DNA of 35,143 nt. It comes from a virus. Under the pieces are notes generated by a model. It was given only the letters and a program-made list of their open reading frames with translations, made no database searches and was not told the DNA's origin. Position 1 is the first letter of the stretch, and the number at the start of each line of letters is the position of its first letter. Shown here piece after piece: positions 1 through 35,143 of this stretch. Made by a program: the position numbers and the translations under genes. The DNA is taken from positions 1-35,143 of IMG/VR virus record IMGVR_UViG_3300009163_000099. One strand, given 5' to 3'.

Positions 1-261
1 ATGCCACCATCCGTTCAAGGCGGCGTTTATGTCATTCTAAATAATCCAGAGAATACAATTTTCATTGTTGATCCAAAAACAAATAAAGCATACAAAGATA
101 AAAAAGGCAATCCTGTCATTAAAGACTTTAAGTATTTGACACTTAAGGAACCAGGAAAGCCTGCTAAGAAAGAACTTGATGTGAAAAAACAATTGCTCAC
201 TTGGATTAAAGATAATGTTCCTCCAGGCGCAGTAGACACATCAGAGTTAGACAAGTTATGA
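1..261 (+). CDS. hypothetical protein, possibly 5'-truncated by the window edge
   Basis: An 86-codon open frame begins with ATG at the first base of the window, so the true start may lie upstream and this may be only the C-terminal part of a longer protein. I do not recognise a family. The visible part is lysine-rich, with a predicted beta-strand beginning (GGVYVILNN) and a mixed charged tail. Its TGA stop overlaps the ATG of the next gene (ATGA), so the two are probably translationally coupled. It lies directly upstream of the gp5-like baseplate hub gene, so a virion or tail-assembly role is possible, but that is inference from position only. Confidence 0.6.
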   Translation: MPPSVQGGVYVILNNPENTIFIVDPKTNKAYKDKKGNPVIKDFKYLTLKEPGKPAKKELDVKKQLLTWIKDNVPPGAVDTSELDKL

Positions 262-491
262 AACGATTTAAAGATTACGTTAAAGGAACCACTCTATCAA
301 AAGAAGAGTGGGAAGAAGAAGTTTATGGTCCTGAACTTGTCGAAGTATTAAAACAAGTAGATGGCAAGTGGGCTTTAGTTTCTAAGAAAACTGGAAAGCC
401 TTTGCGATATTACAAAGGCGAGGGTAAACCATCTGACGAATGGGTTGCAAGTCAAGAAAGACAGATACAATATTTTAAGCATTTAGGTTAA
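258..491 (+). CDS. small conserved phage protein with FKDYV N-terminus
   Basis: This 77-aa protein starts at the ATGA overlap with the preceding gene and ends one base before the gp5-like gene. The N-terminus (MKRFKDYV) resembles the short capsid-targeting sequences of T4 internal head proteins and the N-termini of two core-region proteins later in this window. The second half (about residues 38-77) has the pattern KWALVSKKTGKPLRYYKG followed by KPSDEWV and ending in FKHLG. I recall this as a recurring C-terminal segment in small proteins of aquatic T4-like phages, with no known function. Candidate role: a small virion or injected protein. The family assignment is from memory and the function is unknown. 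Confidence 0.7.
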   Translation: MKRFKDYVKGTTLSKEEWEEEVYGPELVEVLKQVDGKWALVSKKTGKPLRYYKGEGKPSDEWVASQERQIQYFKHLG

Positions 492-1526
492 ATGAGAAAT
501 TTTTTAGGACATGATGGTTTTATTTGGTGGGTTGGAATTGTCGAAGACATTCGAGACCCACTCAATCTCGGTAGATGCAAAGTCAGATGTTTTGGATATC
601 ATCCAGAAAAAAGCACAGACTTAGTTCCTACTGAAGATTTGCCATGGGCGACTTCAATTCATCCAACAAATACTTCAAACTTATATGCAAGTTTAAAGTT
701 GGGTGATTGGGTTTTTGGATTCTTCTTAGATGCATTGTCTGCACAAGAACCAGCGATTCTAGGATACTTTCCTACTGTACCAGATACAACAGAAAAGTAT
801 TTTAGTGATGAACTCATTACTACACGTAATTTTGATAGAGTCAATACTGCAAACAATTCTGCAAATACAGTTTGTTGGGAGATTGGCAATAACATCGTTG
901 AGATTGTTACGCAATCTTTAACTGAAGCGAACGGACACATATTAATTCAGCACAAAACTGGTGCAAAAGTTAACATTGATTCCGATGGAAAGATTTTAAT
1001 TTATGCACCAAACAATAGTATTTCAATTCAAGCACCAAATGGTGATATCAATTTAGATGCAGTTAACATTAATTTGACTGCAACTGAATCTATAAAGTCG
1101 AATGCACAAAATATATCATTGAATGCAACAGAAACAGTAACTTCAGTTTCAGGTTTAGCAACAACTATTACCGCCGGCGGACTTATATCATTTACAGCCG
1201 CTGGTGCAATTACATCAACTGCTGGTGCTTATATGAGTATGACTTCAATTGGATATATGACGGCAAAAACAATTGCTGGTATTCTCAATATTGAGTCTGC
1301 TTCTACATTGAATATTGGTGCTGGAAGCGTATTGAATGCTACTGCGGTTCAATCATTAACTGCACAAGCGCCAGTTCTAACAATTACTGATGGAGGAAGT
1401 TCTTGGACGCCATCGGGTATTACCGCAGATCAAGCACGCCAAGACGCAGACATCCAGGTTGCTTATACGCTACCTTCGGATGGATTTGCTAAAGGCGTTG
1501 CGGCTTCTGTTATCTTTGGTTCATGA
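492..1526 (+). CDS. 5: gp5-like baseplate hub protein (OB-fold plus beta-helix, no lysozyme domain seen)
   Basis: This 344-aa protein has an N-terminal segment (about residues 10-120: WWVGIVEDI, DPLNLGRCKVRCFGYHP) typical of the OB-fold of T4 gp5 and related gp5/VgrG spike proteins. It is followed by a long stretch (about 150-310) of short alternating strands rich in N, I, T, A and G, such as GKILIYAPNNSISIQAPNGDINLD, consistent with the needle beta-helix. T4 gp5 is about 575 aa and carries a T4-lysozyme-like domain between these parts. No such domain or its E-D-T catalytic pattern is visible here, and the length agrees with its absence. It would form the trimeric membrane-piercing spike at the centre of the baseplate. 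Position next to gene 25 and gene 6 supports this. Confidence 0.85.
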   Translation: MRNFLGHDGFIWWVGIVEDIRDPLNLGRCKVRCFGYHPEKSTDLVPTEDLPWATSIHPTNTSNLYASLKLGDWVFGFFLDALSAQEPAILGYFPTVPDTTEKYFSDELITTRNFDRVNTANNSANTVCWEIGNNIVEIVTQSLTEANGHILIQHKTGAKVNIDSDGKILIYAPNNSISIQAPNGDINLDAVNINLTATESIKSNAQNISLNATETVTSVSGLATTITAGGLISFTAAGAITSTAGAYMSMTSIGYMTAKTIAGILNIESASTLNIGAGSVLNATAVQSLTAQAPVLTITDGGSSWTPSGITADQARQDADIQVAYTLPSDGFAKGVAASVIFGS

Positions 1527-1598
1527 GGTTTATCAAAGACTACACAGTCAGTATAACACTTGTCAATCATTATGTCAACACTATAAAGGATCATTACC

Positions 1599-1775
1599 AT
1601 GACAAATCACGAAAACTTAACATCATTATTTGAAACATATATTGCAGAAAACGAAAAGTTTGACGGCAAAGGAAACAAAGCCGCAGGGACAAGAGCAAGA
1701 AAAGCATTAGCAGAGTTAACTAAGGCAGCCAAAGAGCGAAGAAAAGAAATTCAAGACGCTAAGACTGCCGAATAA
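1599..1775 (+). CDS. histone H1-like small basic DNA-binding protein
   Basis: A 58-codon gene with a good ribosome binding site (AAAGGA at 1585-1590). The middle, residues 21-51, carries the pattern F-x-G-KGNKAAGTRARKAL-x-EL-x-K-x-x-K-x-RRKEIQ. This is the signature of the short bacterial histone-H1-like (Hc1-type) proteins found in many aquatic bacteria and some of their phages. It contains eight lysines and four arginines and is predicted to be largely helical. Likely role: binding phage or host DNA, or being packaged with the genome; which one cannot be told from sequence. Residues 11-17 read FETYIAE, which fits the I-x-E cleavage rule of T4 gp21 protease but could be a family feature. It sits between gp5 and gp25, an unusual location. 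Confidence 0.85.
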   Translation: MTNHENLTSLFETYIAENEKFDGKGNKAAGTRARKALAELTKAAKERRKEIQDAKTAE

Positions 1776-1779
1776 ACAG

Positions 1780-1787
1780 GATAAATA
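1780..1787 (+). promoter_or_regulatory. T4-like late promoter candidate (one mismatch) before gp25
   Basis: GATAAATA differs in its first base from the T4 late consensus TATAAATA. It lies between the histone-like gene stop and the gp25 start at 1796. The start is so close that a transcript beginning about 6 bases downstream would be nearly leaderless, which lowers confidence. Confidence 0.35.
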
Positions 1788-1795
1788 AAAGAAAA

Positions 1796-2182
1796 ATGGC
1801 TACTTTAAACTTTTACAAAGACCTTTCACTAGACTTCACCCCTCACCCTGTGAGTGGTGATGTTCGTCCTATTGTGGATGATTTAGCCATTAGACGTTCG
1901 ATAACAAATTTGATTAGAACATCTAGAGGTAGCAGGCCATTCTATCCAGAATATGGATGCACAATCTCTAGTCTTTTATTCTCTAATGCAGATATTTTTA
2001 CTAAGAATACTATGAAAGATAGTGTGTATGATGCACTTAGCAAATTTGAACCTAGAATTGATGTTATTAGCGTAGAGCCTACATTTGATGATGACAATGG
2101 AGTTTCTTTACAAATTAAGTATAGAATAAAAAATACAAATACAGTTTCAAACATAACAACAATAGTTAAGAGGGCTGCCTAA
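1796..2182 (+). CDS. 25: gp25 baseplate wedge subunit
   Basis: This 128-aa protein matches the size of T4 gp25 (132 aa) and the GPW/gp25 family. The diagnostic core is the segment IRRSITNLIRTSRGSRPFYP followed by EYGCTISSLLF (about residues 32-64), equivalent to the family's 'ERPF.P.fG' motif, then a C-terminal beta region (VISVEPTF...LQIKYRI). gp25 sits in the inner baseplate wedge ring, joins gp6 and contacts the sheath at the start of contraction; its LysM-free fold is shared with type VI secretion TssE. Its stop overlaps the gp6 start (TAATG), so the two wedge partners are translationally coupled. Confidence 0.95.
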   Translation: MATLNFYKDLSLDFTPHPVSGDVRPIVDDLAIRRSITNLIRTSRGSRPFYPEYGCTISSLLFSNADIFTKNTMKDSVYDALSKFEPRIDVISVEPTFDDDNGVSLQIKYRIKNTNTVSNITTIVKRAA

Positions 2183-3996
2183 TGGCTTCAGATAATAATT
2201 TAAAAGTAGATGAACTTAATTTTGATTCGATCAAAACTAATTTTAAAAGTTACTTAAGGGCGCAAGATCAATTCAGAGATTACAACTTTGATGGATCTGG
2301 TATGTCCGTTCTATTGGACTTGCTTGCGTACAATACATACTACAATTCATTCTACCTAAACATGGTAGCATCTGAAGCATTCTTACCGACAGCACAAAAA
2401 CGTAATTCGGTTGTTAACTTAGCCAAATCGTTAAACTATACGCCAAGATCAACTAGTGCATCTTATATTAGCGGCACAATTACTGCGACTGTTACTGGTG
2501 CACCATCTTCAATTACAATTCCAAAATACACAGAATTTAATGGTAAAGTTGACAATACGACATTCAAATTTTTAACTGAAGAAGCGATTACATTATACGC
2601 AGTTGATAGTTATGTTGGAACTGTAAGTTTAAAAGAAGGCGCAAATCTTACTAGAAGATATACAGTAAATACTTCAGATGCAGAACAAAGATTTTTAATA
2701 CCAAATCCAAACGTAGATACAACAACAATTGCAGTATCAGTTTTAAATTCATCAACAGATAGCACATCAAGAACATTTGTTCAACCAGACAATTTAGTTG
2801 AAATTCAAACAACTTCATTGGTTTATTTCTTAGAAGAAGCAGAAGATGGGCAATTTGAAATTAAATTTGGCGATGGCATCTTTGGTGTATCACTTGATAG
2901 TGGAAACATTGTAGTTATTGAATATATTGTCACAAATGGCGCAGATGCAAATGACGTTTTAAATTTAACGTATAACGATTCGATTACCAATGTAACTACA
3001 ATTGCGTTTAGTGCAACAGATTCATCTACTGGTGGTTCAGTTAGAGAATCAATTTCATCAATTAGATTCAATGCACCAAAATCGTATCAAGCACAAAATC
3101 GTGTAGTTACAGCAGAAGATTACAAGACACTTCTATTAAAACAACCTACAGTTGATTCCGTTGTGGTGTGGGGTGGCGAAGATAATGATCCACCAACATA
3201 TGGTAAAGTTTACATTGCAGTAAAACCTAGTGTTGGTATGGCACTAACGTCAACCGAAAAGAATAATCTAATCAATACAGTTATCAAGCCTAAGAAAGTT
3301 TTAACTGTAACAACAGAAATTGTTGATCCAGAATACGTTTATTTGCTTGTTGATATTACAGCAAAATATAACTCAGACTCAACAACTCTTACTGAAGGTT
3401 CATTAACTTCTTTAATTGAAAATGTTGTGACTGATTACAATTCATCAGAAATTAATTCATTCTCAAAGTATTTTAGATTTTCAAAACTTAATCGTTTGAT
3501 TGACTTTGCGGACAGATCAATTTTAAATAGTGATCTGACAATTAGAATGCGAAGAGAACAAGACGTAACTTTAAATGTTGCAACAAGATATGAAATTGAT
3601 TTTTCAAATTCAATTGACAATGCAACAGATGGTAGATCATCTACACAAGCATATGCTACTGGAAATAAATTAACTTCAAATGCATTCACATATAACGGAA
3701 ATGAAAACTGTTTCATTGAAGAAAACAATGGAATCATTAGAATTTATAGAGTTTCATCAGGCACAACAATTGGTGTGTTAAATAATGCAGGTTCATTAAA
3801 CTACACAACGGGTAAAGTTATCCTTACATCATTTGCACCAACTGCATTCGCTGATGGTACTAACACACTAAAATTAACTGCAATACCTGCAAATAAAGAT
3901 ATTCTTCCATTGAGAAAACAAATTATTCAAATTCGTGATGCCGATGTTAACGTAACAATGTTGGACGATAAAACAATTAGTTTGGTAAATAGATAA
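2182..3996 (+). CDS. 6: gp6 baseplate wedge subunit (Baseplate_J-like)
   Basis: This 604-aa protein is close to T4 gp6 (660 aa). The N-terminal region (FDSIKTNFKSYLRAQDQFRD; then SGMSVLLDLLAYNTYYNSFY and a segment with SEAFLPTAQKRNSVVNLAK) is the strongly conserved opening of gp6/Baseplate_J proteins. The middle (about 290-330) carries the RFNAPKSYQAQNRVVTAEDY pattern, also typical of this family, where a catalytically silent J-domain core pairs with gp25. The gp6 dimer forms the iris of the wedge that dilates on sheath contraction. It begins at a TAATG overlap with gp25 and stops 2 bases before the next gene. Confidence 0.95.
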   Translation: MASDNNLKVDELNFDSIKTNFKSYLRAQDQFRDYNFDGSGMSVLLDLLAYNTYYNSFYLNMVASEAFLPTAQKRNSVVNLAKSLNYTPRSTSASYISGTITATVTGAPSSITIPKYTEFNGKVDNTTFKFLTEEAITLYAVDSYVGTVSLKEGANLTRRYTVNTSDAEQRFLIPNPNVDTTTIAVSVLNSSTDSTSRTFVQPDNLVEIQTTSLVYFLEEAEDGQFEIKFGDGIFGVSLDSGNIVVIEYIVTNGADANDVLNLTYNDSITNVTTIAFSATDSSTGGSVRESISSIRFNAPKSYQAQNRVVTAEDYKTLLLKQPTVDSVVVWGGEDNDPPTYGKVYIAVKPSVGMALTSTEKNNLINTVIKPKKVLTVTTEIVDPEYVYLLVDITAKYNSDSTTLTEGSLTSLIENVVTDYNSSEINSFSKYFRFSKLNRLIDFADRSILNSDLTIRMRREQDVTLNVATRYEIDFSNSIDNATDGRSSTQAYATGNKLTSNAFTYNGNENCFIEENNGIIRIYRVSSGTTIGVLNNAGSLNYTTGKVILTSFAPTAFADGTNTLKLTAIPANKDILPLRKQIIQIRDADVNVTMLDDKTISLVNR

Positions 3997-3998
3997 AA

Positions 3999-6581
3999 AT
4001 GTACGATCCAACTTTCAATCCATCTTTAAAGATTGATTCGTTTTTAGGCGACAGTTTTCCTGTCGAAAACGAAAAGTTTTTAATTTTTCTAAAAGCATAT
4101 TACGAGTGGTTGCAGACAACCAAAATTTCGTATGTCACAGGCTCGGGAACTTTTAGGCGTGATGAAACCATTACTGGATCAGTAAGTGGATCAACAGGAA
4201 CAATTAAAGAAGTTTTAACTGGCGAATTAGTTATATTATTATCTTCCGAATTGCCATTTGAATTCGGAGAAACAATCACTGGCGCAACATCTGGCGCAAC
4301 AGGCGTAATCAATTCGACCAAAGACAATGTTGTCAGAGCATCTGGACAACTATTAGAAAACAGAACGATTGAACATTCTGTAGACAAATATGTAGACTAT
4401 CTTAGAGAAGAATTGTACGATAGCATTCCTAAAGAATATTACGGAAACAAAAGACTTCTTGCATTAAAATTTAAAAACTTTTTCGAATCAAAAAGTAACG
4501 AACAATCTTATCGATTTCTATTTAAATTACTATACAATCAAGACGTAGAATTTTATTATCCAGGCGAAGATGTTTTACGTGTTTCTGATGGTAACTTTGA
4601 GAAAACAGAAGTTATTCGTGCTGTTGTTACTGATAGAATTTTTGAATTTTTAGAAAAAACAATACGTGGACAAACATCTGGTGTTCTCGCAAACGTAGTA
4701 GACATTAAAAAATTCTTTATTGGGTCTAGAGAAGTTGCCGAAATGACGCTTAAACTAGTAAGCGGAACATTTAGTGCAGGTGAAACAATTGTAGATATTG
4801 AAGATGCAACTTTAACTACAACAATTTATGGAATGGTGACTGGATTCACTATCAATGACGCTGGATCAGGATATAGCGTAGCAGATGCAATCACCATTAC
4901 TGGCGATGGTATGGAAGCAGAAGTTGTTGTTTCATCCATTAAAGAATCTCCAATTAGCGCACTCAAAGTAAATGCTATTGGACATGGATACAGATTAAAT
5001 ACTACAGCATCAATTAACAATTCTGGTACTGGTGGTTCCGGTTTAATTGCTAAAGTTACTGGACTTGCAAACACATATACAATAACAAGCGGAAATAACA
5101 CATATACTGCTGGTGAAGTCTCGCAAGTATCTGTTATCAATCGTGGTGGTGGATACTATAAGTCACCAACGATCACGCTACAAGATTCTACAATTGCATC
5201 ATTGGGTTTACTGTCTGCCAGTTTAATTACAATTGCAAATACGGGTTCTAACTATGGGGTTGGAAACACATTAGTATTTACTGGTGGTGCTGGCGCAAAT
5301 GCGGCCGGACAAATTGCATCCGTTACTGAAACAATATCATACGATTTTCTATTTGAAGATGGCTACAAAATGCTGTCCGAAGATAGTTACTATGACATTA
5401 TCAAAAATGAAGATTGGAGTGTCAAAGGTCCAATCAAACGCATTGAGTTAACGAATTTCGGTACTGGTTACACATCCGCTAATCTTCCATCTATTACTAT
5501 TAGTTCTACTACTGGAAGCAATGCTAGTTTAACTGCAAACAACATTCAAGGTAAGAGTGCAAGCATTGTTGTTGATACTGCAAATAACGTTGCTGGTATC
5601 GGCTCAATTCGTGCTTTACAAATTAAAAATTTCGGTGTTAATTATTCAGCGGCAAATGCTTCTGCGTCTGCTGTGGGAGATGGAAACGCAAACTTAACTC
5701 CAATCATTACTGGTCTAGGTATCAAAGAAGGTAACTGGATTAATGATGATGGTAAGATTGATTACAAGTATATTCAAGACTCATATTTCTATCAGGACTT
5801 CTCATACGTTGTTAAGAGTGGTATCGCATTCTTAAGTTATGCTGATACAGTAAAACAAATTATTCACCCTGCTGGTTTACAATTTTTTGGTGAGATTCTT
5901 CTTAAGAATTCTATCGATGTTAATGCAAATTTCTTGTTCCAAGATATTACATCATACGTAATTGAAATTATATCTTCTACTTTGGGTGGTGTTGTTGACG
6001 TTCAACTTATTATTGCTCAGTTGAGACAAGAGTACGAATTGATAATTGAGTCTGGTCCACACGATGCCGCAATTGTGATGAGAGACTTGTACACAAGGTA
6101 TTTCTACTCATTGATTAATGACTCTATCGTACAAACCGAAACAGAAACGCAAGTTAAAATTCAAACTGTTAACGATGCATCAAACCTCTTAGATAGTACT
6201 GATAGAACTTTAAATGTAATTATAACTCCAGCAAAAGCAAATACTGCAAGTAATAACATTGCAGACTCAACTACAACTAGATTTGTTGAAATTGCTGGAA
6301 CAGTAACATCATCAAATATCAATACATACTCAACACAATTATTGAGTTCATATTCTTCAATTGTTGTTAATACATTGTATTCGAAAAGATTTACCGATAC
6401 AATTTCGCAAGTTATCGGAACAGGAACAGTATTTTTATCCGATTTTACTGTTGGAGATGTGTTTATTGCTAACAATGAATATTTTACAACTGCGACAGTA
6501 TTGACAAACACATTGTTATCCGTAGATAGAGATCCAGTATTGCCATACACAAATGTAAAAGCATACAAAATCACAATCTAA
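3999..6581 (+). CDS. large baseplate wedge-region protein in the gp7 position
   Basis: An 860-aa protein lying exactly where T4 has gene 7 (between 6 and 8). The N-terminus has FLGDSFPVENEKFLIFLKAY followed by YEWLQ (about residues 15-40), a pattern I recall from the corresponding gene in T4-like cyanophages. Residues about 50-110 contain two copies of a T-x-GETITG / SG-ATG beta-module. Residues about 284-567 contain at least six G-x-GY repeats (GSGYSVADAITITG, GHGYR, GGGYYKSPTITL, GSNYGVG, GTGYTSANLP, GVNYSAA). The end (about 806-850) holds a GTGTVFLSDFTVGD module also seen in other proteins here. It is shorter than T4 gp7 (1032 aa) and I see no direct residue match to gp7, so equivalence rests on position. 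Confidence 0.75.
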   Translation: MYDPTFNPSLKIDSFLGDSFPVENEKFLIFLKAYYEWLQTTKISYVTGSGTFRRDETITGSVSGSTGTIKEVLTGELVILLSSELPFEFGETITGATSGATGVINSTKDNVVRASGQLLENRTIEHSVDKYVDYLREELYDSIPKEYYGNKRLLALKFKNFFESKSNEQSYRFLFKLLYNQDVEFYYPGEDVLRVSDGNFEKTEVIRAVVTDRIFEFLEKTIRGQTSGVLANVVDIKKFFIGSREVAEMTLKLVSGTFSAGETIVDIEDATLTTTIYGMVTGFTINDAGSGYSVADAITITGDGMEAEVVVSSIKESPISALKVNAIGHGYRLNTTASINNSGTGGSGLIAKVTGLANTYTITSGNNTYTAGEVSQVSVINRGGGYYKSPTITLQDSTIASLGLLSASLITIANTGSNYGVGNTLVFTGGAGANAAGQIASVTETISYDFLFEDGYKMLSEDSYYDIIKNEDWSVKGPIKRIELTNFGTGYTSANLPSITISSTTGSNASLTANNIQGKSASIVVDTANNVAGIGSIRALQIKNFGVNYSAANASASAVGDGNANLTPIITGLGIKEGNWINDDGKIDYKYIQDSYFYQDFSYVVKSGIAFLSYADTVKQIIHPAGLQFFGEILLKNSIDVNANFLFQDITSYVIEIISSTLGGVVDVQLIIAQLRQEYELIIESGPHDAAIVMRDLYTRYFYSLINDSIVQTETETQVKIQTVNDASNLLDSTDRTLNVIITPAKANTASNNIADSTTTRFVEIAGTVTSSNINTYSTQLLSSYSSIVVNTLYSKRFTDTISQVIGTGTVFLSDFTVGDVFIANNEYFTTATVLTNTLLSVDRDPVLPYTNVKAYKITI

Positions 6582-6618
6582 ATAATCCGTTACAGATTAA
6601 AAACTGACGAAAAACTAT

Positions 6619-6626
6619 TATAAATA
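6619..6626 (+). promoter_or_regulatory. T4-like late promoter TATAAATA before gp8
   Basis: An exact TATAAATA octamer lies in the 77-base gap between the gp7-position gene and gp8, 33 bases before the gp8 ATG. A late start about 6 bases downstream would give a short leader containing the AGGGGA ribosome binding site at 6648-6653. Confidence 0.85.
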
Positions 6627-6658
6627 ATACAAAATCAACAAATACTTAGGGGAATTTT

Positions 6659-7939
6659 ATGGGATCAATTGTAACAAGCAAATTCAGAATCCACAACGCA
6701 GAATCATTCGTTGAGGGCTTCGATGAAGCGGCAAATAGCACCGTTTATCTGACAATCGGTAGAAGCAAAGCGTTTCCGGATGATAATAATCCTCCAACTC
6801 CAGTTAATTCAACTGCAAACGTTGAGTTTACTCCATGGAGAGAAGCATATGCCGCAAAACGTGTAAATGGCTCAGACTTAACACATGCAGTTCCAAGATA
6901 CGATTGGACTTCTGGCACAGTTTACACACAGTATGACGATACAGATACAAATTTAATTGAATCTGACAACTTCTATGTATTGACAGAAGATTATAATGTT
7001 TACAAGTGCCTTTTCAATAGAGGTGGCAGTGCATCTACGACAAAGCCAACTGGCGTGTCAACTTCAAAATTCACAACAGCAGACGGATACATTTGGAAAT
7101 ACATGTATACAGTTACAACTGCTAAAGCATTGAAGTTTTTAACTAACGATTATATTCCAGTTCAAACTTTAGCGTCAGATGGCGGTGAAGATCAATGGGA
7201 CGTTCAAGCGGCCGCAGTCGATGGTGGTATTGATGTTGTTTTAGTTACAGCAGGTGGTTCTGGATATGCTACTGCACCAGCAGTTACAATTACTGGCGAT
7301 GGAACAGGTGCAACAGCAAACTGCACACTTACTGCAAATGCAGTTAGTTCAGTTACGATTACGAGTCCAGGTTCTGGTTATACAACTGCGACAGTTTCAT
7401 TCGCATCAGGTGCCGCTACTGCAAGAGCAATCATTAATCCAAAAGGTGGACATGGCGCAGATGCGATAGAAGAGTTAGGCGGAAAATATGTTATGCTTAA
7501 CGTTCGTTTAGATGGTAACGAAGCAAACACATTCTCAACAGCAAATGAATTTAGACAAGTTGCATTGATACGTGATCCATACGAATATGGAACATCAACA
7601 AGAGCATTGTCTTCATTGTATCGTCAGACATTTAGATATACATTGAGTGGTGTTTCTGGTACATTCTCTGCCGATGAAACTGTAACAAGCGGTTCTAACA
7701 CAGCAACAGTCATTGAGTACACTTCACCATATCTATATACAACATTGCCACTAAATCAACCTTTTGCAAATAACGTATCCGTAACAGGCGGAACATCAGG
7801 CGCATCAGCAACAATTAGTGCTAGATCAAATCAGGGTCTACAGCCATATAGCGGAGAAATTCTCTATGTCGAAAATAGAGTTCCAATTGCTAGAGCAACA
7901 GACCAGATCGAAGACGTTAAACTTATCATTCAATTCTAA
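6659..7939 (+). CDS. 8: gp8 baseplate wedge subunit with inserted beta-repeats
   Basis: This protein shows the T4 gp8 pattern throughout: IVTSKFRIHNAESF at the start, YLTIGRSKAFPDD, HAVPRYDWTSG, FYVLTEDYNVYKCLFN, TADGYIWKYMYT, and the C-terminal GEILYVENRVPIARATDQIE, which aligns with the end of T4 gp8. It is 426 aa against 334 in T4. The extra length is explained by two inserts: G-x-GY repeats with VTITGDGTGATA (about residues 190-260) and a VSGTFSADETVTSG module (about 330-390), both shared in style with the preceding 860-aa protein. gp8 is a dimeric outer wedge component in T4. The gene has its own late promoter and a strong AGGGGA site. Confidence 0.93.
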   Translation: MGSIVTSKFRIHNAESFVEGFDEAANSTVYLTIGRSKAFPDDNNPPTPVNSTANVEFTPWREAYAAKRVNGSDLTHAVPRYDWTSGTVYTQYDDTDTNLIESDNFYVLTEDYNVYKCLFNRGGSASTTKPTGVSTSKFTTADGYIWKYMYTVTTAKALKFLTNDYIPVQTLASDGGEDQWDVQAAAVDGGIDVVLVTAGGSGYATAPAVTITGDGTGATANCTLTANAVSSVTITSPGSGYTTATVSFASGAATARAIINPKGGHGADAIEELGGKYVMLNVRLDGNEANTFSTANEFRQVALIRDPYEYGTSTRALSSLYRQTFRYTLSGVSGTFSADETVTSGSNTATVIEYTSPYLYTTLPLNQPFANNVSVTGGTSGASATISARSNQGLQPYSGEILYVENRVPIARATDQIEDVKLIIQF

Positions 7940-7949
7940 GTAAAATTAA

Positions 7950-10900
7950 ATGGCAAATACAAATCCAAGTGGGTTGGACTTAAACGTAAGTCCATATTAT
8001 GACGATTATAATGAAGACAAGAAGTTTTCGAGAGTACTCTTTATTCCTGGACGTGCTGTTCAGGCTAGAGAGTTAACTCAAGCGCAAACTCTTCAGCAAG
8101 TACAAACACGTAGATTTGCTGAATACTTCTTTAAGCAAGGAGCACTTGTTGATGGATGCGAACAGAATTTAGACTTAAATCTAAATTATGTAAAGATTAA
8201 CTCCACATACAATGGTACCGAAGTTGCGGTAAGTGATTTTGAAGGTGAATATGTTTACGGTGCCAATACTGGCATTAAAGCATATGCTGGACTTGTTAGC
8301 GACATTGAGGGTGAAGATCCAAAAACGTTCTTCATCAACTACCAGAAGAATGGTTCAATTGTTCTAACAGTTAACAATGCACCAACAAATCTTGGAGTTG
8401 GAAATACAATTACATTCTCAACAGGAAATACTGCGACAATTGAAACTGGATTTATTGATCCAATTTCAGGCGCAAACAAAATTCTTGTTTCGAATGTAAC
8501 TGGAACATTGACAGTAACAACAGCACAAACAGTATCAAATACTGGAACTACAATTCCACTTAATGTTACTGCTGTTAGTAATAAAACTGCAAATACTGTA
8601 TTTGACAACAATGAAACTTTGTTTACGGAAAATGTAACGTCTAGAAAATACGCACAATCATTAACGACAGATGCGACTCAGTATGTTGTAGATGCTGGTC
8701 TTGCAACAGAACAGACGTATACAAAAGGATCAAAATTAACTTTAGCAGATGGTATCATTTATATCTCTGACTACTTTGTTAAACATGATAGTCAAACAAT
8801 TATTCTTGACAAGTATACAAATACTCCATCATATAAGATTGGTATCGTACCAAACAAATCTTATATCGATTATCTTGAAGATGCTACACTTGTTGATAAT
8901 GCACAGGGTACACCAAACTTCCAAGCGCCTGGTGCTGATAGACTTAAGATCGATACCGTATTAACTAAAATTGCGCTTAATGCGACAACAGATGAAAGTG
9001 AATTCATCAAAATTTTAGAAATTGAAGACGGTATTGCTAAAAAACGTAAGACAACTAACGTTGAAAGTAAACTTGAAGATGCGATGGCGCAGAGAACTTT
9101 CGAGGAATCTGGAGACTATGCAGTTACCGATCCTATCGTAACTGTGCGTGAACACTTATCGCAAGGCGACAATGGTGGTAGATATACAATGGATCAAAGT
9201 GGTAACAATAGTTTACTATTACTTGAAGTAGATCCATTCACATGTTATGTTTCTGGATACAGAAATCAACTTATTGCAAGAACACCAGTTGATTTGGTTA
9301 AAGGTTTGACAACTCAATACGTTGAACAAACAAAAACTCAAATGAACTATGGGCAGTACGTTGAAGTTAAAGAGTTAGTTGGCGCTTGGGACTTAATGGA
9401 AGGTACTAAGATTGATTTGTACGATACTGTACAATCAGTTATTACCGCAAACACATATTCTACTGCTACTGTAACTGGTTCTAAAATCGGTGAAGCAAGA
9501 GTTAGATCAATTGAATACGCAAGTGGTACACAAGGTACTGCCGCCGCAAGATACTATTTGTATTTGTACGAAGTCACAATGACAACATCTGGCAAAGTGT
9601 TTTCTGATGTGCGATCAATTTATGATTCTGCAACACCAAAACGCTTCTGTGACATTGTTTTAGATCCAAACGGCAATGCGGTATTAAACGAAACATCATA
9701 CAATTCTATGATTTTCCCATTGCCGTATAATGCGGTAAAAACAATTAGAAATACAGCACAAGATATTGAGACTGGTTTTAGATTTAAGAAAACATTCTCT
9801 GTAACATTCAGTTCAGGCGTTGCCACAATTGCAACAACCGATTCTTCAGAGAATTTTGTTGGTACAGGTTTACTAAGTAGCACTCAAGAAAATGAATACT
9901 ACATGGTTGTGATTAACAATGCTGGTGCAAACGTTGAAACTTCTGCATTGACTGGAACAGTATCCGCAACAAACGGTTCTATAGTTGTAAGTGGCTCAGG
10001 TACAGCATTTGCAACATCTTTGAATGTTGGCGACATTATCAAGTTCAACAGTCAGTCCCGTGTTATTCAATCTATTTCAAACAATACATATTTGACATTA
10101 GCGCAAGCCGCTACTGCAACTACAGTTGCAAATACGTTCACTAAGATTCTTCCTGCTGGCGTACCAATTTCATTGTCATCATTTGGTGGTTCTGGTGCCG
10201 CAAGATCAGTTAATGTTTCTTCACCTGGAACGGTTGTTATTGATATTAAAGAAGGTGCAACGTTTACTGCTGAAGTTATTGCTTCAATGGATAGAACAAA
10301 TGCGAGAGAAAAAAGAAAGACACTTGTATATCGAGCAACAGCAAACGTGAATCCAAGTACACATCCAAATGGCAAAATAGGTTCATTTGGATTAGGTATT
10401 GCTGACGTTTATCAATTACATGCTGTTTATCAGTCTTCAGACTTTAGCATTGCCGCAACGACAAGCAATACAAACGTTACTGCATATTACACGCTAGACA
10501 ATGGTCAACGTGACTATGCATATGAACATGCTACAATCACACCAGATACAGGATACACTCCAACTGGTAGATTACTTGCAGTATTCGACCACTTTACGCA
10601 TGACACTACACAGGGTCTTGGATATTGTTCAGTCGATTCATATCCAGTTGACGATACAGCAACATCTAATACAACAATTAATACTGCTGACATTCCAAAC
10701 TTCATATCTCCAATTACAAATAAAACATTTGTTTTGAGAGATAGTGTTGACTATAGACCAATTAAAACAGCAAACACTTCTTTGAATCCTGCTGATTTGG
10801 GAACATATCAAGTTCCAACTGGCGGTCTACACGTACCAAAACCGAATTCAGACTTTGAAGCAGATTTGATTTACTACAAAGGTAGAATTTCAAAAGTCTT

Positions 10901-13900
10901 CATCAACAGTCGTGGCGCATTTGGCGTTAACGATGGTGTACCATCTGCAACATCTGCACAAAAATCTTTGACACCACCTAAATTGCCTGACACTCTAGAG
11001 TTGGCAGAGATTACTGTTCCTCCATATCCTTCACAACCAAAAGATGTAAGAATTAAACTCTTGAGAAACAAGAGATACACAATGAAGGATATTGGACAGT
11101 TAAATGATCGTGTCGATAAGTTGGAATACTTTACTGCGCTAAACTTTTTAGAGAAGCAAGCGACAGAAAAAACTGAATTAGATGCTGACGGCATTGATAG
11201 ATTCAAGAATGGTATTCTTGTTGACCCATTCACAGGCTTTGCGGTATCAAACGTATTGAGCCCAGATTGGGGTGCCGCTATCAATAAATCTGAACGTTAT
11301 TTGACTTGCTTGCAAGAAAATACTAATGTTATTAGCATGGCGTATAATACAACGTTATCAACGACAACATTGAATACTGGTAGCAAAATCATGTTACCAT
11401 ACACAACAGAATCAGTTGCGGGTTTAACACAACCTTATGCATCTAAACAATTGCTTCTTGCTGGTGAATTAAACTTCATCTGGACTGGTGATATGGAAGT
11501 TACACCTTTCGGTGATAACTTTGTAGAAACATCCTATGATGCAACAAAAAATATTGTTTATGATGATACTGGTGATGCAGACAATTGGAGAGCATTAACA
11601 GCCGCATGGAATTCTGAAGTTGCACCGTTAAAAGAGCATTGGCTTGGCGGAACACAACAAACGAATCAAGTTGCTGGTTCTTCACAAACAACTATGGAAG
11701 GCAACTTTGCAGTTACTACTGCCGCCTTCCAAACAACACAATCCGTCTTCAATCAACTTGCGGGTGGTTCATTATCAACGACACCAAAACAAACTGTAAC
11801 TGGTGATAGAGTTGTTGATGTTAAAGTTGCATTGTACATGCGATCTAGAGATTTTATTATCAATGCAACTGGCATGAAAGATCAGGCTAGAGTATACGCA
11901 TTCTTTGATGGCATTGATGTTACAGCAAACTGTAAACAAATTAAGTTAACTGGCACAAAAACACTTGCACAGATTAATAATGCAAACTTTAGTAATGCTG
12001 GTATTATAAGTGGTGCAGGAACAGATTATACTGTTATTGCAGATGGTGCCTCATCACAAGCATTCCGTATTTTGAACAATGAAATTTATTTGTTGTTCAG
12101 AGTTCCAGCCAACAGTTTTAATGTTGGCCAGCGTGAATTCTTGATTACTGATAGTCCAACAAATTCTGAAGGCACTACATTAACTTCAGCAAGAAAAACA
12201 ATTTTTGCTACTGGTATCTCTCAAGTTAAGAGTCAGATTGCAATTAACTCACGCCCATTCAATGTGTCATTCAACGACACAAACAACATTCAAGTTGTTG
12301 GTAGAAAAGTGGTCTCATCAACTAGAAAAGAAATTTCTAGACAGTTTGTACCACCTCCACCCCCACCACAAAACTGGGATCCAGTATCACAGAGTTTCTA
12401 TGTGGACTCTGAGACATACCCACAAGGTTTCTATGTTGCGTCAATTGATTTATTCTTTAGAACAAAATCTTCAAACAACAATAGAAATGTGCGTGTGGAA
12501 ATACGTGAGATGATCAATGGATATCCAGGACCACAAGTAATTGGTATTGGCGATCATGCGCTTGTGAATAACGCAAACATTAAAGTTAGTGAAACTGCAA
12601 GTTTAGCAACAACGTTTACATTTAGAAATCCAATCTATTTGTCTCCAGGAAATGAATACGCATTTACAATCAAACCAGAAAACAATGATCCAGATTTTGC
12701 AATTTGGGTAGCAGAACTTGGTGCGATTGACGTTACAAATCCCGAAACAAATACTAGAATTGAATCTGCATACAATACTGGTGTGCTATTCACATCTTCA
12801 AATGATAAGACATGGTCTGCTAGACAAAATCTTGATGTTAAATTCACAATGAAGATTTGTAACTTTGGTACAACTGCTAAAGTTGCATATCTTTCAAATC
12901 TTGGAACATCAACAGCAATTCCATACGATGCATTACATCCTTTCATTGGAGATCAAGTACTTCCAGGTACAAATATTCTATATGAAATTGTAACTGCTGA
13001 CGCATCATATAATCTTGATGCAACATATCGTGAAATTAAAAACTTTGAGAGACTTATTCTTCCATCTAGAAAACAAATTTCTACATCAACGGCAGAAACA
13101 ACTCAAGGAATTAAATCTCTTTCATTGAGAGCAACGTTAAGCACGATAAACCAATATATCACACCATATATTGATAATGAAAATATTGGTTTCAACTTAA
13201 CACGTAACATCATTAATAACAGCCTAAGCACAGCAATTGCTGGTACTATTACATATTCTTCAAGCAATAACATTGTTGTTGGTTCTGGAACAGATTTCTC
13301 CAATACAATTTTTGCTGGCGAATACGCATACTTCGGTGATGAATATCGTAGAATTCAATCAGTTACAAATAATGTATACATGACTGTATCTACGAATTTC
13401 ACTACATCAAATGCGGCAAGTCAAACCATGACAATTCGCAATGAAGAGAATCCTTCTGGACCATACGCATCCGATTCTAGATATATAACTAGAGTTGTTA
13501 CATTGAATGATGGATTTGAAGCATCAGACTTAAGCGTTTACTTGAGAGTGAATCGCCCACCAGGAACAGGCATTCAAGTTTATTGCAAACTTTTGAATGA
13601 GAATGATTCCGATAGTTTTGATAACAAGTTCTATACTCTTATGAGTTTAGATGGCACAGAAAACTTCACGCTAAATGCGGATGAGTTTAAAGAAGAACGT
13701 TATGTTGTTCCTTCTGTAGCAAAAACTGGTGGTTCCGAATTGTTAAGCGGCACGATTGCAGTTTACAGCGCAAACACACAAGTCAATGGTACTTCCACTA
13801 AGTTCTTAGAACAATTGAAGATCGGTGATACTATTGCAGTAGGAACAGCAAGAACAGAACGTGTGATTGCGACAATTGCAAATAACACTAATATGACTGT

Positions 13901-14093
13901 TGAAAGTGTATTTGGTGGTACTTCAACTGGACAAGATTTCTATAAAGTATTGAACAATCAAGTTGCTTACACAACACCTGATGGCAGAACATTTAATGGA
14001 TTTAAATATTTTGCAGTTAAGATTGTGTTTACGTCAAGTAGTCCAAATTCTGCACCTAAAGTTAAAGATTTGAGAGCATTGGCATTAGCATGA
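7950..14093 (+). CDS. giant DUF4815-type virion structural protein (baseplate/fibre)
   Basis: A 2047-aa protein starting 10 bases after gp8. Residues about 12-75 (SPYYDDYNEDKKFSRVLFIP, then GRAVQARELTQAQTLQQVQ and FKQGALVDG) are the hallmark opening of the DUF4815 family of phage structural proteins. A hexaproline linker near residue 1465 is followed by NWDPVSQSFYVD and a jelly-roll-like segment (FFRTKS, VRVEIREMINGYPGP, YLSPGNEYAF), matching the 'DPLAQTF' domain of giant cyanophage T4-like structural proteins. Three copies of a GTxF / VGD / NNTxMTV module occur near residues 668-727, 1764-1820 and 1933-1993. It occupies the place of T4 genes 9-12 and probably forms a baseplate-attached fibre or fibre adaptor; the role is inferred. 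Its stop overlaps the next start (ATGA). Confidence 0.88.
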   Translation: MANTNPSGLDLNVSPYYDDYNEDKKFSRVLFIPGRAVQARELTQAQTLQQVQTRRFAEYFFKQGALVDGCEQNLDLNLNYVKINSTYNGTEVAVSDFEGEYVYGANTGIKAYAGLVSDIEGEDPKTFFINYQKNGSIVLTVNNAPTNLGVGNTITFSTGNTATIETGFIDPISGANKILVSNVTGTLTVTTAQTVSNTGTTIPLNVTAVSNKTANTVFDNNETLFTENVTSRKYAQSLTTDATQYVVDAGLATEQTYTKGSKLTLADGIIYISDYFVKHDSQTIILDKYTNTPSYKIGIVPNKSYIDYLEDATLVDNAQGTPNFQAPGADRLKIDTVLTKIALNATTDESEFIKILEIEDGIAKKRKTTNVESKLEDAMAQRTFEESGDYAVTDPIVTVREHLSQGDNGGRYTMDQSGNNSLLLLEVDPFTCYVSGYRNQLIARTPVDLVKGLTTQYVEQTKTQMNYGQYVEVKELVGAWDLMEGTKIDLYDTVQSVITANTYSTATVTGSKIGEARVRSIEYASGTQGTAAARYYLYLYEVTMTTSGKVFSDVRSIYDSATPKRFCDIVLDPNGNAVLNETSYNSMIFPLPYNAVKTIRNTAQDIETGFRFKKTFSVTFSSGVATIATTDSSENFVGTGLLSSTQENEYYMVVINNAGANVETSALTGTVSATNGSIVVSGSGTAFATSLNVGDIIKFNSQSRVIQSISNNTYLTLAQAATATTVANTFTKILPAGVPISLSSFGGSGAARSVNVSSPGTVVIDIKEGATFTAEVIASMDRTNAREKRKTLVYRATANVNPSTHPNGKIGSFGLGIADVYQLHAVYQSSDFSIAATTSNTNVTAYYTLDNGQRDYAYEHATITPDTGYTPTGRLLAVFDHFTHDTTQGLGYCSVDSYPVDDTATSNTTINTADIPNFISPITNKTFVLRDSVDYRPIKTANTSLNPADLGTYQVPTGGLHVPKPNSDFEADLIYYKGRISKVFINSRGAFGVNDGVPSATSAQKSLTPPKLPDTLELAEITVPPYPSQPKDVRIKLLRNKRYTMKDIGQLNDRVDKLEYFTALNFLEKQATEKTELDADGIDRFKNGILVDPFTGFAVSNVLSPDWGAAINKSERYLTCLQENTNVISMAYNTTLSTTTLNTGSKIMLPYTTESVAGLTQPYASKQLLLAGELNFIWTGDMEVTPFGDNFVETSYDATKNIVYDDTGDADNWRALTAAWNSEVAPLKEHWLGGTQQTNQVAGSSQTTMEGNFAVTTAAFQTTQSVFNQLAGGSLSTTPKQTVTGDRVVDVKVALYMRSRDFIINATGMKDQARVYAFFDGIDVTANCKQIKLTGTKTLAQINNANFSNAGIISGAGTDYTVIADGASSQAFRILNNEIYLLFRVPANSFNVGQREFLITDSPTNSEGTTLTSARKTIFATGISQVKSQIAINSRPFNVSFNDTNNIQVVGRKVVSSTRKEISRQFVPPPPPPQNWDPVSQSFYVDSETYPQGFYVASIDLFFRTKSSNNNRNVRVEIREMINGYPGPQVIGIGDHALVNNANIKVSETASLATTFTFRNPIYLSPGNEYAFTIKPENNDPDFAIWVAELGAIDVTNPETNTRIESAYNTGVLFTSSNDKTWSARQNLDVKFTMKICNFGTTAKVAYLSNLGTSTAIPYDALHPFIGDQVLPGTNILYEIVTADASYNLDATYREIKNFERLILPSRKQISTSTAETTQGIKSLSLRATLSTINQYITPYIDNENIGFNLTRNIINNSLSTAIAGTITYSSSNNIVVGSGTDFSNTIFAGEYAYFGDEYRRIQSVTNNVYMTVSTNFTTSNAASQTMTIRNEENPSGPYASDSRYITRVVTLNDGFEASDLSVYLRVNRPPGTGIQVYCKLLNENDSDSFDNKFYTLMSLDGTENFTLNADEFKEERYVVPSVAKTGGSELLSGTIAVYSANTQVNGTSTKFLEQLKIGDTIAVGTARTERVIATIANNTNMTVESVFGGTSTGQDFYKVLNNQVAYTTPDGRTFNGFKYFAVKIVFTSSSPNSAPKVKDLRALALA

Positions 14094-14335
14094 TTATTCC
14101 GTCAAAATTGAAAATCATTGATCCAGTTCGAGGCTTCACAGAACGTGAAGCCGGGTCTAAAGCAATCCTAAATACGGATGTAGATTCTCTATTGAAATAC
14201 AAAATTCAAAAGAGACAAATGTCCGATATAAATAGACATAGGCAAGAATTAAGTTCTGTTAGGACTGAAATAGATCAAATTAAATCTGATTTGGGTGAGA
14301 TAAAACAATTATTATTACAAATCAATAAAAATTAA
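14090..14335 (+). CDS. small coiled-coil protein between giant structural protein and tail fibre
   Basis: An 81-aa protein begins in an ATGA overlap with the giant structural gene. The first part contains LKIIDPVRGFTEREAGSKAI and the second half (about 30-80) is charged and heptad-like (LSSVRTEIDQIKSDLGEIKQ then LLLQI), predicting a short coiled coil. I do not recognise a family. Size, coupling and location suggest a fibre chaperone, a trimerisation partner or a connector between the giant protein and the fibre, but nothing in the sequence decides this. The gene also contains an exact TATAAATA octamer that may serve the next gene. Confidence 0.72.
   Translation: MIIPSKLKIIDPVRGFTEREAGSKAILNTDVDSLLKYKIQKRQMSDINRHRQELSSVRTEIDQIKSDLGEIKQLLLQINKN
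14227..14234 (+). promoter_or_regulatory. possible intragenic late promoter for the tail fibre gene
   Basis: An exact TATAAATA lies inside the small coiled-coil gene, 113 bases upstream of the tail fibre ATG. T4 late promoters can be intragenic and need only this octamer, but an AT-rich gene can contain it by chance. Confidence 0.4.
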
Positions 14336-14346
14336 GAGAGACAAGC

Positions 14347-15279
14347 ATGGCAATCACGCAAGTTCAACTATCGAACACGTTTAATGATTTCAGAACAAGT
14401 TTCAATGACGCCGCAAATGTCATTAACTATTTTGATACAACATTATTGACGGGTACACTTACAGTAAATAATACTGCAACACTTTTAGGAACAACAGAAT
14501 CCACATCTATTAGTACAGGTGCAGTTGTTGCATCTGGTGGTGTTGGTATTGCTAAGAATTTATATGTTGGCGGTATAGTTGATATTAGTGGTAGTACACA
14601 ATCTACATCTAACAGCACTGGTGCATTGATTGTAGATGGCGGTGTGGGTATTGTAAAAAATGCATACATTAGTGGTAATACTGTCATCACAGACACTACA
14701 GATTCAACAAGTAGTACAACAGGATCATTACGCACTTCAGGTGGTGCGGGTGTTGCTAAATCGCTTTTTGTTGGTGGTATTGTTGATATTTCTGATACTA
14801 CACAGTCAACAGGCATCACATCTGGTGCATTGATTGTTGATGGTGGCGCAGGTATTGCTAAGAACGTATACGTTGGTGGTGACATGCAAGTTACAGGTAA
14901 CTTGACAATTCTTGGTTCCAACTCTTCAATCAGCACAACTCAAGTTAACATTGAAGATAACATGTTGCAGATTGCAAATAACAATACTGCAAACACAGTT
15001 GACATTGGTTTCTTCGGGCAATACAGCGATGGTTCTGGCAACTTACACTCAGGTTTCTTCAGAGATGCTTCTGATGGTATTTGGAAATTGTTTAAGGGAT
15101 ATAACGTTGAACCCTCAACAACAATTAGTCTGACTGCTAACGGATATCTATACGCAAACTTGTTAGTTGATACAATTTCTGCACAGACTGCATTGGTACT
15201 AGGTAGCACGACTTTTACACAATCGAATATCGCAACTACAGGTAAAGCAATTGCAATGGCAATTGTGTTTGGTGGTTAA
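14347..15279 (+). CDS. repeat-built tail fibre protein
   Basis: This 310-aa protein has four tandem repeats of about 33-35 residues between roughly residues 50 and 190. Each has the form [TD]x[ST]TS-x-x-TGA-[LV]-[IV]-x-[DS]GG-[VA]-GIAKN-[LV]-YVGG followed by a short VDIS/VTG turn. This repeat is typical of trimeric beta-structured fibre shafts in phages of aquatic bacteria. The N-terminus (QLSNTFNDFRTSFNDAANVI) may be the attachment part. The C-terminal third (DNMLQIANNNTANTVDIGFF, QYSDGSGNLHSGFFRD) resembles fibre tip or chaperone-free distal domains often seen in such fibres. An AGAGAGA sequence before the ATG may act as a weak ribosome binding site. Likely involved in host recognition. Confidence 0.85.
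   Translation: MAITQVQLSNTFNDFRTSFNDAANVINYFDTTLLTGTLTVNNTATLLGTTESTSISTGAVVASGGVGIAKNLYVGGIVDISGSTQSTSNSTGALIVDGGVGIVKNAYISGNTVITDTTDSTSSTTGSLRTSGGAGVAKSLFVGGIVDISDTTQSTGITSGALIVDGGAGIAKNVYVGGDMQVTGNLTILGSNSSISTTQVNIEDNMLQIANNNTANTVDIGFFGQYSDGSGNLHSGFFRDASDGIWKLFKGYNVEPSTTISLTANGYLYANLLVDTISAQTALVLGSTTFTQSNIATTGKAIAMAIVFGG
14520..14920 (+). repeat. tandem repeats of about 100 bases inside the tail fibre gene
   Basis: Four imperfect in-frame copies encode the TGA-L-I-V-D-GG-VGIAKN-YVGG unit. Short identical blocks recur at the DNA level (for example ggtgcattgattgt and ggtattgctaagaa), making this a candidate site for copy-number change by recombination. Confidence 0.75.
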
Positions 15280-15288
15280 CATTTGTCG

Positions 15289-15296
15289 TATAAATA
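15289..15296 (+). promoter_or_regulatory. T4-like late promoter TATAAATA before 117-aa virion protein
   Basis: An exact TATAAATA lies in the 45-base gap after the tail fibre gene, 29 bases before the next ATG, followed by the ribosome binding site AGAGGAA at about 15311-15317. Confidence 0.85.
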
Positions 15297-15324
15297 CATA
15301 AAATAATTCAAAGAGGAAATTAAC

Positions 15325-15678
15325 ATGGCAAATCCAAATATCGTAAGTGTCGCAACAATTAATGGTAACACAGCAGTCGCAAACGTCACAACAGTCATAT
15401 CTACTTTAGTTACTAATTCTGCGGCAAGTGGTAAAGTTTACAAAGTAAACGCATTATACTTAACTAATGTTACTTCTGGTACTACTGCATACGCAAACGT
15501 TGACATTGTAAGATCAACTGCTAGTTACAAATTAATAAACAGCATGGATGTTCCATACAAAGCAACAATTGACGCAATTTCAAAATCTTTATATTTGCTT
15601 GAAGGTGATACATTAAGAGTCCAAGCGGCTACTAATAGCACAATTCAAGCAATTTGTTCTTTCGAGGAGATTTCTTAA
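15325..15678 (+). CDS. conserved small virion structural protein
   Basis: This 117-aa protein (MANPNIVSVATINGNTAVAN, then SGKVYKVNALYLTNV and LLEGDTLRVQA) belongs, from memory, to a small all-beta protein family repeatedly found next to fibre genes in T4-like cyanophage and pelagiphage genomes and detected in virions. The pattern looks like a compact beta-sandwich: strand-rich, low in charge, with 'EGDTLRVQA' near the end as in phage decoration or fibre-associated proteins. It has its own late promoter. Its stop overlaps the start of the glycine-rich gene (TAATG), so the two products are likely made together. No enzymatic residues are evident. Confidence 0.75.
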   Translation: MANPNIVSVATINGNTAVANVTTVISTLVTNSAASGKVYKVNALYLTNVTSGTTAYANVDIVRSTASYKLINSMDVPYKATIDAISKSLYLLEGDTLRVQAATNSTIQAICSFEEIS

Positions 15679-16904
15679 TGGCTATTAATTCAGCATTTAT
15701 TTGGAGTTTAAAAGATATCAATAAAGCAAAGGGTAATTTTACTTATCCAACTGCTGGTTTTGATCTTGAATATATCGTTGTTGGTGGTGGTGGCGCTGGA
15801 GGTTCTATAGGATATCCAACACCAAGCCCAGCAAACGGCGACAAAGGTGGCGGCGGCGGTGCTGGTGGCTTTCTGACAAACGAAGGTAGCACAGCATTCC
15901 CAGTCATTTCAGGCGTAACATATACTGTCACAATCGGTGCTGGAGGTACTGTTACCTCCACAACCGGTGCAACATCGGGCGCAAATACAACTTGGAACGA
16001 TGGCGGTCTAGGGGGCGCAAACTCGGTACTTGCTTGGGGTGGCGGTGGCGGAGGTGGCTACGCAAACGTAACTTCTTTCGGTGTCGCTAGACCCCACCAA
16101 GGCAGAGATGGTAATGTGTCCACAGGTTATCGTTGGGGTGGCAATGGCGCATCTGGCGGTGGTGGAGGCGGTGGGTGGCATTGGGGCGTTGATGGCGGTG
16201 AGGCTATGTTAGTGCCTAACATAGCGAGCGCAAACGCCCTCTATCCATTAGGTGTTGGATATACTTATACTTACTATCCAGCGCCACAAATTCCAAGCCC
16301 ACCGACACCTTTGGCAAGAATCGGTTTACAAGGAAATTTTGGCGGCACTGGTGGTTCCTATGGAACACACGGCGGAGGTGGCGGAGGTGGCGCCGGAGGC
16401 TTTGGAATTAACGCATTAACCGGACCGGCTAACGCTTATATAGGTGCCGACAACGCCGCTGGTGGTATAGGTCGATTAGGCTTTGATGGAAACTATTATG
16501 CTGGTGGCGGTGGTGGCGGTCTGCAAATTTCAAGTCCTACTGTTTCACTGGGAAATACTACGGTAGCGGCCGGCGGCGCTGGCGGTGGCGGTAATGGCGC
16601 ATTGTGGGTGAGGCCAGCAAACCCACTCGGTTGGCAAGCCACACAAACAAATCCAGCGCCAACAGGATTCCGCCAGTCTGCTGGAACTGCAAACAGAGGT
16701 GGCGGTGGAGGTGGTGCGGTCACCAACAATTCCGACCCAGTCAATCCAAATGTTACTGGTTTGAACGGTGGCTCAGGTGTTGTTATCCTACGATACTTAG
16801 CAAGTACTCCTGATGCATCTGGAACAACAGGTAGTCCATCACTTTCAACTTCTGGTGGTTACAAGTATTATACATTTACTGCTTCAGGCACTATCTTCTG
16901 GTAA
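15678..16904 (+). CDS. glycine-rich fibre/adhesin protein
   Basis: The ATG at 15678 was chosen over the in-frame ATG at 15654 because it overlaps the upstream stop (TAATG), follows a GAGGAG site at a normal distance and gives the phage-typical start MAINSAF. The 408-aa product has glycine runs (IVVGGGGAGG, GGGGGAGGF, GGGGGGGY, GGGGGGGW, GGGGGGGAGG and others) separated by short hydrophobic loops, and ends in GGSGVVILRYL, the usual close of phage glycine-rich (Gly_rich-type) domains. Such proteins resemble the polyglycine-helix adhesin tips of T-even gp38 type, so a receptor-binding tip is plausible. The coding DNA is visibly richer in G and C than its neighbours because of the glycine codons. 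Confidence 0.8.
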   Translation: MAINSAFIWSLKDINKAKGNFTYPTAGFDLEYIVVGGGGAGGSIGYPTPSPANGDKGGGGGAGGFLTNEGSTAFPVISGVTYTVTIGAGGTVTSTTGATSGANTTWNDGGLGGANSVLAWGGGGGGGYANVTSFGVARPHQGRDGNVSTGYRWGGNGASGGGGGGGWHWGVDGGEAMLVPNIASANALYPLGVGYTYTYYPAPQIPSPPTPLARIGLQGNFGGTGGSYGTHGGGGGGGAGGFGINALTGPANAYIGADNAAGGIGRLGFDGNYYAGGGGGGLQISSPTVSLGNTTVAAGGAGGGGNGALWVRPANPLGWQATQTNPAPTGFRQSAGTANRGGGGGGAVTNNSDPVNPNVTGLNGGSGVVILRYLASTPDASGTTGSPSLSTSGGYKYYTFTASGTIFW

Positions 16905-16913
16905 GGAAATAAA

Positions 16914-17357
16914 ATGGCGCATTTTGCACAATTAGATGAAAATAATGTTGTTATTGATGTTATCGTTATAGATAATTCTGTTACGCATAGTCACACAATT
17001 GCAAATGGTGATGAATCTGAAGAACGTGGTATTGCTTTCTGCAAACAACTTCGTGGTGAAGACACACGTTGGGTTCAAACTAGTTATAATAGAAAGTTTA
17101 GAAAACATTTTGCACAACTCGGATATACATATAGTGAGGGACTTGATGCATTCATTGCACCATGTCCAGTGACTGGATACATACTAAACAATGAAACATG
17201 TGAGTGGGAATGTCCAGTTGCACCTCCAGATACAGCAAATAGATACTTATGGAATGGAACTGAATATGTGCTAGATGAAAGCGTTGTATTAATGAGAACT
17301 CCAGTTGCATATTTAAATCCATTTACGAATGAACCTGGACCTAACAATCCGTTTTAA
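16914..17357 (+). CDS. conserved aquatic-phage protein of unknown function (MAHFAQLDENN family)
   Basis: This 147-aa protein begins MAHFAQLDENNVVIDVIVID and contains RGIAFCKQLRGEDTRWVQTS, NFRK-like KFRKHFAQLGYTY, a CPVTGYILNNETCEWECPV stretch and a proline-rich end. I recognise this layout from many T4-like phages of marine and freshwater bacteria, where it lies near tail fibre genes. Its function is unknown. It has three cysteines near residues 82-100 (PCP, ETCEWEC), which may bind metal or form contacts. The gene starts 9 bases after the glycine-rich gene with an AAGGAA site. A fibre-associated or fibre-assembly role is inference from location. Confidence 0.72.
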   Translation: MAHFAQLDENNVVIDVIVIDNSVTHSHTIANGDESEERGIAFCKQLRGEDTRWVQTSYNRKFRKHFAQLGYTYSEGLDAFIAPCPVTGYILNNETCEWECPVAPPDTANRYLWNGTEYVLDESVVLMRTPVAYLNPFTNEPGPNNPF

Positions 17358-17374
17358 TTATAAGGAATAATAAT

Positions 17375-17770
17375 ATGAGTGAAATTGGTGGAAGCATTGA
17401 TCTTGGATATTTTGGAAATATTTGGGTCAAACAATTCGCATTTAATACTATTGGTCAATACTCTCTTGGACATAAACACGATTTTGATCATGTGACACTT
17501 TTAGTGCAAGGTAAAGTTTTAGTTGAAGTTGAAGGATTTGAACCTAAAGAATTTGTTGGTCCAACTTTCATTGTCATAAAAAAAGAACACAGACATAAAT
17601 TTACTGCATTGTCAGATAAATGCATTTGGTATTGTATTTTTGCTTTACGTGATCTTGATGGTAATGTAGTGAATTCGGTAGAAGAATTCTATGCATCTAG
17701 AAATAATCCATATAACGATTTAGATAGCGGAGATGCCGTAGAACTTGAAAAGAAAACTACACAATATTAA
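17375..17770 (+). CDS. cupin-fold protein
   Basis: This 131-aa protein carries a cupin motif 1 (GHKHDFDHVTLLVQG, residues 32-46, with H33, H35 and H39 as likely metal ligands) and a motif 2-like segment (GPTFIVIKKEHRHKFTA, residues 62-78, with H72 and H74). Cupins of this size are single-domain metal-binding beta-barrels; they may be enzymes (dioxygenases, isomerases) or binding proteins. It has an AAGGAA site and lies immediately before two Fe(II)/2-oxoglutarate oxygenase genes, which also use a double-stranded beta-helix fold. This suggests a small oxidative modification cassette embedded in the fibre region. The substrate is unknown. Confidence 0.8.
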   Translation: MSEIGGSIDLGYFGNIWVKQFAFNTIGQYSLGHKHDFDHVTLLVQGKVLVEVEGFEPKEFVGPTFIVIKKEHRHKFTALSDKCIWYCIFALRDLDGNVVNSVEEFYASRNNPYNDLDSGDAVELEKKTTQY

Positions 17771-17785
17771 TTAATTGGAAATATT

Positions 17786-18406
17786 ATGAAAACTGATAAT
17801 GAAATGATTGGGTTGTTCCCAATCCCCGTGATGGCTTCACATATTGGTAGAGAATTTACACACGAAGAAAACCACTTTATGAGTAATCTACCCACAAGAT
17901 TGAATCGGGGTAATGAAAGTACTATTAGCAAAAATGTTTTAGATTATCCAGAACTCAAAGATTTACACGACTTCGTTCAATCTAAAATTGATGAATATTT
18001 AAATACTGTCATTTGTCCAGTCGATGGCGCTTCAATTTATGTCACACAATCGTGGTTAAATATTACAGCAAAAGATCGATTTCATCATTCGCATAGCCAC
18101 AGCAATAGTTATTTGAGTGGTGTTCTCTATATTGATACTCATCCATCTGAAGATAAAATATATTTTACATCGAATAATACAAGCCGTTGGCCATTATTGC
18201 TTGAACATAAAGAATTAACTGCATTCAATTCTACCGACTGGTGGTTACCGGCACAAACAGGAAAAATTTTATTATTTCCATCCAGTCTTACGCATTATGT
18301 TCCTAATGTTCAAACCGACACACATAGGGTCAGTTTAGCATTTAATACATTTCTTAGAGGCAATATTGGCGATGCAGATTCGGCCGCAGGGATAACACTA
18401 CCATGA
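17786..18406 (+). CDS. 2-oxoglutarate/Fe(II)-dependent oxygenase (2OG-FeII_Oxy_5-like)
   Basis: This 206-aa protein has the start LFPIPVMAS typical of the 2OG-FeII_Oxy_5 group, then QSWLNI with RFHHSHSHSNSYLSGVLYID (about residues 98-117), which supplies the first metal-binding histidine(s), and FPSSLTHYVPNV with THRVSLAFN (H170 as the distal histidine, R181 as the likely 2-oxoglutarate-binding arginine). Cyanophages often carry such genes; substrates are mostly unknown and protein hydroxylation is one possibility. The stop overlaps the ATG of the next oxygenase (bases 18403-18406), so the two enzymes are translationally coupled. Confidence 0.88.
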   Translation: MKTDNEMIGLFPIPVMASHIGREFTHEENHFMSNLPTRLNRGNESTISKNVLDYPELKDLHDFVQSKIDEYLNTVICPVDGASIYVTQSWLNITAKDRFHHSHSHSNSYLSGVLYIDTHPSEDKIYFTSNNTSRWPLLLEHKELTAFNSTDWWLPAQTGKILLFPSSLTHYVPNVQTDTHRVSLAFNTFLRGNIGDADSAAGITLP

Positions 18407-18972
18407 AAATGAATTTAAATGATTACGTCATTAAATTTGACGAACAATTTGGATCAGAAATATGCGAAACCGCTGTTCGAGAGTCTGAAGAATATAATTA
18501 TTGGCAACAACATCAGTATAGTAATCCAAACACTGGCGAAGCCTTTTCACAAAATGGTGATAGAGAATTGGATATATCAAACTCTGATTTTTCAGTTAAA
18601 CCTGTTATGATGTATTTGATTTGGGATGCACTCAAAAAATATACCACACAATTAAATATGCCTTGGTTTGGATCGTGGGTTGGTTACAGCGATTTGAGAA
18701 TGAATCGATACAAAGAAAATCAAATCATGAGTCTGCATTGCGATCATATTCATACATTATTTGACGGTGAACGAAAAGGCATTCCAATTTTAACAGTTTT
18801 AGCCGGTTTAAACAATGATTACGAGGGTGGTGAATTGATCCTGTTTGAAGACACCGAAATCAAAATGAATACGGGTGATGTTGTTATTTTTCCATCAAAT
18901 TTTCTGTATCCCCACAAAGTAAATCCCGTCACAAAAGGCGTTAGATACTCTTGTGTTTCTTGGGCGTGGTAA
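18403..18972 (+). CDS. 2-oxoglutarate/Fe(II)-dependent oxygenase (prolyl 4-hydroxylase-like)
   Basis: This 189-aa protein shows the full 2OG-Fe(II) signature: H-x-D (LHCDH, H112 and D114), the GGELILFED strand (about 142-150), the distal histidine in FLYPHKV (H171) and the 2-oxoglutarate arginine in GVRYSCVSW (R181). The spacing and the GGEL element fit the prolyl-4-hydroxylase-like branch (2OG-FeII_Oxy_3). Unlike many phage oxygenases it is a single intact domain. It overlaps the preceding oxygenase by 4 bases and is the last gene before the hairpin and late promoter of gp13. The substrate is unknown; virion proteins or host surface molecules are candidates. Confidence 0.9.
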   Translation: MKMNLNDYVIKFDEQFGSEICETAVRESEEYNYWQQHQYSNPNTGEAFSQNGDRELDISNSDFSVKPVMMYLIWDALKKYTTQLNMPWFGSWVGYSDLRMNRYKENQIMSLHCDHIHTLFDGERKGIPILTVLAGLNNDYEGGELILFEDTEIKMNTGDVVIFPSNFLYPHKVNPVTKGVRYSCVSWAW

Positions 18973-18979
18973 ATACACT

Positions 18980-19013
18980 ATCTCCTTTTTATAAATAGAA
19001 TGAAAAAGGAGAT
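18980..19013 (+). promoter_or_regulatory. perfect hairpin covering the gp13 ribosome binding site
   Basis: Bases 18980-18990 (ATCTCCTTTTT) are the exact reverse complement of 19003-19013 (AAAAAGGAGAT), giving an 11-bp stem with a 12-base loop. The right arm contains the gp13 Shine-Dalgarno AAGGAG (19006-19011), and the loop holds most of the TATAAATA promoter. A transcript coming from upstream would fold and hide the site; one starting near 19003 lacks the left arm and cannot. Confidence 0.8.
18990..18997 (+). promoter_or_regulatory. T4-like late promoter TATAAATA before gp13
   Basis: An exact TATAAATA lies 20 bases before the gp13 ATG at 19017 and inside the loop of the hairpin at 18980-19013. 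T4 late transcripts begin about 6 bases past the octamer, i.e. near 19003. Confidence 0.85.
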
Positions 19014-19016
19014 GAA

Positions 19017-19760
19017 ATGGCAAAACCCACATCAAGAGAACTATTTAAAGAATACTGTCTCCGTAAATTAGGCAAACCAGTCATTGAGATTAACGTAGAT
19101 GACACTCAAGTAGAAGATAGAATTGACGAAGCACTTGTTTACTGGCAAGACTATCACTTTGATGGTTCTCAAAAAACATACATTGCACATCAAGTAACTG
19201 AACAAGATGTTACAAACAAATATGTTGATATTCCATCTACAATAAATGGTGTGATTAACATATTCAACATTGGCGACAGTTATTCAACAAACAATCTGTT
19301 CAACATGCGATATCAAATTGCATTGAACGATCTGTATGCATTCAATACCACAAACTATGCACCATACTTCATGGCACTTCAAAACGTTGCGCTTGCTGAA
19401 GAACTATTTGTGGGTAAACAAGCATTAAGATATAATCGTCACGGCAATCGTTTATACATCGACATGGCATGGGCAGAAAAAACAACAATCGGTGAATACA
19501 TTATCATTGAAGCATACGAAGGTGTTGATCCTGAGGTGTACACCGATGCTTGGGGTGATTGGTGGTTGCAAGATTATGCAACAGCACTCATCAAAAGACA
19601 ATGGGGCGACAATCTTAAAAAGTTCGAAGGACTTACAATGCCAGGTGGTGTAACATTCAACGGGCAAAAGATTTACGATGAAGCAATCGATGAAATTACT
19701 AAACTAGAACAAGAAGTGATTTCTTCATTTAGTTTGCCTGTTACAGATATGTTTGGATAA
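19017..19760 (+). CDS. 13: gp13 neck (head completion) protein
   Basis: This 247-aa protein matches the gp13 family: SRELFKEYCLRKLGKPVIEI, the DDTQVEDRIDEALVYWQDYH acidic helix, VDIPSTINGVINIF, and the C-terminal YTDAWGDWWLQDYATALIKR / QWGDNLKKFEG block with the MPGGVTFNGQ motif. T4 gp13 is 309 aa; the shorter form is usual for cyanophage-like relatives. gp13 closes the filled head and, with gp14, connects it to the tail. Its ribosome binding site AAGGAG is inside the hairpin described separately. It is followed 2 bases later by gp14. Confidence 0.95.
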   Translation: MAKPTSRELFKEYCLRKLGKPVIEINVDDTQVEDRIDEALVYWQDYHFDGSQKTYIAHQVTEQDVTNKYVDIPSTINGVINIFNIGDSYSTNNLFNMRYQIALNDLYAFNTTNYAPYFMALQNVALAEELFVGKQALRYNRHGNRLYIDMAWAEKTTIGEYIIIEAYEGVDPEVYTDAWGDWWLQDYATALIKRQWGDNLKKFEGLTMPGGVTFNGQKIYDEAIDEITKLEQEVISSFSLPVTDMFG

Positions 19761-19762
19761 TC

Positions 19763-20575
19763 ATGGCTCGAAATAGATTTTTCAATCAGTACACTAGAGT
19801 TGCCGGAGAGCAATCTGTACTGGAAGACCTTATTATTGAATCCATAAAGATATATGGTGTTCAAGGATATTATCTTCCTAGAAATTATCCTGGTCTAGAT
19901 CAACTCTACATGGAAGATGTAAATTCGAAGTTTGAAGATGCACTTGACATAGAGATGTTCATCAAGAGTTATGATGGATTTCAAGGGCAACAAGATTTTA
20001 TGTCAAAGTTTGGTCTTCAAATCGATGAGTCTATTACGTTTGTCGTATCACAAAAGCGTTTTACTCAAGCACTCAAACCAAATCTTATAACAGAGTATGG
20101 GTATTCATACTTAGATGAAACTGGAAGTATATTACTTACCGAAGAAGGCTACGATTACGATTCTATTATAAGACCAAGAGAGGGTGATTTAATTTGGATA
20201 CCAATGCTTGGATACATGTATGAAATTAAATTCACAGAAAATATTGAAAACTTCTTCCAGTTAGGTAATCTATACACATACGAAATGCGTTGCGATAGAT
20301 ACGAATATTCTAACGAAGAACTCAATACAGAAATTACTGATATTGATAATATTGAAACTCAATACAGTCTTTCAACAACAAACAATGACAAATTATTGGA
20401 CGAAAACTCTGAGTTGTTCTTGCTTGAAGATGGAACGTTTATCGTCAACGAAGGCAATGTTGTTCTTGCAGTTGAAGCACAAGCAGACAATGAATTTATC
20501 GGACAGAAGATCATTAATGATGATATTCTAGATTTCTCAGAACAAAATCCATTTGCGGATTCAAGGACTTACTAA
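19763..20575 (+). CDS. 14: gp14 neck protein
   Basis: This 270-aa protein is close to T4 gp14 (256 aa) and opens with MARNRFFNQYTRVAGEQSVL and YGVQGYYLPRN, then FEDALDIEMFIKSYDGFQGQ and SITFVVSQKRF, all typical of gp14. The central EGDLIWIPMLGYMYEIKF followed by FFQLGNLYTYEMRCDRYEYS is also characteristic. The C-terminal quarter (after about residue 190) is acidic and variable. It forms the gp13/gp14 neck collar to which the tail docks. It lies 2 bases after gp13 and 2 bases before gp15, in the same transcription unit. Confidence 0.95.
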   Translation: MARNRFFNQYTRVAGEQSVLEDLIIESIKIYGVQGYYLPRNYPGLDQLYMEDVNSKFEDALDIEMFIKSYDGFQGQQDFMSKFGLQIDESITFVVSQKRFTQALKPNLITEYGYSYLDETGSILLTEEGYDYDSIIRPREGDLIWIPMLGYMYEIKFTENIENFFQLGNLYTYEMRCDRYEYSNEELNTEITDIDNIETQYSLSTTNNDKLLDENSELFLLEDGTFIVNEGNVVLAVEAQADNEFIGQKIINDDILDFSEQNPFADSRTY

Positions 20576-20577
20576 CT

Positions 20578-21303
20578 ATGATGTTCGGTCACGATTTTTA
20601 TCACGGCACATTAAGACGTTATGTCATAATGTTTGGCAATCTATTTAATGAAATTCAAGTTGAACGATATGACTTGAATGGCAATAAAACACAGACATTG
20701 AATGTGCCTATTGAGTATGGTCCAAAGCAAAAGTTTGTTACAAGAATTATTGCAGACCCAACATTGAACCGTGAAATTTCAATCACGGTGCCTAGACTTG
20801 GGTTCGATTTTACGTCAATGTCATATGCGCCAAGTAGAAAATTAAATAGCGCACACAAATACACCCTAGGACAAGATACAGGCGGCACAGATTTTAACTT
20901 TGCATACACGCCAGTACCATATGACTTTAACTTTTCATTGTATGCATTCGTAAAAAATGCAGAAGATGGCACACATATTATGGAACAAATTGTTCCATTC
21001 TTCACACCAGATTGGACTGTAACAATGAAGATGATTCCTGAATTGGGAATCAACATGGATATACCAATTGAGTTAACGAATGTAACTTCAGATGATACGT
21101 ATGAAGGAGACTTTGATTCACGTAGAGTTATAACTTGGCAACTAGATTTTATTGTTAAAGGCTATCTATTTGGACCAGTTAAGAAATCTAAATATATTGA
21201 TAGGGCAGATATTACTTCTAAGATTGAAAATCTTGATGTGTCTATACAAACATTCACTGGTGACTATAACTTTGACATTACAAAAACAACAACCGAATCA
21301 TGA
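20578..21303 (+). CDS. 15: gp15 tail completion / sheath stabiliser protein
   Basis: This 241-aa protein (T4 gp15 is 272 aa) contains GTLRRYVIMFGNLFNEIQVE, NVPIEYGPKQKFVTRI, ITVPRLGFDFTSMSYAPSRK, YTPVPYDFNFSLYAFVKNAE and the repeated RVITWQLDFIVKGYLFGPVK near the end. These are the gp15 family landmarks. It caps the sheath and tube as a hexameric terminator and joins the tail to the neck. Two adjacent ATG codons (20578 and 20581) are possible starts; I kept the first. Its stop overlaps the gp16 start (ATGA). Confidence 0.94.
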   Translation: MMFGHDFYHGTLRRYVIMFGNLFNEIQVERYDLNGNKTQTLNVPIEYGPKQKFVTRIIADPTLNREISITVPRLGFDFTSMSYAPSRKLNSAHKYTLGQDTGGTDFNFAYTPVPYDFNFSLYAFVKNAEDGTHIMEQIVPFFTPDWTVTMKMIPELGINMDIPIELTNVTSDDTYEGDFDSRRVITWQLDFIVKGYLFGPVKKSKYIDRADITSKIENLDVSIQTFTGDYNFDITKTTTES

Positions 21304-21740
21304 AAACTCCTATTGACACTAAATTGAATGATATTTTTGACATGCAAACTACTGTCATAGAACAAACATTGCCTACTGTAAAAGAAATAACTCCAGTTGC
21401 TAAACAAACTGATATGTCATCAGATAGACCTAGTGATGAATCAATTGATGCAGATTACGAATATGCAAGAGAGAATTTAAAATTGTTCATTGAACAAGGC
21501 AAAGTTGCTATGGAGAATATCATATATCTTGCAAAAGAGGGTGAATCTCCAAGAGCATATGAAGTTGTTGGACAGTTGATTAAAACACTTTCAGATACAA
21601 ATAAAGATTTGCTAGACTTAGGTAAAAAAGTTAAAGACTTAAAGAGTAAAAAAGACGATACACAACAACCACAACATGTGACAAACGCATTGTTTGTCGG
21701 AAGCACAGCAGAATTGCAAAAATTGATTAGCAGAAGATGA
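21300..21740 (+). CDS. 16: gp16 terminase small subunit
   Basis: This 146-aa protein (T4 gp16 is 164 aa) has the conserved central helix-hairpin region DYEYARENLKLFIEQGKVAM followed by AYEVVGQLIKTLSDTNKDLL (about residues 57-105), the same pattern as T4 gp16. The N-terminus is variable and the C-terminus has a lysine-rich coiled segment. gp16 forms the ring that recognises concatemeric DNA and modulates the gp17 motor. ATGA overlaps on both sides couple it to gp15 and gp17. Confidence 0.93.
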   Translation: MKTPIDTKLNDIFDMQTTVIEQTLPTVKEITPVAKQTDMSSDRPSDESIDADYEYARENLKLFIEQGKVAMENIIYLAKEGESPRAYEVVGQLIKTLSDTNKDLLDLGKKVKDLKSKKDDTQQPQHVTNALFVGSTAELQKLISRR

Positions 21741-23365
21741 GTTCAAAATCCTACTTAGGAAATTCAAATTTAAAAGCATCAGGTGTTCCTCTCAATTTCA
21801 CGAAAGATGAAATTGAAGAATATTTGAAATGCGCTGATGATCCAATATACTTCATTGAAAATTATTGTAAGATCGTCACACTTGATCACGGGCTTCAGCC
21901 TTTTAAACTCTACGACTGTCAAAAGAATAAAGTAAAGATTATTCATGATAATCGAAAAGTTATTCTCATGGAAGGACGTCAGCAAGGCAAGACAACAACC
22001 TCAGCCGCTTACATTCTCTGGTACACTTTATTTCAAGAAAGTAAAACTGTAGCAATTCTAGCAAACAAAGCGACTGCCGCTAGAGAGGTTTTGCATCGAT
22101 ATCAAATCATGTATGAAAATCTTCCTACATGGCTACAGCAAGGCGTAAGCACATGGAACAAAGGCGATATTGCATTAGAGAATGGATCAATTGTATTCAC
22201 AGCCGCAACAAGTGCATCAGGTATTCGTGGTAAGTCAGTTAACTTATTGTACGTTGACGAAGCCGCTATTATACCGAATAATGTAGCAGAACAATTCTTT
22301 ACTTCAGTTTATCCTACGATTTCTGCTGGTGAAACAACAAAGATTTTGTTAAGTTCTACGCCATTGGGATACAATCATTTCTGGAAGTTCTGGAATGATG
22401 CAGAGAACGATAGAAATGGATTCGTTAATCTGTTCATTCCGTATTGGGAGATTCCTGGACGTGATGAAAAGTGGGCATCTGAACAGCGAAGATTGCTTGG
22501 TGAGTTAAAGTTCAATCAAGAGGTGCTATGTAACTTCTTGGGTTCTAGTCTTACGTTAATTGCTTCTGATGCTATTGCACAAATGTCAGCAGATGCGCCA
22601 ATTTACAGCAAAGATGGTTTAGACATTTACGAACGTGCTGATAAGACTCATGCTTACTGTATCGTTGCAGACACCGCTAAAGGCGTTGGTGGCGACTACT
22701 CAGCATTTCAGATTATAGACATAACTCAAATGCCATACAAAATAGTAGGAAAATACAGAAACAATGAAATTAGCCCATTGTTGTATCCGTCTGTTCTTTA
22801 CAAAATTGGAACAGAGTACAATCAAGCATACGTTCTAATTGAAATCAATTCGTCAGAACAAGTTGCAGACATTCTTTATGGAGAATATGAATATGAGAAT
22901 ATCATATCAGTTAATAGAACTCCTCAAGGACAGGTTGTAAATGGGGGTTTTGGTGGAGGTAAAACGCAATTAGGAGTTATCACAGACAAAAAAGTAAAAC
23001 GAATAGGGTGTTCAAACTTTAAATCTATGGTTGAGGAGAAAAAACTTCTCATATGTGATTCAGATACAATAGCAGAGATTTCAACATTTATAGAGAAACG
23101 AAATAGTTATTCTGCGGATGAAGGCTATCACGATGACTTAGTTATGCCACTTGTGCTGTTTTCTTGGTTAACTACAAACTCATACTTTAAAGACTTAACA
23201 AATATCAACATAAGAAAAGAATTATATGATGCTAGAATCAAAATGATCGAGGACGAAGTTACTCCATTTGGTTTTATAAATAATGGTGAAGATGATAATT
23301 TTGAGGTTGATAAGAGTGGGCAAGTTTGGGTTGAAGAAAAAACCTATAAATCCGACTTTTTATAA
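21737..23365 (+). CDS. 17: gp17 terminase large subunit (packaging ATPase-nuclease)
   Basis: This 542-aa protein has the Walker A-type loop GRQQGKTT (residues 80-87, K85), a Walker B LLYVDEAA (D174, E175), and the coupling-motif-like LSSTP (about 205-209). The C-terminal RNase-H-type nuclease shows IVADTAKGVGGDY (D312), VLIEINSSE (E369) and YHDDLVM (D466/D467), corresponding to the T4 gp17 catalytic acids D401, E458 and D542. T4 gp17 is 610 aa. It pumps DNA through portal gp20 and cuts headfuls. The last codons (TTA TAA) form part of a TATAAATA promoter for gp18. I see no intron or intein interruption. Confidence 0.97.
   Translation: MSSKSYLGNSNLKASGVPLNFTKDEIEEYLKCADDPIYFIENYCKIVTLDHGLQPFKLYDCQKNKVKIIHDNRKVILMEGRQQGKTTTSAAYILWYTLFQESKTVAILANKATAAREVLHRYQIMYENLPTWLQQGVSTWNKGDIALENGSIVFTAATSASGIRGKSVNLLYVDEAAIIPNNVAEQFFTSVYPTISAGETTKILLSSTPLGYNHFWKFWNDAENDRNGFVNLFIPYWEIPGRDEKWASEQRRLLGELKFNQEVLCNFLGSSLTLIASDAIAQMSADAPIYSKDGLDIYERADKTHAYCIVADTAKGVGGDYSAFQIIDITQMPYKIVGKYRNNEISPLLYPSVLYKIGTEYNQAYVLIEINSSEQVADILYGEYEYENIISVNRTPQGQVVNGGFGGGKTQLGVITDKKVKRIGCSNFKSMVEEKKLLICDSDTIAEISTFIEKRNSYSADEGYHDDLVMPLVLFSWLTTNSYFKDLTNINIRKELYDARIKMIEDEVTPFGFINNGEDDNFEVDKSGQVWVEEKTYKSDFL
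23275..23282 (+). promoter_or_regulatory. possible intragenic late promoter near the 3' end of gp17
   Basis: An exact TATAAATA lies within the gp17 coding sequence, 143 bases before the gp18 ATG and upstream of the stronger candidate at 23361. It may be a second gp18 promoter or a chance match. Confidence 0.4.
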
Positions 23366-23368
23366 ATA
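23361..23368 (+). promoter_or_regulatory. T4-like late promoter TATAAATA overlapping the gp17 stop, before gp18
   Basis: An exact TATAAATA includes the gp17 stop codon TAA (23363-23365). A transcript would start near 23374, giving a leader of about 44 bases with the AAGGAG site at 23407-23412 before the gp18 ATG. Confidence 0.85.
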
Positions 23369-23417
23369 AATTGAAAATCACTGGACTAAAACAAACATTA
23401 TAAGCAAGGAGAATTCA

Positions 23418-25307
23418 ATGGCAATCAGTCTAATCTCACCAGGAATTAAAATCACAGAGCAAGATTTAGTTCCTTCAACACAGCCAGTTTCACTAATCGC
23501 TGGCGCAACTTCTGGACAATTTCGTTGGGGTCCAGTTGAAAAAGCAAAATCAGTTGCATCTGAATCAGAATTGATCGATGCATATGGCATACCTAATTCA
23601 ACAAACATTGTTGACTTTTTAACTGCATCAAACTTTTTAGGTTATGCTTCACCGTTGTATGTTGTGCGTGTTGCTAACACATCACTAAACTCTACAGCAG
23701 AAGCAACTACTGGTTCGGGTACAGCAGGTACAGGTCAACTAATTAAGAACGATGACGCATATTTAAATACAGCATCATTCAACGTTGGTCCTTGGCTTGC
23801 AAGATATCCAGGTGCTTTGGGAAATGGTATTAAAGTTTCTACTTGTGCTAGTTCTGCGGCTTGGGAATCAACATTGACAGGTACATGGACTGTCGCCGCT
23901 GGCGGAACAACAGTTAGTAGTACAGCAGGTGCCGCAAATACGCAATTGACTGTTGGCGACTTAGTTGTAATTGGTGATCGTACTCTTAACGTGAGAACTG
24001 TCACAAACGCAAACTCATTTGTATTGACAACAGCACACTTAACTGGCGCAACAGCCGCTACAGTTACACGCCGTTGGGAATTCTATAACGAGTTTGACAT
24101 TGCTCCAGGCACAACAACTTATGGTACTGCTAAAGGCGCAACAAATGACGGCATGCACATTGCAGTTGTAGACAGATTGAGTGAATTCACTGGTACAGCA
24201 AACACAGTTGTTGAAAAATTCGCCAACCTTTCTAAAGGTTCTGATGCTAGAGGTGATAACGGTGGTACAAACTACTACAAAAACGTTATCAACAATAACT
24301 CTAACTACATCTGGTGGGCAGCCCACGATTCAGCAGGTACAAATTGGGGCAATACATTAGCGCAAACAACATACACCTCAGTAACAGTTCCAAAGAGTTA
24401 CAGTCTTGCTGGTGGTTCTGATGGAACTACACTTACAGACGGTGATCGTACAACAGGTTTCTTAACACTAGCAAATGCGTCTGAAGTTCCAACATCAATC
24501 GTGTTTTCTGGTCAAGCGACTGCCGCAACAATCAATAGAACAATTGCTGACGTTGCAGAGTTAAGAAAAGACATTGTATTATGCGTTTCTCCATTGAGAG
24601 CAAACGTTGTTAACAATGCTGGTTCAGAAGGAACTTCTGTTGCGGCTTGGGTCGACACAGTTACACGTTCAACATACGTTATCGCAGATAGCGGATGGAA
24701 ATATCAATACGACAAATTCAATGACACATATGTTTATGTACCATTGAATGCCGATACTGCTGGTATTCTTGCAAGAAACGATGCAAATCGTGATCCATGG
24801 TTATCTCCAGCGGGTCCAATTAACGGTCGTATTCAGAATCTAGTTCGCTTGGCTTTCAATCCAAATCAAACTGAACGTGATGCACTTTACAAGATTGGTG
24901 TTAATCCAATTATCACAACAACTGGTAAAGGCACATACTTGTTTGGTGACAAGACATTCACAACAAAGACAACTTCATTGAATCGTATCAACGTTCGTAG
25001 ATTGTTTATCGAATTGCAAAGAACAATTGGACAAGCCGCTGACGCTGTTCTATTCGATGCTAACGATGCAATCACAAGAAGCGGTTTCGTTAACTTGATC
25101 GTTCCTTACTTAAGAAGTGTTCAAGCACGCCGTGGTATTACAGCGTTTAGAGTTGTTTGTGACGCATCTAACAATCCAGAATCTGTAGTAAATTCAAACG
25201 AATTCGTTTGCGATATTTACGTACAACCAGTTCGTTCTGTTAACTTCGTACAACTCAACTTTGTCTCTGTAAGAGGTGGAACTGCATTTACTGAAATTGC
25301 CGCATAA
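23418..25307 (+). CDS. 18: gp18 tail sheath protein
   Basis: This 629-aa protein (T4 gp18 is 659 aa) has the classic sheath start ISLISPGIKITEQDLVPSTQ and AGATSGQFRWGPVEK, a variable outer domain, and the conserved C-terminal core ADTAGILARNDANRDPWLSP, GPINGRI, NPIITTTGKGTYLFGDKT, LNRINVRRLFIELQR and VNFVQLNFVSVRGG. Residues about 154-212 in the variable domain carry a GTWTV...TVGDLVVIGDRTL module resembling one found in the giant structural protein. It polymerises around the tube and contracts. It has its own late promoter and an AAGGAG site, as expected for a protein made in high copy. Confidence 0.97.
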   Translation: MAISLISPGIKITEQDLVPSTQPVSLIAGATSGQFRWGPVEKAKSVASESELIDAYGIPNSTNIVDFLTASNFLGYASPLYVVRVANTSLNSTAEATTGSGTAGTGQLIKNDDAYLNTASFNVGPWLARYPGALGNGIKVSTCASSAAWESTLTGTWTVAAGGTTVSSTAGAANTQLTVGDLVVIGDRTLNVRTVTNANSFVLTTAHLTGATAATVTRRWEFYNEFDIAPGTTTYGTAKGATNDGMHIAVVDRLSEFTGTANTVVEKFANLSKGSDARGDNGGTNYYKNVINNNSNYIWWAAHDSAGTNWGNTLAQTTYTSVTVPKSYSLAGGSDGTTLTDGDRTTGFLTLANASEVPTSIVFSGQATAATINRTIADVAELRKDIVLCVSPLRANVVNNAGSEGTSVAAWVDTVTRSTYVIADSGWKYQYDKFNDTYVYVPLNADTAGILARNDANRDPWLSPAGPINGRIQNLVRLAFNPNQTERDALYKIGVNPIITTTGKGTYLFGDKTFTTKTTSLNRINVRRLFIELQRTIGQAADAVLFDANDAITRSGFVNLIVPYLRSVQARRGITAFRVVCDASNNPESVVNSNEFVCDIYVQPVRSVNFVQLNFVSVRGGTAFTEIAA

Positions 25308-25310
25308 ATA
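25303..25310 (+). promoter_or_regulatory. late promoter candidate (CATAAATA) overlapping the gp18 stop
   Basis: CATAAATA differs from the consensus by its first base and includes the gp18 TAA stop at 25305-25307. It lies 24 bases before the gp19 ATG, close to an AAGGAG site (25322-25327). Confidence 0.5.
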
Positions 25311-25333
25311 GATAGAATAATAAGGAGATTTAT

Positions 25334-25903
25334 ATGGCAATTACGAAAATTTCTGAGTTGACAGCGGCAATTAAAACTGGCGCTAGATCAAACATGTTCC
25401 AAGTGGAACTTTCACAACTAGGTGGTTCAGAAGCGGCTCAGCAGATTCAAAATTGGACGTATCTATGCAAAGGCGCTCAACTACCTAGTTCAACACTAGG
25501 TCTAGTTGAAGTGCCTTTCATGGCTGGTAGAAGATTTAAAATCGCTGGCGACAGAACATTCCCAGAGTGGACTACAACAGTATTAAACGATACTAATCAA
25601 AAAATTCGTCAAGCACTTGAAGAATTACAAATCCAATATGGTGTTACGGATTACGAATCGGAACAGGCAAAAACTTCTCCAGGTGCAGAGAATACTGAAT
25701 TCCAAACAATCATTGTTAGACAATTCGATTATAGCGGAACTGAAATCTATGCATATACATTGTATAACGCATGGCCTTCAGATATCAGTACTATTGATCT
25801 TTCATACGATTCTACAGATACAGTTGAAGAGTTTACTGTTACTTGGTCTTATGATTACTTTACACTAGGTGCTGAAACTGGTGTTGGTATCACAACTAAT
25901 TAA
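25334..25903 (+). CDS. 19: gp19 tail tube protein
   Basis: This 189-aa protein (T4 gp19 is 163 aa) has the family landmarks GARSNMFQVELSQLGGSE, YLCKGAQLPSSTLGLVEVPF, GRRFKIAGDRTFPEWTTTV and IDLSYDSTDTVEEFTVTWSY at the C-terminus. It forms the hexameric rings of the rigid tail tube. It has a strong AAGGAG site and probably its own late promoter. A second tube-like gene follows 10 bases later. I consider this one the likely main tube subunit because it immediately follows the sheath gene, but the sequence does not exclude the reverse. Confidence 0.95.
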   Translation: MAITKISELTAAIKTGARSNMFQVELSQLGGSEAAQQIQNWTYLCKGAQLPSSTLGLVEVPFMAGRRFKIAGDRTFPEWTTTVLNDTNQKIRQALEELQIQYGVTDYESEQAKTSPGAENTEFQTIIVRQFDYSGTEIYAYTLYNAWPSDISTIDLSYDSTDTVEEFTVTWSYDYFTLGAETGVGITTN

Positions 25904-25913
25904 GGACTAAAAA

Positions 25914-26537
25914 ATGGCAAATGATTTTTTCAACATTAATAGATTCAGATCAACACTAGCGTCTGGTGCAAGACCAAACTTATTCAAGATCAATCTTACA
26001 GCACCAACTGATATTTCTGATCCAGAAGGTTTGTTAGCCGCTGGTGGTAACTTCTCACTTCTATGCAGATCGGCCGCAATTCCATCATATACAATTGGTG
26101 TGATTGAAGTTCCATTCCGTGGAAGAAGAATTAAACTTCCTGGCGATAGAACATACGGTGAATGGACTGTTACAGTTATCAATGACCAAAATCAAGGTAT
26201 GCGTAAAGTATTTGATAATTGGCTTGCATATATAAACAATCCAGATGGAACAGACGTAATTCGTCCAAACACTGGTGCCGCAGTTGGAGATGAAAGCAGT
26301 TATCGTACTACAGTTAGCATCGATCACTATAGAAGCGATGGTTCTATCAGTAGAAAATACGCATTGCTTGAAGCGTTTCCAACAGACGTATCTGCAATTG
26401 ATTTGTCTTATGACACTACAGATGCAATTCAAGAATTCACAGTAACATTTAACTATCACTATCTTGATGTTGGTGGTACAAGTAGTTCTGGAGAAGACGC
26501 AACTGCACCATCAGTTACAAATCGTTCTACAGTTTAA
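25914..26537 (+). CDS. gp19-like tail tube paralogue
   Basis: This 207-aa protein parallels the preceding tube protein along its length: GARPNLFKINLTAP, SLLCRSAAIPSYTIGVIEVP, GRRIKLPGDRTYGEWTVTVI, FPTDVSAIDLSYDTTDAIQE and FTVTFNYHYLDVG. It differs by an extra central loop (after DGTDVIRPN, about 115-135) and a serine/threonine-rich tail. It is therefore a tandem duplicate of gp19. Possible roles: a second tube subunit, a tube end ring (the T4 tube-like proteins gp48 and gp54 share this fold), or a minor variant. It ends 50 bases before the intrinsic terminator. Confidence 0.92.
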   Translation: MANDFFNINRFRSTLASGARPNLFKINLTAPTDISDPEGLLAAGGNFSLLCRSAAIPSYTIGVIEVPFRGRRIKLPGDRTYGEWTVTVINDQNQGMRKVFDNWLAYINNPDGTDVIRPNTGAAVGDESSYRTTVSIDHYRSDGSISRKYALLEAFPTDVSAIDLSYDTTDAIQEFTVTFNYHYLDVGGTSSSGEDATAPSVTNRSTV

Positions 26538-26548
26538 AGTGAGACAAT

Positions 26549-26574
26549 TTACGCATACATAAATACATGCGTAA
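26549..26574 (+). promoter_or_regulatory. inverted repeat with a late-promoter-like octamer in its loop
   Basis: TTACGCAT (26549-26556) and ATGCGTAA (26567-26574) are perfect reverse complements around a 10-base loop that contains CATAAATA (26558-26565). A start about 6 bases downstream would fall inside the right arm, 16 bases before the terminator stem. Confidence 0.55.
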
Positions 26575-26586
26575 TAGTTATTCTGC

Positions 26587-26618
26587 AAATGGGGGCTATT
26601 ACGCCCCCATTTCTTTTT
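26587..26618 (+). terminator. intrinsic terminator between tail-tube genes and portal gene
   Basis: AAATGGGGGC (26587-26596) and GCCCCCATTT (26603-26612) form a perfect 10-bp stem with a 6-base loop, followed by a T-rich run (TTTCTTTTT). It is the only clear rho-independent terminator I see in the window and separates the tail genes from the head genes. Confidence 0.9.
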
Positions 26619-26634
26619 AAGAGAGACAAACAAT

Positions 26635-28311
26635 ATGGCAATTAAACTTTTTGGATTTAAAATAGGTAAAGATGACGAAAGTGCAGAAAACCTAAAATCA
26701 TTTGTACCTCCAGTAAACGATGATGGTTCTGTCGCTATTTCAGGCGGTGGCGTTTATGGTATCTATACCGACTTAGAAGGTGCAATTCGTAATGATGCAG
26801 ACTTAATCAAACGTTATCGTGAGATGGCATTACAACCTGAGTGTGATGGTGCAATCGATGATATCGTTAACGAATCATTAGTGTTCGACAATGAAGGTGA
26901 TTATCCAGTTCAAATTATGTTGGATAATCTACAGCAACCAGAATCAATCAAGAAAAAAATACGTGACGAATATTATTACGTCATGAAATTACTCGACTTC
27001 AATAATCAAGGCTATGATATCTTCCGTAGATGGTACATTGATGGTAGACTTTACTATCACATGATTATTGATGAGAAACAACCACGCCAAGGTCTAAAAG
27101 AAATTCGCTACATTGACCCACGTAAAATTCGTAAAGTACGTGAGAGCAAAAGAGTTAAACAAAACTTAGCAAGCAACATTGTATCTCTTCCAACGCAAGA
27201 GAATGATTACTTCATCTATTCTGAAAAAGGTTTTAGTAATGATGGTAATCAAGGTATAAAGATTGCACCAGATTCCGTTTGTTATATTCATTCGGGTATC
27301 ACAGATAAAGATGGGCGTATGATTATTTCTAATCTACACAAAGCAATCAAGCCCGTCAATCAATTACGTATGCTTGAAGATGCGACTGTTATCTATCGTA
27401 TCTCCCGTGCGCCTGAGCGTAGAATTTTCTATATCGATGTGGGTAATCTGCCTAAGATGAAAGCAGAACAATACTTGCGTGAAGTCATGGCTAAGTACAA
27501 AAACAAACTTGTATATGATGCCGCTACAGGTGAAATACGTGATGATAGAAGATTCCAAACAATGCTTGAAGACTTTTGGTTACCACGTAGAGAAGGTGGT
27601 AAAGGTACTGAAATCACTACACTTCCAGGCGGACAAAATCTCGGTGAAATTGAAGATGTATTGTACTTCCAAAAGAAAGTATTCAAAGCATTGAATGTTC
27701 CATCATCTAGATTAGAAGCAGACAATGGATTCTCATTGGGTCGTGCATCTGAGATCACTAGAGATGAATTGAAGTTCTCTAAGTTCATTCAACGTCTACG
27801 TTTAAGATTCTCACACTTATTTGATCGTTTGCTTGAAACTCAATTGTTGCTTAAAGGCATTTGCACTAGAGCAGAGTGGCAACAAATCAAAGAAGAAATT
27901 GCATATGACTTCCAAAAAGACATGCACTTTGTTGAATTAAAAGATGCAGAACTCATGAAAGAACGTCTTGGAATTTTGAGTGACATTGATAATTACAATG
28001 GTAAATATTTCTCTAAAGCATGGATTCGTAAAAATGTTTTACGTCAATCTGAAGATGACATTGAAGAAATTGATAAGCAAATTGAAGAAGAGAGTGCAAA
28101 TGAAGAAGATGAAATTTCACCAATGCCTGCACCAGCACCTGCACCAAGTCCATTTGCTGTTCCATCACAACCTATTCCAGTTGTGATTGCTAAAGAAGAA
28201 ATTGAACCTCATGTTGTTGATGATACAGATCAAAAAGAGTTGGCTAAATCTATGACAAAGTTTTTTGATACATTAGTTGAAGAGGCAAAAGGTGACAAAG
28301 AAGTCAAATGA
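26635..28311 (+). CDS. 20: gp20 portal protein
   Basis: This 558-aa protein (T4 gp20 is 524 aa) has the family markers RYREMALQPECDGAIDDIVN, YDIFRRWYIDGRLYYHMIID, IRYIDPRKIRKVRE, ISRAPERRIFYIDVGNLPKM, KAEQYLREVMAKYKNKLVYD, MLEDFWLPRREGGKGTEITT and LNVPSSRLEADNGFSLGRAS. The C-terminus is extended by a proline/alanine-rich acidic tail (PMPAPAPAPSPF). It forms the dodecameric ring at the unique vertex and initiates prohead assembly. No exact late promoter lies between the upstream terminator and this gene; its weak site is AAGAGAGA. Its last 20 bases overlap the collagen-like gene. Confidence 0.97.
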   Translation: MAIKLFGFKIGKDDESAENLKSFVPPVNDDGSVAISGGGVYGIYTDLEGAIRNDADLIKRYREMALQPECDGAIDDIVNESLVFDNEGDYPVQIMLDNLQQPESIKKKIRDEYYYVMKLLDFNNQGYDIFRRWYIDGRLYYHMIIDEKQPRQGLKEIRYIDPRKIRKVRESKRVKQNLASNIVSLPTQENDYFIYSEKGFSNDGNQGIKIAPDSVCYIHSGITDKDGRMIISNLHKAIKPVNQLRMLEDATVIYRISRAPERRIFYIDVGNLPKMKAEQYLREVMAKYKNKLVYDAATGEIRDDRRFQTMLEDFWLPRREGGKGTEITTLPGGQNLGEIEDVLYFQKKVFKALNVPSSRLEADNGFSLGRASEITRDELKFSKFIQRLRLRFSHLFDRLLETQLLLKGICTRAEWQQIKEEIAYDFQKDMHFVELKDAELMKERLGILSDIDNYNGKYFSKAWIRKNVLRQSEDDIEEIDKQIEEESANEEDEISPMPAPAPAPSPFAVPSQPIPVVIAKEEIEPHVVDDTDQKELAKSMTKFFDTLVEEAKGDKEVK

Positions 28312-29836
28312 TTTAACTAATCAACTTAACGAAGCGATTTCAGTAGCAACGTCTGTTGCTTATACTAAAAAAGAGATAGACAAATTAAAGACTGAATTAT
28401 ATTCTCTTTTAGAAAAAAAATCAGCAGAAACAATAGTTGAGTACGTTCAAGTTCCTGGACCGCCTGGACAACGAGGACTCTTTGGCTCTAAAGGAGACAA
28501 GGGTGATAAAGGCGATACAGGTGACGTTGGACCCATCGGACCAAAAGGCGACAAGGGCGAAGTTGGACCACAAGGTAACTTAGGGCTTGAAGGTCCCCGT
28601 GGTCTTAAGGGCGACAAAGGCGATAAGGGCGACACTGGCGCTGTCGGACCACAAGGCGAACAAGGCATACAAGGTATTGCTGGAGAGCGTGGCGACAAAG
28701 GCGAGAAAGGTGATAGGGGTACAGATGGAAAAAATGGTCTGGACGGAAGAGATGGACAAACAGGCGCAGTTGGTCCCGCTGGATCAATTGGACCGCAAGG
28801 TGTTCAAGGTGAGCGAGGTCTTAAGGGTGACAAAGGCGAACGAGGACAAGACGGACAACAAGGAACTCAAGGACCAACAGGACCAAAAGGTGAAATTGGA
28901 CCGCAAGGCGTTCAAGGTCTTCCAGGTAAAGATGGTAAAGACGGAGACATAAAACCCGTTGAAGAGAAGTTTCAAAAGTTCATTGACAATGTTCAGAAGG
29001 ATGTTAGCGCATTCAAAACAAAAGTTAATGCAGTCATACTTAAAAGCGGTCCTAACGATTCATACAAAGCAACTGGTTCTGGTGAAGTAAATCTACGTTA
29101 CTTAGATGACGTAGATAGAGATAGCATTACCGATGGTTATGTTTTGTCTTATGATGAAGCATCACAGAAGTTTGTATTCGTTGAAGGTGGCGCAGGCGGC
29201 GGCACTATAGATACCGTAGCAAGAACAAGATCAACATCCGCTTGGTACACAGCAAACTTAGCATACACACAAGCCAATAGCGCATTCTCTACTTCTAATA
29301 ATTCATATACTCAAGCAAATACAGCACTCAGTATTGCACAGTCCGCATTTGCTCAAGCGAACACTGGTAGTGCGGCTGGTACAGATAACTTAGCACGTTC
29401 AATTGCTAATAGTTCATTTTCTACAGCAAACTCAGCACTCAGCATTGCACAATCAGCATTCGCACAAGCAAATACAGGCGGAGGAGGCGGAGCCGCAACA
29501 GATTCATTGAATATTATATTCGGTAATCATAATGCGACAGCATACAAAGTTGTTGCAATTAATGCAGATTCCGAAACAATTTTAGCGTCAACATTAGATT
29601 TAACTCAAGCAAATAAAGTTGTCGGAATACTAGATGCGAATAATGAAACTGTTACTCTAGGAACACTCACAAACCCATCATGGACTTGGACTGCCGATCA
29701 GACTTTATATTTGAGTTCAAATGGCGATATCGTAACAACCCCCACTATTGATGGTGCGACATTCTCACTCAAAGTTGGATATTCACTATCAGCAACAAAA
29801 GTGTTTGTAAAAATCGGAACACCAGTAGTTTTATAA
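28292..29836 (+). CDS. collagen-like trimeric fibre protein
   Basis: I chose the GTG start at 28292 (AGAGG at 28281-28285, 6 bases upstream; product begins MTKKSNDLTNQ) over the in-frame TTG at 28277. The roughly 514-aa protein has a short coiled-coil start and then 54 uninterrupted Gly-X-Y triplets (positions 61-223 counted from the TTG). Next come a globular segment (LRYLDDVDRDSITDGYVLSY then KFVFVEGGAGGG), alanine/asparagine-rich repeats (AFAQANTG, TALSIAQSAFAQAN) suggesting a coiled coil, and a beta-rich C-terminal domain. It should be a collagen-helix trimer. Thirteen of the 54 Y positions are lysine and two are proline. Its place between portal and core genes suggests a head- or neck-attached fibre, but a tail fibre is not excluded. 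Confidence 0.88.
   Translation: MTKKSNDLTNQLNEAISVATSVAYTKKEIDKLKTELYSLLEKKSAETIVEYVQVPGPPGQRGLFGSKGDKGDKGDTGDVGPIGPKGDKGEVGPQGNLGLEGPRGLKGDKGDKGDTGAVGPQGEQGIQGIAGERGDKGEKGDRGTDGKNGLDGRDGQTGAVGPAGSIGPQGVQGERGLKGDKGERGQDGQQGTQGPTGPKGEIGPQGVQGLPGKDGKDGDIKPVEEKFQKFIDNVQKDVSAFKTKVNAVILKSGPNDSYKATGSGEVNLRYLDDVDRDSITDGYVLSYDEASQKFVFVEGGAGGGTIDTVARTRSTSAWYTANLAYTQANSAFSTSNNSYTQANTALSIAQSAFAQANTGSAAGTDNLARSIANSSFSTANSALSIAQSAFAQANTGGGGGAATDSLNIIFGNHNATAYKVVAINADSETILASTLDLTQANKVVGILDANNETVTLGTLTNPSWTWTADQTLYLSSNGDIVTTPTIDGATFSLKVGYSLSATKVFVKIGTPVVL
28457..28945 (+). repeat. 54 tandem Gly-X-Y triplets (collagen-like)
   Basis: Every third residue is glycine without a break across 54 triplets, with recurrent GDKGDKGDT and GPKG/GPQG units. 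Nine-base near-repeats such as ggcgacaag recur many times, making this stretch prone to slippage and length variation. Confidence 0.95.
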
Positions 29837-29839
29837 ATA
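29832..29839 (+). promoter_or_regulatory. T4-like late promoter TATAAATA overlapping the collagen-like gene stop
   Basis: An exact TATAAATA includes the stop codon TAA (29834-29836) of the collagen-like gene and lies 22 bases before the next ATG (29861), with a TAGGAG site between. Confidence 0.82.
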
Positions 29840-29860
29840 AAGAAAATATAGGAGTCACAT

Positions 29861-30262
29861 ATGGCAAACGCACTTTACCCAAAAGCAAAAGAGGCATTCT
29901 TGAATGCCGCAATCAACTTGGCATCAAATACCGTTACAATCGCATTGATTGATACTGGTGTTTATACGTATTCAACTTCACATCAATATCGTAGTGATGT
30001 ATCAAACTCTTCTGTTATTTCAACTGCAACATTATCGAATAAAACAATCACAAGCGGTGTTTTTGATGCAGATGATGCAACATTTACTTCAGTCACAGGC
30101 GCTAATTGTGAAGCACTTATTCTATATGCAGACACAGGTGTTCAAGGTACATCTAGATTGATTGCTTATATTGATAGCGCAACTGGTTTGCCAATTCTTC
30201 CTAACGGTGGTGATATTACTGTAGCATTCTCTAGCGGCGCAAGCAAAATTTTCGCTCTCTAA
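29861..30262 (+). CDS. conserved phage structural protein (MANALY family)
   Basis: This 133-aa protein begins MANALYPKAKEAFLNAAINL and has TVTIALIDTGVYTYSTSHQY, a KTITSGVFDADDATFTSVTG segment, EALILYADTG and LIAYIDSATGLPILPNGGDI ending in SGASKIFAL. I recognise this as a very widespread small phage protein found near fibre or structural genes in many unrelated tailed phages. Its function is unknown. It is probably a beta-sandwich virion component. It has an exact late promoter and a good ribosome binding site, consistent with late, abundant expression. Confidence 0.8.
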   Translation: MANALYPKAKEAFLNAAINLASNTVTIALIDTGVYTYSTSHQYRSDVSNSSVISTATLSNKTITSGVFDADDATFTSVTGANCEALILYADTGVQGTSRLIAYIDSATGLPILPNGGDITVAFSSGASKIFAL

Positions 30263-30282
30263 TATAGAGAAAAAATAAAATC

Positions 30283-31086
30283 ATGCCTCAAGTGATCATT
30301 TTACGTGATAGTCTATATGACGTTGAAACAAGTACGATACAAACGTATTCGTCAAATACTATCACGCAAGTTGCGGATTCATTTAACGATAGTAGATCAA
30401 TCATATCTGCTACAAGTTTTGGCGATTTCAACTATACTGTTATAATCAATGCTAATTCTGTAAATTCTACAGAAGCATTTGGCACATCAAAACTAAACTT
30501 ATCAATATCATTAGGCTCAATAGAATCAGGTTTGACAATTGGTACAGCACAACTGAATCAATTCATTTCTGCAAACTCACTACAGACAACAGCGTCATTT
30601 GGCACTTCAACATTTGTATTGAATTTATTACCAACATCGGTAACAACTACAAATGTATTTGGGTCACCACAACTTAATTTTATTTTATATCCAAATTCGT
30701 TAACATCTACGATTGGATTTGGCGAAGATCAATTGAACATGAACATCAAAGATGTTCCGTTCCCGTCAATTGAATCTACACTTGTCATTCCTTCTCCGAG
30801 AATGGCATATGTTGTTAGACCATTGTCTATCAATACGACAGTTAATTTTGGTGTACCGCAATTCATTGATAATATTCATAGAGTTCTTGTGTTCAAGGAT
30901 GGTAATATTACAAAAATGGGAGAGAATGATGCGGGCATTATTGCTGGACAAATTAGACTCAATCCAGCAAGTACAGTATCAAATACAGCATCATTTGGAT
31001 CCGCAGATTTGCCTTCAAATCCAGAAGGATTCTTATCAATTAACATAGCGGGTAGAGATTACAGAATACCTTACTACAATACTTAA
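30283..31086 (+). CDS. virion protein built from 20-residue beta-repeats
   Basis: This 267-aa protein has about eight consecutive repeats with a 20-residue period (roughly residues 39-201), each like S-[IVL]-x-[ST]-T-x-x-FG-x-x-x-LN-x-x-[IL]. One copy is three residues longer and a degenerate copy lies near 225-240. The C-terminal part (NIHRVLVFKDGNITKMGEND; INIAGRDYRIPYYNT) looks like a small globular cap. Repeats of the FGT type occur in other phage structural proteins, but I know no function. A fibre shaft or a surface lattice protein is likely. It follows the 133-aa gene by 20 bases with no separate promoter seen. Confidence 0.75.
   Translation: MPQVIILRDSLYDVETSTIQTYSSNTITQVADSFNDSRSIISATSFGDFNYTVIINANSVNSTEAFGTSKLNLSISLGSIESGLTIGTAQLNQFISANSLQTTASFGTSTFVLNLLPTSVTTTNVFGSPQLNFILYPNSLTSTIGFGEDQLNMNIKDVPFPSIESTLVIPSPRMAYVVRPLSINTTVNFGVPQFIDNIHRVLVFKDGNITKMGENDAGIIAGQIRLNPASTVSNTASFGSADLPSNPEGFLSINIAGRDYRIPYYNT
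30397..30885 (+). repeat. 60-base-period coding repeats
   Basis: The motif ttTGG(c/t)(a/g) recurs at about 30418, 30478, 30598, 30658 and 30718, with diverged copies at 30538, 30790 and 30850, giving a 60-base period that matches the 20-residue protein repeat. Confidence 0.7.
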
Positions 31087-31098
31087 AAACCGGTAAAG

Positions 31099-31106
31099 TA
31101 TAAATA
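31099..31106 (+). promoter_or_regulatory. T4-like late promoter TATAAATA before the prohead core genes
   Basis: An exact TATAAATA lies in the 41-base gap before the gp67-like gene, 29 bases before its ATG, and is followed by a GGGAG ribosome binding site (31117-31121). Confidence 0.87.
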
Positions 31107-31127
31107 AAGCAAACATGGGAGATTATT

Positions 31128-31349
31128 ATGGATAATATTATACAAGCAATTGCTAGTGCGGCTGACGCAAAGCCTTTAGACTTTAAGAATTTTATTAGTG
31201 CAGAATTACAATCAAGAGTACATGACGCATTACTGAATCAAAAAGTTGAAGTGGCTGGCGCCCTAATGAATAACACACAGATCGAAGACAATTCTGAAGA
31301 AGAAGAATTTCATACAAGTTCAGAGGAAAATGTAGATGAAGACCTTTAA
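31128..31349 (+). CDS. 67: gp67-like prohead core protein
   Basis: This 73-aa protein has the layout of T4 gp67 (80 aa): a helical N-terminal half beginning MDNIIQAIASAAD (T4: EGLIEAIKSND) and an acidic C-terminal third (EDNSEEEEF, SSEENVDEDL). It sits in the T4 position downstream of gene 20 and upstream of 21. Residues 18-23 read DFKNFI, resembling the core/targeting motif described in the findings. In T4 gp67 is an inner prohead scaffold component cut into peptides by gp21. It overlaps the next gene by 14 bases. Confidence 0.8.
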   Translation: MDNIIQAIASAADAKPLDFKNFISAELQSRVHDALLNQKVEVAGALMNNTQIEDNSEEEEFHTSSEENVDEDL

Positions 31350-32016
31350 AGATTTTCTAGGACCAATTACCGAAATCGTAGGTATTGCTCCTAAAGCAAA
31401 AGGTGAACATAAATTTGTTCACACAACATATTTGGCACAAATAAAAGATCCAGGTGATCTTGAGAAGGTTGGTCCCGAAGAAGTTGGTCCAAAAGAGATT
31501 AAATCTGGACAAGGTAAGCGTCCTGCTGATCGTTTAGACAACAAGCAAAAGTTTGCTGAAGGCCACGATGACAATGAAGACCACATGGAAAAAGAACACG
31601 AAAAAGATGAAGAAGAAAAAGAAAGAATGATGACTGGTAAAAAGAAGTCATTAAAATCTTTTAAAGAATCTTTGGGTATTGATGAAGCAGATAGTCATCA
31701 ATCAAAAACAACAATGAAGCATATTAGCAATCCAAACGCAGCCGAAAAGAAAGCATCTAAGGATATCAAACCTGGTGTTGCTGGATACAAAGACAGAATC
31801 GCAATGCTTAAGGCCGCAAAAGATCGTGGTGCATTAAAAGACGAAGTTGAAGCACACACTATCATTAAGTCTAAAATGAAAGAAGATGTTGATTCTGAAT
31901 TGCTAATCAAACTCTATAATGATCTTAACGAAGAGAATCAACAACTCTTTATGGTTCAGTTAGAAGAAGATGCAGATGCGCTTTTAGTGTTTGCACAAAA
32001 TTTACTAGGTGAATAA
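31336..32016 (+). CDS. additional prohead-core / internal-protein candidate
   Basis: This 226-aa, highly charged protein begins MKTFKDFLGPITE. Its first seven residues closely resemble the capsid-targeting start of T4 internal proteins (MKTYQEF), and ITE (residues 11-13) fits the gp21 cleavage rule [LI]-x-E. A second similar segment, SFKESLGIDE (residues 108-117), has another I-x-E. The middle is lysine/glutamate-rich (MEKEHEKDEEEKE) and the C-terminus (DSELLIKLYNDLNEENQQLF) is helical. It lies between the gp67-like and gp68-like genes and overlaps gp67 by 14 bases. It is probably a core component or a protein packaged inside the head; no exact T4 counterpart is recognised. Confidence 0.75.
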   Translation: MKTFKDFLGPITEIVGIAPKAKGEHKFVHTTYLAQIKDPGDLEKVGPEEVGPKEIKSGQGKRPADRLDNKQKFAEGHDDNEDHMEKEHEKDEEEKERMMTGKKKSLKSFKESLGIDEADSHQSKTTMKHISNPNAAEKKASKDIKPGVAGYKDRIAMLKAAKDRGALKDEVEAHTIIKSKMKEDVDSELLIKLYNDLNEENQQLFMVQLEEDADALLVFAQNLLGE

Positions 32017-32018
32017 AA

Positions 32019-32489
32019 ATGGCAGATACAGTAACATCACAAACGCTTAAAGATCATGCATCAGCATGGGCAGTTAAACTCACTAACATCTCAGATGCTA
32101 CAGGTGAGTTAAACGTCACTAAAGTAAATGCAAACACATTAATTGCATCAAATGGTGACGGAACTACAAGATTAACAATTACAAAATTGTTTTGGAATGT
32201 TTCTCCAGGTGCATCGCCAACATTCACTCCAAGAGTAACACTCTCTTGGGCTAATGGTATAGGAGGTGGAACAAACACGGTTATTACTACTTTAAGTGGT
32301 AGTGGTTTTTGGGACTTGACAACTGGCGGTCAAGCACCACTAGTAAACAATCAAGCGAACACAAATGGTAACATTTTATTGTCTACTGCTGGATTTACTG
32401 CTAATGCCGCATACACACTTATCCTTGAAGGTAAAAAGACCGCTGGTTACACTAGCCGTGAAACAACTGATGATGGTATAAGCCCATAA
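32019..32489 (+). CDS. small virion structural protein of unknown function
   Basis: This 156-aa protein (MADTVTSQTLKDHASAWAVK, LTNISDATGE, then a beta-rich FTPRVTLSWANG and a final ETTDDGISP) is low in charge and predicted to be all-beta, unlike the charged core proteins on both sides. I recall similar proteins in T4-like cyanophages labelled as structural. It starts 2 bases after the preceding gene and ends 2 bases before the gp68-like gene, so it is cotranscribed with the core genes and may decorate the capsid or neck. The function is not known. Confidence 0.7.
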   Translation: MADTVTSQTLKDHASAWAVKLTNISDATGELNVTKVNANTLIASNGDGTTRLTITKLFWNVSPGASPTFTPRVTLSWANGIGGGTNTVITTLSGSGFWDLTTGGQAPLVNNQANTNGNILLSTAGFTANAAYTLILEGKKTAGYTSRETTDDGISP

Positions 32490-32491
32490 TC

Positions 32492-32779
32492 ATGTTGAGT
32501 TTTAAAGAATTTATTAGTCTAGATGAAGATGTTGATGAAGCATCTATCGCAAGAATCAATCGTGTACGTGCTGGAAAGATACAGCGTAGAAAAATTGTTT
32601 CTAAGCGTCCAGGTTATAAAATTCAAAACGGACAATTGAAAAGAATGACTTCTGGCGAGATTAGAAGAAGACATTTTGCACAAGTCAAAGCGGCTAGAAA
32701 AAGAAAACCGATCATGACTAGAATACTGAAACGTAGAGCAATTTCGCTAAGAAAAAGACAAAATTCGGGGATCGTATGA
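32492..32779 (+). CDS. 68: gp68-like basic prohead core protein
   Basis: This 95-aa protein starts MLSFKEFISLDED and continues with a very basic helical body (RVRAGKIQRRKIVSKRPG; RRRHFAQVKAARKRKP; RILKRRAISLRKRQ). T4 gp68 is likewise a small basic core protein just upstream of gene 21, so position, size and charge agree; sequence identity is not something I can verify. The N-terminal SFKEFI followed by LDE (residues 10-12) fits a targeting segment plus a gp21 cleavage site. The stop overlaps the gp21 start (ATGA), as expected for a protein needed with the protease. Confidence 0.75.
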   Translation: MLSFKEFISLDEDVDEASIARINRVRAGKIQRRKIVSKRPGYKIQNGQLKRMTSGEIRRRHFAQVKAARKRKPIMTRILKRRAISLRKRQNSGIV

Positions 32780-33429
32780 AACTAATTACAGAAATTAACG
32801 AACAAGTTAATATCATTACAGAAGAGAGCGAAATCGGTGGTGGAAAACATTTCTACATCGAAGGCGTTTTCATGCAAGCGGAACAAAAAAATCGCAATGG
32901 CAGAATGTATCCGATACATGTTTTGCAAAAAGAAACGGATAGATACATTGCTGAATATGTAAATAAGAATCGTGCTTATGGTGAATTGGGACATCCAGAT
33001 GGTCCAACTATCAATTTAGAACGTGTATCACATATGATTAAATCTTTAAAGCGTGAAGGCAATGACTTCATCGGTAAAGCAAAAATCATGGACACTCCAT
33101 ATGGCAATATCGTAAAGAATCTAATGATGGAAGGCGCAGTAATGGGCGTTTCTACAAGAGGTTTGGGATCCTTAGAAGAGAGAAAAGATGGTGTTAAAGT
33201 TGTTGGCGATGATTTTTATCTTGCTACAGCCGCAGACATTGTTGCAGATCCTTCAGCACCAGATGCTTTTGTAAGAGGTATCATGGAAGGTAAAGAATGG
33301 GTTTGGGACAACGGAATTATTAAAGAAGGTCAAATTTCAAAGTACAAAGAAACAATTAAAGAATCTCCTAAGAAAAATTTAGAAGAAAATATGTTGCGTA
33401 CTTTTAATGATTTCTTGTCTAAACTGTAA
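32776..33429 (+). CDS. 21: gp21 prohead maturation protease
   Basis: This 217-aa protein matches T4 gp21 (212 aa; serine protease of the S77 group). It has EGVFMQAEQKNRNGRMYP, YGELGHPDGPTINLERVSHM (H73 as the likely catalytic histidine), the PYGNIVKNLMMEGAVMGVST segment with RGLGS (S126 as the likely nucleophile), and ADIVADPSAPDAFVRGIMEG (D158/D163 nearby). It cleaves core, scaffold and capsid proteins after [LI]-x-E. The C-terminus ends MLRTFNDFLSKL, an unusual resemblance to the N-termini of neighbouring core proteins. It overlaps the gp68-like gene by 4 bases. Confidence 0.96.
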   Translation: MKLITEINEQVNIITEESEIGGGKHFYIEGVFMQAEQKNRNGRMYPIHVLQKETDRYIAEYVNKNRAYGELGHPDGPTINLERVSHMIKSLKREGNDFIGKAKIMDTPYGNIVKNLMMEGAVMGVSTRGLGSLEERKDGVKVVGDDFYLATAADIVADPSAPDAFVRGIMEGKEWVWDNGIIKEGQISKYKETIKESPKKNLEENMLRTFNDFLSKL

Positions 33430-33434
33430 TTTTT

Positions 33435-33442
33435 TATAAATA
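33435..33442 (+). promoter_or_regulatory. T4-like late promoter TATAAATA before gp22
   Basis: An exact TATAAATA preceded by a T run lies 6 bases after the gp21 stop and 39 bases before the gp22 ATG. The leader carries AAGGAG (33468-33473). Confidence 0.87.
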
Positions 33443-33479
33443 GATAAGCATTTTAAATATCGTATAAAGGAGACCTATT

Positions 33480-34373
33480 ATGACTGATGTAAACAACAAG
33501 GATGATGAATTGTTGGAAGGAGAACTTCCACCTGCGTTAAAAGCGGCCATCGAAAAGAAAAAATCTAAAGAAATGAAAGATGATGACGCTGAAGATTCAG
33601 CCGAAACTGAAAAAGAAAAAATGATGAAAGAGAAAAAACAAGCAAAAGTAAAAGAAGATATTGATGCTATTTTCTCAGGTGAAGGACTATCAGAAGAATT
33701 CAAAAATAATGCTAAAGTAATTTTTGAAGCCGCTGTTTTGTCTAACGTTAACGAACAAGTAAAGACACTCGAAGAAGATTTCCAACAAAGATTGGATGAA
33801 CAAGTTGCTACTGTAACTGAAAACATGGTTTCTAAGGTAGACGAATACCTTGAGTACGTTGTTAGCGAATGGATGGAAGAAAACAAACTCGCTATTGAGT
33901 CTGGTATCAAATCAGAAATCGTTGAAGATTTCATGGTAGGACTTAAGAATTTGTTTACAGAACACTACATCGACATTCCAGAAGAAAAAGTTGATATGGT
34001 TGAAGAACTCGCAATTAAAGTACAAGAACTAGAAGGCGAGTTAGATAAAGTTGTGACAGAAAATGTCAATCTAAACTCAGCAATTGGTAACTATAAAAAG
34101 GATTCCATTTTGTCTGACGTTGCAGAAGGACTTTCTGAAGTTCAATCCGCTAAATTACAGTCTCTTGCTGAAGGAATTGAGTTTGTTTCAGAAAAAGACT
34201 ATAAAGAAAAACTTAATCTTACAAAGAAGAAGTATTTCTCAGAGCAAAAAGATAGCAATGCAGTAACAACTGCAAAAGATCAATTTGCGACTGTTGATTC
34301 TAGCGAAGAACAACAACTATCTCCAATTATGGAGAACTATGTCAAGAATATCAGCAAGATACTCAAGAAGTAA
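33480..34373 (+). CDS. 22: gp22 prohead scaffold protein
   Basis: This 297-aa protein (T4 gp22 is 269 aa) is acidic and almost wholly helical. It shows the conserved DAIFSGEGLSEEFKNNAKVI segment (about residues 62-81) followed by FEAAVLSNVNEQV, then long coiled-coil stretches (EEDFQQRLDEQVATV; VQELEGELDKVVTENVNLNS) and the C-terminal SPIMENYVKNISKILKK. It forms the main core around which gp23 assembles and is then degraded by gp21; LSE and IFE sequences near 70-84 fit cleavage sites. Exact late promoters flank it on both sides. Confidence 0.95.
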   Translation: MTDVNNKDDELLEGELPPALKAAIEKKKSKEMKDDDAEDSAETEKEKMMKEKKQAKVKEDIDAIFSGEGLSEEFKNNAKVIFEAAVLSNVNEQVKTLEEDFQQRLDEQVATVTENMVSKVDEYLEYVVSEWMEENKLAIESGIKSEIVEDFMVGLKNLFTEHYIDIPEEKVDMVEELAIKVQELEGELDKVVTENVNLNSAIGNYKKDSILSDVAEGLSEVQSAKLQSLAEGIEFVSEKDYKEKLNLTKKKYFSEQKDSNAVTTAKDQFATVDSSEEQQLSPIMENYVKNISKILKK

Positions 34374-34378
34374 TTTTT

Positions 34379-34386
34379 TATAAATA
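34379..34386 (+). promoter_or_regulatory. T4-like late promoter TATAAATA before gp23
   Basis: An exact TATAAATA preceded by a run of six T lies 5 bases after the gp22 stop and 36 bases before the gp23 ATG. The leader contains AAGGAG (34409-34414). Confidence 0.88.
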
Positions 34387-34421
34387 AATTCAGCAGATTA
34401 TAATACTCAAAGGAGAAAAAC

Positions 34422-35143
34422 ATGAGCGTAGAAAATCTTATTAAAAAATGGGCTCCAGTTCTCGACCACAACGAACTAGGAACAATTAGAGACTCACACC
34501 GCCGTGCTGTAACAGCACAACTTCTTGAAAATCAAGAACGTGCTTGCCGTGAAGATGCACAAGGTTCTGGCGGATATCGCAACCAAACTTCATTGTTGTC
34601 TGAAGCATCACCTGCTAACGCAATGGGCGCATCTTCATCTACAGCGGCCGATGGTTCAATCGACATTTATGATCCAGTGTTAATTTCATTGGTTCGCCGT
34701 GCCGCACCTAACCTAATTGCTTATGATATCTGTGGCGTTCAACCAATGACAGGTCCAACAGGATTGATCTTTGCAATGCGTTCACGTTACAGCACACAAG
34801 GTGGTACTGAAGCATTGTTCAACGAAGCGAATACTTCATTCTCTTCTGTTGCAGGTGGATCATCTCCAGTTGCCGCTAACCACACAGGTGCTACACCAGC
34901 ATCATTGTCAGCAGGTACAGAATATACATCTGGTACAGGTATGCCAACAACCAATGCTGAAGCATTAGGTGATGGTTCTGGTAACCAATTCCAAGAGATG
35001 GCATTCTCTATTGAGAAGATTGCTGTTACTGCACGTAGCCGTGCTTTGAAAGCAGAATACACAATGGAACTTGCACAAGACTTGAAAGCAGTCCATGGTT
35101 TGGATGCTGAACAAGAACTAGCAAACATTCTTTCTACAGAAAT
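34422..35143 (+). CDS. 23: gp23 major capsid protein (N-terminal part, cut by window end)
   Basis: The ATG at 34422 follows AAGGAGAAAAAC. The frame is open to the window end, giving 240 codons of a protein about 520 aa long in T4. Recognisable segments are MSVENLIKKWAPVLDH, RRAVTAQLLENQERA, a DGSIDIYDPVLISLVRRAAP followed by NLIAYDICGVQPMTGPTGLI, FAMRSRY, and QEMAFSIEKIAVTARSRALK with AEYTMELAQDLKAVHGLDAE. The propeptide should be removed after E61 (LLSE-A, matching the L-x-E rule), close to residue 65 in T4. It forms the HK97-fold hexamers of the head. The region with GGSSPVAANHTG (about 145-185) is the variable surface insertion. Confidence 0.97.
   Translation, partial: MSVENLIKKWAPVLDHNELGTIRDSHRRAVTAQLLENQERACREDAQGSGGYRNQTSLLSEASPANAMGASSSTAADGSIDIYDPVLISLVRRAAPNLIAYDICGVQPMTGPTGLIFAMRSRYSTQGGTEALFNEANTSFSSVAGGSSPVAANHTGATPASLSAGTEYTSGTGMPTTNAEALGDGSGNQFQEMAFSIEKIAVTARSRALKAEYTMELAQDLKAVHGLDAEQELANILSTE

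Follow-up and report, generated by a model that had tools for sequence, protein, structure and literature searches.

A late promoter within a hairpin that pairs the ribosome binding site of the neck gene gp13: a probable T4-style translation switch in a viral contig

Why should the late promoter of a neck gene lie inside a hairpin that pairs the ribosome binding site of the same gene? The locus lies on a 35,143 b record of IMG/VR from an uncultured T4-like phage, analysed over its whole length (hereafter the window). It forms a single block on the + strand, with genes for baseplate, fibre-like, neck, terminase, sheath, tube, portal and head proteins. The neck gene, gp13, is preceded by two genes for 2OG-Fe(II) oxygenases, together with several others that are structural or unknown, and a late octamer at 15289 heads this set. 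ORFs were called mechanically, and all structures reported here are predictions. The features concerned are the following.

15289..15296, + strand: upstream late octamer TATAAATA, exact match; likely source of RNA reading through into gp13
18403..18972, + strand: 2OG-Fe(II) oxygenase gene (ORF; PHROG 61, E 9e-32)
18980..18990, + strand: left arm ATCTCCTTTTT, anti-SD (inverted repeat of 11 bp, 100%; 10/11 kept in the relative L001)
18990..18997, + strand: late octamer TATAAATA (exact match), lying in the loop except for the first T, which belongs to the left arm
19003..19013, + strand: right arm AAAAAGGAGAT of the inverted repeat, with the SD GGAG at 19008-19011; expected late start at 19003
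19017..19760, + strand: gp13 neck protein, head-tail adaptor Ad2 (PHROG 211, E 9e-42; tblastn matches to neck proteins)
19057..19062, + strand: GTCTCC within the coding sequence of gp13, possible competitor for the SD in the late RNA fold

The geometry of the leader is simple. The arms 18980-18990 and 19003-19013 are complementary at every position (100%) and form an 11 bp inverted repeat around a 12-nt loop, with the Shine-Dalgarno sequence (SD) in the right arm, which confirms the perfect stem of the original prediction. Its placement of the late octamer in the loop holds for seven of the eight bases; the first T, which it overlooked, doubles as the final base of the left arm. The whole segment 18980-19013 reads ATCTCCTTTT-TATAAATA-GAATG-AAAAAGGAGAT. 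On its two sides lie the stop of the upstream oxygenase, which ends at 18972 and is separated from the left arm by 7 nt, and the gp13 ATG at 19017. The predicted fold of RNA 18970-19019 has an energy of -12.3 kcal/mol against -3.4 +/- 1.7 for shuffled sequences (z -5.2). From the T4 late promoter spacing rule we infer a late start at 19003, exactly where the right arm begins, in agreement with the start proposed earlier near this position.

The octamer TATAAATA occurs 10 times in the window, always on the + strand, where 3 copies are expected, and only one of the ten, that of the gp13 leader, lies in the loop of such a hairpin. With shuffled flanks, 0.0008 stems of 11 bp are expected by chance, summed over the ten octamers. 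In a gentler test, based on duplex energy with the left arm shuffled, the gp13 leader of the window has p 0.006; both the flank and the arm shuffles preserved base composition only. All 13 sites of the form NATAAATA in the window are on the + strand as well, which fits the expectation for late promoters of a + strand late block.

This arrangement can be compared with well described systems. In T4, the genes e, soc, 49 and I-TevI have a late promoter within a hairpin that sequesters the SD, and the late RNA is made without the 5' strand of this hairpin (PMC3014915). In I-TevII, I-TevIII, segB and mobE of phage Aeh1 the ribosome binding site also lies in a hairpin, which RNA from the late or middle promoter cannot form, and the genes bearing such switches are described as late genes which lie on long transcripts for early and middle products (PMC2988022). 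The likeness to T4 e, soc and 49 which had been suggested for gp13 is supported by the geometry, the common feature (PMC3014915) being a late octamer inside an SD-sequestering hairpin. The setting differs, however: T4 e, soc and 49 sit in units with early and middle genes, whereas gp13 is a neck gene in a late-looking block, and the homing endonucleases are mobile genes silenced within early units, whereas gp13 is a core virion gene. Our duplex measure recovered T4 e (p 0.01) and did not recover T4 soc (p 0.37), so this test misses some true cases; I-TevII and I-TevIII of T4 were recovered by the same computation.

The divergent late gene pairs 26/51 and 4/53 of T4 resemble gp13 in that a late octamer occupies the loop of an SD palindrome, but there each arm is the SD of one of the two divergent genes, while the gene upstream of gp13 lies on the same strand. 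On the minus strand we found no octamer in the window and no ORF of at least 60 aa starting at the hairpin. By sequence, then, the gp13 leader combines an SD in the stem, an octamer placed so that RNA starting from it would lack the left arm, and a same-strand upstream gene; the opposite-strand upstream gene of a divergent SD palindrome is absent, and so is the combination of GC-rich stem and trailing T run that marks an intrinsic terminator.

We consider it probable that gp13 carries a T4-style promoter-in-hairpin translation switch, mainly insulating the gene from read-through. A polymerase coming from the upstream genes would produce RNA with both arms, in which the 11-bp stem would bury the SD and leave gp13 untranslated. 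A polymerase starting at the loop octamer would produce RNA that begins at or beside the first base of the right arm; without the left arm, this RNA could not form the stem, and gp13 would be translated. As a net effect, gp13 would be produced solely from its own late promoter. The main use of this would probably be to keep the dosage of gp13 independent of RNA that reads through from the variable set of genes before it; early silencing may be an additional role.

The predicted exposure of the SD is consistent with such a switch. Its unpaired probability rises from 0.02 in the read-through RNA to 0.82 when the RNA starts at 19003, which bears out, at the level of prediction, the difference between closed and open leaders that had been proposed. 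Between read-through and late RNA, no comparable change in SD exposure was seen for six further late promoters in the window; the same computation for T4 gene e gave 0.001 for the read-through and 0.65 for the late RNA. One result counts against the switch: once 60 nt of gp13 coding sequence are included, openness in the late RNA falls from 0.82 to 0.28, because the internal GTCTCC (19057-19062) can pair with the SD.

If the switch exists, then we can ask: What is it for? In T4 it is a timer, in which early or middle RNA from upstream is silenced until the late promoters fire; this role is documented for e, soc, 49 and I-TevI (PMC3014915, PMC2988022), and the original prediction assumed it for gp13. 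Oxygenase genes of a host-takeover type directly upstream of gp13 would suit it. In the window, however, a late octamer (15289) belongs to the upstream block itself, most of whose genes are structural or unknown; sigma-70-like sites are as frequent as chance predicts (36, with 36.9 expected), and early promoters are indistinguishable from chance. Between this octamer and the hairpin no terminator-like site was found on the + strand, and read-through into gp13, across the same-strand ORF 18403-18972, is plausible on this predicted terminator-free path. Since the incoming unit has a late octamer and lacks a + strand terminator-like site before the hairpin, the RNA reading into gp13 is probably late too. 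The timing role is therefore not supported in its proposed form, and we hold it to be possible, though rather doubtful; it invokes the same switch mechanism as insulation and differs from it in purpose alone. As the upstream block looks late, an insulating role against read-through suits the data better than early/late timing does.

Relatives differ in the genes that they carry between the fibre-like genes and gp13 (15654-18972 in the window). The window has oxygenases here, and the counterpart region of relatives has kinase, peptidase-like, fibre or structural genes before gp13. With this variable content, gp13 lies directly downstream of a cassette-like region.

Translational coupling would give the hairpin a different meaning. 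The gp13 site would again be closed on read-through RNA, but ribosomes finishing the oxygenase gene would melt the left arm, and gp13 output would be proportional to that of the upstream gene. The stop at 18972, only 7 nt ahead of the left arm, agrees with this and counts against the switch, as terminating ribosomes might open the stem; in the survey of viral contigs described below, too, upstream stops are usually 6-30 nt ahead of the CTCCT seed among the matches listed. However, T4 e is laid out similarly (nudE ends 37 nt before e), and its read-through RNA is about 100-fold repressed (PMC3014915). Moreover, the distance from stop to ATG varies from 26 to 71 nt among hairpin loci, and coupling leaves the position of the late octamer in the loop unexplained. 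We regard coupling as unlikely and return to the switch.

How is the hairpin distributed among relatives? We collected gp13 leaders from 305 loci, which gave 180 distinct sequences, and clustered them at 80% identity (global alignment) with one representative each; 101 clusters had a late octamer. N was allowed at the first position of the octamer, following the NATAAATA late promoter reported in cyanophage S-PM2 (PMC2984593). Among these 101 leaders, 13 had a duplex energy with p<=0.01 against left-arm shuffles, where 1.0 is expected, and five reached p<=0.001, where 0.1 is expected; the leader clusters entering these statistics share descent. The SD is paired in all 13 leaders with p<=0.01. 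When left arms were swapped among phages, the leader's own arm ranked as the single best in six cases, with about one expected. Under looser clustering, p<=0.01 was reached by 7/57 gp13 leaders against 1/54 leaders of other late genes from the same loci.

The architecture recurs with changed stems. Distant leaders have the same layout with unrelated stems, such as AGAATTTCCTCCA in L194 and GAAGATTCCTTGTTGT in L153; a third stem, ACTCCAGT, is found in the group L184, L186, L178 and L176, and CTTCCCCTT (L222) and TGCCCTCAT (L157) are further unrelated ones. The stems recurring at gp13 contain GC. A comparison of homologous gaps, which had been put forward as a check on compensatory changes, thus gives a divided answer: 13 of the 101 leaders keep the architecture with changed arms, and 79 of the 101 octamer-bearing clusters keep promoter and site and lack the hairpin by the test used, the outcome named beforehand as a refutation of the switch. 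It makes the hairpin dispensable. On the gp13 tree, hairpin state requires 14 changes, at least 10 of them forced by supported branches. Judged from these sequences, the hairpin is an optional element which has been repeatedly gained and lost, and no fixed feature of gp13.

The 79 clusters count against the switch, as does the absence of a hairpin at gp13 in the ten characterised phages that were examined. The gap before T4 gene 13 is without an octamer. In a further set, mostly of cyanophage records, gp13 mostly abuts its upstream neighbour, leaving little or no space for a promoter. In the leader L330, 70 nt upstream of gp13, an SD hairpin AAATCTCC / GGAGATTT encloses a degenerate octamer, CCTAAATA; the octamer filter missed it, so the counts of gp13 hairpins are low estimates.

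The nearest non-identical relative, L001, has a gp13 95% identical to that of the window. The left arm agrees at 10 of 11 positions; the octamer, the loop and the right arm are unchanged (100%), whereas the upstream oxygenase has only 67% identity, and 4/7 positions agree in the 7 nt preceding the arm. The hairpin would seem to travel with gp13 and not with the upstream gene, but a recombination junction at this place would look alike, and that the conservation of the left arm could reflect such a junction counts against the switch.

Does the arrangement extend beyond gp13? We scanned viral contigs for the pattern CTCCT-N(0-8)-TATAAATA-N(6-18)-AGGAG. It imposes a 5-bp seed only, and extension of the stem beyond the seed is therefore an internal test. 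The scan yielded at least 119 stretches and a control scan with CCTCT at least 120; both counts are lower bounds, which makes the raw numbers incomparable and leaves stem extension alone informative. Among the matches listed, an ORF lay downstream in an equal fraction of both scans (50/102, control 32/63). For the listed matches with an ORF downstream (53), the bases just outside and inside the seed pair in 85% of cases, against 47-49% with swapped arms. Stems ahead of an ORF in these 53 have a median of 13 bp, and 77% of them are at least 9 bp long; among the matches listed, such stems fall to 15% with swapped arms and 19% without an ORF downstream. The listed matches of the CCTCT control scan showed no stem extension.

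Stems of at least 9 bp precede 41 genes among the matches listed, 34 of them with an upstream ORF on the same strand, and the divergent type is absent (0/41). Median SD openness at the listed loci with such stems is 0.0 in the read-through and 0.62 in the late RNA. The genes include gp13 at least six times, five of these proteins being only 36-40% identical to that of the window, gp5 at least five times, gp21 and the tail tube gene (gp19) at least twice each, gp25 and the large terminase (gp17). Several homing or HNH endonuclease genes also occur among the matches listed, which speaks for the switch, since homing endonucleases are already known to employ it. The gp5 genes, for baseplate hub and tail lysozyme, have the promoter-in-loop SD hairpin in L357, L360, L377, L399 and L439. 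Another gene, in L447, was considered as a homologue of gp49, the product of a known switch gene, and rejected, having no significant similarity to T4 gp49.

A stem-loop in a short gap between genes is often a terminator, and the hairpin might also be an RNA-processing site or bind a protein instead of controlling the SD. Terminator-like sites do occur at the same spot in L118, L130, L145, L146, L205 and L229. In the window, however, the right arm is followed by GAAATGGC with no T run, and no terminator-like site was called; Rfam has no family at gathering score for the hairpin and nothing near the threshold, and stem sequences that are entirely different among relatives argue against sequence-specific binding. 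Altogether, these functions are very improbable. Least probable of all is chance pairing of T-rich sequence before the octamer with A-rich sequence before the SD: TTTT precedes several window octamers, so that part of the stem is compositional, and the shuffled-left-arm test is only modest for the window leader, but the expectation with shuffled flanks is minute, unrelated GC-containing stems recur at gp13, and in the survey stem extension is restricted, among the matches listed, to positions ahead of genes.

The idea that an SD hairpin and an upstream intrinsic terminator are mutually exclusive at gp13 was examined and rejected, a terminator being present in 1/22 hairpin clusters and 8/79 others (Fisher p 0.68). 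One pair of sister loci is of interest here: L118 has a terminator-like stem before the promoter, and L117 a 17-bp bulged SD hairpin. In this pair the two elements may be interchangeable insulators, a relation that is not significant across all leaders.

Earlier descriptions of the T4 switch concern a few late genes embedded in early or middle units, and in the literature searched, with subscription journals largely outside its scope, we found no report of a promoter-in-hairpin switch for a neck gene. We tentatively suggest, as an idea somewhat short of even probability, that T4-like phages use promoter-in-loop SD hairpins as a general means of insulation, re-invented with new stems at gp13, gp5, gp21, gp17, gp19 and gp25, with control of dosage and not early/late timing as the main use. 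If this is true, each of these virion genes is translated from its own late promoter only, despite late RNA from its neighbours. The recurrence at a core neck gene and at other virion genes suggests that phages often tie translation to promoter choice via RNA structure. For annotation we offer a signature: anti-SD, late octamer and SD, in this order. The palindromes of T4 26/51 and 4/53 (L106/L107), which arise from facing SDs, are a source of false positives for it. As a minor observation on the window itself, two neighbouring tail tube (gp19-like) genes, both assigned to PHROG 45, lie at 25334-26537.
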